From positions 1-47,720 of the forward strand of contig CALUXF010000011.1 in the NCBI GenBank assembly GCA_944324655.1: a stretch of 47,720 nucleotides of DNA, read 5' to 3'. The DNA is from Candidatus Avelusimicrobium aviculae (lineage in GTDB: Bacteria > Elusimicrobiota > Elusimicrobia > Elusimicrobiales > Elusimicrobiaceae). The translations under genes and the position numbers were made by a program. Shown one piece after another: positions 1-47,720 of this stretch; within the stretch, counting starts at the first letter, position 1, and every line of letters starts with the position of its first letter. A model generated the notes under the pieces. It saw only the letters and a list, made by a program, of their open reading frames with translations, was not told the DNA's origin and made no database searches.

Positions 1-420
1 CTTCAGCAGGGTATCTATATGGAACCCGACAAAAATGCAAACCAAATGATTGAAGATATGGATAAAAAAGGTTCCGGATGGGAGAAACTGCCTAAAAAAG
101 TAGATGAGCGGGGCAATCCTACCGGTAAATTAGACCACCCAGAAGCCCAACGCCGCGCCGAAGCCGGCGGCACGGTGGTGGCCACTTATCACAATCCCAA
201 TAATGCCGAACATGGGCATATCGTACTGCTAAACCCCAAAGCAGGGATGAAGCGCTCCGGCAAATGGGGAGGAGAAGTACCTTCGGTAGATGGATATAAT
301 ACAGACACTAAACAAATAACCGAAGGAGGCTCTTTAAGTGAACAGTTTAGCACGCCGCGGGAACCCCATATGGATTACTATGAATACACGGGCCCTAAAA
401 AAGAAAAGGAAAAAGAATAA
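1..420 (+). CDS. Papain-like (NlpC/CHAP-type) peptidoglycan hydrolase, C-terminal part, 5' partial
   Basis: The reading frame is open to the first base of the window, so this is probably the end of a longer gene; an ATG at 19 preceded by AGGG is the only internal start seen. The segment VVATYHNP followed by HGHIVLLNP resembles the histidine-bearing strand of small papain-like cell-wall amidases, in which 'GHV/I' carries the catalytic His (here about H67 counting from ATG 19). The catalytic Cys would lie upstream, outside the window. There is no signal peptide in the visible part and the C-terminus is Lys/Glu rich. An exported-protein gene follows with no gap. Assignment to the fold is by motif memory and only moderately sure; substrate is inferred. 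Confidence 0.5.
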   Translation, partial: LQQGIYMEPDKNANQMIEDMDKKGSGWEKLPKKVDERGNPTGKLDHPEAQRRAEAGGTVVATYHNPNNAEHGHIVLLNPKAGMKRSGKWGGEVPSVDGYNTDTKQITEGGSLSEQFSTPREPHMDYYEYTGPKKEKEKE

Positions 421-1332
421 ATGTATAATAAAAAGATGAAACATTTATTTGCGTTATTTTTGCTTAGTATATGTTGGGTAAGTGGGCAGGCCGATCCCCT
501 GCCCACCAATCAGGAGGATACCCCCAAAGACACAGAAGCTGTCGTTTATTCCCGCTTCCGAATGTTTAATATGCCCAAACCAGATGAGAACGGGGCCTAT
601 GTATTAGGAGAATTTACCTATAACAATGAATGGACGGATTACTTTATAAGAGAAAATAATTTATATTTTAATTGGTCCGGGACTCTTTATTTTCATCTTA
701 TCCCGGCAGCCCCCCTGCCTATCTTGGAAAGTTTTCAATTGTGGCAAGATAATTACAAAGAATTTGAGAAACAATTTTTAGCAGAATTTGCCGTCCCGCA
801 TTTAGACGGAAAGAATTTTTCGCTTCCGTGCGGGGAAAATTCCTCGGTAGAATTTATAGAGCAAATCAAAAAGGGCGCCCCCGGAGAAGAAAATGACGTA
901 TTTTACAAAATCATCTGGCATAAGGACGGGAAACAACATACGTTTGCCCGCGAAGAATGCCCCGTCCCGGTGATAGATTTTCCACCCGGCCAATTTGCTT
1001 ATTGCGACAAAAATATACTCTATTATGACGGCTTTGACGATTTCCCCTGGCCGGGAAGAAATAAAGCCCGGCGCGGCATCTTCTTTTGTGATTTACAAAA
1101 CCACACCCGCGGGGCTTATGCCGCCACCCCGTACGAGACAAAAGAGAAATCCTCCCTCTATCCCTATAACCCCATTGGAATACCGGGTACAAATTGGATT
1201 TTTTATTTGCAGGATTCCGAAGGCACCCCCCGCAAAAGCCAGCTTGTGGTGCGCCCCAAACTAACACCGGCGCAAGCGGAAAAAGCCGTCAAAGAATACC
1301 AAACTTTTATTCAAAAAAATACTAAAAAATGA
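421..1332 (+). CDS. Exported protein of unknown function, paralogue of the 4331-5053 gene
   Basis: A 303-residue protein starting with a clear Sec signal peptide (MKHLFALFLLSICW core, likely cleavage after GQA near residue 23). No known domain is recognised. It shares architecture and short blocks with the product of 4331-5053: an N-terminal 'G.Y/LLV..EFTY' block, a Cys-containing middle part, and a C-terminal 'PGTxWxxY...KSQL' block, so the two are probably diverged duplicates. The ATG directly abuts the TAA of the upstream hydrolase and a purine-rich AAGGA stretch precedes it; a second ATG at 436 is possible. The stop overlaps the next start (ATGA). Its position right after a wall-hydrolase-like gene makes an immunity or inhibitor role conceivable, but this is inference. 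Confidence 0.75.
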   Translation: MYNKKMKHLFALFLLSICWVSGQADPLPTNQEDTPKDTEAVVYSRFRMFNMPKPDENGAYVLGEFTYNNEWTDYFIRENNLYFNWSGTLYFHLIPAAPLPILESFQLWQDNYKEFEKQFLAEFAVPHLDGKNFSLPCGENSSVEFIEQIKKGAPGEENDVFYKIIWHKDGKQHTFAREECPVPVIDFPPGQFAYCDKNILYYDGFDDFPWPGRNKARRGIFFCDLQNHTRGAYAATPYETKEKSSLYPYNPIGIPGTNWIFYLQDSEGTPRKSQLVVRPKLTPAQAEKAVKEYQTFIQKNTKK

Positions 1333-2504
1333 AGAAATTATTGTTCATTCTGCTCATTTGCCTTTCCTGTATATCCGCCTATGCTAACGACACGTCCGGC
1401 ACGGTGTTGCCCACGGGAGGAGTAGTGTTTGAAAAACAAGACGGAATTAAAATGAAAACCGAAGCTCTCTATATCCGCCCCGGGCAAATAGAAGTAAATT
1501 ATCTGTTTGAAAACACCACAGATAAAGACATTACCACCCAGGTTTTCTTTCCCCTGCCCCAAATGCCAGCCGTAGAGACTTTCCCGCAAGGCGACCTTGC
1601 CCATGATTATGAGTTTAAATTATGGGTCAATGACAAGCCTGTAAAATATGAAAAAAATTGGACTATTCTAAGCGGTGAAACAGACATTACAGCCCTTGTC
1701 CCCGTCCTCTTTTATACAGAGGAAGAAATCATCTCTGAAGCGGAATTAGACCGCCGGGTTGAAATGTTGCAGCCGAAAGAACGACAGCCTTTTATTGATA
1801 AAAACATCTTAAAATACGGTTGGATTCTAGACCCAGTCAGAGGAGAAGTGCAAGCCTGGGAAATGACAGACGCGTGGCAGAAACAACTTTCTTACTCTTG
1901 GCAGCAAACATTCCCGGCAGGAAAAACCGTTTCTGTCCGGCATACGTATGTTCCCACGGCAATGACTACAAATGTAGGTACGCCTTTTTCTAAGTGTATA
2001 GATGAAGATAGCCAAAAATATCAGGATTTCGTATTTATACCGGAAAATGAACGCACCTATTCTTGGCAGCACTTAGACGCCCAAGATTATGTGGAATACA
2101 TCCTCACTACCGCCAACAACTGGCAAGGCCCCATTGAAAACTTTAATCTGCTGGTGGAAAGCCCGCTTAAAAGCGTGGGCTGCTTTGACGGCGAGGCCTT
2201 TTACGGCGGCCCATATTTTGCCGTCAACCGCCAAAAATATACGCCTGAATGGGATATATCCGTGGATTTTATAGCAAAAGGGAGTATTGCCCGCCCATAC
2301 CGCCCCAAAAGCGAACCCGTTCTCTACCGCGTGGACGGCCCCGCCAACGTGCGCAAAGAGCCCAACGGAGAAATTGTCGGAGAAATGAAAGACAGCACCT
2401 ATGTATGGGTATGGCCCGAGGAAAAACAAGGCAAATGGTACCCTGTTTTGCAAAACGATTTGCAGGGCTACACGCACAAACAAAATTTAATAAAAGTATT
2501 TTAA
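1329..2504 (+). CDS. Exported DUF4424-like protein with C-terminal SH3b domain
   Basis: A 391-residue protein with an N-terminal signal peptide (residues 1-19, cleavage near AYA-ND). Residues about 28-330 match the DUF4424 pattern as I recall it: 'GGVVFEKQDGIKMKTEALYI' near the start, then 'YLFENTTDKDITTQVFFPLP'. The last ~60 residues ('YRVDGPANVRKEPNGEIVGEM ... W ... GYTHKQNLI', split here) look like a bacterial SH3 domain, a module often used for binding cell wall. The start overlaps the stop of the previous gene by 4 bp, indicating translational coupling. The function of DUF4424 is not established; periplasmic location is inferred from the signal peptide. Confidence 0.75.
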   Translation: MKKLLFILLICLSCISAYANDTSGTVLPTGGVVFEKQDGIKMKTEALYIRPGQIEVNYLFENTTDKDITTQVFFPLPQMPAVETFPQGDLAHDYEFKLWVNDKPVKYEKNWTILSGETDITALVPVLFYTEEEIISEAELDRRVEMLQPKERQPFIDKNILKYGWILDPVRGEVQAWEMTDAWQKQLSYSWQQTFPAGKTVSVRHTYVPTAMTTNVGTPFSKCIDEDSQKYQDFVFIPENERTYSWQHLDAQDYVEYILTTANNWQGPIENFNLLVESPLKSVGCFDGEAFYGGPYFAVNRQKYTPEWDISVDFIAKGSIARPYRPKSEPVLYRVDGPANVRKEPNGEIVGEMKDSTYVWVWPEEKQGKWYPVLQNDLQGYTHKQNLIKVF

Positions 2505-2719
2505 TCCCTGTTTTTCCCTGTTCCAGGGGATAGGGAATGTATATGCAAAGGCAAATCCTCCGTATAAAATAAGCGGGGCACTCACTTTCCCGCCCCATGA
2601 TTTTTCCCTGTATTTTGCCTGATAAACAGGGATTTTGCTTCCCCGCTCTTACCGCCTTTGGCAGTCCGTACGCCGTGCCCGACCATTTAAAAAGACACCT
2701 TTTGCAAGGTGTCTTTTTT
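2501..2719 (+). repeat. Intergenic repeat element, copy 1
   Basis: About 220 bp, closely matched by 5063-5303. The match starts at the stop codon of the DUF4424 gene and runs to the end of a terminator hairpin. Inside lies a perfect 11-bp inverted repeat, AATCCCTGTTT (2503-2513) and AAACAGGGATT (2624-2634), plus a small hairpin CCCTG-TTC-CAGGG (2516-2528). The two copies differ by scattered substitutions and one ~20-bp indel near 2590. No ORF is shared between the copies. It could be a mobile MITE-like element, a structured RNA, or the trailer of a duplicated gene cassette. Confidence 0.75.
2689..2719 (+). terminator. Rho-independent terminator (module 1)
   Basis: Perfect stem AAAGACACCTT / AAGGTGTCTTT with a TTGC loop, followed by a T-run (2714-2719). 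It closes the 1-2504 gene set and forms the right end of the repeat element. Confidence 0.9.
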
Positions 2720-2893
2720 GTTCCATCCTCCAAAATGATCCTCAGTGTTTTGTGAATACTAGTTCCTATCTGCACACAGAGCACTTTTTTGTAAATCAAA
2801 GACCTCAAAAATTTCCCCTTTTTCTCTGCTTGTTGAAAATGCAGAATCGCGATTGTACCATCTATAGCTTCTTACTTCTGCTTTCTGTTAAAC
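2720..2893. other. Non-coding interval
   Basis: AT-rich stretch between the module 1 terminator and a consensus promoter. An open frame crosses it (2635-2964), but it has no RBS, no recognisable composition or domain, and runs through the terminator and promoter, so I treat the interval as non-coding. Confidence 0.5.
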
Positions 2894-2921
2894 TTGACAC
2901 AGTCTTCATTTTTTGTATAAT
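2894..2921 (+). promoter_or_regulatory. Consensus sigma-70-type promoter upstream of the 3060 gene
   Basis: TTGACA at 2894-2899, a 16-bp spacer, and TATAAT at 2916-2921: a full match to both consensus hexamers. Predicted start of transcription is near 2928, giving a ~130-nt leader before the ATG at 3060. A second -10-like TATACT (3035-3040) sits closer to the gene but has no convincing -35. Confidence 0.7.
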
Positions 2922-3059
2922 TAATTTATATTATATTTTCCGCTACTATTTCCACTCGCAATAACAACACCACAATACACCCCCTAAACATAGCCCTGCG
3001 CTTTTGTATTATCAAATCTTCCCCCCCTTTGCACTATACTAAAAATACAGGGAGAAAAT

Positions 3060-3668
3060 ATGGATAAAACACACAATCCTCAAGATGATGTATTCCTCAT
3101 CATAAACGGCAAACCAAAACGGGTTGTTCCCTATGATTTATCGGAAAGGGAAACAAAACAAGAAATCAAATCCATCACCTTTGACGGCAACTATTTAACC
3201 ACAATCGCCCAAGACAAAAACGGAGTCAAAATAACGCAAAGATTACCCGCTGTTTCCGGCAAACCACAAAACGGTTTTTTTGACTACTCACCTCAACGCC
3301 AACAAGAAAAAGACCAAGGGCCTGTTCCCGAAGGGGAATATATTATCAATCCGCAAAAAATTGACAGACCTACCCCACTAGACAAGATAATAGGAGTGGT
3401 GGGGTCGGGTTGGCTCTTTGGGAAAAAGTTTGGTGCATACCCCGGAGGAGAATTTGCATGGGGAAATTGTCGGACAAATATAAACCAAACCCCAAAACAA
3501 AAGGAAGAAAGCGGAAGAAGCGGTTTTTTTATTCATGGCGGAACAACCCCTGGCAGCAAGGGATGTATTGACCTGCTAGACAAGGATGTGGAGTTTTGTA
3601 ATTTTATAGAAAAATATCGGGGAAAAAACCAGAAAGCCGCTCCTCTTATCGTAAAATATAAAAAGTAA
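3060..3668 (+). CDS. Tlde1/YkuD-like L,D-transpeptidase-fold protein
   Basis: A 202-residue protein with 'GPVPEGEYII' (87-96) and 'FFIHGGTTPGSKGCIDLL' (156-173). This is the His...Ser-x-Gly-Cys catalytic signature of L,D-transpeptidase-like enzymes, with H159 and C169 the presumed catalytic pair. The arrangement fits the DUF2778/Tlde1 group, some members of which are secreted antibacterial effectors that attack or edit peptidoglycan stem peptides. No signal peptide is visible, as expected for an effector delivered by a machine or for an enzyme with another export route. Start is set by AGGGAG (3049-3054) five bases before ATG. The next gene encodes a small membrane protein, a possible partner. 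Family call is firm; effector role is inference. Confidence 0.75.
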   Translation: MDKTHNPQDDVFLIINGKPKRVVPYDLSERETKQEIKSITFDGNYLTTIAQDKNGVKITQRLPAVSGKPQNGFFDYSPQRQQEKDQGPVPEGEYIINPQKIDRPTPLDKIIGVVGSGWLFGKKFGAYPGGEFAWGNCRTNINQTPKQKEESGRSGFFIHGGTTPGSKGCIDLLDKDVEFCNFIEKYRGKNQKAAPLIVKYKK

Positions 3669-3673
3669 ATGGT

Positions 3674-3704
3674 ATAATAAAGGCTCTAACGGAGCCTTTA
3701 TTAT
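3674..3704 (+). promoter_or_regulatory. Stem-loop enclosing RBS and start codon; possible terminator/translation switch
   Basis: AAAGGCTC (3679-3686), 5-nt loop, GAGCCTTT (3692-3699), extended outward by five A/T pairs (3674-3678 with 3700-3704). The right arm contains the GGAG (3691-3694) that would be the Shine-Dalgarno sequence for the ATG at 3703, and the ATG itself is in the outer stem. Only 6 nt follow the upstream stop codon, so the hairpin may also act as a weak terminator for 3060-3668. Confidence 0.6.
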
Positions 3705-4176
3705 GTGCAAAATCATCCGCTTCGCCTTGTTTTATCTGGTGGCTCTAGGCACATTGTACTTGGCCGCCAACGGTACGTCTGATATGATTACCCAATATCA
3801 TACGCCTGATGAAACTTGGCGTTGGTGGACGGCTGTTGTACTGTACGATTTGAGCGCTATTGCTTATGTTGGGTATGCACTATGGCTTTGTCATGGGAAA
3901 AAGCAGACTTGGCGGGCTCTGGGTTGTTGGACGACGATGTTCGCAGGGATAATGCCACTAATTGGATGCCTTGCCATGTGGATTTTTCCGGACGGGAAAA
4001 CAGATGATGTTTCTTTGTACTTGTGGACTTATTTGCCGCTCTCGCTTGGGTGTGGATTTTGTTGGTGGTTATTGCATAAAGAAAAACCTTTGCTAAGCAA
4101 GTGGGGCATTTATCTGGCATTGGAATTTATCGTGGCAACCCTGTGGTGGCTTTGGCTCGCAGGAACACTTAATTAG
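3703..4176 (+). CDS. Small integral membrane protein (about five TM helices), unknown function
   Basis: A 157-residue, Trp-rich protein with hydrophobic helices at about 4-22, 43-62, 73-94, 105-124 and 133-153. No family is recognised. The short loop after the first helix is polar, and a second ATG exists internally but the first gives an intact N-terminal helix. It follows the Tlde1-like gene by 34 bp; in effector loci this position is often taken by an immunity protein, but known Tlde1 immunity proteins are periplasmic rather than multi-pass, so the pairing is only a hypothesis. Translation start and RBS are buried in the hairpin at 3674-3704. Confidence 0.65.
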   Translation: MCKIIRFALFYLVALGTLYLAANGTSDMITQYHTPDETWRWWTAVVLYDLSAIAYVGYALWLCHGKKQTWRALGCWTTMFAGIMPLIGCLAMWIFPDGKTDDVSLYLWTYLPLSLGCGFCWWLLHKEKPLLSKWGIYLALEFIVATLWWLWLAGTLN

Positions 4177-4201
4177 AGCAAATAGGCCAAAAAAATTAGT
4201 T

Positions 4202-5053
4202 ATATTCTCCTATTACCAACAAAAAAATAAATATTTACCCATTTTACTCCTCATATCCTGCGTCTTATATGCACAGGATACGGACATTACAGATACTAAA
4301 GAAGAGAAACGCCCTGGAGAAAACGCTTTTGTGATGAGCCAAATGGCCGTTTACTCACAGGGGCTAGCGCAGCCGGACGGAAGCTTGCTCGTTGCGGAAG
4401 ATTTTACATATGCCTCGGAAGGAATTGATTTCTATAACACGCCCGAAGGTGATTTGTATATAGAAAATGGCGGAAATTTAATTAAATTTTCCCCTGACAA
4501 GCCGGCTCTTGCTTTGGTGCAGGGCGTATGGAACGGATATCCCGACCAGTTTGCAGAAAACAAATTGGCACCTTATCAATATCAACCCAAAAAGACCCCC
4601 CCGTTAACCTTTTATTGCAATAAAGAAAAAACCCAATATATTACCTTGACAGGCAGCCGTAAACCCGCTGACTGCGACGGCTGCGATTACGTAGCCCCTT
4701 ATGATGCAGTATGGCATGATGATAAACTTAAAAAGACTAAAAAACTGAAGTTAGCCAAAGAAATCACACCCGAATATTTCGGCCCGCCGGAATATGTGTT
4801 CTGCCAGGGCGATGTGTTTTATTATGAAACGAATGATCCGCAAGACCCCGCAAAACCCGTCTGGTGCGAAGTCATCCGCGCCCACCATATTTCCACAGGG
4901 AAAGATGAAATTTTTATCTCCCTGCCTGCCGAAAAATGCGGAGCCAAATTAAGCGGCCCTATGGCGCTACCGGGTACGGATTACTTGCTGTACCAAATTT
5001 CCCATTACAAGAAATCCAATACCCAACTATTCATGAAAAAAGGATTGAAATAA
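4202..5053 (+). pseudogene. Exported protein, paralogue of the 421-1332 gene, without a normal start codon
   Basis: The frame is open from at least 4172 through 5053. From about 4214 it encodes 'KNKYLPILLLISCVLYAQ', a convincing signal peptide (cleavage before DTD), continuous with a mature domain like that of the 421-1332 product. Yet no ATG, GTG or TTG occurs in frame before the signal peptide; the first is GTG at 4331, which would delete it. Either the start codon has been lost, a rare start (ATA at 4202 or similar) is used, or the gene was recently truncated by recombination. The mature part (240 residues from 4331) has no other lesion and ends just before the second repeat copy. I mark it as a probable pseudogene; a working gene with a non-canonical start remains possible. 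Confidence 0.55.
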
Positions 5054-5062
5054 TACGCCCTC

Positions 5063-5303
5063 TTAATCCCTGTTTTTCCCTGTTCCAGGGTGTAGGGAAT
5101 ATATATAAAAAGGCAAAGCCTCCGTATAAAATAAGCGGGGCACTCAGCTTCCGCGCCCACATACAAAAGGGCAACTTTCATGATTTTTCCCTATATTTTT
5201 CCTGATAAACAGGGATTTTGCTTACCCCCCTCTTACCGCCTTTGGCAGTCCCCACGCCGTGCCCGACCATTTAAAAAGACACCTGTTACAAGGTGTCTTT
5301 TTT
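5063..5303 (+). repeat. Intergenic repeat element, copy 2
   Basis: Second copy of the 2501-2719 element, ~240 bp, starting 10 bp after the stop of the 4331-5053 frame. The 11-bp inverted repeat is fully conserved (AATCCCTGTTT 5065-5075; AAACAGGGATT 5207-5217), as are the stretch 'CCGTATAAAATAAGCGGGGC' and the segment leading into the terminator. An insertion of about 20 bp near 5157-5175 lengthens the interior relative to copy 1. Confidence 0.75.
5273..5303 (+). terminator. Rho-independent terminator (module 2)
   Basis: AAAAAGACACCT / AGGTGTCTTTTT stem with a short loop and T-run, the same hairpin as in copy 1 but with a different loop; the stem is preserved while the loop varies, as expected for a functional terminator. 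Confidence 0.9.
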
Positions 5304-5507
5304 ATGGGGTTTTGGGGTTCATGCGGCCTTCTAAACCTGCCTGTTTTATTCATTCTGTTTTAGCGTACTTTTAGTGGGGCGGAAAAAGCCTTGTATGGGC
5401 GTTTCTCTAACAGGCAAAGAGAATATCCTCAACCGTTTATTCCCTCCGCCCGCTTTGCTCCTACTTTTCAAAATTTACGGCCCCGTTTGCCCAATTTATT
5501 ATGCTTT
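5304..5507. other. Non-coding interval downstream of rsmF
   Basis: About 200 bp between the module 2 terminator and the 3' end of the minus-strand rsmF gene. I see no ORF with an RBS, no hairpin of note and no RNA gene here. Confidence 0.4.
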
Positions 5508-6749
5508 CTACAAATTGCGGATAGCCCAAGGTTTGGGATAGAGATTGTTGGCCCGGTTTCCCAAGTTTTTTACAAAGCCAAGCGGATGCCCGTGATACGT
5601 CACTAGCACAAAGCCGCGCGGCGTGTTGCCGGGCAACTTAAGTGTTTCTCTGTGTAAATAGCGCAAAGCGTCTTCTAAGCAGAGTTCCGCACGCGGGAAA
5701 TCCGCCTGCTGTATGGATAGCGAAAGCGCCTGCGCCGCTGAGGGAATTTGTTCCCGCCCCTTAGCTTCTGGCTGAGGAATTCCGTCAGAAAGCACATGCA
5801 ACAAGGGGTATTTTTTCACTTGTGCCCGCAAAGAGGACGGCAACGTGGAAAACGTATTCTCCCCCTCTCGTTTGCGAAGAATGGCCATAAAAAGCCCCTC
5901 GCTCCGGGTAGTGCCCGGAATAAAACGATATACAGGCTGCTGCCAATGCGCCAGCAAACTGCCCGTAATTTGCCAATCAGAAAAAACGGGCACAGACAAA
6001 ATATCCGCCCCCAGTTCTTCGGTAATCCAGCGGACGGTTTCCTCGTTTTCGTGCGTATTAAAGGTGCAGGTGCTGTAAATTAGTAAGCCGCCGTCCTTTA
6101 AGCACGGCCAGATATCACTCAAAATTTGCCGCTGGCGCTGCGCGCAGAAATGCACATTTTGCGGGCTCCACTCGTTGACGGCATCAGGTTCCCGCCGGAA
6201 AAGACCCTCGCCCGAACACGGCGCATCCGTCAAAATAACGTCAAATAGTAGGTTCGTTTTGGCAAAATCTTTTGGCGCATTATGCGTAACCAATACATCC
6301 GGATGCCCTTGTTTTAAGATGTTTTCCAATAGGATATTGGCGCGGCGGCGGTCAATCTCGTTGCTAACCAGCACAGAGCCCTGCGGCAAGGCGGCGCGCA
6401 TAAGGGTGGATTTTCCCCCCGGCGCGGCGCACAAATCCAGCGCGCTGACGGGAGCAGTAACCACCTGCCGCAAGACATAATCCAAAAATAACGAAGCGGC
6501 CTCCTGCACATAATACACCCCCGCGTGAAAGAGCGGGTCAACCGTAAAACGCCGCCTCTCTTTAAGCCAAAAACCCTGCCGGCACCATGGCACCGGATCG
6601 GCGTTTGGGAAGGGGTTTTCCGCCGACTTCCACGGGTTTATCCGCACGCTTACGGGCGTTTCCTGCAAAAACGACTGAACAAAACGCTCCCAACGCGCGG
6701 CGCCAAATAATCGGGAAGTATAATCAGTAAATTCTTGAGGCAAATTCAT
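5508..6749 (-). CDS. rsmF: rRNA (cytosine-C5) methyltransferase, RsmF/NOL1-NOP2-Sun family
   Basis: SAM-dependent m5C methyltransferase acting on 16S rRNA. Seen: SAM-binding CAAPGGKS (107-114), the motif IV Cys in DAPCSGEG (C178) and the motif VI Cys in YSTCTFN (C228), the two cysteines needed for catalysis and product release. The ~150-residue C-terminal part matches the length of RsmF-type enzymes, which carry extra RNA-binding domains. I start at the second Met (MNLPQEF, 6749), giving 413 residues; the upstream 11-residue extension from 6782 is AT-rich promoter-like DNA. It stands alone, facing the accessory region. Family firm; exact target C1407-type is by analogy. Confidence 0.88.
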   Translation of the reverse strand: MNLPQEFTDYTSRLFGAARWERFVQSFLQETPVSVRINPWKSAENPFPNADPVPWCRQGFWLKERRRFTVDPLFHAGVYYVQEAASLFLDYVLRQVVTAPVSALDLCAAPGGKSTLMRAALPQGSVLVSNEIDRRRANILLENILKQGHPDVLVTHNAPKDFAKTNLLFDVILTDAPCSGEGLFRREPDAVNEWSPQNVHFCAQRQRQILSDIWPCLKDGGLLIYSTCTFNTHENEETVRWITEELGADILSVPVFSDWQITGSLLAHWQQPVYRFIPGTTRSEGLFMAILRKREGENTFSTLPSSLRAQVKKYPLLHVLSDGIPQPEAKGREQIPSAAQALSLSIQQADFPRAELCLEDALRYLHRETLKLPGNTPRGFVLVTYHGHPLGFVKNLGNRANNLYPKPWAIRNL

Positions 6750-6780
6750 AAGATACTTTATTGTACAATTATTTATACAC

Positions 6781-6962
6781 AATTACCGATAAGCGCCGCC
6801 CGCCTTAGGAACAGCCCACCCATAAGGCCCCGTGAGCAGCTGCCCCAGTTGCTTATAGGAGATAGTGAGCGGATTTGCCCCTTCTTTGCAATATTATTAA
6901 GATCACGGGTTCTTCTATCTTTAGCGCGTTTAAAAAGGCACTTCTAATAAAGTGCCTTTTTT
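6781..6962 (+). other. Structured intergenic region, candidate small RNA
   Basis: Between the divergent start of rsmF and the end of the next minus-strand gene lies a stretch with three hairpins in a row: GCCTTA/TAAGGC (6802-6828), an 8-bp stem AGCAGCTG-CCC-CAGTTGCT (6835-6853, one G-U pair), and a terminator (6932-6962). No ORF is supported. It could be a short plus-strand RNA ending at the terminator. I do not recognise a known RNA family. Confidence 0.3.
6932..6962 (+). terminator. Rho-independent terminator
   Basis: AAAAAGGCACTT / AAGTGCCTTTTT with a short loop and T-tail. On the plus strand it has no protein gene in front of it, which is what suggests a small RNA upstream; the A-run on its left side lets it also work on the minus strand for the gene ending at 7063. 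Confidence 0.8.
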
Positions 6963-7062
6963 ATTACTCTTGCGGTTAGATTCCTGCCGGAATAATTTTT
7001 AAATTTACAGCTTTTTCACCTCAACCAATCCCCACCTTTAATTGCTTGGAGCCATTGGGTTG

Positions 7063-7989
7063 CTATTTTACCAATATAATTTCTTCCAATGCGTCTATCC
7101 GGCAGTCTTTCCATAATTGCTGAGGTGGAAGCTGAGCGCTGGCCGTTATTTCGGGAGTACCTAACATTTCTTGCAAAGCCGGACCTAAATCCAAGTAGTG
7201 CCCTGCGCCCATTTCTGTAAACACCACATCATATCGGTTAAGCGCAGCGGCGATATTCTCCAGCATAAACAGGCTGCGGGCATGCGAGGTGGCTTTTTCT
7301 AAACGGTAAAACGGGGTTTGGGTAACCCATTGTTCTGGATATACGTTCATTAAATCCTGAAATAATTTAATAAAATCAGTCCGGTTAAACTCCTGCTTAT
7401 AATGTCCGCTGAAATACTTTTCCAGGCGCCGCGGCGTAAACAGCGTACCCCAAGCGGGGTGGTGGTCCCTCTTGGCATAGGAATGAACCGCTTGCCGGGC
7501 GGTAAAAGGTTCCTCGGTTTCCCGGGCCCGGTAATAGGCTTCCCGTATAATCCACAGCATTTGCCAATCTTCGTAGGAGAAACCTTGCGTTTGGGCAAAC
7601 TGCCATTGTTGCTCCAAAGTAACGTCCGCCCGCACAAGCGGCACTTTGTGTTTGCCAGCCAGCGCCGCAGTATAGCCGTCTTCATAAGAAGAACACGGGC
7701 CAAATTCCTCCCCTGGTTCCCGTTCCGCTAATACGATTTGCGGGGTATAAACATCAAACGCATACTGTACGGCTGGAATAGAAACCGCGCCATGTTTAGC
7801 GGCCAACACTACCAGTGTTTTGTTTCCTTTTTGGTAAACCGCCAAATAGGGAGGATTTGGCATTTTTTCATACAACTCCGCGTGGCGCAAGTCGCGCTTT
7901 AAAACCAGTTCCCTATCCGCCCTGAACGTTTGCGCGAAAGTATGCACGCTTAAGAAAATAAAAGATAAAAACAAACAAAACTTTACCAT
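7063..7989 (-). CDS. Exported TraB/TIKI (GumN-like) superfamily protein
   Basis: A 308-residue protein with a signal peptide (residues 1-20, cleavage after FAQ). Motifs recall the TraB/PrgY/GumN/TIKI group of putative metalloproteases: 'LVVLAAKHG' (H66), 'IVLAERE' (E89), an Arg helix 'SHARSLFMLENI' (R238) and 'TEMGAGHYLDL' (H264), the last equivalent to the family's GxxH block. The start at 7989 is chosen because GGAGAGG precedes this ATG; the longer TTG start would use that SD as coding sequence. Divergent from the 8064 gene. Similarity is distant, so the call is tentative, while export is well supported. Confidence 0.5.
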   Translation of the reverse strand: MVKFCLFLSFIFLSVHTFAQTFRADRELVLKRDLRHAELYEKMPNPPYLAVYQKGNKTLVVLAAKHGAVSIPAVQYAFDVYTPQIVLAEREPGEEFGPCSSYEDGYTAALAGKHKVPLVRADVTLEQQWQFAQTQGFSYEDWQMLWIIREAYYRARETEEPFTARQAVHSYAKRDHHPAWGTLFTPRRLEKYFSGHYKQEFNRTDFIKLFQDLMNVYPEQWVTQTPFYRLEKATSHARSLFMLENIAAALNRYDVVFTEMGAGHYLDLGPALQEMLGTPEITASAQLPPQQLWKDCRIDALEEIILVK

Positions 7990-8063
7990 TATAGAAAACC
8001 TCTCCAACAAGCTGCCAATATTTACTTTTTTAAGTATATATTATTTTTGCTAAACTATAAGCT

Positions 8064-8954
8064 ATGAAAATAAAAATAGAACCCCTCTCCTGGCCAAAGG
8101 CATACACTGCCCTGGTCTTCTACATATGTATTTTGATTGCGGGCGTGCTGTGGTTAACATCCGGCAGTGACTCCGTTTTAAAAGGAATTTGGCAAAGCGT
8201 TTTGCAAGATGCGCGCGAAGACAGTTTGTTTTACTTTATCTTATTAAATATTTTCCCTTGGGCCTTGCTGTTTATGGCGGCAGCGTTTGTTTGGAATTTT
8301 TTCAAAAAACGCCGTGCATATACCACCCTGCCCCGCATAACCAGCCTCTCGTTTGAAGAAAAAGGCGTTGTACTGGGGCAGAACCTTTCCCGCCCCTCGG
8401 TTTTTTTGCCCTATGAACAGACGGACTTCTCCCTTACCGCCCTTATCACCATTACCTATAATAAATACCACCAGCCTATACGCAATATAAACGGGGTAAA
8501 GCTGTCTTTTTCCTCCCCGGACGGGGATTTTTGCGCCCAACATTATGAGGGCCTGCCTTTTATACGCCAAATGCTAAACGAAGGAAAGAAATTCCGCTCT
8601 TGCCGCGCCAAAGCCCGCCCAGCCGATGGGGGTTCCCCCTCCACCCAAGACGAGAAAGACTATATCCGCTTTTTAGAAGAACAACTTACAAACTACCTCT
8701 GTTACGGCCTTATGCTTACCGTATTTCCCAAAACCCGCAACGGGTTTTTATGGCTGGGCATTATAACCGCTTGTTTGGGGTTTTTGCTGGGGAACATGTT
8801 TTTGCTAATCATAAACTATTCCCCTTATCCGTTCTTGGTTTTGGTAATGACTGCAATATTTGCGGTTATACTTTTGGTCTGCTTTGCCTGTTTTAAAAAA
8901 TACATTACAGAAGCTTACACCGCCAAAAAACTGGAAAAAGCAAAACAAAAATAA
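8064..8954 (+). CDS. Four-TM membrane protein of unknown function (paralogue of next gene)
   Basis: A 296-residue protein with two N-terminal helices (about 14-33 and 56-80), a ~135-residue soluble middle region, and two C-terminal helices followed by a Lys-rich tail. The conserved stretch 'FLEEQLTNYLCYGLML' just before the third helix also occurs in the neighbouring product as 'FLEKQLNNYRKYGLML'. No known family is recognised. There is no Shine-Dalgarno sequence; a -10-like TAAACT (8051-8056) lies 7 nt before ATG. The TAA overlaps the next ATG by one base (TAATG), so the two paralogues form a coupled pair. Confidence 0.7.
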   Translation: MKIKIEPLSWPKAYTALVFYICILIAGVLWLTSGSDSVLKGIWQSVLQDAREDSLFYFILLNIFPWALLFMAAAFVWNFFKKRRAYTTLPRITSLSFEEKGVVLGQNLSRPSVFLPYEQTDFSLTALITITYNKYHQPIRNINGVKLSFSSPDGDFCAQHYEGLPFIRQMLNEGKKFRSCRAKARPADGGSPSTQDEKDYIRFLEEQLTNYLCYGLMLTVFPKTRNGFLWLGIITACLGFLLGNMFLLIINYSPYPFLVLVMTAIFAVILLVCFACFKKYITEAYTAKKLEKAKQK

Positions 8955-9913
8955 TGGCTAAATTCCCCGCCCTCAACTATCCGTTTATAGTTACTGTCAA
9001 ATTTCCCTATTCTTATTTTATTTTAGGGGTTAAGGTCCTGTTGTTTGCTTGGGTATACATGCTACTGATACTGTGGATAGCCTTCATCGGGGACACGCGC
9101 CCCCTTTCCTAGGCGCAGGTATGGGCGGAATTTAAAAAAAGCATGCTGCATCTGCCGGCGGGGGCTTTCTTTTATTACAGTCTCCCTTGGGTATTGGCCG
9201 GTATAATAGGGTTTAGCGTATTAGACTTTATCCGAAAACGCCAAAAACACCTATCCGCGCGGCCCTTTAGCCAGCTGTCGTTTTACGAGCATGACCTCCT
9301 TTTAAAAACCCCTAATAACGCGGGGAACGTCGCCTGTTCCTACAAAGACACCCTTTTCACCCTAAATGTACAGCCAAAACTGCTCTCGCTCAAAAATATA
9401 ACAATTCCTTTTATAAGAAAGGCTACCTTAATTTTTCAAACGCAAAATGAAACGTACACCATTGCCCATTATACCGGCTTTGCGGGGCTGCGCCGCCTGA
9501 TATCCGCCGCTAAAAAATGCCGCTCCTGCGCAATACACACGCAGACTGAAGAAAACCCCTCCGCTAAAGACACGCTTTATGCCGCATTTTTAGAAAAACA
9601 ATTAAATAATTACCGTAAATATGGCCTGATGCTGGAGTACATGCCTGACTGGAGAACAGACTTGCTTCTTAGTACCCTTCTTTATGCTTTGTTGGGAATT
9701 ATTCCGCTCTGCATGTATGGGGGGTTCGTTGTTTCTAAATCCTCCATTTTGCAAAAAGGCCCTTGGGTAATACACTGTCTGCCGCTGTTTGGGGTGATTT
9801 TCCTGCTTGCCGGTTTCTGGACGTTTAAAAAGTGGTTAACAGAACGCGCCGCGGACAAGCGGCTAAAAAAATTAACCGCAAAACAAAAACGCACCGCCGC
9901 TTGCGCCAAATAA
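8954..9913 (+). pseudogene. Paralogous four-TM membrane protein interrupted by an in-frame TAG
   Basis: From ATG 8954 the frame encodes a first hydrophobic helix and continues to an amber codon at 9110-9112 (residue 53), then stays in the same frame to 9913. Read through, the product would be ~319 residues and align end to end with the 8064-8954 protein, including the 'FLExQLxNYxxYGLML' block and the last two helices. An internal ATG at 9143 could give a 256-residue product without the first helix, but no clear RBS precedes it. Most simply this is a recent nonsense mutation; sequencing error or stop-codon readthrough are alternatives. Confidence 0.65.
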
Positions 9914-9949
9914 CCCAAAAAAGGCTTTATTTTCTTTTCCGGCTTTATT

Positions 9950-9955
9950 TATAAT
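9950..9955 (+). promoter_or_regulatory. -10 element of the bat operon
   Basis: TATAAT at 9950-9955, 46 bp before the moxR ATG; the -35 position holds only a T-rich TTATTT (9927-9932). The leader contains a small ATGCC-TTTT-GGCAT hairpin (9966-9979). This is the only obvious promoter before the long co-directional run of genes. Confidence 0.45.
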
Positions 9956-10001
9956 ATAGGTAGAAATGCCTTTTGGCATACACCGCGTAAAAGGGGGTTG
10001 T

Positions 10002-10985
10002 ATGGATATAAACACTTTAAACAAACAAGTACAAGCGGAAAGCCTTTTCCTGCAGGATTTAAAACGGGAAGTAAGCAAAGTCATCGTAGGACAGGAAGAC
10101 CTGCTGGAAAAAATGCTGGTGGCCTTGCTGGCCGACGGTCATATCTTGATAGAAGGCGTGCCCGGCTTGGCAAAAACATTGGCCGTAAAAACCCTGTCCC
10201 AAGCCATACACGCCCAATTTCAGCGCATTCAGTTCACGCCGGATTTGTTACCCGCCGACATTACCGGTACTCTCATTTTCAACCCGAAAGAAGGCGTATT
10301 CTACCCCAAACGCGGGCCGGTATTTTCCAACTTTGTACTGGCGGACGAAATTAACCGTTCCCCCGCCAAAGTGCAAAGCGCCCTGTTGGAAGCCATGCAG
10401 GAACGCCAAGTAACCATTGGGGAAAAGACCTACGCCCTCCCTTCCCCCTTTATGGTGTTAGCCACCCAAAACCCGGTGGAACAGGAAGGCACTTACCCCC
10501 TGCCGGAAGCGCAGGTGGACCGCTTTATGCTTAAAGTGCTGGTTACTTACCCCACCCGGGAAGAGGAAAAACAAATTTTGGAAAGGATGTCCACCCACCA
10601 ACAGCCGCAAATAAACACCCAGGTCACCCCGGAAATGATTTTAAAAGCCCGCCAGGTGACGGACGGCATTTACGTGGATGAAAAAATTAAAAATTATATC
10701 GTCAGCCTGGTTTTCGCCACGCGCGACCCGAAGGCCGCCGGCCTGGAAAAGCTGGCCTCTTTTATTGCTTACGGAGCCAGCCCGCGTGCCACCATCTTCT
10801 TAACGCAAGCCGCCAAGGCATACGCTTTCTTAAACGGACGCGGCTATGTAACGCCGGAAGACATCAAAGCCATCGGCCTGGACGTACTGCGCCACCGCGT
10901 ATTGTTAACCTACGAAGCCGAGGCCGAGAACGTAACCTCTGACCAAATCGTCAAACAAATCTTTGACGCCGTGGACGTACCATAA
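10002..10985 (+). CDS. moxR: MoxR-family AAA+ ATPase of the Bat cluster
   Basis: A 327-residue AAA+ ATPase. Walker A GVPGLAKT (52-59), Walker B 'LADEINR' and the sensor block 'LATQNPVEQEGTYPLPEAQVDRF' (split: LATQNPVEQEG / TYPLPEAQVDRF) are typical of MoxR/RavA proteins, which act as chaperone-like ATPases with VWA-domain partners. The start at 10002 is taken because a GGGGG run precedes it by 6 nt; a longer frame from 9966 has none. The 3' end is followed 22 bp later by the DUF58 gene and then the VWA proteins BatA and BatB, its likely clients. Confidence 0.92.
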   Translation: MDINTLNKQVQAESLFLQDLKREVSKVIVGQEDLLEKMLVALLADGHILIEGVPGLAKTLAVKTLSQAIHAQFQRIQFTPDLLPADITGTLIFNPKEGVFYPKRGPVFSNFVLADEINRSPAKVQSALLEAMQERQVTIGEKTYALPSPFMVLATQNPVEQEGTYPLPEAQVDRFMLKVLVTYPTREEEKQILERMSTHQQPQINTQVTPEMILKARQVTDGIYVDEKIKNYIVSLVFATRDPKAAGLEKLASFIAYGASPRATIFLTQAAKAYAFLNGRGYVTPEDIKAIGLDVLRHRVLLTYEAEAENVTSDQIVKQIFDAVDVP

Positions 10986-11007
10986 CCGCGCGCCGGGGGT
11001 AAGCCTT

Positions 11008-11895
11008 ATGGATACCGCGGAAATTTTAAAAAAAGTACGCCAAATTGAAATACAAACCGGGAAATTGGTCTCAGAAACTTTCTCCGGCGAATATTTAAGC
11101 GTATTTAAGGGCCAAGGGATAGAATTTGCCGAAGTGCGCGAATATATCCCCGGGGATGATATACGCTCCATAGACTGGAACGTAACCGCCCGAACCGGCG
11201 TGCCTTTTGTAAAAAAATACAATGAAACGCGTGAGCTGACGCTTATCATCGCCTGTGACGTTTCCGCCTCCCAGCGTTTTGGCTCTTGGGATAAATTAAA
11301 ACAAGAAACCGCCGCGGAATTGGCCGCTTTGTTTGCGTTCAGCGCCATGACCAATAATGACAAGGTGGGCCTGTTGCTGTTTTCTGACAAAATAGAATTG
11401 TTTGTTCCCCCCAAAAAAGGCAAAAAACACATTTTGCGCTTAATCAGGGAATTACTGGCGTTTGAGCCTTCCTCTAAAGGGACGGATATCGCCCTGGCCT
11501 TAAAAACGCTTACCAAAGTAATACGCCGTCAAGGCATATTGGTTTTGCTGTCAGATTTTATGGCCCCCATTGAACAGTTTGAAAAACCGTTCCGCCTGGC
11601 CGCCAAAAAGTTTGACTTAATTCCCGTAGTGATTTCAGACCGAAGAGAAAAAACCCTCCCCGCCCTGTCCGCCTGTTTAGCCGTGCAGGACCCGGAAACC
11701 GGGGCCGAGGGCATGCTGACCCTCTCCCACGCGGCCGCTGCGCATTTACAACAAGACGCGCAACAAAGAGATTACGCCTTAAAACAACTTTTTAACCCGC
11801 TTAAGATAGAGGCCATATCCGTAGATACGGCCCAGCCGGCGGCGGACCCGGTTATCGCGTTTTTCAAACGCCGCGCCAAAAAATTAAAGAGGTAA
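11008..11895 (+). CDS. DUF58 / VWA-like protein of the Bat cluster
   Basis: A 295-residue cytosolic protein. The DUF58 signature 'EFAEVREYIPGDDIRSIDWN' lies near residues 33-55, followed by a VWA-like MIDAS 'ACDVSASQ' and 'LLLFSDKIE'. DUF58 proteins accompany MoxR ATPases in nearly all Bat-type loci. Start at 11008 is chosen for the GGGGGTAAG sequence before it; the extension to 10963 would overlap moxR. Metal binding is plausible from the DxSxS motif but not proven. Confidence 0.9.
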   Translation: MDTAEILKKVRQIEIQTGKLVSETFSGEYLSVFKGQGIEFAEVREYIPGDDIRSIDWNVTARTGVPFVKKYNETRELTLIIACDVSASQRFGSWDKLKQETAAELAALFAFSAMTNNDKVGLLLFSDKIELFVPPKKGKKHILRLIRELLAFEPSSKGTDIALALKTLTKVIRRQGILVLLSDFMAPIEQFEKPFRLAAKKFDLIPVVISDRREKTLPALSACLAVQDPETGAEGMLTLSHAAAAHLQQDAQQRDYALKQLFNPLKIEAISVDTAQPAADPVIAFFKRRAKKLKR

Positions 11896-11896
11896 T

Positions 11897-12904
11897 ATGA
11901 AACGTTTTTTAATCTTTTTTATTTGTGCATGCTCCTTGCCGCTTTACGCCCAGCAGGCGCCCGCTCCCCGCGGGCAGGCTCCCGCTCAACCCCAGGCGCG
12001 GCAAACCGCCACCGGCAATAAGCCGCCTATTGCTTTTACGCAGGAGCAAGTGCCTTCTTCGGCCGTATTTGCTAAGCCCATTACTCTTTCTTATTCTTTT
12101 TCGCACGCGCCCGGCTATAAAGTAGAACTGGATGAAGAAAACCTGCCTAAAGATTTTGAGTTTTCCTCTATACAAGGCATGCCCGACTCCCCCGGCACGT
12201 TTACCTATACCATTACGGCTTACCCCTTTGAGTTAAAGGAAGCCAAATTAACCCCGCTTACATTTTTACTTAAAAACGCAGACGGAGAAACAGTCAACTC
12301 CATTTCCACAGAAGAAACCAAAATAAACGTTTCCAAAGCAGAAACGTTCAAAGACAATAACTTCCGGGAAATACGGGACCCGCATTTCCCCTTTGCCTGG
12401 TTCAAGTGGTTGCTTATCTTATTAGTAGCAGCCGGTGCCGTCTATGCGGCCTGGTATTATTGGCAACGCAAACAAGCCGCCGCCCGCGCCTTGGGAGCCC
12501 CCCAAGACAACCGCCCTTGCGAAGAGGTGGCTCTTTCCAAATTGGAAGCCCTTATACAAAGCGGCCTCTGGGAACGCCACGAATACAAAATATTTTATCT
12601 AACGCTTACGGATATTCTGCGTGAATACCTGCTGCGCCGTTTTAATATAGACACCACGGCAGACACTTCAGCCGAAATGCTGCGCCGCATTAAAAACAGC
12701 GGGCAGGAACTGATGGCGCCGCTGTTACCCAAATTGCGCGTATTTTTAAGCTCCAGCGATTTGGTAAAATTCGCACGCGCCGTCCCGCCGGAAGAATACC
12801 GCAACCGGGATATAGACATTCTGCGTTTGCTTATTGATTCCACTACCCCCAAAAGCCAGGAATTAGTAAAAACCCCCTCTACCCGGCAGGAGGCCGCCAA
12901 ATGA
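11897..12904 (+). CDS. Membrane-anchored Bat-cluster companion protein
   Basis: A 335-residue protein with a signal peptide (cleavage near LYAQ), a Pro/Ala/Gln-rich linker, a beta-rich periplasmic part (about 45-165), one TM helix (about 170-190, 'WLLILLVAAGAVYAAWYYW') and a cytosolic helical tail containing 'YLTLTDILREYLLRRFNIDT'. That tail resembles the C-terminal part of this window's BatD ('VEEFLLKRFHINM'), suggesting the two share a cytoplasmic module. Similar genes between DUF58 and batA are known in Bacteroidetes-type Bat loci. Stop overlaps the batA start. Confidence 0.75.
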   Translation: MKRFLIFFICACSLPLYAQQAPAPRGQAPAQPQARQTATGNKPPIAFTQEQVPSSAVFAKPITLSYSFSHAPGYKVELDEENLPKDFEFSSIQGMPDSPGTFTYTITAYPFELKEAKLTPLTFLLKNADGETVNSISTEETKINVSKAETFKDNNFREIRDPHFPFAWFKWLLILLVAAGAVYAAWYYWQRKQAAARALGAPQDNRPCEEVALSKLEALIQSGLWERHEYKIFYLTLTDILREYLLRRFNIDTTADTSAEMLRRIKNSGQELMAPLLPKLRVFLSSSDLVKFARAVPPEEYRNRDIDILRLLIDSTTPKSQELVKTPSTRQEAAK

Positions 12905-14028
12905 TGACACTTTTTTTAATATCCTGCGTTTTATTAATACTGGTGCTGTTATCTTCTTTATTCATTAACCTGCCGGAAAAGGTTTTTGCCGCTTTGATAT
13001 GGACATTTGGCACCCTCACCACGCTGTTGCTGGCGGCGTTAATCATCCAGCGCCTGCTGGGGACAAAAGCCGCTTTTGCAAATCCCTGGGCACTGCTGTT
13101 GCTTATTTTGCCGGCAGGCGTGCTGGCCGCCAAAAGTATTTGGAAAAAATCTTTCACCCCGCATGTGCTTTATTCCCGCACTCAGCAAACCATACAACAA
13201 GCTTCTCTGCGCGCCCTGCTTACCCAGTGGCTTCCCGTTACCTTATATACGGGGGCGCTCGTCTTGTTTGTGCTGGCCTTGGCGCGCCCGGTGCTGTTGC
13301 GCCACACCACCATTCCCCCAACACAAGGGGTGGATATTATGCTGGTGATGGACGTTTCCGCCTCTATGCAGCGGCAGGACTTTTACCCCAACCGTTTTGC
13401 CGCCGCCCAGCGCACGGCGGATAGCTTTATCCAAAAGCGCGTTAATGACCGCCTGGGCTTGGTGGTATTCTCCCGTTATGCCATGCTGCAAGCCCCCCTT
13501 ACGCTGGACCATGACGCCGTGCGGGAGCTGTTAAACGCGCTTTATTTGGGTATTATTGACCCCACCTATACAGCCATTGGGGACGCGGTGGGGGTAGCCA
13601 TATCCCATTTAAAAGACAGCCAGGCAAAAAGCAAAATTATCATTTTACTGACGGACGGAGACTCCAACGCCGGAACGATAGACCCCCGCCTGGCCGCCCA
13701 GGCGGCCGCTTCCTACGGCATAAAGCTCTATACTATTGCCACCGCCAGCCCGCCGGGCAGCGGCGTATATTCCAGCCAGGAAGAAGAAATTAACGAAGGC
13801 CTACTGATGGAAATGGCCAAAACGGCCAACGGGCAGTTTTACCGCGCCAAAAATGAAATGGAACTGGCCAATATTTACGATAAAATAAATGAATTGGAAA
13901 AAACCACTTTTACCTATAACATCCGCACCAACCAGAGTGATTTTTATCTGCCGTTTGTTTTAGCCGGCCTTATCTTGTTGGCTGCGGGGCTGGTGTTGGA
14001 AAAATTATTTTTAATAAGGGTACCCTGA
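12901..14028 (+). CDS. batA: BatA: VWA-domain membrane protein
   Basis: A 375-residue protein. The VWA domain begins at 'GVDIMLVMDVSASMQ' (MIDAS Asp D151, with Ser residues at i+2 and i+4) and ends before a C-terminal TM ('FVLAGLILLAAGLVLEKLF'). The usual BatA N-terminus corresponds to 'FANPWALLLLILPAGVLAA' near residue 59; here ~58 extra residues with two more hydrophobic helices precede it. The start overlaps the previous stop (ATGATGA); either of the two tandem ATGs could be used. The VWA domain is expected to face the periplasm and interact with the other Bat proteins. Confidence 0.9.
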   Translation: MMTLFLISCVLLILVLLSSLFINLPEKVFAALIWTFGTLTTLLLAALIIQRLLGTKAAFANPWALLLLILPAGVLAAKSIWKKSFTPHVLYSRTQQTIQQASLRALLTQWLPVTLYTGALVLFVLALARPVLLRHTTIPPTQGVDIMLVMDVSASMQRQDFYPNRFAAAQRTADSFIQKRVNDRLGLVVFSRYAMLQAPLTLDHDAVRELLNALYLGIIDPTYTAIGDAVGVAISHLKDSQAKSKIIILLTDGDSNAGTIDPRLAAQAAASYGIKLYTIATASPPGSGVYSSQEEEINEGLLMEMAKTANGQFYRAKNEMELANIYDKINELEKTTFTYNIRTNQSDFYLPFVLAGLILLAAGLVLEKLFLIRVP

Positions 14029-14029
14029 T

Positions 14030-15064
14030 ATGGAATTATTTGGAAAACCTATATTTTTTATATACTTTTTACTTGCCGCTTTAGCGGCGGGCGCCATATG
14101 GCTGGCCGGAAATAAATTAAAAAACCGCGCCATCAACGCTTTTTTTGGCCCCCAGGCTTATGCCAAGCTGACGGGCGGGCTGCGCCTAAACCATAAATTA
14201 AACGCCATTTTCTTTTTTACCGGTTTGTTTTTTCTTTTCACCGCTTTGGCGCGGCCTCAGTGGGGGACGGAAGTAATCCAGGCGGAAGGGAAATTCGCGC
14301 AAACCGTGATAGCGGTGGATGTGTCCTCCTCCATGAAAGCGCGGGACTTACAGCCAGACCGATTAGCTAACGCTAAAAACATGCTGTCCATGCTCATTTC
14401 CAACTTGAAAGATGAACGCATAGGCATTATCGCTTTTACCACCAAGGCTTATATCCAGTGCCCTATTACCACCGATGAGGCAGCTCTTAAATATTTTCTT
14501 TCCAATTTAAAGCCGGATATGCTGCCGGTGCCCGGAACCGCTTTAGCCGCGCCGGTAGACTTGGCAGCCCACATGCTGTCTAAATACCCGGGGCAAAAAG
14601 CCCTTATCCTGCTTACGGACGGGGAAGACCATGAACCGGACCAGCTTAAAAAAGCCATTAAAATCGCAATAGAAAACGGCCTCCGCGTTATTGCGGTAGG
14701 GATTGGTACCCAAGAAGGGGAGCTGATACCGCAGCGGGTGGACGGATCGGGCAAAGTATTAGAATATAAAAAAGACAAAAACGGAAATACCGTTGTCAGC
14801 AAATTAGATGAAAAATCCCTTTTGGAGTTGGCTCAGGCAACCAACGGAGCCTATATCCACTATACTACACCCGCCCAGGTGGCTTCCAAAGTGGAAGCGA
14901 ACCTGAAGGATTTGGACCGAAGCTATTCTTCGTCAGGCGCCCATGCGCGTTATAAAGACCGCTATCAAATCCCGCTGGGTATAGCTATTTTGCTGTTTTG
15001 TTTATGGTTGCTTTGGCCGGCCGGCAAAGCCGCCGCAGATGCCGGGTCAAAAAAGGTACAATAA
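14030..15064 (+). CDS. batB: BatB: VWA-domain membrane protein
   Basis: A 344-residue BatA-like protein with two N-terminal TM helices (about 8-27 and 58-75), VWA MIDAS 'VIAVDVSSSMKARDL' (D97), 'LILLTDGEDHEP' and a C-terminal TM near 312-330. It starts one base after the batA stop and is followed directly by batC, the usual BatA-BatB-BatC order. Length and topology agree with family members. Confidence 0.92.
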   Translation: MELFGKPIFFIYFLLAALAAGAIWLAGNKLKNRAINAFFGPQAYAKLTGGLRLNHKLNAIFFFTGLFFLFTALARPQWGTEVIQAEGKFAQTVIAVDVSSSMKARDLQPDRLANAKNMLSMLISNLKDERIGIIAFTTKAYIQCPITTDEAALKYFLSNLKPDMLPVPGTALAAPVDLAAHMLSKYPGQKALILLTDGEDHEPDQLKKAIKIAIENGLRVIAVGIGTQEGELIPQRVDGSGKVLEYKKDKNGNTVVSKLDEKSLLELAQATNGAYIHYTTPAQVASKVEANLKDLDRSYSSSGAHARYKDRYQIPLGIAILLFCLWLLWPAGKAAADAGSKKVQ

Positions 15065-15070
15065 AAGAAG

Positions 15071-15742
15071 ATGAAAAAAGCGCTATCTGTTTTCTTTATT
15101 TTTTGTTTATGCCCCGCCGCCATGGCCGGGGTAAAGGGGGATTTGTCTAAAGGAAGCCGCCTTTACAAAGAACAAAAATTCGGGCAGGCATTGACTTCTT
15201 ATCAAAAAGCGCTGTCCCAGGACCCCTATAACCAAGAAGCGCTTTTTAATATCGGCGCGGCCCACTACCGTTTACAAGAATACAAAGAAGCCCAAGAAGC
15301 GTGGGAAAACGCCTCCCAAAAACCGGGGGAACGCAAACAAGACGCCCAATTTAATTTAGGCAACGCGTTTTACCGCGCGCAAGATTTGGACGCCGCCATC
15401 GCGGCGTACCGCAAAGCCATTTTACAAAACCCGCAGGATAAAGAAGCCATACATAATTTACAAATTGTGCTGGAACAGAAAGAAAAAAACCAGCAAGACT
15501 CCTCTAACAATAACCAAAACGATAAAGGGGACAACAACCAAAACCAAAACAATCAGGGCGGGCAGGACAATCAACAAGATCAACAACAGCAACAACAAAA
15601 ACAGCAAAATCAGGCAAATTCTTCCCAAATGAGTAAAGAAGAAGCCCAGCGGGTGGCCCAAATGGCCAAAGAAAATGAATACCGCCCCTCTTACGCCACC
15701 CCGGGCGGGTTGGAAGATTCCGGCATAGAAAAGGATTGGTAA
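15071..15742 (+). CDS. batC: BatC: exported TPR protein with Gln/Asn-rich region
   Basis: A 223-residue protein with a signal peptide (cleavage near AMA-GV), about three TPR repeats (residues 25-140: 'KGSRLYKEQKFGQALTSYQK', 'EALFNIGAAHYRLQEYKEA', 'AQFNLGNAFYRAQDLDAAIA'), then a Gln/Asn-rich low-complexity stretch (about 140-185) and a C-terminus ending in KDW, as is common in BatC proteins. TPRs probably hold together the periplasmic Bat complex. RBS is AAGAAG before the ATG. Confidence 0.9.
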   Translation: MKKALSVFFIFCLCPAAMAGVKGDLSKGSRLYKEQKFGQALTSYQKALSQDPYNQEALFNIGAAHYRLQEYKEAQEAWENASQKPGERKQDAQFNLGNAFYRAQDLDAAIAAYRKAILQNPQDKEAIHNLQIVLEQKEKNQQDSSNNNQNDKGDNNQNQNNQGGQDNQQDQQQQQQKQQNQANSSQMSKEEAQRVAQMAKENEYRPSYATPGGLEDSGIEKDW

Positions 15743-15746
15743 TTGT

Positions 15747-17570
15747 ATGCGTATACGTAACTTTTTACTTACACTGGCTTTTGCGGCGGCGGCGCTGGCT
15801 GCCCATGCCCAAGTAACCATGACGGCCAGCGTAGACAAAACAAACCTGTCCCTAGATGACGAACTGACGCTGACCGTACAAATTACCGGTGCATCGGGCA
15901 ATGTCGTCATGCCCCAGCTGCCCAGCCTGCCGGCTTTTAACGTATATTCCAGAGAAGTGTCTTCCATGAACATCAACGGGCAGACTTCCACCGTTTTCCG
16001 CTATGTTATGCTGCCGCGTTTTCCCACGCAAGCTACTATTGGAGCCATACGCTTTACCTATAACGGCCAAGTATACACCACCCAACCCATACAAGTAAAC
16101 ATTTACCGGCGCGTGCCTGCCGGCCGCAGCAAAGGAGGGGCCGTCCAGCAAGCGTCTTCTTCCGGCACGGGCGGCAATTATGACTCCGCCGTCTCTTCCC
16201 GCACGCAAAACACCATTCCGCAAGCGCTCGCTTCCACGGACACCCTGGCGGAACAAAATGGGGATAAGAGTTTCTTTATGACGGCCGCCGTCAACAATAC
16301 GTCCCCTTACGTAAACCAACAGGTGGAACTCATTGTGCGCTTTTATTATTCCCGTCCTTTTGCGGGGCAGCCGCCTTACACTCCCCCCACGGTAAACAAT
16401 ATTTTCATGGAACCCCTTAAACAAAACACGGAAGGGAGCCAAATCCTACAAGGAAAAATGTTTCGCTATATAGAAAACCGCTACGCGCTGTCCGGCGTAC
16501 AGGCGGGCAAGGCGGTTATCGGGCCGGCTATGGTGCAATTCCAACCCGGCAGCAATGACGTCTTTTCCGCCTTTGACCGTCTTTTTGGCGGTTTGGCGGC
16601 GGAGCCCCAACAACTCGTAAAAAGCAACCCCATTACCTTAAACATACAAGCCACCCCCACCGCCGGGCGCCCCGCCAGCTTTTATGGCGCGGTGGGAACG
16701 GATTTCACCCTCCAAGCCCAGGCGGACAGAACCCAGGTGGAAGCCGGGGAAAGCATTAATTTAACCGTTACGGTCAAAGGACCGGGGAATTTAAAACCCA
16801 CCTCTGATTTAAAAATACCGCAAATAAACGGGTTTCGGGTGTATGACGTAGCGTCAGACTCCGTTACCCTGCCTTTAGGCCGAGGGACGCAAAGCACCAA
16901 AACGTTTAAAACGGTGCTGGTGCCTACGGCATCCGGTTCGTACACCATACCGGCGTTGGCTTGGTCCTATTTTAACCCGAAAACCAAACGCTATGTGACG
17001 TTGACCACCAAACCCATATCCGTGGAGGTTACCCCCTCTACCAAGGCGGATAACGCCGTCAGCTTTACGGGAGGCAATACTTCCGGCGGGTTTAGACAGC
17101 TGGGTAAAGACATCCGCTATATAAAAACAGACCCATATCCGGGAGAAGTGGGCTGGTTGGTGTCCGTAGGGGCATTAACCTGGCTGGCGTGGATATTCAT
17201 TTTCTTACCTGTTATATGCCGGCTTGCGATATGGCTGGGGAAAGATTCCCTTAAGAGCAAAGGCCCCATTTTAACCGCACGCAACCAATTAAAAAAAGCG
17301 TGTGTGGAAGAACAAGTAGCCGCCGCGGTGGAAGAATTCCTATTAAAACGTTTTCACATTAACATGGGCAGCAGCAAACTGCGCGAAACAATGGAAATAT
17401 TAAAACAAAAAGGTGTCCACCCGGACACATTAAAAGCGTTTGCCGCTTTATGGCAACGGCTGGACGCCGCCCGCTTCGCTCCGGAAAACTTAGCCGCGGC
17501 GGACACCCGCGCATTAGCCGCCCAAGCGCTTAACCTGCTAAAACATTTAGATTCGGAGGGCCGCTTATGA
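15747..17570 (+). CDS. batD: BatD: large periplasmic protein with C-terminal TM
   Basis: A 607-residue protein matching the BatD ('oxygen tolerance') family. It has a signal peptide (residues 1-21, AHA-QV), then repeated beta-sandwich segments; one begins 'VTMTASVDKTNLSLDDELTL' and another 'FTLQAQADRTQVEAGESINL', showing an internal repeat of the same domain. A TM segment lies near residues 470-500, followed by a ~100-residue cytosolic helical tail. Its stop overlaps batE by 4 bp. BatD is the signature large periplasmic subunit of Bat clusters. Confidence 0.92.
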   Translation: MRIRNFLLTLAFAAAALAAHAQVTMTASVDKTNLSLDDELTLTVQITGASGNVVMPQLPSLPAFNVYSREVSSMNINGQTSTVFRYVMLPRFPTQATIGAIRFTYNGQVYTTQPIQVNIYRRVPAGRSKGGAVQQASSSGTGGNYDSAVSSRTQNTIPQALASTDTLAEQNGDKSFFMTAAVNNTSPYVNQQVELIVRFYYSRPFAGQPPYTPPTVNNIFMEPLKQNTEGSQILQGKMFRYIENRYALSGVQAGKAVIGPAMVQFQPGSNDVFSAFDRLFGGLAAEPQQLVKSNPITLNIQATPTAGRPASFYGAVGTDFTLQAQADRTQVEAGESINLTVTVKGPGNLKPTSDLKIPQINGFRVYDVASDSVTLPLGRGTQSTKTFKTVLVPTASGSYTIPALAWSYFNPKTKRYVTLTTKPISVEVTPSTKADNAVSFTGGNTSGGFRQLGKDIRYIKTDPYPGEVGWLVSVGALTWLAWIFIFLPVICRLAIWLGKDSLKSKGPILTARNQLKKACVEEQVAAAVEEFLLKRFHINMGSSKLRETMEILKQKGVHPDTLKAFAALWQRLDAARFAPENLAAADTRALAAQALNLLKHLDSEGRL

Positions 17571-18289
17571 AAAAACTTTTTGCTGTTCTAGGTTTGTTGG
17601 CGGCGCTTGCCGCAGGATCTTTTGCCCAAGAAGCGGCCTCCCAGGCGGAACAATATTACAGCCAGGGCAAGTTTTCCGCCGCGCTGGATTTGTATGAAGA
17701 TGAATTAAAAAACGCCCCAAACAACCCCTATGTTTACTACAATATAGGTAACTGCTATTTTAAAATGGGCAGTATGGGTTTGGCCGTAGCCAATTATTAC
17801 AGGGCGTTCCGCTTAGCCCCGCGGGACGGGGACATCCGCCACAATTTAAACTTGGCGATGGAAAGCGCCGGGGAACATTTAGTTCCGGGTGGAATGCCGG
17901 AAGTATTGCACAAATTGTTCTTTTTATTATCCTATAACGAATTAAAAGGCCTGGCAATGCTGTGCTTGGGGGCCTTTTCCTTACTGCTGTGCATATGGAT
18001 AATAAACCGCCGTTTTGGAAAAACGGTTTGGGCCCTGCTGGCGGCGCTTATCATCTGCGGCGGGTGGCTGTATCTGCGGCGGGGGCAGGAAATGCAGGTT
18101 TTGGCGGTAGTAGCCAGCCCCACGGCAGAGCTGCGCAGCGGCCCGGGGACCAATTTCCCGGCCAGCGCCAATTTAACCCACGGCCATTTGGTTATACTAA
18201 AAGACAGCCGCAATCATTGGGAAGAAGTAATCGTAAAATCCCAAGGCTTGCAAGGCTGGATCAAAAGCGAAAGCTTGGAGAAAATTTAA
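17567..18289 (+). CDS. batE: BatE: TPR and SH3b membrane protein
   Basis: A 240-residue protein with a signal peptide (AAGSFAQ), TPR repeats (about 24-95, 'AEQYYSQGKFSAALDLYEDE'), two TM helices (about 127-142 and 148-165) and a C-terminal bacterial SH3 domain ('AELRSGPGTNFPASANLTHG' onward, about 182-240). The TPR-TM-SH3 order is the common BatE layout. Translationally coupled to batD (ATGA overlap). The SH3b domain may touch peptidoglycan. Confidence 0.88.
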   Translation: MKKLFAVLGLLAALAAGSFAQEAASQAEQYYSQGKFSAALDLYEDELKNAPNNPYVYYNIGNCYFKMGSMGLAVANYYRAFRLAPRDGDIRHNLNLAMESAGEHLVPGGMPEVLHKLFFLLSYNELKGLAMLCLGAFSLLLCIWIINRRFGKTVWALLAALIICGGWLYLRRGQEMQVLAVVASPTAELRSGPGTNFPASANLTHGHLVILKDSRNHWEEVIVKSQGLQGWIKSESLEKI

Positions 18290-18307
18290 TACTTTAAAGA
18301 GGTTTTT

Positions 18308-18865
18308 ATGTTTATTCAAAAAGAAGCCGACGAACTGATACAAGCCCTTACTTACGTAAAGGAAAATTTAGCCCAACAAACGCAAGACCTGGCCGACCAA
18401 ATCATTAAATGCTTTAAAAACGGCGGGAAAGTGATTTTAATGGGCAATGGCGGCAGCGCGGGAGACGCGCAGCACATCGCCGCGGAATTTGTGGGCCGCT
18501 TTAAAAAAGAACGCCCTTCCATGCCGGCTTTAGCTTTAAACACCAATACTTCTACCCTGACCGCCGTGGGGAATGATTACTCTTATGATGTGGTATTCTC
18601 CCGCCAAATAGACGGATTTGCCAAACCGGGGGACGTGGTAATCGGCATTTCCACTTCCGGCAACAGCCGCAATGTGTATTTGGCGTTGGCTTTAGCCAAA
18701 CAAAAAGGCTGCTTTACCGCCGCCCTATTGGGTAAAGACGGAGGCACCATCAAAGACATTGTAGACCTGCCTTTAGTGGTCAAATGGCCCAATACCCCGC
18801 GCGTGCAGGAATGCCATATTTTCCTGGGGCACAGCGTGTGCGACCTGGTAGACCAAGCTTTCTAA
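18308..18865 (+). CDS. gmhA: Phosphoheptose isomerase (sedoheptulose-7-phosphate isomerase)
   Basis: GmhA converts sedoheptulose-7-phosphate to D-glycero-D-manno-heptose-7-phosphate, the first step to LPS heptose. The 185-residue SIS-domain protein has 'MGNGGSAGDAQHIAAEFVGRF' (split: MGNGGSAGDAQ / HIAAEFVGRF), including the His and Glu that bind zinc/substrate, 'GISTSGNSRNV' for phosphate binding, and 'ECHIFLGHSVCDLV' near the end. RBS GAGG precedes ATG. It follows batE by 18 bp and is followed by rpiB, so may be read from the same transcript. Confidence 0.93.
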   Translation: MFIQKEADELIQALTYVKENLAQQTQDLADQIIKCFKNGGKVILMGNGGSAGDAQHIAAEFVGRFKKERPSMPALALNTNTSTLTAVGNDYSYDVVFSRQIDGFAKPGDVVIGISTSGNSRNVYLALALAKQKGCFTAALLGKDGGTIKDIVDLPLVVKWPNTPRVQECHIFLGHSVCDLVDQAF

Positions 18866-18874
18866 CGGAGTATT

Positions 18875-19327
18875 ATGAAAATAGCCGTAGGATGTGACCA
18901 TGCCGGTTTCCCGTTAAAAGAAACGGTAGTGGAAAAAATAAAAGAAATGGGGCACGAAGTGCTGGACTGCGGCACCAACAGCGCCCAACGGGTAGATTAC
19001 CCGGACTACGCTTTTAAAGCCGCCGCTTTGGTGGTCCAAAACAAGGCGGACCGGGCCGTGCTTATCTGCGGAAGCGGAATAGGCATGTGCGTAAGCGCAA
19101 ACAAAATAAAAGGCATACGCGCCAGCGTCTGCCATGACGCCTACTCCGCAGCGCAAGGCGTACAGCACGACAATTTAAACGTTCTGTGCCTGGGGGCGCG
19201 GGTAATAGGCCCCAGCACGGCGCAGAACGTGTTGGAACAATTTTTAAATGCTTCTTTTTTGGCGGGAACCCGCCACGAAGAGCGCCTGGAGAAAGTACTC
19301 CAAGCGGAAAAGCAAAATTTTAAATAA
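18875..19327 (+). CDS. rpiB: Ribose-5-phosphate isomerase B
   Basis: Interconverts ribulose-5-phosphate and ribose-5-phosphate. A 150-residue RpiB/LacAB protein: 'VGCDHAGFPLKE' (phosphate and His site), 'VLICGSGIGMCVSANKIKGI' with the catalytic Cys in CGSG, and 'CHDAYSA'. Length is normal for the family. Nine bases separate it from gmhA; RBS AACGGAG lies before ATG. Together with gmhA and pgi it forms a sugar-phosphate isomerase group. Confidence 0.94.
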   Translation: MKIAVGCDHAGFPLKETVVEKIKEMGHEVLDCGTNSAQRVDYPDYAFKAAALVVQNKADRAVLICGSGIGMCVSANKIKGIRASVCHDAYSAAQGVQHDNLNVLCLGARVIGPSTAQNVLEQFLNASFLAGTRHEERLEKVLQAEKQNFK

Positions 19328-19362
19328 GGCCGCAAGGTCTTTAAAAAAGGAATACAAGTATT

Positions 19363-21030
19363 ATGAACACACACGAAACTCCCCTGGCCGAAGGCATCAT
19401 TCGCGAAGGCCTGATTAAACTGGAAGGGTTGGAATTTAACACCAAATTTTGGGCTAAAGATCCCACCCTTTGGAAGCAGGACAAAGAACACAAGGAATTT
19501 ATCGTAAAATTCTTGGGTTGGCAAAAAGTGTATGACTGGACGCTGGAACGCGTGGATGACATTTTAGCTTTTGCGGCCGATGTAAAACAAAATTTTAAAT
19601 ATGTGGTGGTAATGGGAATGGGCGGTTCTTCGCTCGCGCCGGAAGTAATCCGCACCGTATTTGGCAAACAAGCCGGCTACCCGGAACTGATCGTGTTAGA
19701 TACCACCAATGCGGACTGGGTGCACGCCGCCAGAACCCATATTGACCCGGCCCAAACCCTGTTCATTTTTGCCAGCAAATCCGGCGGCACGGTAGAGCCC
19801 TCTTCCCAATACGCTTATTTCCATGAAGAAGTGAAAAAAGCCGGCGTAAAAGACCCGGGGCAGAACTTCTGCGCCATTACAGACCCGGGCACCGGCTTGG
19901 AAACTTTGGCTAAAAAGAATAAATTTCGCAAAATTTTCTTAAACCCGGCTGATATCGGCGGGCGTTTTTCCGCGCTGTCCATGTTTGGCATGGTACCGGC
20001 CGCTTTAATGGGCGTTGATATTGTAAAACTGCTTAAAATCGCCCAAAAAGAAGCCCAAGGCTTTGGCCCGGAGGCTGATTTTAAGACCAACGCCGCCGTT
20101 AAATTAGGGGCTTTAATGGGCGCCAGCTTTGCCAACCACAGCAAAGACAAGCTGACCATTATCACCCCCAAAGAACTGGCCTCTTTTGGCTTATGGGCCG
20201 AACAGCTGGTGGCGGAATCCACCGGTAAAGAAGGCAAAGGCATTGTTCCGGTGGTAGGCGAAGGACTGTTTAAAAACTTTGACTACCGCGAAGACCGCGT
20301 ATTTGTACACATTTCCAATGGGTCTGAAGACGATAAACGCGTCAGCGCCATTATGGATGATTTGGAAGAACGCAGCTACCCGGTAATGACCATCTCTATG
20401 GAAGAAGAGTATGAACTGGGAGCCCAGTTTCTGCTGTGGGAAATCGCCACCGCCGCCGCCGGCGCCATTATGGCTATTGACCCGTTTGACCAACCCAACG
20501 TGCAAGCCGCCAAAACACTGACCAAGCAAATTTTGGGCAAACTGGAAAAGAAAGAAATTTCAGACGAAGAACTTAACAAACCTTTCATGGTGGCTAAAGA
20601 TATTGAAAAAGAAGTAAAATTTGATACCTTGGCCCAGGACGTCTACTCCCTCTTGGAAAGCAACGACTATATTGCCCTGCTGGCCTATGTGTATCCGTCC
20701 GAAGAAGCAGCCAAAGCGCTGTTGGCCCTGCGCGATAAAATCCTCACCCGCACCAAACGCGCCGTGTTGTTTGGTTACGGCCCGCGCTACTTGCACTCCA
20801 CCGGCCAGCTGCACAAAGGGGACGGCAACAACGGCGTGTTTATCATCTTATCCGCCGACGCGGAAAATGACATCCAAATCCCCGGCCAGCACTATACTTT
20901 TGGCCAACTGTGCGCCGCGCAGGCTTTGGGTGACTTCCAAGCGCTGGAAGAAAAAGGCCGCCGCGTAATCAAAATACACCTTACGCAGCCTATCTTGCAG
21001 GCCATTAAAAACCTGAGCGATAAGTTCTAA
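19363..21030 (+). CDS. pgi: Glucose-6-phosphate isomerase
   Basis: A 555-residue SIS-type isomerase interconverting glucose-6-phosphate and fructose-6-phosphate. Seen: 'VVVMGMGGSSLAPEVI', 'FIFASKSGGTVEPSS' (phosphate-binding), 'ADIGGRFSALSMFGMVPAAL' and the C-terminal 'STGQLHKGDGNNGVFI'. The sequence resembles the isomerase half of bifunctional transaldolase/Pgi proteins more than the E. coli enzyme, but no transaldolase domain is attached and the N-terminus is short. Preceded by AAAGGA and followed by a terminator. Confidence 0.9.
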   Translation: MNTHETPLAEGIIREGLIKLEGLEFNTKFWAKDPTLWKQDKEHKEFIVKFLGWQKVYDWTLERVDDILAFAADVKQNFKYVVVMGMGGSSLAPEVIRTVFGKQAGYPELIVLDTTNADWVHAARTHIDPAQTLFIFASKSGGTVEPSSQYAYFHEEVKKAGVKDPGQNFCAITDPGTGLETLAKKNKFRKIFLNPADIGGRFSALSMFGMVPAALMGVDIVKLLKIAQKEAQGFGPEADFKTNAAVKLGALMGASFANHSKDKLTIITPKELASFGLWAEQLVAESTGKEGKGIVPVVGEGLFKNFDYREDRVFVHISNGSEDDKRVSAIMDDLEERSYPVMTISMEEEYELGAQFLLWEIATAAAGAIMAIDPFDQPNVQAAKTLTKQILGKLEKKEISDEELNKPFMVAKDIEKEVKFDTLAQDVYSLLESNDYIALLAYVYPSEEAAKALLALRDKILTRTKRAVLFGYGPRYLHSTGQLHKGDGNNGVFIILSADAENDIQIPGQHYTFGQLCAAQALGDFQALEEKGRRVIKIHLTQPILQAIKNLSDKF

Positions 21031-21043
21031 ATTCTTGCAAGCC

Positions 21044-21077
21044 AAAAGGCGGTCTTTAGGGCCGCCTTTTATTTTTT
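21044..21077 (+). terminator. Rho-independent terminator after pgi
   Basis: AAAAGGCGG / CCGCCTTTT stem (21044-21052 with 21062-21070) followed by a T-rich tail. It separates the bat/isomerase transcription unit from miaB, whose ATG is only ~9 bp beyond. Confidence 0.85.
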
Positions 21078-21085
21078 ATATACGT

Positions 21086-22312
21086 ATGAAAGTATTCCTG
21101 CAAACCTTCGGTTGCCAAATGAATTTGGCAGACTCCCAAGAAATGTTCTCCCACCTGCACGCGCGGGGGGCCCAGCTTGCCCAAACGCCGGAGGAGGCCG
21201 ATGTTATTTTAGTAAACACCTGCACCGTGCGCGAGCACGCGGAACACCGCGCCGTTTCTTTCTTAGGGCGCCTAGCCAAATGGAAACAGCAAAAGCCCGG
21301 CCGCGTGATTATCTTTGCCGGCTGCGCGGCCCAGCGGCTGGGGGAAAAGCTGAAAAAAGAATTTCCTTTCTTAGATATAGTGGCGGGAGCCAAAAGTATA
21401 GATGCCTTTCCCACTCTATTAGACAAAAGCAGCCTGTTTCCCCCCGCGCAGGAAACCCTTTCTCCCGCGCAAGAAGGGCTTACCGGATACGTAACCATTA
21501 TGCGGGGATGTGATTTTAGGTGCTCTTACTGCATTGTTCCCTATGTACGCGGGCCGGTAAAATGCCTGTCCTCCCCGCATATTTTGCAGGAAGTGCGCCA
21601 AAAGGCCGCCCAAGGGGCTAAAGAAATTATGCTTTTGGGACAAACCGTAAACGCTTATAAAGACGGAGCCGCCTCTTTTGCCGATTTGCTAAACCGCGTG
21701 AGCGAAGTGCCCGGCGTGGAGCGGGTGCGTTTTATGAGCCCCCACCCGGCCTATATCACGCCGGATTTTTTGGCCGCCGTACGCCATAACCCCAAAATCG
21801 CCAAGCATATTCACTTGCCGATACAAAGCGGCTCCAGCAAAGTATTACGGGAAATGAAACGCGGCTACACGCGGGAAATACTGCTTGAAAAACTGGCCGC
21901 CTTGGCGGACTGCCAGATGACGGTTTCCACGGATATTATCGTCGGCTTCCCGACTGAAACCGAAGAGGATTTCCAACAAACTCTTTCTTTGGTGGACCAA
22001 GCCCAATTTTTTGCCGCCTATTGTTTTAAATATTCCCCCCGCGCCGGCACCCCCGCCGCCCAAATGACCCTTTTGGCGGAAGAGACACTGGAACAACGGC
22101 TGGATATTTTGTTAAATAAAGTGAGAGATTTAAGCGCCCGCGCCTATACGGCGCAAATAGGCACGCGCCAGCAAGTGCTGATGGAAGAAGAAAATAAAGG
22201 GCGCTCTTCCAATAATTTTTGGGTAAAAACCTCCAAAAATTATACAATAGGCAGTATAGTTGACGTTGAGATAGCCCGTGCAGACGGCACTTTATTATTT
22301 GCCAAGGAGTAA
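21086..22312 (+). CDS. miaB: tRNA-2-methylthio-N6-dimethylallyladenosine synthase
   Basis: Radical-SAM methylthiotransferase that adds the methylthio group to i6A37 in tRNA. Three N-terminal cluster cysteines (FGCQMN C10, NTCTVR C46, AGCAAQ C80) and the radical-SAM CxxxCxxC 'RGCDFRCSYC' (C142, C146, C149) are all present, with a C-terminal TRAM-like segment. I start at the Met before KVFLQTFGC (21086, 408 residues); the longer frame from 21035 would run through the terminator. No Shine-Dalgarno is visible. miaA, which makes the substrate, lies one gene downstream. Confidence 0.94.
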   Translation: MKVFLQTFGCQMNLADSQEMFSHLHARGAQLAQTPEEADVILVNTCTVREHAEHRAVSFLGRLAKWKQQKPGRVIIFAGCAAQRLGEKLKKEFPFLDIVAGAKSIDAFPTLLDKSSLFPPAQETLSPAQEGLTGYVTIMRGCDFRCSYCIVPYVRGPVKCLSSPHILQEVRQKAAQGAKEIMLLGQTVNAYKDGAASFADLLNRVSEVPGVERVRFMSPHPAYITPDFLAAVRHNPKIAKHIHLPIQSGSSKVLREMKRGYTREILLEKLAALADCQMTVSTDIIVGFPTETEEDFQQTLSLVDQAQFFAAYCFKYSPRAGTPAAQMTLLAEETLEQRLDILLNKVRDLSARAYTAQIGTRQQVLMEEENKGRSSNNFWVKTSKNYTIGSIVDVEIARADGTLLFAKE

Positions 22313-22314
22313 GT

Positions 22315-22779
22315 ATGACTAAAAAAAATATCCCTGAAAAAAGACGGCACCCCCGCATGCCCGTCATCAGCAATTTAATTGAACCCGTCAACCTTTTTTA
22401 TAAAACCCAAGACGGAAAAGAAACCAGCCTAGTAGCCATTTTGGCGGACTTGTCCGCCTCCGGCATGCGCATGATTAGTTTCTTGGGCGCGCCGCTGGCG
22501 GATAAATTTTCCATCAGTCTGCAGCTGCCGGGAACGGAAAAAATGGAAATCGGCGCCAAGATGGCTTGGGTAAAACAGCGGGAAAATGTATACACCATCG
22601 GTATAGAATTTACCAACATTAAAGAAAAAGACGCCAAAGCCATCAGCGAAATGGCGGATGATTTTAATGACTGCGACACCCGCATCTTGTTAAAACTGCC
22701 GGATGTATGCGTTTCCACCTGCAAATGCTGGCGCATTTGCAATAAAATACAAAAAGACGAAGATCTTTTTGGAAAATAA
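22315..22779 (+). CDS. PilZ-domain protein with a C-terminal cysteine cluster
   Basis: A 154-residue single-domain PilZ protein. The c-di-GMP-binding signatures are intact: RxxxR (R10-R14 in KRRHPR) and DxSxxG (D45-G50, DLSASG). The C-terminus carries C132, C136, C138 and C142 (Cx3CxCx3C), which is not part of the canonical PilZ fold and could bind a metal. It begins 2 bp after miaB, with the SD (AAGGAG) inside the miaB stop region, so it is co-translated. Role unknown; c-di-GMP binding is inferred from motifs. Confidence 0.85.
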   Translation: MTKKNIPEKRRHPRMPVISNLIEPVNLFYKTQDGKETSLVAILADLSASGMRMISFLGAPLADKFSISLQLPGTEKMEIGAKMAWVKQRENVYTIGIEFTNIKEKDAKAISEMADDFNDCDTRILLKLPDVCVSTCKCWRICNKIQKDEDLFGK

Positions 22780-22802
22780 ATCTCACGCAAATAATAAATG
22801 CC

Positions 22803-22833
22803 AAAACCGGGGCTTTTGCAAGCCCCGGTTTTT
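22803..22833 (+). terminator. Rho-independent terminator after miaB-PilZ
   Basis: Perfect 13-bp stem AAAACCGGGGCTT / AAGCCCCGGTTTT with a TTGC loop and T-tail. Confidence 0.92.
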
Positions 22834-22878
22834 ATTATCTCCGGGTTTGCCTGGGGCAAATTTACTAAAATATAAGTT

Positions 22879-23817
22879 ATGAAACCCATTGTTATTTGCG
22901 GCCCTACCGCCTCCGGCAAAACGGAACTGGCGCTGGAACTGGCCCGGCAGACAAACGGAATTATTATTTCCGCCGATTCCCGCCAGGTATACACCCATTT
23001 AACCGCCGGAACGGCCAAACCGCAAGGCGTGTGGCAAAACGGTGTGTACTTTGTGGAAGGCTTACCATATTATTTGGTGGATTTTCTGCCCGTAACAGAC
23101 GTTTTTAACGCGGGCGCCTTTGCGGCGCGCGCGCGGGAAATTGCCGTTCAACATCCGGGACGCCCGCTTATTTTTGCCGGAGGGACGGGAATGTACCTGC
23201 ACGCTTATTTTGTGGGCATGGATACACTTCCCCCCTCCACCCCGCAAACCCGGGCCCAATTAACCGCCCTGCTGAAAGACAAAGGCAAAGAAGGCCTGCA
23301 CGCGGCCTTGGCCCAAAAAGACCCCGTTTCCGCCAAATCTATTCCCACAGGAAACGTACAGCGCACCATGCGCGCCTTGGAATTATGCCTGCTTACGGGC
23401 CGGCCCGCCAGCCAATTAAAAAGCGGCCTTTTTCACACCCTGCCGGACCCGGAAAAAAGCGCATTTGTCTATTTAAATTGGGATAAACCGGCCCTAGACG
23501 CCCGCATACAAGCCCGCACGGAAAATATTTTTGACCCTATGTGCGCCGAAACCCAAACCCTTTTAAACCAAGGCGCAGCGGCGGACGCACCCGCCCTGAA
23601 AAGTTTGGGCTATCCGCAGGCCGCGGCTTTTTTACGGGGGCAGTTAACCCGCCAGCAGGCCATAGAACAAATTGCCCAGCTCACCCGCCAGTACGCCAAA
23701 CGCCAGCGCACTTGGTTCAACCGTTATACCCAGGCGTTAAAACTACATTTACAAGACCCTAAAGATTTTTCTTTGCCTGCGCTGTGCGCCCAAATCCTTT
23801 CATTTAGCCGGCATTAA
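22879..23817 (+). CDS. miaA: tRNA dimethylallyltransferase
   Basis: Transfers a dimethylallyl group to A37 of tRNAs reading UNN codons. The 312-residue protein has the P-loop GPTASGKT (6-13), 'SADSRQVYTHLTAGTAKP', 'FAGGTGMYLHAY' and a C-terminal 'KRQRTWFNRY', all standard MiaA landmarks. No SD; a TAAAAT -10 element (22866-22871) lies exactly 7 nt before the ATG, pointing to a leaderless message. hflX follows after 20 bp, a pairing also seen in enterobacteria (miaA-hfq-hflX). Confidence 0.95.
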   Translation: MKPIVICGPTASGKTELALELARQTNGIIISADSRQVYTHLTAGTAKPQGVWQNGVYFVEGLPYYLVDFLPVTDVFNAGAFAARAREIAVQHPGRPLIFAGGTGMYLHAYFVGMDTLPPSTPQTRAQLTALLKDKGKEGLHAALAQKDPVSAKSIPTGNVQRTMRALELCLLTGRPASQLKSGLFHTLPDPEKSAFVYLNWDKPALDARIQARTENIFDPMCAETQTLLNQGAAADAPALKSLGYPQAAAFLRGQLTRQQAIEQIAQLTRQYAKRQRTWFNRYTQALKLHLQDPKDFSLPALCAQILSFSRH

Positions 23818-23837
23818 AACTTTTATAAAATAGAATT

Positions 23838-25073
23838 ATGGAACGTGTTATTTTAGTAAGCGCCACCCTTAAAAGTCAGCCCCAAAACGAAAAAACCCTG
23901 CAAGAACTGCGCCGCCTGGCCCACACCGCCGGGGCGGAAGTAGTATATATGTACCGCGTACGGGTGGAAGCGTTTAACGCCGCCACGCTGATAGGAAAAG
24001 GAAAACTGCAAGAAATCGCCCTCCAGACAACGACGCTAAAGGCGGACGGCGTCATTTTTGACGATGAGATCTCTCCCGCCCAACAGAATAATTTGGAAGA
24101 AATTCTCCCCGCCAAAGTGCTGGACCGCACCCGCCTTATCTTAGACATTTTTGCCCAGCGCGCCCGCACCCAGGAAGGGAAACTGCAAGTGGAACTGGCC
24201 CAATTAAAATACCTCTTGCCCCGCCTGTCCGGCCGGGGGGCCGCTATGATGCAGCAAAAAGGCGGCATTGGTATGCGCGGCCCCGGGGAACGCAAATTGG
24301 AATATGACCGCCGCCGCCTGCGCCTGCGTATCAGCCGCCTGGAAAAAGAAATAGAAGCAGTAAAAGCCGGCCGCAGCCTGCGCCGGCAAAGAAGATCCCA
24401 GGTTCCCTTGCCGCAAATTGCGCTGGTGGGTTATACCAACGCGGGCAAAAGCACCTTGTTAAACGCGCTTACCCAAAACCAAAGCGTATACGCCGATGAC
24501 AAACTTTTTGCCACACTAGACCCCACCACCCGCCGCGTGCATATGCCAAGCGGCGGGGAAATGCTGTTTACGGATACGGTGGGGTTTATACAAAAACTGC
24601 CGCACAGTTTGGTTACTTCGTTTAGGGCCACGCTGGAAGAAACCGCTTTTGCGGACGTCATTCTGCACGTGCAGGACGCGTCCTCCCCCAACCGCCGGGA
24701 GCAAGAAGCCACCGTACTGCAAATTATTACGGATTTAAAGGCCGAAAACATCCCCCTTATCCCCGTTTTTAATAAAACAGACCTCCTATCCCCCGGGCGT
24801 TTGGAACTGTTGCGCGCCCAACACCCGCAAGCCGTTTTTGTAAGCGCGCTGGAAGAAGCCAACCTGACCGCCCTGCTCAGGCGGGTGGAGCAAGCCGCCT
24901 CTTATAAATGGAAAGTGCGCACCCTCACCCTGCGGACGGAGCAGCTGCAACACCTGGGCGTGTTTTACGAAAAAGCCCTCGTGATTAACCGAAAAGAAAC
25001 CCCCCGCGGCCTGATACTAACCTTTATGGCCACAGAGGGTAATTTTGAAAGTTTAAAACACCGCTTGGCTTAG
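23838..25073 (+). CDS. hflX: Ribosome-associated GTPase HflX
   Basis: A 411-residue GTPase that splits or rescues stalled ribosomes. The N-terminal HflX domain includes 'LIGKGKLQEI' and 'DRTRLILDIFAQRARTQEGK'; the coiled linker has 'GGIGMRGPGERKLEYDRR'. The G domain shows G1 GYTNAGKST (198-206), G3 DTVGFI and G4 NKTD. A TAAAAT (23826-23831) lies 6 nt before ATG without an SD. The stop overlaps the stop of the convergent protease gene by two bases. Confidence 0.95.
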   Translation: MERVILVSATLKSQPQNEKTLQELRRLAHTAGAEVVYMYRVRVEAFNAATLIGKGKLQEIALQTTTLKADGVIFDDEISPAQQNNLEEILPAKVLDRTRLILDIFAQRARTQEGKLQVELAQLKYLLPRLSGRGAAMMQQKGGIGMRGPGERKLEYDRRRLRLRISRLEKEIEAVKAGRSLRRQRRSQVPLPQIALVGYTNAGKSTLLNALTQNQSVYADDKLFATLDPTTRRVHMPSGGEMLFTDTVGFIQKLPHSLVTSFRATLEETAFADVILHVQDASSPNRREQEATVLQIITDLKAENIPLIPVFNKTDLLSPGRLELLRAQHPQAVFVSALEEANLTALLRRVEQAASYKWKVRTLTLRTEQLQHLGVFYEKALVINRKETPRGLILTFMATEGNFESLKHRLA

Positions 25074-26071
25074 CTTGCCTGCATGGCCGCGTCCAAGGCG
25101 GAAATAATACGGTTAAACTTTTGGTTGGTCAGCTGGGCAGCCCGCGGCACCGCCCCGGTAAAGCGGACTTGGGGCACGTGGCTGCGTATAAAAGCAAGCA
25201 CCCCGCTGCTAAAACCGGTAAATACAAAATAAGAATCCGCGTTTTGGATGGTGGGCAGGGGTTTGCCGTCCGCGTCTTTAAAGGGCATCGCCCCGTTTTT
25301 GTTTTGGAAACTCATAGACACAATTCCAATCAAATCCCCCTCCGCCGTAAACACGCCGCCGCCGCTGTTTCCTTTCTGCACGCCAAACGCGGTGGAAACA
25401 CAGTGCTGCAGTTCGCTCACAAAAAAGGCCTGCCCTCCCGTATTATATACCCAAGAAATATGCCCTTTTTCCGCCCGGGGAACGGCTATGGGCGGCGTAA
25501 TGCGTGCGGAAACGGCCGCGTCAAACGTTAATAAACGCGGGGCGGGGGCGTTCCACTGGGCTTGGGTTTCCGGATAAAAGGGAAGTTTCTTCTCAAACTC
25601 CGCGCGGGAAAGTTCTTTTTCTTTATCCAAATCCATAAATAGGTAGCCGTCTTTCCCTGGGGCAAAGCGAATCAGCGCCACATCAAAACTGCTGCTTCGG
25701 TTTTGAGCGGGATTATACCCGGGAAAAATAAACACATTGCGAAAAGAAGAATTACTATGCACCCGGGCCTGGGCAAGCAATGGGTCCGGCGATTGGGCCA
25801 AATCAAACTGCACCACGCAGGAACGGTTTGCGCCGCAAAAATCATACACACAGTGGGCGGCGGTAATGTACCAATCCCGCGTTAAACGCACCGCCTGGCA
25901 ATGCGCGGCCTCCACCTGCCCGTCCGGCGTGCGTTCATCGGCCCATACGGTAAAGCCTTTCTGGGCCAAAAAAGCGTCTGCGTTAATCTGAGGGGTCTTT
26001 TCCGTCTCTTCCCCGTAGGCAAAAACAGGAAGACACCCCAAAACGGCTAAAAAATAAGTAAAATATTTCAT
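25070..26071 (-). CDS. Exported trypsin-like serine protease
   Basis: A 333-residue secreted or periplasmic S1-type protease. Signal peptide residues 1-18 (VFA-YG). Catalytic triad: H73 in 'YITAAHC', D130 in 'SFDVALIRF', S236 in 'GNSGGGVF'. Several Cys residues (for example C58, C74, C79, C85, C224) could form disulfides. No PDZ domain, so not a DegP-type protein. I start at 26071; the longer frame adds a second hydrophobic stretch without an RBS, and TAAACT at 26079-26084 sits 7 nt before this ATG. Substrate unknown. Confidence 0.85.
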   Translation of the reverse strand: MKYFTYFLAVLGCLPVFAYGEETEKTPQINADAFLAQKGFTVWADERTPDGQVEAAHCQAVRLTRDWYITAAHCVYDFCGANRSCVVQFDLAQSPDPLLAQARVHSNSSFRNVFIFPGYNPAQNRSSSFDVALIRFAPGKDGYLFMDLDKEKELSRAEFEKKLPFYPETQAQWNAPAPRLLTFDAAVSARITPPIAVPRAEKGHISWVYNTGGQAFFVSELQHCVSTAFGVQKGNSGGGVFTAEGDLIGIVSMSFQNKNGAMPFKDADGKPLPTIQNADSYFVFTGFSSGVLAFIRSHVPQVRFTGAVPRAAQLTNQKFNRIISALDAAMQAS

Positions 26072-26146
26072 ATATAGTAGTTTATATAAAAAACACAGAA
26101 AAAGCCACACAAAAACCCTGTATCAAAATTTAATATAATGGAATAT

Positions 26147-26785
26147 ATGACAACTACCGTTATCGTTTTGATTTTAGTCAGTTATTTTTTGGGAGCGGTG
26201 CCTACCGGCTACCTGATTGCAAAAAAAGTAATGGGTATTGATATCCGGGAGCACGGTTCCGGCAACCCCGGGGCGGCCAATGTATACCGCACCGTAGGGA
26301 AATGGGCCGGCGTAAGTACGTTTTTGGTGGACGCGTTAAAAGGATTCATACCGGTTTCCGCCGCTTTATACTTGTGCGCGGACAGCCCGCATAAATACTG
26401 GGTTGCCATTGCCTGCGGCACTATTGCCATTTTGGGGCATATGTGGACCATTTACCTTAAATTCCGCGGCGGCAAGGGCGTAGCCACTTCCGCCGGCGTA
26501 TTTGCCGCGTTGCTGCCTATCCCCACCGCCATCGCTTTTGGCGTATTTGTCATTTGCGTGGCCTTATGGGGGCGTATTTCCATAGGTTCCATTTTTGCGT
26601 GCGTCGTACTGCCCATAGCCAGCTTTCTAATCGGAAAACACCCCATGTCCGTCAACATCATGGTAACGGCCATTGCCCTGCTGGTTATTTATAAACACGT
26701 ACCCAACATCAAACGCCTGCTGGCCCATAAAGAATTAAAATTTGAAGACGGTGCCAAAAAGAGACAAGACAATGAAAATAAATAA
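26147..26785 (+). CDS. plsY: Glycerol-3-phosphate acyltransferase PlsY
   Basis: Integral-membrane enzyme that transfers an acyl group from acyl-phosphate to glycerol-3-phosphate. PlsY signatures: 'SYFLGAVPTGYLIAK', 'HGSGNPGAANVYR', 'LGHMWTIYLKFRGGKGVAT', with about five TM helices. I prefer the ATG at 26147 (212 residues) over 26138, because TATAAT (26134-26139) overlaps the first ATG and would start transcription near 26146. The 3' end overlaps gpsA by 14 bp, and GpsA supplies the PlsY substrate. Confidence 0.92.
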   Translation: MTTTVIVLILVSYFLGAVPTGYLIAKKVMGIDIREHGSGNPGAANVYRTVGKWAGVSTFLVDALKGFIPVSAALYLCADSPHKYWVAIACGTIAILGHMWTIYLKFRGGKGVATSAGVFAALLPIPTAIAFGVFVICVALWGRISIGSIFACVVLPIASFLIGKHPMSVNIMVTAIALLVIYKHVPNIKRLLAHKELKFEDGAKKRQDNENK

Positions 26786-27776
26786 TATTACCGTTTTTGG
26801 GGCTGGCATTTGGGGCAGCGTCATCGCCCAGCATTTAGCAAAAAAAGGCTATCATGTTTCTCTGTGGGAATATTCCGAACCGCTTTTAAACGTACTTAAA
26901 ACCAGCGGTACGCATCCCAACATTCCGAATTTTAAACTGCATGACAACATCCGCCTTACCGGGGATGTGGCCCAAGCCGTAAAAGACACCGATTTAATTG
27001 TTTTTGTTATTTCCTCCAAGGCTATCCGCTCTTTCTGCCGGGAACAGCTAAAACCGCTTTTGGCGGGAAAAGCGGTGCCGGTGGTAAGCGCCTCCAAAGG
27101 CATAGAAGACAAAACATTTAAAACCATCTGCGAAATTGTGGAAGAAGAACTCCCCCAAATACAAGGCAAAGCCTTAGCCTTCAGCGGGCCCAGCTTTGCG
27201 TTGGAAGTAGCCCAAGGGGTTCCCACCAAAATCATGCTGGCCGGAAAAGACCCCCAGCTTACCGCCCAAATCGCCGAGGTATTCAACGCAGACCCGATTA
27301 TTGTGGTCCCGGCGCAAGACCGCCGCGGCGTGGAATACGGCGGCGGGATTAAAAACGTGCTGGCTATTGGCTGCGGGGTGATTGACGGCATTGGGGACGG
27401 AGCAAACGCAAAAGCGGCCCTTATTACCCAAGCCCTGGCTGAAATGAACGATATTACCGTCAGCCAAGGGGGCGCCGCCAACACCGTATACAGCCTGGCC
27501 GGGTTTGGGGACGCTATCCTTACCGGTATGTCCGCCATTTCCCGCAACCGCAGACTGGGAGAGAAGTTAGGATCGGGCTTATCCTTAGAAGAAGCCAAGA
27601 AAGAAGTAGGCACTATTGCCGAGGGCGTAAATACCGTGCAAAGCGTGTATGACATCGCCCGCAAAAACCATTTAGAAACCCCTATTATAGACGCCATTTG
27701 GCAAATTGTATGCAAAGGGGAAAAACCGCACGTGCTGTTGCACGCCATGGGTTTTATAAACCGTGGAAACAAATAA
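26772..27776 (+). CDS. gpsA: Glycerol-3-phosphate dehydrogenase [NAD(P)+]
   Basis: Reduces dihydroxyacetone phosphate to sn-glycerol-3-phosphate for phospholipid synthesis. 334 residues from the ATG at 26772: Rossmann 'VFGAGIWGSVIAQHLA', 'FSGPSFALEVAQGVPT' and the catalytic-Lys block 'YGGGIKNVLAIGCG'. The start at 26772 places the Rossmann motif at the N-terminus as usual and is preceded by AAGAG; the longer frame from 26742 is embedded in plsY. Coupled to plsY by overlap. Confidence 0.95.
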   Translation: MKINNITVFGAGIWGSVIAQHLAKKGYHVSLWEYSEPLLNVLKTSGTHPNIPNFKLHDNIRLTGDVAQAVKDTDLIVFVISSKAIRSFCREQLKPLLAGKAVPVVSASKGIEDKTFKTICEIVEEELPQIQGKALAFSGPSFALEVAQGVPTKIMLAGKDPQLTAQIAEVFNADPIIVVPAQDRRGVEYGGGIKNVLAIGCGVIDGIGDGANAKAALITQALAEMNDITVSQGGAANTVYSLAGFGDAILTGMSAISRNRRLGEKLGSGLSLEEAKKEVGTIAEGVNTVQSVYDIARKNHLETPIIDAIWQIVCKGEKPHVLLHAMGFINRGNK

Positions 27777-27798
27777 GTAAATAAGGAAAAATAGAATT

Positions 27799-28059
27799 AT
27801 GAATAAAGATGATGTTATCCGCCACCTTACCCGTCATGTATTAGACAAAAAACAAGCGAAAACCTCTGTAGACAAAGTGTTTGAAATCATCAAACACGGC
27901 CTAAAAAGAGACGGCAAAGTGGTTATCAGCAATTTTGGATCTTTTCACTTAAAAACGGCCCGCCCCGTTACGCGCCGTAACCCTAAAACCGGGGAAAAAG
28001 TGCAAGTGCCAGCCAAACAAAAAGTACGTTTTAAACCTTCTGAAAACTTGCTTAAATAG
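27799..28059 (+). CDS. HU/IHF-family DNA-binding protein
   Basis: An 86-residue nucleoid protein with the family's N-terminal helical dimerisation region, 'GKVVISNFGSFHLKTARPVT', the 'RRNPKTGEKVQVPAKQKVRF' beta-arm with its Pro and Lys/Arg residues, and terminal 'KPSENLLK'. Single gene with AAGGA before ATG and a strong terminator after. Whether HU- or IHF-like cannot be told from this alone. Confidence 0.93.
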   Translation: MNKDDVIRHLTRHVLDKKQAKTSVDKVFEIIKHGLKRDGKVVISNFGSFHLKTARPVTRRNPKTGEKVQVPAKQKVRFKPSENLLK

Positions 28060-28074
28060 CCCCGCTTTTTGCTA

Positions 28075-28112
28075 AAAACGCCCCGGGTAAATTTCTTACC
28101 CGGGGTGTTTTA
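28075..28112 (+). terminator. Bidirectional terminator between HU gene and PrcB-like gene
   Basis: Long stem AAAACGCCCCGGGTAA / TTACCCGGGGTGTTTT (one G-U pair) with a 5-nt loop; A- and T-runs on both sides make it usable on both strands, which suits its place between convergent genes. Confidence 0.9.
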
Positions 28113-28131
28113 TACAAAAAAGACAATATTA

Positions 28132-28932
28132 TTATAAAACTTGTTTTAATTCTATCGGAAGAGCCGTTTTATCAATAGATTTAACGCTGTGCGTGTTTAG
28201 CTTGTCTTCCAACCCAAAAATATTCACACGGTAAGAAACCAATATTTTACCGTCTTTTTCTTCTATGGTTTGAATTTCAAAAACTTTATCCGGCAAATTA
28301 CTGTCAGACTCTAACACCACCAACATCTGTTTATTAAAATCCACTTCGGGGTATTTTCCGCGGGCGATGGTTTTAAATGCTTTATACTCCGCCGTGTTTT
28401 TTATTAGGCGCACTTTTACCGGGGCCTCCAGCATGGTTATGCCGGTAGGGGTGTCAGTCAATGATTCGGAAGAGGAGTCATTTCCCCCCTCTTGACTGTC
28501 CTCCGGCTGTAAGTTAACAACAGCTTTTGATAAGTCCTGAATATCTTTCAAGGCAACGGGCAGAGGCTGTTTTTCCTCTTGATTTAAAGCTTCCTTGTTT
28601 TCTTCCTGCCGGGGAGCAATGCCCACCATTCCCTCTACCTTAATCTTAGAAAGCTGAGACGGCAAATCAGCGGCGCTTTGCAATTCTGTTTCCTCAGGGT
28701 CTGCTTCTTCCACCCCTTCCGCCAAAGAAGCTTTTTCTAAATTAGCGGTAGAAATACTGGCGCTGAGAGGAGCCTCCTGTTCGGCTGGCTTCTGCGGGGG
28801 CAGTTGCTCCGCGGCTTCTTCCAGCAAAGGAGCCTCCCCGCTGTCTGACGGGAACAACACATATACCGCCCCGGCGCCTGCCGCCAAGGTAAGCGCTAAT
28901 GTAAGCAGCGCTAAAAGAGGTTTTTTAGCCAT
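28132..28932 (-). CDS. Membrane-anchored PrcB-like protein with acidic linker
   Basis: A 266-residue protein: one N-terminal TM or uncleaved signal (about 5-27), a long acidic Glu/Pro/Ala/Ser-rich low-complexity linker (about 30-165), then a ~95-residue C-terminal domain ('VKVRLIKNTAEYKAFKTIAR', 'VDFNKQMLVVLESD', 'GKILVSYRV'). That domain resembles the PrcB C-terminal domain of protease-complex subunits, but the match is weak. It starts directly after the queF stop, so it is the last gene of the ileS-lspA run. Function unknown. Confidence 0.6.
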   Translation of the reverse strand: MAKKPLLALLTLALTLAAGAGAVYVLFPSDSGEAPLLEEAAEQLPPQKPAEQEAPLSASISTANLEKASLAEGVEEADPEETELQSAADLPSQLSKIKVEGMVGIAPRQEENKEALNQEEKQPLPVALKDIQDLSKAVVNLQPEDSQEGGNDSSSESLTDTPTGITMLEAPVKVRLIKNTAEYKAFKTIARGKYPEVDFNKQMLVVLESDSNLPDKVFEIQTIEEKDGKILVSYRVNIFGLEDKLNTHSVKSIDKTALPIELKQVL

Positions 28933-29334
28933 TTATTTCTTCTCATACTTGGCGACAATGACGGAGCGCAGCCCGCCGCGCGGGGTAAACGTACCCGTTA
29001 CCGTCGCTTTTTTAGGACGGCAAGCTTTTACCACGTCGTCCAAAATTTTATTGGCGATATTTTCCATAAAAATGCCCATATCGCGGTATTCAAGCAAATA
29101 ATATTTAAGGGACTTTAGCTCCAAACACAATTCATCCGGAACATACTCAATCGTAATCACGCCAAAATCCGGCAGACCCGTTTTGGGGCAAACGGAAGTA
29201 AACTCCGGCAGTTCTATTTTAATGTCGTAGTCCCGTTTATATTGGTTGGGCCAGCATTGTATATCCGGCAGAACGGCATCCGCGTTTTTGCGGGCGTGGT
29301 CGGAAGTATAACCAAAATCAATATCCTGTGTCAT
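28933..29334 (-). CDS. queF: NADPH-dependent 7-cyano-7-deazaguanine reductase
   Basis: Reduces preQ0 to preQ1 in queuosine biosynthesis. 133 residues, the short unimodular type. The QueF motif 'ELPEFTSVCPKTGLPDFG' includes the nucleophilic Cys (C49) and the catalytic Asp (D56); 'ELKSLKYYLLEYRDMGIFME' is the substrate-binding block. Its start overlaps the P-type ATPase stop by 4 bp. No other queuosine gene lies in the window. Confidence 0.94.
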   Translation of the reverse strand: MTQDIDFGYTSDHARKNADAVLPDIQCWPNQYKRDYDIKIELPEFTSVCPKTGLPDFGVITIEYVPDELCLELKSLKYYLLEYRDMGIFMENIANKILDDVVKACRPKKATVTGTFTPRGGLRSVIVAKYEKK

Positions 29335-31280
29335 CTTATTCTAAGTAACCTCGCTGAATTTAAGAAAACGATACCCAGCCCCAGCGCTAACCCGCCGGGC
29401 ACGGTATACCAAGGCAAGCTGCCTCTCACGCCAAACAATACGTAAAAGGCCAATCCCGCCCCGAACAAAAAAGAAAGGAAAAAGTTGCCGTGTATAACCC
29501 GCTTCAACTTTTTATTTATTTTAAATAAATCAGGCAATGAGTACAAGTCATTACGCTTAATAATAATATCCACCCAGTTATTGTATAAATTGCGCCCGGA
29601 AAAGAACACAATGCTGGCGTCTGAACGCAACAGCGCGATAATATCGTTAAAACCGTCCCCCACCATTACCACCTTATGCCCGGCGGCACGCATATTATTA
29701 ATGATTTCCGCCTTGGTTTTGGGAAGCACGTTATAGCTTATCTTTTCAATACCCACTTGTTTGGCAATAGACGAAACTGATAATTCATTATCACCTGATA
29801 TAAGCACAAGTTCTTTGTCTTTCTGCTGTAAAAAGCGCACCGCGTCCGCCGCGCCGGGGCGAAGCGTATCGGACAGGGTTAAATGCCCCAAAAATTTACC
29901 GTTTTTAGCCACGCAAATAAGCGGTTTATCTCCGGAGAACATCTCCACCTGTGTTTCTATCCCCATTTCCCTAAGCCAAGTTTCCCGGCCGCATACAATT
30001 TTATCCCGCCCGCAGTTGGCCACTACCCCCAACCCTGGCAAGACGTCAAAAGAAATTACTTTACGCAGCTTAATATTGTGTTCCTTAGCATATAGATTGA
30101 CCGCTTTGGCAAAAGGCCCGTCTACCATTTGCTCGGCGGAAGATACGCTTTCCAACATTTGTTTGAGCTGGGAGGCTGTTTCCGCAAAAACGCCTTCCAC
30201 CCGCAATTCCCCATGCGTAAGGGTGCCGGTTTTATCAAAGAACAACGTGTCGGACTCGGCCAAATGGTCTAACGCGTCTACATTTTGCAAAATAATTTTA
30301 TGCGCCGCGGCCCCCGCATAGGCAAAGGAATGGCCCAGCCAGGCGGCAAACACAAACGCCGGAGTGCAGACCAGCGCTAAAGAAAGCCAAAACGCGCCAG
30401 AATAATAAAATACGTTTTGATACCCGCTTGCATGCAGCAGCCATAAAAAAACCCCTCCGGCATAGAGAATGCCCAAAGGAAGGTAAAATTTGGCGGCGCG
30501 GTCCAAAAAGCAAACACCGGGGGCGCGGTTAATCTCACTGTTTTTAATGGCGTTGATAATATCCATCACCACCGAAGTAGCCAACAGCCCGGTTACTTCT
30601 ATATAAATTTCATCGGCCTTGTTTAGCGTTCCGGCAAAAATAACGCTTCCTTTCTTTTTGGCGGTAGGAAGCATATTCCCCGTAATGATGCTTTCATCTA
30701 CGGCGCTTGCTCCTTTGGCCACCACCCCGTCGCAAGGGATGCGTTCCCCCGGCTTAACCAAAATAATATCCCCGGGGGCTAGTTCATGCGCAAAAACTTT
30801 AAACGTGCGGCGGCCTCGGCACAGGCGCGCGGCTTTGGGAAGAAAATCATCCAATTTCTTAATAAATACTTTGGTTTGTTCCCTCCGCTGGACTTCCCGG
30901 CGCATCACCCATAAAGCCAAAACAGCCAAAAGAGCCCCTTCCAAATACAAATCACCGGGCAAACCAAAAAGCGGAGCCGAAACAAATGTTTTTAATATGG
31001 AATATACAAACGCCGCCGTTACAGATAAACTGACCATAAGGGCAAAAGACAAACGCCCGCAAGCCAAATCTTTTAATGCGGCGCGGTGGAAAAGGTCCGT
31101 ACAAAACAAATATACGCTAAGAGATAAGATAAATATACCGGTGCGGGAATGGTCAAACACAACGGAAAACAAAATAAAACAAGTAAAAACAAAAGCCAAA
31201 ACCAAACGGTATGTATACGCACGCGCCGCAAAATCAAACGCGGCGGTACGCACGGCAAAATTAGTTACGGTAGAAGACAT
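29331..31280 (-). CDS. Divergent heavy-metal-type P-type ATPase
   Basis: A 649-residue P-type ATPase with the P1B-like layout: TM pairs at the N-terminus, actuator domain, TM pair, large P/N domain, final TM pair. Phosphorylation motif DKTGTLT (D349) and hinge GDGFND (541-546) are intact. However, the actuator TGE loop reads TGN (200-202), the intramembrane CPC-type motif reads 'VCTPAF' (304-309), and the SEHP-type N-domain motif reads 'VDGPF' (386-390). There is no N-terminal Cys metal-binding domain. Transported ion cannot be predicted. Overlaps queF by 4 bp and follows the TPR lipoprotein gene. Confidence 0.8.
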   Translation of the reverse strand: MSSTVTNFAVRTAAFDFAARAYTYRLVLAFVFTCFILFSVVFDHSRTGIFILSLSVYLFCTDLFHRAALKDLACGRLSFALMVSLSVTAAFVYSILKTFVSAPLFGLPGDLYLEGALLAVLALWVMRREVQRREQTKVFIKKLDDFLPKAARLCRGRRTFKVFAHELAPGDIILVKPGERIPCDGVVAKGASAVDESIITGNMLPTAKKKGSVIFAGTLNKADEIYIEVTGLLATSVVMDIINAIKNSEINRAPGVCFLDRAAKFYLPLGILYAGGVFLWLLHASGYQNVFYYSGAFWLSLALVCTPAFVFAAWLGHSFAYAGAAAHKIILQNVDALDHLAESDTLFFDKTGTLTHGELRVEGVFAETASQLKQMLESVSSAEQMVDGPFAKAVNLYAKEHNIKLRKVISFDVLPGLGVVANCGRDKIVCGRETWLREMGIETQVEMFSGDKPLICVAKNGKFLGHLTLSDTLRPGAADAVRFLQQKDKELVLISGDNELSVSSIAKQVGIEKISYNVLPKTKAEIINNMRAAGHKVVMVGDGFNDIIALLRSDASIVFFSGRNLYNNWVDIIIKRNDLYSLPDLFKINKKLKRVIHGNFFLSFLFGAGLAFYVLFGVRGSLPWYTVPGGLALGLGIVFLNSARLLRIR

Positions 31281-31289
31281 TTTTTCCTT

Positions 31290-32276
31290 TTATTCAGCTA
31301 AAAAGCGCCGCGCCACCACGTTTTTACGTCCGGCTTCGGTACTCATCATTTTCATTTTATAATTGTATTTGGCGGCATTGGCCGGGTCCAGCTTGCGGGC
31401 CACTAAATAGTTGGCCACGGCGGAGGGCGGGTCTTCCAGCGCCAGCATATCCCCCATCAGCTCATAAGCGGGAACATAGCGGCTGGCTAATTCTTTGGTT
31501 CTGGAAAGCATGCCTAACGCTTGATCCGTTTCCCCTTGCAAGAATAGAAGCTCGGCCATATAATAGTAAGCCAAGGCATAAGAAGGCTGTAACCCCACCG
31601 CCTGTTGGAAATCTTCCATGGCGTTGGCATAATATTTAAGTTTCATGAAAGCGCGTCCGCGTTCCAACAAAGCGCGCGCGTCAGGCCCTTTTAAACGAAG
31701 CAGCTCCGTATAATCATCTAAAGCGGCTTCATAATCTCCCATAGAGAAATAAGCCAATCCCCGGTTTAAAAACAAGTTGGGATAGTCCTGCCGGATATTA
31801 TAAGCGCGGGCAAAGCTGCCCAAAGATTCCGCCACTTTACCCTGTTGGTAATAAGCAACGCCTAAATTCATCCAAGCCAAAAAATAGTTGGGCCGGATAT
31901 TGGTGGCGCGCTGCAAATAATAAACAGCGTCCGCATAACGCCCCATATCTAACAATAGCGCCCCTAAATTATTGTATGCTTCGGGCACATTGGGAGCCCC
32001 TTTAATGGCGGCCTCATAATCTTGCTGGGCCATTTCTTGGTTTTTGCGGCGTTCTTTGCTGGTTTTGGCGGGAAGGCGTTCCAATAAAATACCCCGGTTG
32101 GTGTGGGCGGCAATATTATCAGGATCTTGTTTGAGAAGAGTTGTATATAAGCGGATAGCTTTGGGAAAGTCCCCCTTATCCGTAGCCAGCTGAGCCTGCT
32201 GAAAGAGACGCTGCTCCTTAGAAGAGCAAGCTGCCAGCATGAGTAATGAAATGGCAAGAAGTAAACACTTTTTCAT
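31290..32276 (-). CDS. TPR-repeat lipoprotein
   Basis: A 328-residue lipoprotein: signal sequence with lipobox LAAC (lipidated C17) followed by about seven TPR units spanning most of the protein ('PKAIRLYTTLLKQDPDNIAA', 'PEAYNNLGALLLDMGRYADA', 'FLAWMNLGVAYYQQGKVAES' and so on). Probably a protein-interaction scaffold at the outer or inner membrane. Its start overlaps lspA by 4 bp; fittingly, LspA is the peptidase that processes such lipoproteins. Partner unknown. Confidence 0.85.
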   Translation of the reverse strand: MKKCLLLAISLLMLAACSSKEQRLFQQAQLATDKGDFPKAIRLYTTLLKQDPDNIAAHTNRGILLERLPAKTSKERRKNQEMAQQDYEAAIKGAPNVPEAYNNLGALLLDMGRYADAVYYLQRATNIRPNYFLAWMNLGVAYYQQGKVAESLGSFARAYNIRQDYPNLFLNRGLAYFSMGDYEAALDDYTELLRLKGPDARALLERGRAFMKLKYYANAMEDFQQAVGLQPSYALAYYYMAELLFLQGETDQALGMLSRTKELASRYVPAYELMGDMLALEDPPSAVANYLVARKLDPANAAKYNYKMKMMSTEAGRKNVVARRFLAE

Positions 32277-32758
32277 TTTTCCTCCCCGGGATGCAAAAAG
32301 AGTAAAGACACCGCTAAAAACACCCCGCCAACCGTGATAAAAGAGTCTGCTATATTAAATACCGGCCACACCCGAAAATCCAAAAAATCTACCACAAAAC
32401 CTAACTTTATTCTATCATAAAGATTGCCCACCGCACCGGCAAATATAAACAATGCCCCCCATTTGGCTAAAGCCCCGGCGGAGGCAATTTCTTTCCAGCT
32501 GTACGCCAAATAAGCCAAAACGGCCAGCATAATCCATATCAAAAGCAAATTGCCGTTTTGCATTAAGCCAAAAGCCATGCCGGTGTTTTCCACATAATGC
32601 AGGCGGAAATACTCAAAAAAATTGACATCTTTATCCTGCAAATAACTTAACGCCCAGTTTTTACTGGCCCGGTCCGCCGCCACAATCAGCGCGCCGCACA
32701 TCCATACCGCTTTGTTGCGCGCCAACCAAGTTTTTAAGCGGGCCCAAGCGTTAGACAC
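32273..32758 (-). CDS. lspA: Lipoprotein signal peptidase (signal peptidase II)
   Basis: Cleaves signal peptides of prolipoproteins in the inner membrane. 161 residues with four TM helices. The catalytic Asp pair is present: D115 in 'GAVGNLYDRIKLG' and D138 in 'FNIADSF'; 'VENTGMAFG' is the conserved loop. It overlaps the ileS stop by 8 bp, an ileS-lspA pairing common in bacteria. Confidence 0.95.
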   Translation of the reverse strand: MSNAWARLKTWLARNKAVWMCGALIVAADRASKNWALSYLQDKDVNFFEYFRLHYVENTGMAFGLMQNGNLLLIWIMLAVLAYLAYSWKEIASAGALAKWGALFIFAGAVGNLYDRIKLGFVVDFLDFRVWPVFNIADSFITVGGVFLAVSLLFLHPGEEK

Positions 32759-35579
32759 CAGCCGTCTCCTCTTGCTCTACGGTTAAGCCTTCTTTTTCCA
32801 ATACAGCCGCGCAGCGGGCGCACAAATCCGCGTGTTTGGGGTTTGCGCCAACATCTTCTTTCCACTGCCAGCAACGGGGGCATTTTTCTCCCGGGGCGTG
32901 TACGGCTTCTATATTCAGTTCACCGGCGCCGTCTTTTACTTCCACCGCGGACACAATGGCAATCTCCGGCCACATGTTTTGGGTTTCTTCCAAGAACGCT
33001 TTCATGTCCGGGTTATCGGTTTTAAAAATAACCTTCGCTTCTAACGAAGCCCCTATCACGCCTTTTTGGCGGGCGTCTTCCAGTTCTTTTTGCACCAAAT
33101 CACGTATATCACGGATTTTGTTCCATTTTTCTTCCAGTTTCACATCCGGCACCATAGAGGCATTACGCGGCATATTGGAAAGGAAAATACTTTCCGGCAA
33201 GTCCTTCCCGGCCGGGATAGAGCGCAGCACCTGCCACGCTTCTTCCGCCGTAAAAGAAAGCACCGGCGCCATTAACTGCAACAAGGCTTTTACAATTTCC
33301 GCCAGCGTGGTTTGCGCGCTGCGGCGGGAATGTGAAGAAGCCCCCAGCGTATACAAACGGTCTTTGGAAGCGTCCAACATAAAAGAAGACAAATCCAAAA
33401 TACAGAAATTGGCTATGCTGCGCATGGCATGGCGAAAGTTAAAGGTGTCATACCCTTTATGCACTTCTTGGATTAACGCGTCCAGCCGGCCCAGCATGTA
33501 TTGGTCCATTTCCGTCAAATCGGCCGCGGCCACCGCGTGTTTGGCGGGTTCATAATCAAACAAATTGCCCAGCGCATAGCGGATTGTGTTGCGCAATTTG
33601 CGGTAAGTATCCACCGGGCCGCCTAAAATTTCATCAGAAATGCGCACGTCTTCCTGATAGTCCGCAAAAGCCACCCACAGGCGTAAAATATCCGCGCCGA
33701 ATTTGCTGATTACGTCTTCCGGCGCTACGCTGTTGCCCAAGGATTTGTGCATGGGGCGGCCTTGCTGGTCCAGCACCATGCCGTGCGTGACAATGGTTTT
33801 AAACGGAGGCACTCCCTCCAGCGTAAAAGAAGGAATATAAGAACTTTGGAACCAGCCGCGGTGCTGGTCAGACCCTTCGGAATACACATCCGCCGGGAAA
33901 TCCAACCCGCGGTCTTTTAACACGGCCGCCCAGGAAACGCCGGAGTCCAGCCAAACGTCCAAAATATCCGTTTCTTTGCGAAACTCGTGAGAACCGCATT
34001 CACAGCTATAGCCCTGCGGGACCAACTTTTCCACGGGGTCAATAAACCAAAAATCGGACCCTTCTTTCATGGCGCGCTCTTTGATAAAAGAGAACAGCTC
34101 ATGGTTGATTTGCGCTTTGCCGCATTTCTTACAATACAAAATGGTTACCGGAGTACCCCAGAAACGCTGGCGGGACAAACACCAATCCGGCCGAAGCCCA
34201 ATCATGGCGCGCATGCGTTCTTCCCCGCCGGCGGGATAAAATTTTACGTCCTTTAAGCCGGCTTGCAATTTTTCACGCAGGCCGTCTTTGTCAATGCTCA
34301 TAAACCATTGTTCCGTAGCGCGGAAAATAATGGGGTTGTGGCAGCGCCAGCAGTGCGGATAGCTGTGGGTGATTTTCTGTTCTTTAATTAAAGAACCCAG
34401 CTCTTCCAATTTTTTAACCATTAAGGGGTTGGCGTCAAAAACGTGCATGCCCTCAAACACGCCCGCTTCTTTGGTATAGCAGCCCTTTTCGTCCACCGGG
34501 CAGAATACGTCCAGCCCCCATTGTTTTCCGGCGCGGAAGTCGTCCTCCCCGTGGCCGGGGGCAATATGCACAATACCCACCCCGGCGTCCATGGTTACAA
34601 AGTCCGTCCAAATAACGGGGTTTTCTTTACCGTTAAGCGGGTGAATATATTTAAGGCCCACTAATTTTTCCCCGGGCACTTTGCCCACTTGGGCGGCTTC
34701 CAGCCCGGTGTTTTTAATAAATTCTTCGGCCAGCTTTTCAGCCACCACATAATACTCCCCGGTGTGGGCGTCTTTTAAAATGGCGTAATCTTCCGTATTG
34801 GACACGGCGGCCGCCATGTTGGAGGGAATCGTCCACGGGGTGGTGGTCCAAATACCTAAAGAAACGGGTTTGGAAAAGTCCAAATCGCCAAAAACTTCAG
34901 CGGTAGGATGGGCTAATTTAAAACGTAAATAAATAGAGGTGGATTCCACGTCTTTATATTCGGTTTCCGCGTCCGCCAGGGCCGTTTCGCAATGGGAACA
35001 CCAGGTAATGGTTTTTTGGCCTTTATAGACGTAGCCTTTTTCAATCAAATCCAAAAACACGCCAATCGTAATGCCTTCATAGCGCGGGGCCATGGTAAGG
35101 TATGGGTTGCCCCAATCCCCCTGTACGCCCAGGCGTTTAAAACCCTGGCGTTGGATATCAATAAATTTGGAAGCAAACTCACGCGCTTTTTTACGGAAGG
35201 CGGGCACGTCCGTAATATGTTTCTTGTCTTGTTTAAGCTCTTTTAATAAGGCTTGTTCAATGGGCAGGCCATGGCAGTCCCACCCCGGGACATAGGGCGT
35301 ATAGTGCCCGGTCATCGCGCGGCTTTTTAAAATAATATCCTTAATGGTTTTGTCTAACGCATGGCCGATGTGTATTTTTCCGTTGGCGTAGGGCGGCCCG
35401 TCGTGCAGAATAAAATGTTCGCCGGCTTCATTCTTTTTAAGCATGGCTTCATAAAGATTCATTTCTTGCCAAAACTCTAAGATTTTAGGTTCTTTCTGCG
35501 CCAGGCCCGCGCGCATAGGGAATTCAGTCTGCGGCAGCAGCACGGTATGGGAATATTTATTTTTACTATTTTTTGCCAT
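32751..35579 (-). CDS. ileS: Isoleucyl-tRNA synthetase
   Basis: A 942-residue class I synthetase charging tRNA-Ile. HIGH motif exact (H70-H73 in KIHIGHALDK); 'PGWDCHGLPIE' active-site block; editing domain with 'WTTTPWTIPSN'. The KMSKS loop reads 'PMHKSLGN', a variant that keeps the second Lys. The C-terminal zinc finger has two CxxC pairs ('CPRCWQW', 'CARCAAV'). Full length. GGGAG lies about 10 nt before ATG, and TATAAT at 35615-35620 is its likely -10. First gene of the minus-strand run down to 28132. Confidence 0.96.
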   Translation of the reverse strand: MAKNSKNKYSHTVLLPQTEFPMRAGLAQKEPKILEFWQEMNLYEAMLKKNEAGEHFILHDGPPYANGKIHIGHALDKTIKDIILKSRAMTGHYTPYVPGWDCHGLPIEQALLKELKQDKKHITDVPAFRKKAREFASKFIDIQRQGFKRLGVQGDWGNPYLTMAPRYEGITIGVFLDLIEKGYVYKGQKTITWCSHCETALADAETEYKDVESTSIYLRFKLAHPTAEVFGDLDFSKPVSLGIWTTTPWTIPSNMAAAVSNTEDYAILKDAHTGEYYVVAEKLAEEFIKNTGLEAAQVGKVPGEKLVGLKYIHPLNGKENPVIWTDFVTMDAGVGIVHIAPGHGEDDFRAGKQWGLDVFCPVDEKGCYTKEAGVFEGMHVFDANPLMVKKLEELGSLIKEQKITHSYPHCWRCHNPIIFRATEQWFMSIDKDGLREKLQAGLKDVKFYPAGGEERMRAMIGLRPDWCLSRQRFWGTPVTILYCKKCGKAQINHELFSFIKERAMKEGSDFWFIDPVEKLVPQGYSCECGSHEFRKETDILDVWLDSGVSWAAVLKDRGLDFPADVYSEGSDQHRGWFQSSYIPSFTLEGVPPFKTIVTHGMVLDQQGRPMHKSLGNSVAPEDVISKFGADILRLWVAFADYQEDVRISDEILGGPVDTYRKLRNTIRYALGNLFDYEPAKHAVAAADLTEMDQYMLGRLDALIQEVHKGYDTFNFRHAMRSIANFCILDLSSFMLDASKDRLYTLGASSHSRRSAQTTLAEIVKALLQLMAPVLSFTAEEAWQVLRSIPAGKDLPESIFLSNMPRNASMVPDVKLEEKWNKIRDIRDLVQKELEDARQKGVIGASLEAKVIFKTDNPDMKAFLEETQNMWPEIAIVSAVEVKDGAGELNIEAVHAPGEKCPRCWQWKEDVGANPKHADLCARCAAVLEKEGLTVEQEETAGV

Positions 35580-35614
35580 GAGAGTACACTCCCGTTGATT
35601 AAGGATATATTTTC

Positions 35615-35628
35615 ATTATACGAAATAT
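35615..35628 (-). promoter_or_regulatory. ileS promoter -10 with extended motif
   Basis: On the minus strand ATATTTCGTATAAT, with TATAAT as -10, 36 bp before the ileS start. The same 14 bases occur before the symporter gene at 38884-38897. The -35 region is poor. Confidence 0.5.
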
Positions 35629-35656
35629 TGAGAGAGGAAAACACGTGCTGGAAATG

Positions 35657-36043
35657 TTATTTCTTCCCGGTTTGCTTATGCAGATAATCGTGCAGTTTTT
35701 CCAAGGTTTCACGGCTTACGGTATGTTCCATTTTGCAGGCGTCAATATCGGCCGTTTTGGGGCTTACGCCAATAACTTGCGTTAAAAACCGGCTTAAAAT
35801 GGCGTGGCGTTTTTTTACGTCCTCAGCGGCGCGGCGGCCTTTGGCGGTAAGTTCCACGCCCTGATACGGCTCATGCGTCAAATACCCTTCTTTGGCAAGC
35901 GCGTTTACCGCTCCGGTTACGCTGGGGGTTCTTACGCCCAGCATATCGCGCACATCGGTAATGCGGGCGCGGCCGTTTTCATCAGCCGCCAGAGAAATAG
36001 CCTCTAAATAATCTTCCATGTTAGATGAGAGTTTACGCGCCAT
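35657..36043 (-). CDS. DtxR/MntR-family metal-dependent transcriptional regulator
   Basis: A 128-residue repressor of the iron/manganese-responsive DtxR/MntR group. N-terminal winged helix: 'MEDYLEAISLAADENGRARI' and 'LGVRTPSVTGAVNALAKEGY'; dimerisation/metal region with 'DACKMEHTVSRETLEKLHDY', containing the Cys, Glu and His that serve as metal ligands. It lacks the C-terminal SH3-like domain of DtxR and so is MntR-like in size. GGGGG precedes the ATG. Divergent from gdhA. Targets in this window are not evident. Confidence 0.88.
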   Translation of the reverse strand: MARKLSSNMEDYLEAISLAADENGRARITDVRDMLGVRTPSVTGAVNALAKEGYLTHEPYQGVELTAKGRRAAEDVKKRHAILSRFLTQVIGVSPKTADIDACKMEHTVSRETLEKLHDYLHKQTGKK

Positions 36044-36109
36044 AACGCCCCCAATATTTAGCCTTTCTAACTTTTGTTATATCATAAAAAACACCCCCTC
36101 GGCAACCGC

Positions 36110-36137
36110 TTGCACAAAAGTAAAATGGTGTTATAAT
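36110..36137 (+). promoter_or_regulatory. gdhA promoter
   Basis: TTGCAC (36110-36115), 16-bp spacer, TATAAT (36132-36137), 27 bp before the gdhA ATG. A strong AGGAGGG (36154-36160) follows, 4 nt from the ATG. Confidence 0.75.
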
Positions 36138-36164
36138 AAAAGTATCACCAAACAGGAGGGAACT

Positions 36165-37514
36165 ATGGACAGCAAAACCTATGCCGCCGAGTTTTTGGAA
36201 TACGTTGCTAAAAAAGACCCGGCACAAAAAGTTTTTCACCAAGCCGTTAAAGAAGTGGTTTCCAGCCTTACCCCCGTTTTACAGCAGCACCCCTTATACC
36301 TTAAAGAACGCATTTTGGAACGAATCACCGAGCCGGAACGCATTATTATTTTCCGCGTGCCTTGGCAAGATGACAAAGGTGAAATCCACGTAAACCGCGG
36401 TTTTCGCGTGCAGTATAACAGTGCGCTGGGTCCGTATAAAGGCGGGATGCGCTTTCACAGCACGGTAAACCAAGACGTACTAAAATTTTTAGGCTTTGAA
36501 CAGGTTTTTAAAAACAGTTTAACAACGCTTCCCTTAGGAGGAGGCAAAGGCGGCAGTGATTTTGACACCCGCGGCAAGTCAGACAGCGAAGTAATGCGCT
36601 TTTGCCATTCTTTTATTAACGAGCTGTACCACCACATCGGCTACCATACCGATATCCCCGCTGGGGACCTGGGCTGCGGCGCCCGGGAAATAGGCTATAT
36701 GTTTGGCCAATATAAAAAATTAACCAATGACTTTACCGGCGCTTTCACCGGCAAAAAACCCAACTGGGGCGGCAGCTTGCTTCGCCCGGAGGCCACCGGT
36801 TACGGCGTGGCCTATTTTGCCCAGAACATGCTGCAAAACAAAGGCGACAGTTTAGAGAAAAAAACCTGCATTATTTCCGGCACGGGCAATGTGGGCATTT
36901 ACGCCATGGAAAAACTCACCCAGCTGGGCGCCAAAGTGGTGGGCTTTATGGATTATGACGGCAGTGTGTACGACCCGGATGGCGTAAACGAAGAAAAACT
37001 GGCTTTCTTAAAAGATTTGGTATTTGTGCGCCGCGGCAGTTTAAAAGAATACGGGCAAAAATTTAAAGCGGCGCATTTCCGCCCCGGCAAAAAGACATGG
37101 GACATCCCCTGTGATTTGGCCTTCCCCACGGCCTGCGAAAACGAACTGCAGGCCGAAGATGCCAAAACCCTGGCTTTAAACGGCTGCAAAGGCGTGTGTG
37201 AAGGTTCCAACATGCCTTGCACACCAGAGGCAATAGACATTATCAAAGAGAATAAAATGCTGTACTCTCCCGGAAAAGCGGCTAATGCGGGCGGGGTGGC
37301 CGTATCCGGGCTGGAGATGACCCAAAACAGCATGCGCGTGTACTGGACGCGCGAAGAGGTGGACCAATACCTCCGCCGCATTATGAACAGCATCCACTCC
37401 AACTGTTTGGAAGCCGCCGCCCAATACGGCATGCCCGGCGATTACATGGCCGGGGCCAATATTTTTGGCTTTAAAAAAGTGGCGGACGCCATGATAGACC
37501 AAGGTTTAGTATAA
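36165..37514 (+). CDS. gdhA: NADP-type glutamate dehydrogenase
   Basis: Catalyses reversible reductive amination of 2-oxoglutarate. The 449-residue length and the blocks 'GPYKGGMRFHSTVNQDVLKF' and 'LPLGGGKGGSDFDTRGKS' are those of hexameric family-I enzymes; the catalytic and substrate lysines (about K92 and K128) are present, and 'SGTGNVG' is the nucleotide fold. The start at 36165 is set by the AGGAGGG in front; the upstream open frame to 36018 is non-coding promoter DNA. Convergent with a glutamate/dicarboxylate-type symporter, suggesting glutamate metabolism. Confidence 0.96.
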   Translation: MDSKTYAAEFLEYVAKKDPAQKVFHQAVKEVVSSLTPVLQQHPLYLKERILERITEPERIIIFRVPWQDDKGEIHVNRGFRVQYNSALGPYKGGMRFHSTVNQDVLKFLGFEQVFKNSLTTLPLGGGKGGSDFDTRGKSDSEVMRFCHSFINELYHHIGYHTDIPAGDLGCGAREIGYMFGQYKKLTNDFTGAFTGKKPNWGGSLLRPEATGYGVAYFAQNMLQNKGDSLEKKTCIISGTGNVGIYAMEKLTQLGAKVVGFMDYDGSVYDPDGVNEEKLAFLKDLVFVRRGSLKEYGQKFKAAHFRPGKKTWDIPCDLAFPTACENELQAEDAKTLALNGCKGVCEGSNMPCTPEAIDIIKENKMLYSPGKAANAGGVAVSGLEMTQNSMRVYWTREEVDQYLRRIMNSIHSNCLEAAAQYGMPGDYMAGANIFGFKKVADAMIDQGLV

Positions 37515-37531
37515 ACACCACCCCCAAAAAT

Positions 37532-37562
37532 AAAACCCCGGCCGAGTAACAGCCGGGGTTTT
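37532..37562 (+). terminator. Bidirectional terminator between gdhA and symporter gene
   Basis: Perfect 11-bp stem AAAACCCCGGC / GCCGGGGTTTT with a 9-nt loop, flanked by A- and T-runs suitable for both converging genes. Confidence 0.92.
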
Positions 37563-37580
37563 ACCGTTTATTTAAAAACA

Positions 37581-38846
37581 TTAGCCTATGCGTATCCCTT
37601 GCGGGTTGCTGGGCTGGGAGGGTTCCTCCTGCGCCGGCAAGGCAACCGGCTGCACCGGGCGGCGGGAATAGAGTTTATCCACAATCACCGCTATGGCCCC
37701 GTCCCCCGTTACATTGCAAGCCGTGCCAAAAGAGTCCATGGCAATATACAAGGCAATCATCAGGCCCAGTTCGGCCTCGCCAAAACCCAGCATGCTCTGC
37801 AAAATACCCAACGCCGCCATAATGGCCCCGCCGGGCACGCCGGGCGCGGCCACCATGGTAATGCCCAGCATAAAAATAAATCCCGCATATTGGGCAAAGT
37901 GGAGAGGCTGGCCCGTCATTAAGAAAATAGCCATGGAACAAGCGACGATTTTCATGGTGCTGCCAGACAAGTGAATCGTGGCGCACAGCGGCACCACAAA
38001 ACCGGCGATTTCCTTTTTAACCCCCAGCTTTTCCACTTGTTTTAAATTGACCGGTATCGTGGCGGCGGAAGACTGCGTGCCCAAAGCCGTCATATAAGAA
38101 ACCATCATGGTTTTAAGCATAAAGAAAGGGTTTTTCCCGGCGATAATACCCGCCAATAAAAATTGCAAAAACAACATAACCGCCGTAATGCCAAAAATAA
38201 GCACAATAATCTTGGCAAACACGCCCAGCACCGTGGCCACTTGGCCGCCTACCGTCATGTTTAAGAAAATGCCAAAAATATACAAAGGCAGTACGGGTAT
38301 GATAACGGATACGATCACCCGGTCTATAATGTCCCTAAAATCCTGTAAAGCGCCTTTTAAACGCGTGCCGGGAATAGAAGCCATGCCCAGCCCCAGCGTA
38401 AAAGCCAATACCAAAGCGGCCATCACGTCCATCATAGGAGGCATGGGGATAGAAAAATAAGCTTTTAACGCCACCGCCTCCCCAAAAGAGGTCATTCTGT
38501 CCGCGGCCGTAATTAAGCTGGGGTAAGTAAGGTCCGCCACCGCATAGCTGAAAAAACCGGAAAACAGCGTAAACCCATACGCAAGCGCCGTGGTAATAAA
38601 CAACAGTTTGCCGGCGCTGCGGCCCAGTTCGGCAATGCCGGGCGCCACTAAACCAATAATTAACAAAGGAATAATAAAACCTAAGAAGTTGCCAAAAATA
38701 CCGTTAATGGTTATAAAAAAGCGGGTCAGCCAATCCGGGAAGAACAACCCGCACACAATCCCCGCTATGATAGCGGCGATCACCGCGGGCAAAAGCCCCC
38801 ATTTAAGCCGCAGTTTAAGCAGTTTTCTCTTTTTGAATTTAAACAT
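37581..38846 (-). CDS. Dicarboxylate/amino acid:cation symporter (DAACS family)
   Basis: A 421-residue Na+ or H+ coupled carrier with about eight TM helices and re-entrant loops. The 'SSAATIPVNLKQ' Ser-rich hairpin, 'LSGSTMKI' and 'DSFGTACNVTGDGAIAVIVDKL' are typical DAACS substrate and cation-site regions. Substrate could be glutamate, aspartate or C4-dicarboxylates; proximity to gdhA favours glutamate but does not prove it. A Lys/Arg-rich N-terminus precedes the first helix. TATAAT at 38884-38889 is the likely -10. Confidence 0.88.
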   Translation of the reverse strand: MFKFKKRKLLKLRLKWGLLPAVIAAIIAGIVCGLFFPDWLTRFFITINGIFGNFLGFIIPLLIIGLVAPGIAELGRSAGKLLFITTALAYGFTLFSGFFSYAVADLTYPSLITAADRMTSFGEAVALKAYFSIPMPPMMDVMAALVLAFTLGLGMASIPGTRLKGALQDFRDIIDRVIVSVIIPVLPLYIFGIFLNMTVGGQVATVLGVFAKIIVLIFGITAVMLFLQFLLAGIIAGKNPFFMLKTMMVSYMTALGTQSSAATIPVNLKQVEKLGVKKEIAGFVVPLCATIHLSGSTMKIVACSMAIFLMTGQPLHFAQYAGFIFMLGITMVAAPGVPGGAIMAALGILQSMLGFGEAELGLMIALYIAMDSFGTACNVTGDGAIAVIVDKLYSRRPVQPVALPAQEEPSQPSNPQGIRIG

Positions 38847-38883
38847 TTACTTTTCTCTCTTTCATTTATAAAATAACTTTTTT

Positions 38884-38897
38884 ATTATACGAAATAT
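38884..38897 (-). promoter_or_regulatory. Symporter promoter -10 with extended motif
   Basis: ATATTTCGTATAAT on the minus strand, identical over 14 bases to the element before ileS; 37 bp upstream of the start codon. Confidence 0.5.
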
Positions 38898-38965
38898 CCA
38901 GCCCTCCGGCTTGTTTTTTACACAGCGGCGCGCGGAACAAACGGGATATTTGCTAAAATAACTAT

Positions 38966-39550
38966 ATGAAAGTAAAGATAAACATAGACGGCGGAAGCCG
39001 CGGAAACCCCGGTCCGGGGGCTTCGGCCTACGTTATCAAAAATCCGGAAGGAAAATTACTGGCCCAGGAAGGGCATTTTTTGGCGCATTGCACCAATAAT
39101 CATGCCGAATTTACCGCCCTTAAACGCGCGGCGCAAGCCTGCCTGCTGCTGGGCGCCACGGAATTGGATATCCGCTCGGACTCTTTACTTTTAGTGAAGC
39201 AATACTTAGGAGAATATAAAATCAAGAACCAAAATTTAAAAGAGCTGATTGACCAAATCCGCCAAATTACCGAAAATTTCAAAGCGGTGCATATTCAACA
39301 TGTCCCGCGCGAACAAAATAAAGAAGCGGACGCTTTGGCCAACAAAGCCATGGACGCTAAGTGCGATGTGGGCTGCCCGCCCGCGCCAACAAATACACCA
39401 AAAACCAAAATCAATTCCGCCCCGGCTGCGCCAGCCCGGCAGTCCGCCGCAATCAAAACGGCACAGCCTAAAACCGGAAAAACGGGGCAGAAAAAAGCGT
39501 CCAAACCCAAAAAAGGGCCTCAACAATTAGATTTGTTTGACGGTTTTTAA
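38966..39550 (+). CDS. Ribonuclease HI with low-complexity tail and clamp-binding-like C-terminus
   Basis: Degrades the RNA strand of RNA-DNA hybrids. The RNase H fold occupies residues 1-132 with all four catalytic acids (D8, E48, D72, D122) and 'NIDGGSRGNPGPGA' at the start, the compact bacterial/archaeal type. Residues ~133-185 are a Pro/Ala/Lys/Thr-rich linker, and the protein ends 'PQQLDLFDGF'; QLDLF fits the QL[S/D]LF consensus for binding the DNA polymerase beta clamp. No SD; TAAAAT (38954-38959) lies 6 nt before ATG. rnpB follows. Confidence 0.88.
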   Translation: MKVKINIDGGSRGNPGPGASAYVIKNPEGKLLAQEGHFLAHCTNNHAEFTALKRAAQACLLLGATELDIRSDSLLLVKQYLGEYKIKNQNLKELIDQIRQITENFKAVHIQHVPREQNKEADALANKAMDAKCDVGCPPAPTNTPKTKINSAPAAPARQSAAIKTAQPKTGKTGQKKASKPKKGPQQLDLFDGF

Positions 39551-39621
39551 CGGCCCCTTGCGCGCTTTTCACCTTAAGAAACAGCGCTTGCTTTTTTATA
39601 AAAAAAGCCGAAACTATTTAC

Positions 39622-39957
39622 AACAGCCCAGATAGCCGCTCCCGGCCGTTTTAGGCTTAGGGGGAGGAACTTCCGGACTCCACAAGGCAGTGCGCCGCCC
39701 GAAAGGACGGGACGACGGGGCCATATCACCCCGTTGGACGGAAAGTGCAACAGAAAACAAACCGCCCGCAAGGGTAAGGGTGAAAAGGTGGGGTAAGAGC
39801 CCACCGCGTTTGCGGCAACGCAAACGGCACGGTAAACCCCGCACGGAGCAAGGCCAAGCCGGTCCACACGCTGCCCGCGTTCGTGACCAAGTAGGCCGCT
39901 TAGAGTAATGGCTATCCCGGCCCGCAAGGGCTGACAGAATCCGGGGTATAGGCTGTT
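39622..39957 (+). ncRNA. rnpB: RNase P RNA (type A)
   Basis: The catalytic RNA of ribonuclease P, which matures tRNA 5' ends. Seen: the conserved 5' core 'GAGGAACTTCCGGACTCC', the central 'AAGGGTGAAAAGGTG' followed by 'GGTAAGAGCCCACCG', and the 3' core 'GACAGAATCCGGGGTATAGGC'. The ends pair as helix P1 (AACAGCC 39622-39628 with GGCTGTT 39951-39957), giving ~336 nt. A terminator follows at once. Protein-like open frames on either strand here are spurious. Confidence 0.95.
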
Positions 39958-39959
39958 AA

Positions 39960-39994
39960 AAAACCGCCGTGTGCAAACACGGCGGTTTTATTTT
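39960..39994 (+). terminator. Rho-independent terminator of rnpB
   Basis: Perfect 13-bp stem AAAACCGCCGTGT / ACACGGCGGTTTT, GCAA loop, then TTTT. Confidence 0.93.
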
Positions 39995-40008
39995 AACAGT
40001 AAAAACAA

Positions 40009-40992
40009 CTAAGCGTTGGCTTGCGCTTCCTCACAGGGAGTCTTGCCCCCTACTTTTCCGCCCGGAGACAGCGGTACTTCAAACCAAAAAAAGGCTCCCT
40101 GCCCCAAGCCGGCGCTTTCCACCCCGATAATGCCGTTATGGGCATTAATAATTTCCTGGGCGATGGACAGCCCCAGCCCCCAGCCTTGTTTTTTTACGTT
40201 GCGGTCATTATCGGCTTGATGGAATTTTTGAAAGATTTTGCTCTTTTCCCCGTGGGAAATACCGGGCCCGTTGTCTGAGACGCAAAAGCGCAGTTTATCC
40301 CCCAACACAAAATAGCGCACTTCCACGCGCCCCCCCTGCGGGGCAAATTTTATGGAATTGCCCAACAAGTTGTTAATGGCCTGGGAAATGCGGAACCGGT
40401 CCGCGTAGACACAAATGTCAGTAGGATAATCATAGGTTACCAAAAAGATGCCTTTCTTCTGCGCATTGACCGTTTGCAAGGCAACCACATCGGCAATTAA
40501 CGCGTTAAAAATAAAATTTTTAAAATCCATTTTAAACTTGCCGGACTCAATCATGGAAATATCCATCAGGTCCGCCATCAGCAGGTTCATATTGTCCGTG
40601 GCTTTAATAATATTGTTCAGGGCAATTTGGTCGTTATTTCCCCCGCCTTGCGGGTTATCCATCATCAGCACCGAGGTAAACCCCTGAATGGAAGAGAGCG
40701 GCTGGCGCAAATCATGCGCCACGATAGACATAAATTTGCTGCGTATTTCATTTAAGCGGCTTAGTTCCTGGTTGGAAAGACGCAATTTTTCCACCATGCC
40801 TTCCAATATGCCCACTTTGCCGGAAAGCTGCTGCTGCATACTGGCTATTTGCTGCTGATAGTTATGTTCCGCCTTCATAATGGTGCGGTTCATTTTCTTT
40901 AAAATAAACTTTTTGGTAATCCAATACGTAAATAAAGACAGCGTAGAGGCCACCAACAAAGAATAGGAAACAAACATTTCAAATGTATTCAT
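40009..40992 (-). CDS. Membrane-anchored sensor histidine kinase (orphan)
   Basis: A 327-residue kinase with one N-terminal TM helix (about 7-26) and no sizeable periplasmic sensor, a coiled-coil (about 33-85), a HisKA dimerisation domain with the phospho-acceptor H93 ('FMSIVAHDLRQPLSSIQGF'), and a HATPase domain with N box 'NNLLGNSIKF', G1 'DNGPGI' and G2 'GWGLGLSIAQ'. No response regulator is encoded nearby. It follows tsaC by 8 bp and ends the rsmI-tsaC-kinase run. Signal unknown; membrane or cytoplasmic sensing is inferred from the lack of an external domain. Confidence 0.9.
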   Translation of the reverse strand: MNTFEMFVSYSLLVASTLSLFTYWITKKFILKKMNRTIMKAEHNYQQQIASMQQQLSGKVGILEGMVEKLRLSNQELSRLNEIRSKFMSIVAHDLRQPLSSIQGFTSVLMMDNPQGGGNNDQIALNNIIKATDNMNLLMADLMDISMIESGKFKMDFKNFIFNALIADVVALQTVNAQKKGIFLVTYDYPTDICVYADRFRISQAINNLLGNSIKFAPQGGRVEVRYFVLGDKLRFCVSDNGPGISHGEKSKIFQKFHQADNDRNVKKQGWGLGLSIAQEIINAHNGIIGVESAGLGQGAFFWFEVPLSPGGKVGGKTPCEEAQANA

Positions 40993-41000
40993 AATACTCC

Positions 41001-41633
41001 CTAATCTATCTTTTCCCCAAGTACTTCTTCCAAAGCGCTCCGGGACACCGCCGCTTCGCGCAGCAGGCGGGGTTTCTTTTCAGCCAACGTAATAACGCTG
41101 GAAGCTACGGGGGACAGCGTCCCCCCCAAAAAAATAAAATCTGTTTTCCCGTCAAACGTGTTTAATAAATCCTCTTCCCGCGTAAGCGTGGGCTGGCCGT
41201 GCAAATTGGCGCTGGTGGAAGCCATAGGCGCCCCCATACAGGAAAGCAAACTCACCAAAAACTCATTGCCCGGAACCCGCAGCCCCAACGCCGCAAACCC
41301 GCGCAGCAACGCTTCCCCTTTGGGGCTGGGCGGTAAAATAATGGTTAACGCCCCGGGCCAAAAAGCTTGGGCCAATTTTTTAGCAGGTTCCTCCCATTGT
41401 ACCACTTCTTGGGCCTGCCGCACCGTACCCGTTAATATTTGCAACGCGCTTACGGGCGGGCGGTTTTTAATTTCATACAGACGGGAAATGGACTTCTCAT
41501 TAAACGCATTGGTGCCTATGCCGTATACGGTGTCCGTTGGGAACACCGCCACCGCCCCGGCGGTAATCTCCCGGGCGGCCCGGGTTATTAAATCGCTGGT
41601 CATTTCCCGTACGTTAAAAATCTGCGTTGTCAT
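41001..41633 (-). CDS. tsaC: Threonylcarbamoyl-AMP synthase (TsaC/Sua5/YrdC family)
   Basis: Makes threonylcarbamoyl-AMP for t6A37 modification of ANN-decoding tRNAs. The 210-residue protein has the YrdC core: 'GAVAVFPTDTVYGIGTNAFN', 'RLYEIKNRPP', 'PGALTIILPPSP', 'GLRVPGNEF' and 'STSANLHGQP'. It lacks the extra C-terminal Sua5 domain. Its start overlaps the rsmI stop by 20 bp, so the two are probably co-translated. Confidence 0.92.
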   Translation of the reverse strand: MTTQIFNVREMTSDLITRAAREITAGAVAVFPTDTVYGIGTNAFNEKSISRLYEIKNRPPVSALQILTGTVRQAQEVVQWEEPAKKLAQAFWPGALTIILPPSPKGEALLRGFAALGLRVPGNEFLVSLLSCMGAPMASTSANLHGQPTLTREEDLLNTFDGKTDFIFLGGTLSPVASSVITLAEKKPRLLREAAVSRSALEEVLGEKID

Positions 41634-42312
41634 CGGGCTGTTCCTTATGGGGGCGGTCTATAATCATTACAAATTCCCCCTGCACTTTATTTTTTTTGGC
41701 TAAATTCTCTTCCAACTCGGCGGAGGTTCCCCTCAGCCATTCCTCATACACTTTGCTCAATTCCCGCGCCAAAATAACGGGCGTCTGCGGGCCCAGCGTC
41801 TTGGCAATAAGGCCCAGCATTTTCACCACGCGGTAAGGGGACTCATAAATCACCACCGGGTTGCCTACGCCATAGGCGGTGGAAATCAATTTGGCGGCAC
41901 GCCCCGGCTTGCGCGGCAAAAAGCCCAAAAAAGTAAAGGCCCCGCCCGTTATGCCGGCCCCCGCCAGCGCGCATGCCACCGCGCTGGGGCCCGGAAGAGA
42001 AGTTACTTTTACTCCCACAGCCAACGCTTCTTTAACCAGTTTCCAGCCCGGATCGGAAATACAGGGGGTGCCGCAGTCAGACACTAAGGCGCAATTTTTC
42101 CCGGCCTGCAAATGCTCCACGCAGCGGCGGATGGAAAAATCGTCATTTTCATTGTATCTAAAAAGCGGTTTGGAAATAGAAAAATGGGAAAGCAAAATCT
42201 GCGTACGGCGGGTATCTTCACACAGTACGGCGTCGCAATTTTTTAGCACGTCCAAAGCGCGCAAAGTAATATCTTGCAGGTTCCCAATGGGGGTAGGCAC
42301 AATATACAACAT
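41614..42312 (-). CDS. rsmI: 16S rRNA 2'-O-ribose C1402 methyltransferase
   Basis: RsmI methylates the ribose of C1402 in the decoding centre. Seen in the 232-residue product: 'VPTPIGNLQDITLRALDVL', 'CEDTRRTQILL', 'VSDCGTPCISDPG' and 'SLPGPSAVACALAGAG', all standard RsmI/tetrapyrrole-methylase landmarks. I start at the second Met (42312), which puts 'YIVPTPIGN' at the N-terminus as in homologues; TATACT at 42320-42325 sits 7 nt before it and no SD is present, suggesting a leaderless message. Confidence 0.94.
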   Translation of the reverse strand: MLYIVPTPIGNLQDITLRALDVLKNCDAVLCEDTRRTQILLSHFSISKPLFRYNENDDFSIRRCVEHLQAGKNCALVSDCGTPCISDPGWKLVKEALAVGVKVTSLPGPSAVACALAGAGITGGAFTFLGFLPRKPGRAAKLISTAYGVGNPVVIYESPYRVVKMLGLIAKTLGPQTPVILARELSKVYEEWLRGTSAELEENLAKKNKVQGEFVMIIDRPHKEQPDDNADF

Positions 42313-42396
42313 ATATTTAAGTATATAAAATAAACGCAACCCCGGCAGAAAAGCCCTTAAAAAGGCAAAATTTTTAAGCGTTTATACAGGGTTATT

Positions 42397-42426
42397 TTGT
42401 AAAATATTTAATTGTTATTTTATATA
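42397..42426 (+). promoter_or_regulatory. Candidate promoter of the first YfcC carrier
   Basis: TTGTAA (42397-42402), 18-bp spacer, TATATA (42421-42426), about 29 bp before the ATG at 42455, in a very AT-rich divergent region shared with rsmI. Confidence 0.4.
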
Positions 42427-42454
42427 TAAAAATTGAGGTTAACACAGAAAAGAA

Positions 42455-43921
42455 ATGTCTAGAATTCTGTCCAAAATCAAACTGAATACCTTTGCCATTA
42501 TTTTGGCAATTGTCGGCGTGGTAGCCGTTATGACGTGGATAGTTCCCAGCGGGGCCTATGACAAAATGGAAGTGGACGGGCGCCAAATAGTGGTGGCCGG
42601 GACATACCATTCCGTCCCCGCAAACCCCCAAGGTTTATTTGACGTATTAAAAGCCCCCGTGCAAGGTTTTTCCAACACGGCGGAAGTCATCGTGTTTTTG
42701 CTGTTTATAGGCGGGGTGCTTTCGGTAGTAGAAAAAACAGGCGCCATTGCGGCGGGTATTCAGGCGGCCAGCGCGTTTTTCCAGCGCCGGCCGAATTTGC
42801 GCTTTCTTTTCATCCCGCTTGGGATTATCACTTTCTCTTTATGCGGCGCCACCTTTGGCATGTGCGAAGAAGCCTTAATTTTTATTCCTATTTTTATCCC
42901 GCTGGCGCTTTCTTTAGGGTATGACTCCGCCTTGGGGACCGCCATTCCGTTTATCGGCGCGGGAGTAGGTTTTGCCGCTGCTTTCACCAACCCGTTTACC
43001 GTAGGCATCGCGCAGGGCATCGCCCAAGTGCCGCTGTATTCCGGTTTGGGATACCGCTTAATTATTTGGGCCATCTGCACCTGCGTGGTAATTACCTGGC
43101 TTTCTTTCTACGCGCGCAAAATACGCAAAAACCCGCAGGCCAGCCTAACTTATGAGTTTGACATAGAAAAACGCAAAGAGCTGAAACTAAACAAAGAAGA
43201 AACCCACATTACCCGCCGCCAAAAATGGGTGTTGTTGGCTTTTGGGCTGGGCATGGTGGGGTTAATTATCGGCGTATTAAAACCGCAGATATGCTCTTTT
43301 ATTAAAGGCATGTGGGGCATTGATTTAATGCAAATGCTCCATTTGGAAGCTTCCGGCTGGTATATTACCGAAATTGCCGCCCTGTTCCTGGGAGTGGGTT
43401 TCTTATGCGGTATTTTGGGCCGCATGAAAATGAGCCAGTTTAATGATGCGTTCTTTGACGGGGTACGCGGCATGGCGGAAATTGCCGTACTGCTTTGCTT
43501 CGCGCAAGCCATCGTAATTATTGCCAATAACGGACACATCTTAGACACCATGCTAAACTGGATGTCTTCCGGCATTAAACATTTGCACCCGGTGTGCGCC
43601 TCCTGGGCCGCCATGATGCTGCAAACGGTGATAGACTTTTTTATCCCCTCCGGATCCGGCAAAGCCGTGCTGACCATGCCCATTTTGGCGCCGCTGGCGG
43701 ACTTAATCGGCATTACCCGCCAAACGATGGTACTAGCTTTCCAACTGGGCGGAAGCTGGCTGAACATGGTAATACCTACGGACCCGGTAACCATTGCCGC
43801 CATCGGTTTTGCGCGCATCGCGTACGGCAAATGGCTAAAATGGATGTTGCCGCTTTTGCTGTTAATGTACGTGTTGTCTTTTATATTCTTAGTGCCGCCG
43901 TATTTAATGAAGTGGCAATAA
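42455..43921 (+). CDS. YfcC-family carrier (C4-dicarboxylate anaerobic carrier-like), copy 1
   Basis: A 488-residue, ~11-13-TM transporter of the YfcC/DcuC-like group. Landmarks: 'TWIVPSGAYDKMEVDGRQIV', 'FGMCEEALIFIPIFIPLALS', 'TNPFTVGIAQGIAQVPLYSG', and a Ser/Gly-rich late motif 'FFIPSGSGKAVLTMPILAPL'. Substrates in this family include amino acids and small carboxylates; none can be assigned here. Only weak purine-rich sequence precedes the ATG. Followed by a terminator and then by its paralogue. Confidence 0.87.
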   Translation: MSRILSKIKLNTFAIILAIVGVVAVMTWIVPSGAYDKMEVDGRQIVVAGTYHSVPANPQGLFDVLKAPVQGFSNTAEVIVFLLFIGGVLSVVEKTGAIAAGIQAASAFFQRRPNLRFLFIPLGIITFSLCGATFGMCEEALIFIPIFIPLALSLGYDSALGTAIPFIGAGVGFAAAFTNPFTVGIAQGIAQVPLYSGLGYRLIIWAICTCVVITWLSFYARKIRKNPQASLTYEFDIEKRKELKLNKEETHITRRQKWVLLAFGLGMVGLIIGVLKPQICSFIKGMWGIDLMQMLHLEASGWYITEIAALFLGVGFLCGILGRMKMSQFNDAFFDGVRGMAEIAVLLCFAQAIVIIANNGHILDTMLNWMSSGIKHLHPVCASWAAMMLQTVIDFFIPSGSGKAVLTMPILAPLADLIGITRQTMVLAFQLGGSWLNMVIPTDPVTIAAIGFARIAYGKWLKWMLPLLLLMYVLSFIFLVPPYLMKWQ

Positions 43922-43926
43922 TTTTG

Positions 43927-43982
43927 ATATCCCGCCGCAATTTTTTGGGGAAACCCTTGTTTGAGCCGGCGGGATATTTTTT
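43927..43982 (+). terminator. Terminator between the two YfcC genes
   Basis: ATATCCCGCCG (43927-43937) and CGGCGGGATAT (43967-43977) form an 11-bp perfect stem around a 29-nt loop, followed by T-rich DNA. The large loop is unusual and itself holds GGG/CCC pairing. Confidence 0.75.
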
Positions 43983-44035
43983 ATAGAAAAAGAAGTACCT
44001 TAACCCGTACTAAAAAGAGGAAAACAAAGAAAAAA

Positions 44036-45427
44036 ATGAAAAAACTGCTGTGCAACACATACTTCCTGGTATTTGCCATTATGCTGCTTGTGGCGGCATT
44101 AACCTGGATTGTACCCACCGGCCAATACACCCGCGTGGAAGTAGACGGTAAAACATACGTGGAGGCCGGTTCCTACCATAAAGTGGCCCCCGCCCCGCAA
44201 GGTATAAGCGTATTAAAAGCCCCGGTGGAAGGGTTTACCCAATGCGCGGAAATCATTGCCTTTATTTTGGTGGTAGGCGCCTTGTTTACCGTGATAGACC
44301 GTACCGGCGCCATCAATACGGTCATTAAAAAAATCAGTTATTTCTTTTCCACCCACCCCCAATACAGGAAATTTTTTATTCCTTCCTGTATGTTTATGTT
44401 CTCGCTGTGCGGGGCTTTGTTTGGGATGGAAGAGGAAACGCTTATCTTTATCCCCATCTTTATCCCCCTAGCTATTTCTTTGGGATATGATACCGTGGTG
44501 GGGATGTCCATCCCGTTTATCGGGGCGTTTACGGGTTTTTCCTCCGCGTTTGTAAACCCGTTTACGGTGGGTATCGCCCAAACCATTGCCGAACTGCCTA
44601 TGTATTCCGGCTGGGAGCTGCGCTTAGGGGTATGGTTTTTATTCACTTCCGTTGTGGCGGCGTTCTTTACCATTTACGGGGAACGGGTACGCAAAAACCC
44701 TACCAAAAGCTTAACCTACAAAATGGATTTGGAAAAACGCGCCGAATTACAAGTAATTAATGACGTGGTGGTGGACAACTCCTTCCGCCTAACCCGCGCG
44801 CACAAATTGGTGTTGGCCTCTTTTGCGCTGGGTATGGGGGTGTTGTTCTTCGGCATCATTAAATACCAGTGGTATATGACGGAAATTGCCGCCGTTTTCC
44901 TGGGCGTTACCATTGCCTCGGCTTATTTTGGCAAATTAAACATTAACCAAGCGACCGATGCCATTATCGCTGGCGCGCAGTCCATGGTAAGCGTATGTAT
45001 TTTAATGGCGTTGGCGCGCTCTATTGTAATTGTAGCCACGAACGGATACATCTTGGATACGTTCCTGCACGCCATGACCAAAGGCATAGGTTCTTTGCCT
45101 TCTGTACTGGCGCCGCAGGCGATGTTCCTGATACAAACCGCGCTGAATTTCTTTATTGCTTCCGGCTCCGGCCAAGCGGTGCTGACTATGCCTATTATGA
45201 TCCCACTGGGGGATTTGGTGGGCGTATCGCGCCAAGTGGTTATTTTGGCTTACCAGTTTGGGGAAGGCTGGGGAAACCCCATTATCCCCACCGCTCCGGT
45301 TACCATGGGCGCCTTGGCCCTGGCCGGAATTTCTTACCCCCAATGGGTCAAGTGGTTCTGTAAGTTGGAAATCATACTGATTGTGCTTTCCATGCTGGTG
45401 CTTATTCCGGCATATTATATTTGGTAA
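44036..45427 (+). CDS. YfcC-family carrier, copy 2
   Basis: A 463-residue paralogue of the preceding carrier, co-linear throughout: 'LTWIVPTGQYTRVEVDGKTY', 'FGMEEETLIFIPIFIPLAIS', 'VNPFTVGIAQTIAELPMYSG', 'FFIASGSGQAVLTMPIMIPL'. It lacks ~20 residues present in copy 1 between the central helices. The start at 44036 puts 'MKKLLCNTYFLVFAIM' at the N-terminus; the longer frame to 43961 would begin inside the terminator hairpin. Substrate unknown; divergence between copies suggests different specificity. Confidence 0.85.
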   Translation: MKKLLCNTYFLVFAIMLLVAALTWIVPTGQYTRVEVDGKTYVEAGSYHKVAPAPQGISVLKAPVEGFTQCAEIIAFILVVGALFTVIDRTGAINTVIKKISYFFSTHPQYRKFFIPSCMFMFSLCGALFGMEEETLIFIPIFIPLAISLGYDTVVGMSIPFIGAFTGFSSAFVNPFTVGIAQTIAELPMYSGWELRLGVWFLFTSVVAAFFTIYGERVRKNPTKSLTYKMDLEKRAELQVINDVVVDNSFRLTRAHKLVLASFALGMGVLFFGIIKYQWYMTEIAAVFLGVTIASAYFGKLNINQATDAIIAGAQSMVSVCILMALARSIVIVATNGYILDTFLHAMTKGIGSLPSVLAPQAMFLIQTALNFFIASGSGQAVLTMPIMIPLGDLVGVSRQVVILAYQFGEGWGNPIIPTAPVTMGALALAGISYPQWVKWFCKLEIILIVLSMLVLIPAYYIW

Positions 45428-45430
45428 AAT

Positions 45431-45458
45431 AATGGGGTCCGAAAGGACCCCATTTTTT
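45431..45458 (+). terminator. Rho-independent terminator after second YfcC gene
   Basis: Perfect 10-bp stem AATGGGGTCC / GGACCCCATT with a GAAA tetraloop and T-run; it lies only 20 bp before the next gene's ATG. Confidence 0.92.
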
Positions 45459-45477
45459 ATTAGTCAGGCAAAGCCTT

Positions 45478-46938
45478 ATGTTACCCGAACTGACCACCCT
45501 CACCTATCTTTCCGCTTTGGACTGGGCCGTATTTTTTGCCATTTTGGCCCTTACCGCCGGGGTGGCCATCTACGGGAATTTGCGGTTAAAAAAAGGCGGA
45601 AACAAAGCGCTGGACTATTTGCTAATGGGCCGGCGGCTTACGCTCCCCCTGTTTGTAGCCACTTTGGTTGCCACGTGGTATGGCGGCATTTTTGGCGTAA
45701 ACGAAATTACGTTTAATTACGGCATTTACAATTTTGTAACCCAAGGGGCTTTTTGGTACATAGCTTATCTGATTTTTGCATTTTTTATTGCGGGAAAAAT
45801 CGCGAAATACAACTCCCTCACCCTGCCTGATTTGGCGGGAAGTATGTTTGGCCCACGGGCAAGCAAAGTGGCGGCGGTATTTACGTTTTTTTATATCACC
45901 CCTATTGCGTACGCGCTTAGCTTGGGCATGTTTTTAAATATGGTGTTTGGCATAAGCATATTGAGCGGAATGATTTACGGAACGCTGTTTGCGTGTTTGT
46001 ACTCTGTTTGGGGCGGGTTTAAAAGCGTGGTGTTTTCAGACCTAGTACAGTTTTTTGTAATGTGCATTTCCGTACTGCTAGTGGTGTTATTTTCCATACA
46101 TACGTTTGGCGGAATGGAATTTTTAAAGGCTAATTTGCCAGCAAGCCATTTTTCTATTACGGGCGGGAATGGAATCATGAACACCCTTATTTGGGGCTTT
46201 ATTGCCCTTTCCGCCTTAATTGACCCCAGCTTTTACCAACGCTGTTTTGCCGCCCAGTCCCTCTCCGTAGTAAAAAAAGGAATCATCATTTCCACCTGTA
46301 TTTGGTTTTGTTTTGATTTGTGCACTACGGCGGGTTCTTTATACGCGAGGGCGGTTTTGCCGCAAGCCCAGCCGGGAGAAGCCTACTTTTTTTACGCCAT
46401 ACAATTATTGCCCAATGGGTTAAAAGGCTTTTTTGTGGCGGGGATTTTGGCGATTATTTTGTCCACATTAAATTCTTTCTTATTTATCGCGTCCAACACG
46501 CTGAGTTTTGACTTACTCAGAACCCGGTTTAAAAACGTGGTGTTCTCCAACCGCGTTGCGCTGTTTGTGGTGGGCGGGCTGGCTGTCTTTATGGCGGGGA
46601 TATTCCATGGCAGTTTTAAAGAGATTTGGCTGACGTTGGGCTCTTATTTTTCCGCCTGTTTGCTGGCGCCTATTTTAATGGGCTATATTTTCCCCGGGAA
46701 AATATCGGACAACCAATTTGTTTTGGCTTCTTTGTCCAGCGCGGCCGGTATGACCCTTTGGCGTTTTCTGCCACGCTGGCTGGCCGGAAATACGGATAAC
46801 TGGCAAGCGGGCCTAAGCGGCGCGGCCCAAACGCTGGACCCGTTCTACATTGGGTTGGCCATTGGGCTGATAATTTTATTTATCATATGCTTGCAACAAA
46901 AAAATGAAAAAACAATTAAGCGCATTACTTATAGGTAA
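45478..46938 (+). CDS. Sodium:solute symporter (SSS family), possible thiamine or precursor transporter
   Basis: A 486-residue, ~13-TM SSS carrier: 'GGNKALDYLLMGRRLTLPLF', 'ATLVATWYGGIFGVNEITFN', 'SVWGGFKSVVFSDLVQFFVM' and 'FFVAGILAIILSTLNSFLFI' are family hallmarks. Substrate specificity in this family is not readable from sequence. The last 35 bp overlap a thiamine pyrophosphokinase gene, which argues for thiamine or a related compound; SSS transporters linked to thiamine metabolism are known (for example ThiV-type). No TPP riboswitch is visible upstream. Confidence 0.87.
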   Translation: MLPELTTLTYLSALDWAVFFAILALTAGVAIYGNLRLKKGGNKALDYLLMGRRLTLPLFVATLVATWYGGIFGVNEITFNYGIYNFVTQGAFWYIAYLIFAFFIAGKIAKYNSLTLPDLAGSMFGPRASKVAAVFTFFYITPIAYALSLGMFLNMVFGISILSGMIYGTLFACLYSVWGGFKSVVFSDLVQFFVMCISVLLVVLFSIHTFGGMEFLKANLPASHFSITGGNGIMNTLIWGFIALSALIDPSFYQRCFAAQSLSVVKKGIIISTCIWFCFDLCTTAGSLYARAVLPQAQPGEAYFFYAIQLLPNGLKGFFVAGILAIILSTLNSFLFIASNTLSFDLLRTRFKNVVFSNRVALFVVGGLAVFMAGIFHGSFKEIWLTLGSYFSACLLAPILMGYIFPGKISDNQFVLASLSSAAGMTLWRFLPRWLAGNTDNWQAGLSGAAQTLDPFYIGLAIGLIILFIICLQQKNEKTIKRITYR

Positions 46939-47530
46939 CGGGCAGTGCCCGTCCCCGGAATTATTACAAAGATTAGCCGCAAAAGCAGATTTTATTTTGG
47001 CGGCGGACGGCGGCGCGCAAAAAGCCGCGCAGGCGGGCGTAACGCCGGATAAAATTATAGGGGATTTTGATTCCCTGGAACCCGCAAGCTGCTGGCCTAA
47101 AGAAAAACTGCTGCATATTCCCCGCCAAGATAACACGGATTTGGAAAAAGCCTTAGACTACCTGCAAGACAATCACTTTACCGCTGTCACCATTGTGGGC
47201 GGAACAGGCGGAAGGTGGGATTTTTCCATAGGCAATTTCCTTTCCGCATATCCTTACTTAGACAAAATGGATATTTGCTTTGCGGCAGACGGCTGGCAAA
47301 TTTTCCCCCTTATTAAACCCGCCCAAAAAACCGTCCGCCCCGGCACCAGGGTAAGCCTGATACCCGTTTCCCCTTGCCAAAACGTCACCCTAAAAGGGCT
47401 TAAATACCCGCTGGCAAACGCCCGGCTGGAACTGGGCCGCACCGGGCGCACCTTAAGCAACCTTTCCGTTCAAACGCAAATAAGCGTACATTTTACCAAC
47501 GGATATTTGCTTTTATATATAGAAGATTAA
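46904..47530 (+). CDS. Thiamine pyrophosphokinase
   Basis: Converts thiamine to thiamine pyrophosphate using ATP. The 208-residue protein has the TPK signatures 'ILAADGGAQKAAQAGVTPDK', 'IGDFDSLEP', 'HIPRQDNTDLEKALDYL' and 'GGTGGRWDFSIGN', plus the beta-rich C-terminal thiamine-binding domain. Its start lies inside the SSS gene (35-bp overlap) without an SD, so it depends on translation of that gene. Followed by a strong terminator. Confidence 0.93.
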   Translation: MKKQLSALLIGNGQCPSPELLQRLAAKADFILAADGGAQKAAQAGVTPDKIIGDFDSLEPASCWPKEKLLHIPRQDNTDLEKALDYLQDNHFTAVTIVGGTGGRWDFSIGNFLSAYPYLDKMDICFAADGWQIFPLIKPAQKTVRPGTRVSLIPVSPCQNVTLKGLKYPLANARLELGRTGRTLSNLSVQTQISVHFTNGYLLLYIED

Positions 47531-47549
47531 AAAATAAGAACAACCAATT

Positions 47550-47577
47550 AAACCCGGGCTTTTTTAAGCCCGGGTTT
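47550..47577 (+). terminator. Rho-independent terminator after thiamine pyrophosphokinase gene
   Basis: 12-bp stem AAACCCGGGCTT / AAGCCCGGGTTT with a TTTT loop, followed by T residues. Confidence 0.9.
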
Positions 47578-47652
47578 TAAAATAATAAAATAAACACTCC
47601 GGCCAGCTCCCCCTGCGCAGTATTATTGCCCTATAAACACCCCTGAAACGAG

Positions 47653-47687
47653 AACGGCCCCCCTTTTGGGGAGGCCGTTTCCTCTTT
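47653..47687 (+). promoter_or_regulatory. Hairpin in the leader of the edge gene
   Basis: AACGGCC plus CCCC pair with GGGG and GGCCGTT (one bulged A) around a TTTT loop, followed by a pyrimidine-rich tail. It lies ~24 bp before a start codon. It may be an attenuator-type terminator or simply the end of something upstream. Confidence 0.5.
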
Positions 47688-47710
47688 GCATAGTAAAGCA
47701 AGGAGGTCTC

Positions 47711-47720
47711 GTGAAAATTA
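47711..47720 (+). CDS. Start of a gene running off the right edge
   Basis: AGGAGG at 47701-47706 is spaced 4 nt from GTG (47711), which continues GTG-AAA-ATT. The perfect SD supports a real start; only three codons are visible, so nothing can be said of the product. Confidence 0.5.

Follow-up and report, generated by a model that had tools for sequence, protein, structure and literature searches.

RNase HII in archaea and RNase H2 in eukaryotes carry PIP boxes that bind PCNA, and these enzymes are the nearest parallel to the system described here. What is known of how bacteria target an RNase H to the appropriate RNA-DNA hybrids comes mainly from E. coli, where SSB does this. In a 2024 review (PMC11253446, citing Petzold 2015 and Wolak 2020), the RNase HI of E. 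coli is said to bind SSB and thereby to co-localise with the replisome. The bacterial motif for binding the beta sliding clamp is QL[S/D]LF, or more loosely QxxLF, and its positions 1, 4 and 5 matter most (PMC12309361). A motif of this type is found at the C-terminus of PolC and, in the form Q-L-x-L-F, of transposases (PMC12309361, PMC4549789), and E. coli DinG has QLDLF as its predicted clamp motif (PMC12525004). In the open-access literature (subscription papers lie mostly outside it) we found no report of an RNase HI that binds the beta clamp, and the passages on RNase HI in a 2026 review (PMC13220808) give no clamp motif for this enzyme. This agrees with the first-pass annotation of the DNA studied here, whose author was not aware of clamp tethering as a described feature of bacterial RNase HI: the open literature describes SSB and not the clamp.

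We analysed a stretch of 47,720 nucleotides (the window) from a genome of Elusimicrobiota (1.62 Mb in 53 contigs, about 95% complete). It contains a gene for an RNase HI with a tail, near the end of which lies the pentapeptide QLDLF (Table 1). As with the SSB-tethered enzyme of E. coli, a protein hub would bring RNase HI to the replisome; there, however, RNase HI binds the C-terminus of SSB, whereas here a clamp-type peptide is present on RNase HI itself. The putative arrangement is also like that of the PIP-box enzymes, in that a short terminal peptide would place an RNase H on a sliding clamp, but those are type-2 enzymes acting with PCNA, whereas the present protein is a type-1 enzyme with a motif for the bacterial beta clamp. 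The C-terminal position of the motif is shared with PolC and the transposases, and the pentapeptide of DinG, predicted only, is identical to that of the window; none of these proteins is an RNase H. What appears not to have been described, as far as our search reached, is the combination of this known enzyme with this known docking peptide, fixed across an entire order.

Table 1. Position of the RNase HI gene, its parts and the adjoining RNA gene in the window.
Feature	Position	Strand	Basis
rnhA-like gene, RNase HI, 194 aa	38966..39550 (including stop)	+	ORF, ATG start
RNase HI catalytic core, residues 1 to ~132	38966..39361	+	Pfam, invariant residues, pLDDT
Pro/Ala/Lys-rich disordered linker (predicted), ~54 residues	39362..39523	+	Coil, low pLDDT
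C-terminal putative clamp-binding motif, Q187-L-D-L-F191	39524..39538	+	Sequence; orthologue conservation
rnpB, RNase P RNA class A	39619..39964	+	Rfam RF00010, 195.5 bits

A type-1 RNase H with an intact active site

The protein reads MKVKINIDGGSRGNPG...NKEADALANKAMDAK, continues into a Pro/Ala/Lys-rich stretch and closes with GPQQLDLFDGF before the stop codon; the C-terminal end of the open reading frame is ...KKGPQQLDLFDGF, followed by the stop. Residues 3-129 matched the Pfam entries RVT_3 (1.7e-24) and RNase_H (6.7e-11; in this case above the cut-off of the entry), and no other gene in the whole genome matched RNase_H. The DEDD quartet (D8, E48, D72 and D122) was invariant in two alignments, which comprised 14 and 32 relatives, and residues 1-130 were modelled by AlphaFold2 with a pLDDT of 94-99. 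The catalytic core is thus complete, as the first-pass annotation had stated.

Comparison of the model with solved structures gave TM-scores (target) of 0.94-0.96 for 3hst and 4e19. The best solved matches were the RNase H of Rv2228c, the RNase H1 of Halobacterium and LC11 RNase H1, with E. coli RNase HI behind; in sequence as well as in fold, the protein is nearer to the first three than to the E. coli enzyme. It shares its catalytic domain with RNase HI of the Rv2228c type, with 38% identity and 1.1 A over 137 columns relative to 3hst. In place of a C-terminal motif, actinobacterial enzymes of this type mostly have a second domain, which we take to be an acid phosphatase. These results place the enzyme of the window among the type-1 RNases H of the Rv2228c/archaeal sort, with an intact active site. 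Because the active site is intact, we infer that the core cleaves RNA in RNA-DNA hybrids.

A conserved peptide at the end of a variable linker

From about residue 134 onwards, the AlphaFold2 model consisted entirely of coil with a pLDDT of about 56-70. A flexible, Pro/Ala/Lys-rich linker of about 50 residues had been proposed beforehand, and the stretch of predicted coil measures about 54. On this tail, which is predicted to be disordered, QLDLF sits three residues before the C-terminus (D-G-F and the stop codon follow) and, as also proposed, fits the QL[S/D]LF consensus with Q1, L4 and F5 all present. When this tail was shuffled, its last 10 residues contained Q-x-x-[LMI]-F with a probability of 0.0018. 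Such a C-terminus occurred in none of the 408 long non-RNase-H frames in the DNA examined (a redundant stop-to-stop set).

We searched for orthologues in 341 genomes of the phylum, with the proteins read from the DNA; the resulting counts rest on metagenome assemblies, and genomes of the same genus without a match may reflect assembly gaps. Across the order Elusimicrobiales, Q-x-x-L-F was found within the last 10 residues of 95 of the 99 complete orthologues (58/59 from the genus, 19/19 from elsewhere in the family and 18/21 from the sister family f2). With 2000 shuffles of each tail, 0.36 of 99 had it on average and never more than 3, compared to the 95 observed, although the orthologues are related and do not represent 99 independent trials. 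The motif was kept in 27 of the 28 representatives with less than 75% core identity. Tails were between 18 and 119 residues long after the core. Relative to the nearest species, the core was 96-98% identical and the linker 42-59% identical, with the motif retained; linker identity to more distant relatives was 17-28%, and the motif was still kept at 17% in a sister-family member. The first-pass annotation had named the conservation of the terminal residues against the variable linker as the point on which its proposal would turn, and these residues are indeed conserved where the linker is not. A chance match was rejected on the basis of the shuffling and of the order-wide conservation.

The motif was spelled by 75 different 15-mers in the 95 genes: Gln was encoded by CAA in 47 and by CAG in 48, and all six codons were used for Leu. 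Selection therefore appears to act on the peptide. Among the 95 orthologues, variation was confined to positions 2 and 3 of the motif (P 61, L 25; D, S, E, K, N). Positions 1, 4 and 5 were fixed, and position 4 was Leu in every case (95/95), even though the search would also have accepted Met or Ile. Pro occupied position 2 in 61/95, a form of the motif for which we found no affinity value in the literature; the protein of the window has the canonical Leu there. Since linkers are scrambled, synonymous codons are varied and positions 2 and 3 change while Q, L and F stay, we conclude that the motif is under constraint beyond inheritance, and shared recent ancestry alone was rejected as an explanation.

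The variety of codons also bears on the possibility that the gene end is conserved for the sake of an element in the DNA or RNA, such as the promoter of rnpB; rnpB itself directly follows the RNase HI gene on the same strand both here and in relatives. An element of this kind is difficult to reconcile with 75 spellings in 95 genes. No promoter-like site was found at the gene end, and in L121, from elsewhere in the phylum, rnpB is likewise preceded by an RNase HI gene, one that has no tail. This explanation was rejected, and we give it next to no chance of being correct. Alternatively, the C-terminus could be a proteolysis signal, i.e., a hydrophobic C-degron recognised by a protease such as ClpXP. 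Hydrophobic C-terminal residues on flexible tails can act as degrons, and many of the tails end with LF, DGF or GDL. A degron should nevertheless fix the very last residues, whereas those that follow the F of the motif range from none to DLNNL and it is the Gln three positions before the Leu that is fixed; we attach hardly any credence to this alternative.

Losses of the motif and occurrences outside the order

Within the order, the exceptions were one protein of the same genus with PPSLF where QPSLF was expected and three proteins of genus g5, in the sister family f2, from which the motif has been lost. In one g5 genome (G074, locus L063), a palindromic repeat has inserted where the RNase HI gene ends and has taken the place of the tail. 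The repeat is a REP-like palindrome, GGGGTCAGGTCTTGAATCTTGACA...TGTCAAGATTCAAGACCTGACCCC, located at about 720-780 of L063 (G074:C38), and its insertion rewrites the C-terminus. Because of the three sister-family losses and the one change from Q to P, we judge the tail to be dispensable in some lineages. RNase HI is not the sole enzyme for dealing with primers and R-loops, since a PolA-type 5' nuclease and RNase HII are also encoded, which fits the tolerated losses in g5. The PolA-type 5' nuclease domain was present in 17/17 genomes checked and RNase HII in 13/13, and we therefore rejected the idea that the tail makes up for the absence of either enzyme. The RNase HII of the window's genome ends with ...KLCQPVLLP and has no QxxLF, and none of the RNase HII C-termini that were read in the order carries such a motif.

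The loss of the tail in three f2 genomes is also in keeping with a motif that binds the clamp weakly or in passing, in which case localisation would be independent of it and its role would be competition with clamp users or some other one on DNA. Clamp peptides of the QxxLF type can be very weak: QMGLF of B. subtilis DnaE fits QxxLF yet binds at ~78 uM (PMC12309361), so that binding strength is not readable from sequence. Near-complete retention throughout the order beside a fast-evolving linker, in contrast, indicates a useful function, and we consider weak or passing binding of this kind to be unlikely.

In the phylum outside the order, the motif was found in 3/39 (3/26 in the class and 0/13 in the remaining phylum), and most RNase HI proteins there stop 2-10 residues past the core. 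The three members of the class with the motif are L103 (QAELF), L107 (QGLLF) and L139 (QGELF). They are short-tailed and belong to other families of the class, L103 and L107 being of one genus. L130 ends with QLMLKF, a possible hexapeptide form that was left out of the count. This distribution suggests repeated origins of the motif, or an older motif that has often been lost.

The GTDB collection was scanned with a single pattern, DG[GA]SRGNPG, and the best 80 loci were retained; this samples the present subtype and not RNase HI of the E. coli type. Among these 80 loci, the six carriers of the motif were all Elusimicrobiota (L212-L216, L223), two further Elusimicrobiota (L246, L254) were without the C-terminal motif, and it was present in 0/72 from other phyla. 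The 72 include Saccharibacteria, Planctomycetota, Actinomycetota, Acidobacteriota, Patescibacteria, Chloroflexota and a haloarchaeon. Where RNase HI lacks a tail, as in Saccharibacteria, Planctomycetota and other phyla, it shares the catalytic domain of the enzyme of the window and has no C-terminal motif.

The clamp and other candidate clamp clients

When aligned to solved clamps, the DnaN of this genome was found to retain RYxLNG, VATDGxRL, FPxYxxV and YVxMPxR, with a G in place of the H of ATDGHRL. We take the segments RYxLNG, ATDGxRL, FPxYxxV and YVxMPxR to be those that form the peptide cleft, and by this alignment the cleft of the host clamp is conserved.

Other candidate clients of the clamp were compared with RNase HI. 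The DnaE of this genome has AASLFGDD at the internal clamp site, where the sister family and G121 have QGSLF, QDLLF, QHMLF and QAMLF; in its SLFGDD it resembles the RNase HI of sister species, whose tails have QPDLFGDL/GDF. The MutS of this genome has MVKDLF at the place of the clamp motif in E. coli MutS. The motif region of the clamp-loader delta subunit reads NTAPVF, with no Gln, and is an uninformative comparator. A Y-family polymerase, considered for the same purpose, had no match in the window's genome and in eight others, of 13. Judged by its letters, the motif of RNase HI is the most canonical among the proteins compared in this genome. In the window's genus, DnaE (AASLF), MutS (VKDLF) and delta (TAPVF) are without the canonical Gln, and the QLDLF of RNase HI is perfect. 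The relative strengths of the clamp partners may have been re-tuned in this genus and, because these three motifs are without Gln, the clamp preferences of the organism may differ from those of E. coli.

It is conceivable that the tail merely resembles a clamp motif and docks on another replication or repair partner; SSB, the clamp loader or a helicase would be examples. E. coli RNase HI reaches the replisome via SSB, according to the review passage cited above (PMC11253446). An SSB hub exists in the organism of the window as well, its own SSB having the canonical tip EDDVPF. However, the fixed positions of the tail are exactly those of the clamp consensus, and the f2 tails stop at LF without the acidic-Pro-Phe pattern, which goes against mimicry of the SSB tip. 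SSB, moreover, recognises its partners via a pocket in the partner and not via a QxxLF peptide. We consider docking on another partner very unlikely.

Neighbouring genes

The start of rnpB lies 69 bases past the stop codon of the RNase HI gene, on the same strand; we regard it as context outside the proposed mechanism. It adjoins the RNase HI gene in 11 of the 17 other loci of the phylum that were scanned (L006, L016, L059, L070, L073, L081, L087, L095, L103, L107 and L121), including a tail-less one. The two genes are a conserved gene pair. Elsewhere in the window, at 42455-43921 and 43961-45427 (+), two membrane transporters that look related by eye stand side by side; each has 488 aa, and the pair seems to have come from a tandem duplication. 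A run of genes at 9966-18289 (+) was judged, also by eye, to resemble a MoxR / DUF58 / BatA-BatB-BatC-BatD cluster, with an AAA ATPase, von Willebrand and TPR proteins.

Tethering to the clamp as the proposed function

The best explanation of these observations is very probably that RNase HI is tethered to the beta clamp via QLDLF. Conservation points to selection for the peptide and is not proof of its partner; the clamp is suggested as the partner by the match to the consensus and by the intact clamp cleft. QLDLF would insert into the hydrophobic cleft of DnaN, one of the clamp's two, and the nuclease would ride on clamps, with the disordered linker of ~54 residues giving it reach and the core binding and cutting RNA in RNA-DNA hybrids. 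Clamps stay behind on finished lagging-strand fragments, and it is for this reason that we propose delivery of the clamp-riding enzyme next to RNA primers; it would also be brought near forks meeting R-loops. Binding to the clamp, delivery to the fork and the main hybrid in the cell are what we infer from the protein and its relatives. We lean towards some fork-linked role for RNase HI, and the evidence favours neither primers nor R-loops.

More tentatively, and with a confidence just short of even, the RNase HI of Elusimicrobiales may be a clamp-riding part of lagging-strand maturation that acquired its own clamp handle at the level of the order (with separate occurrences elsewhere in the class), i.e., a bacterial counterpart of the PIP-box RNase H2. 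If tethering to the clamp is true, it would constitute a second solution for targeting a bacterial RNase H and a parallel to the tethering of RNase H2 to PCNA in archaea and eukaryotes. RNase HI would then join the clients of the clamp, and a tail with a short motif would have been enough to rewire the enzyme to the replication fork.
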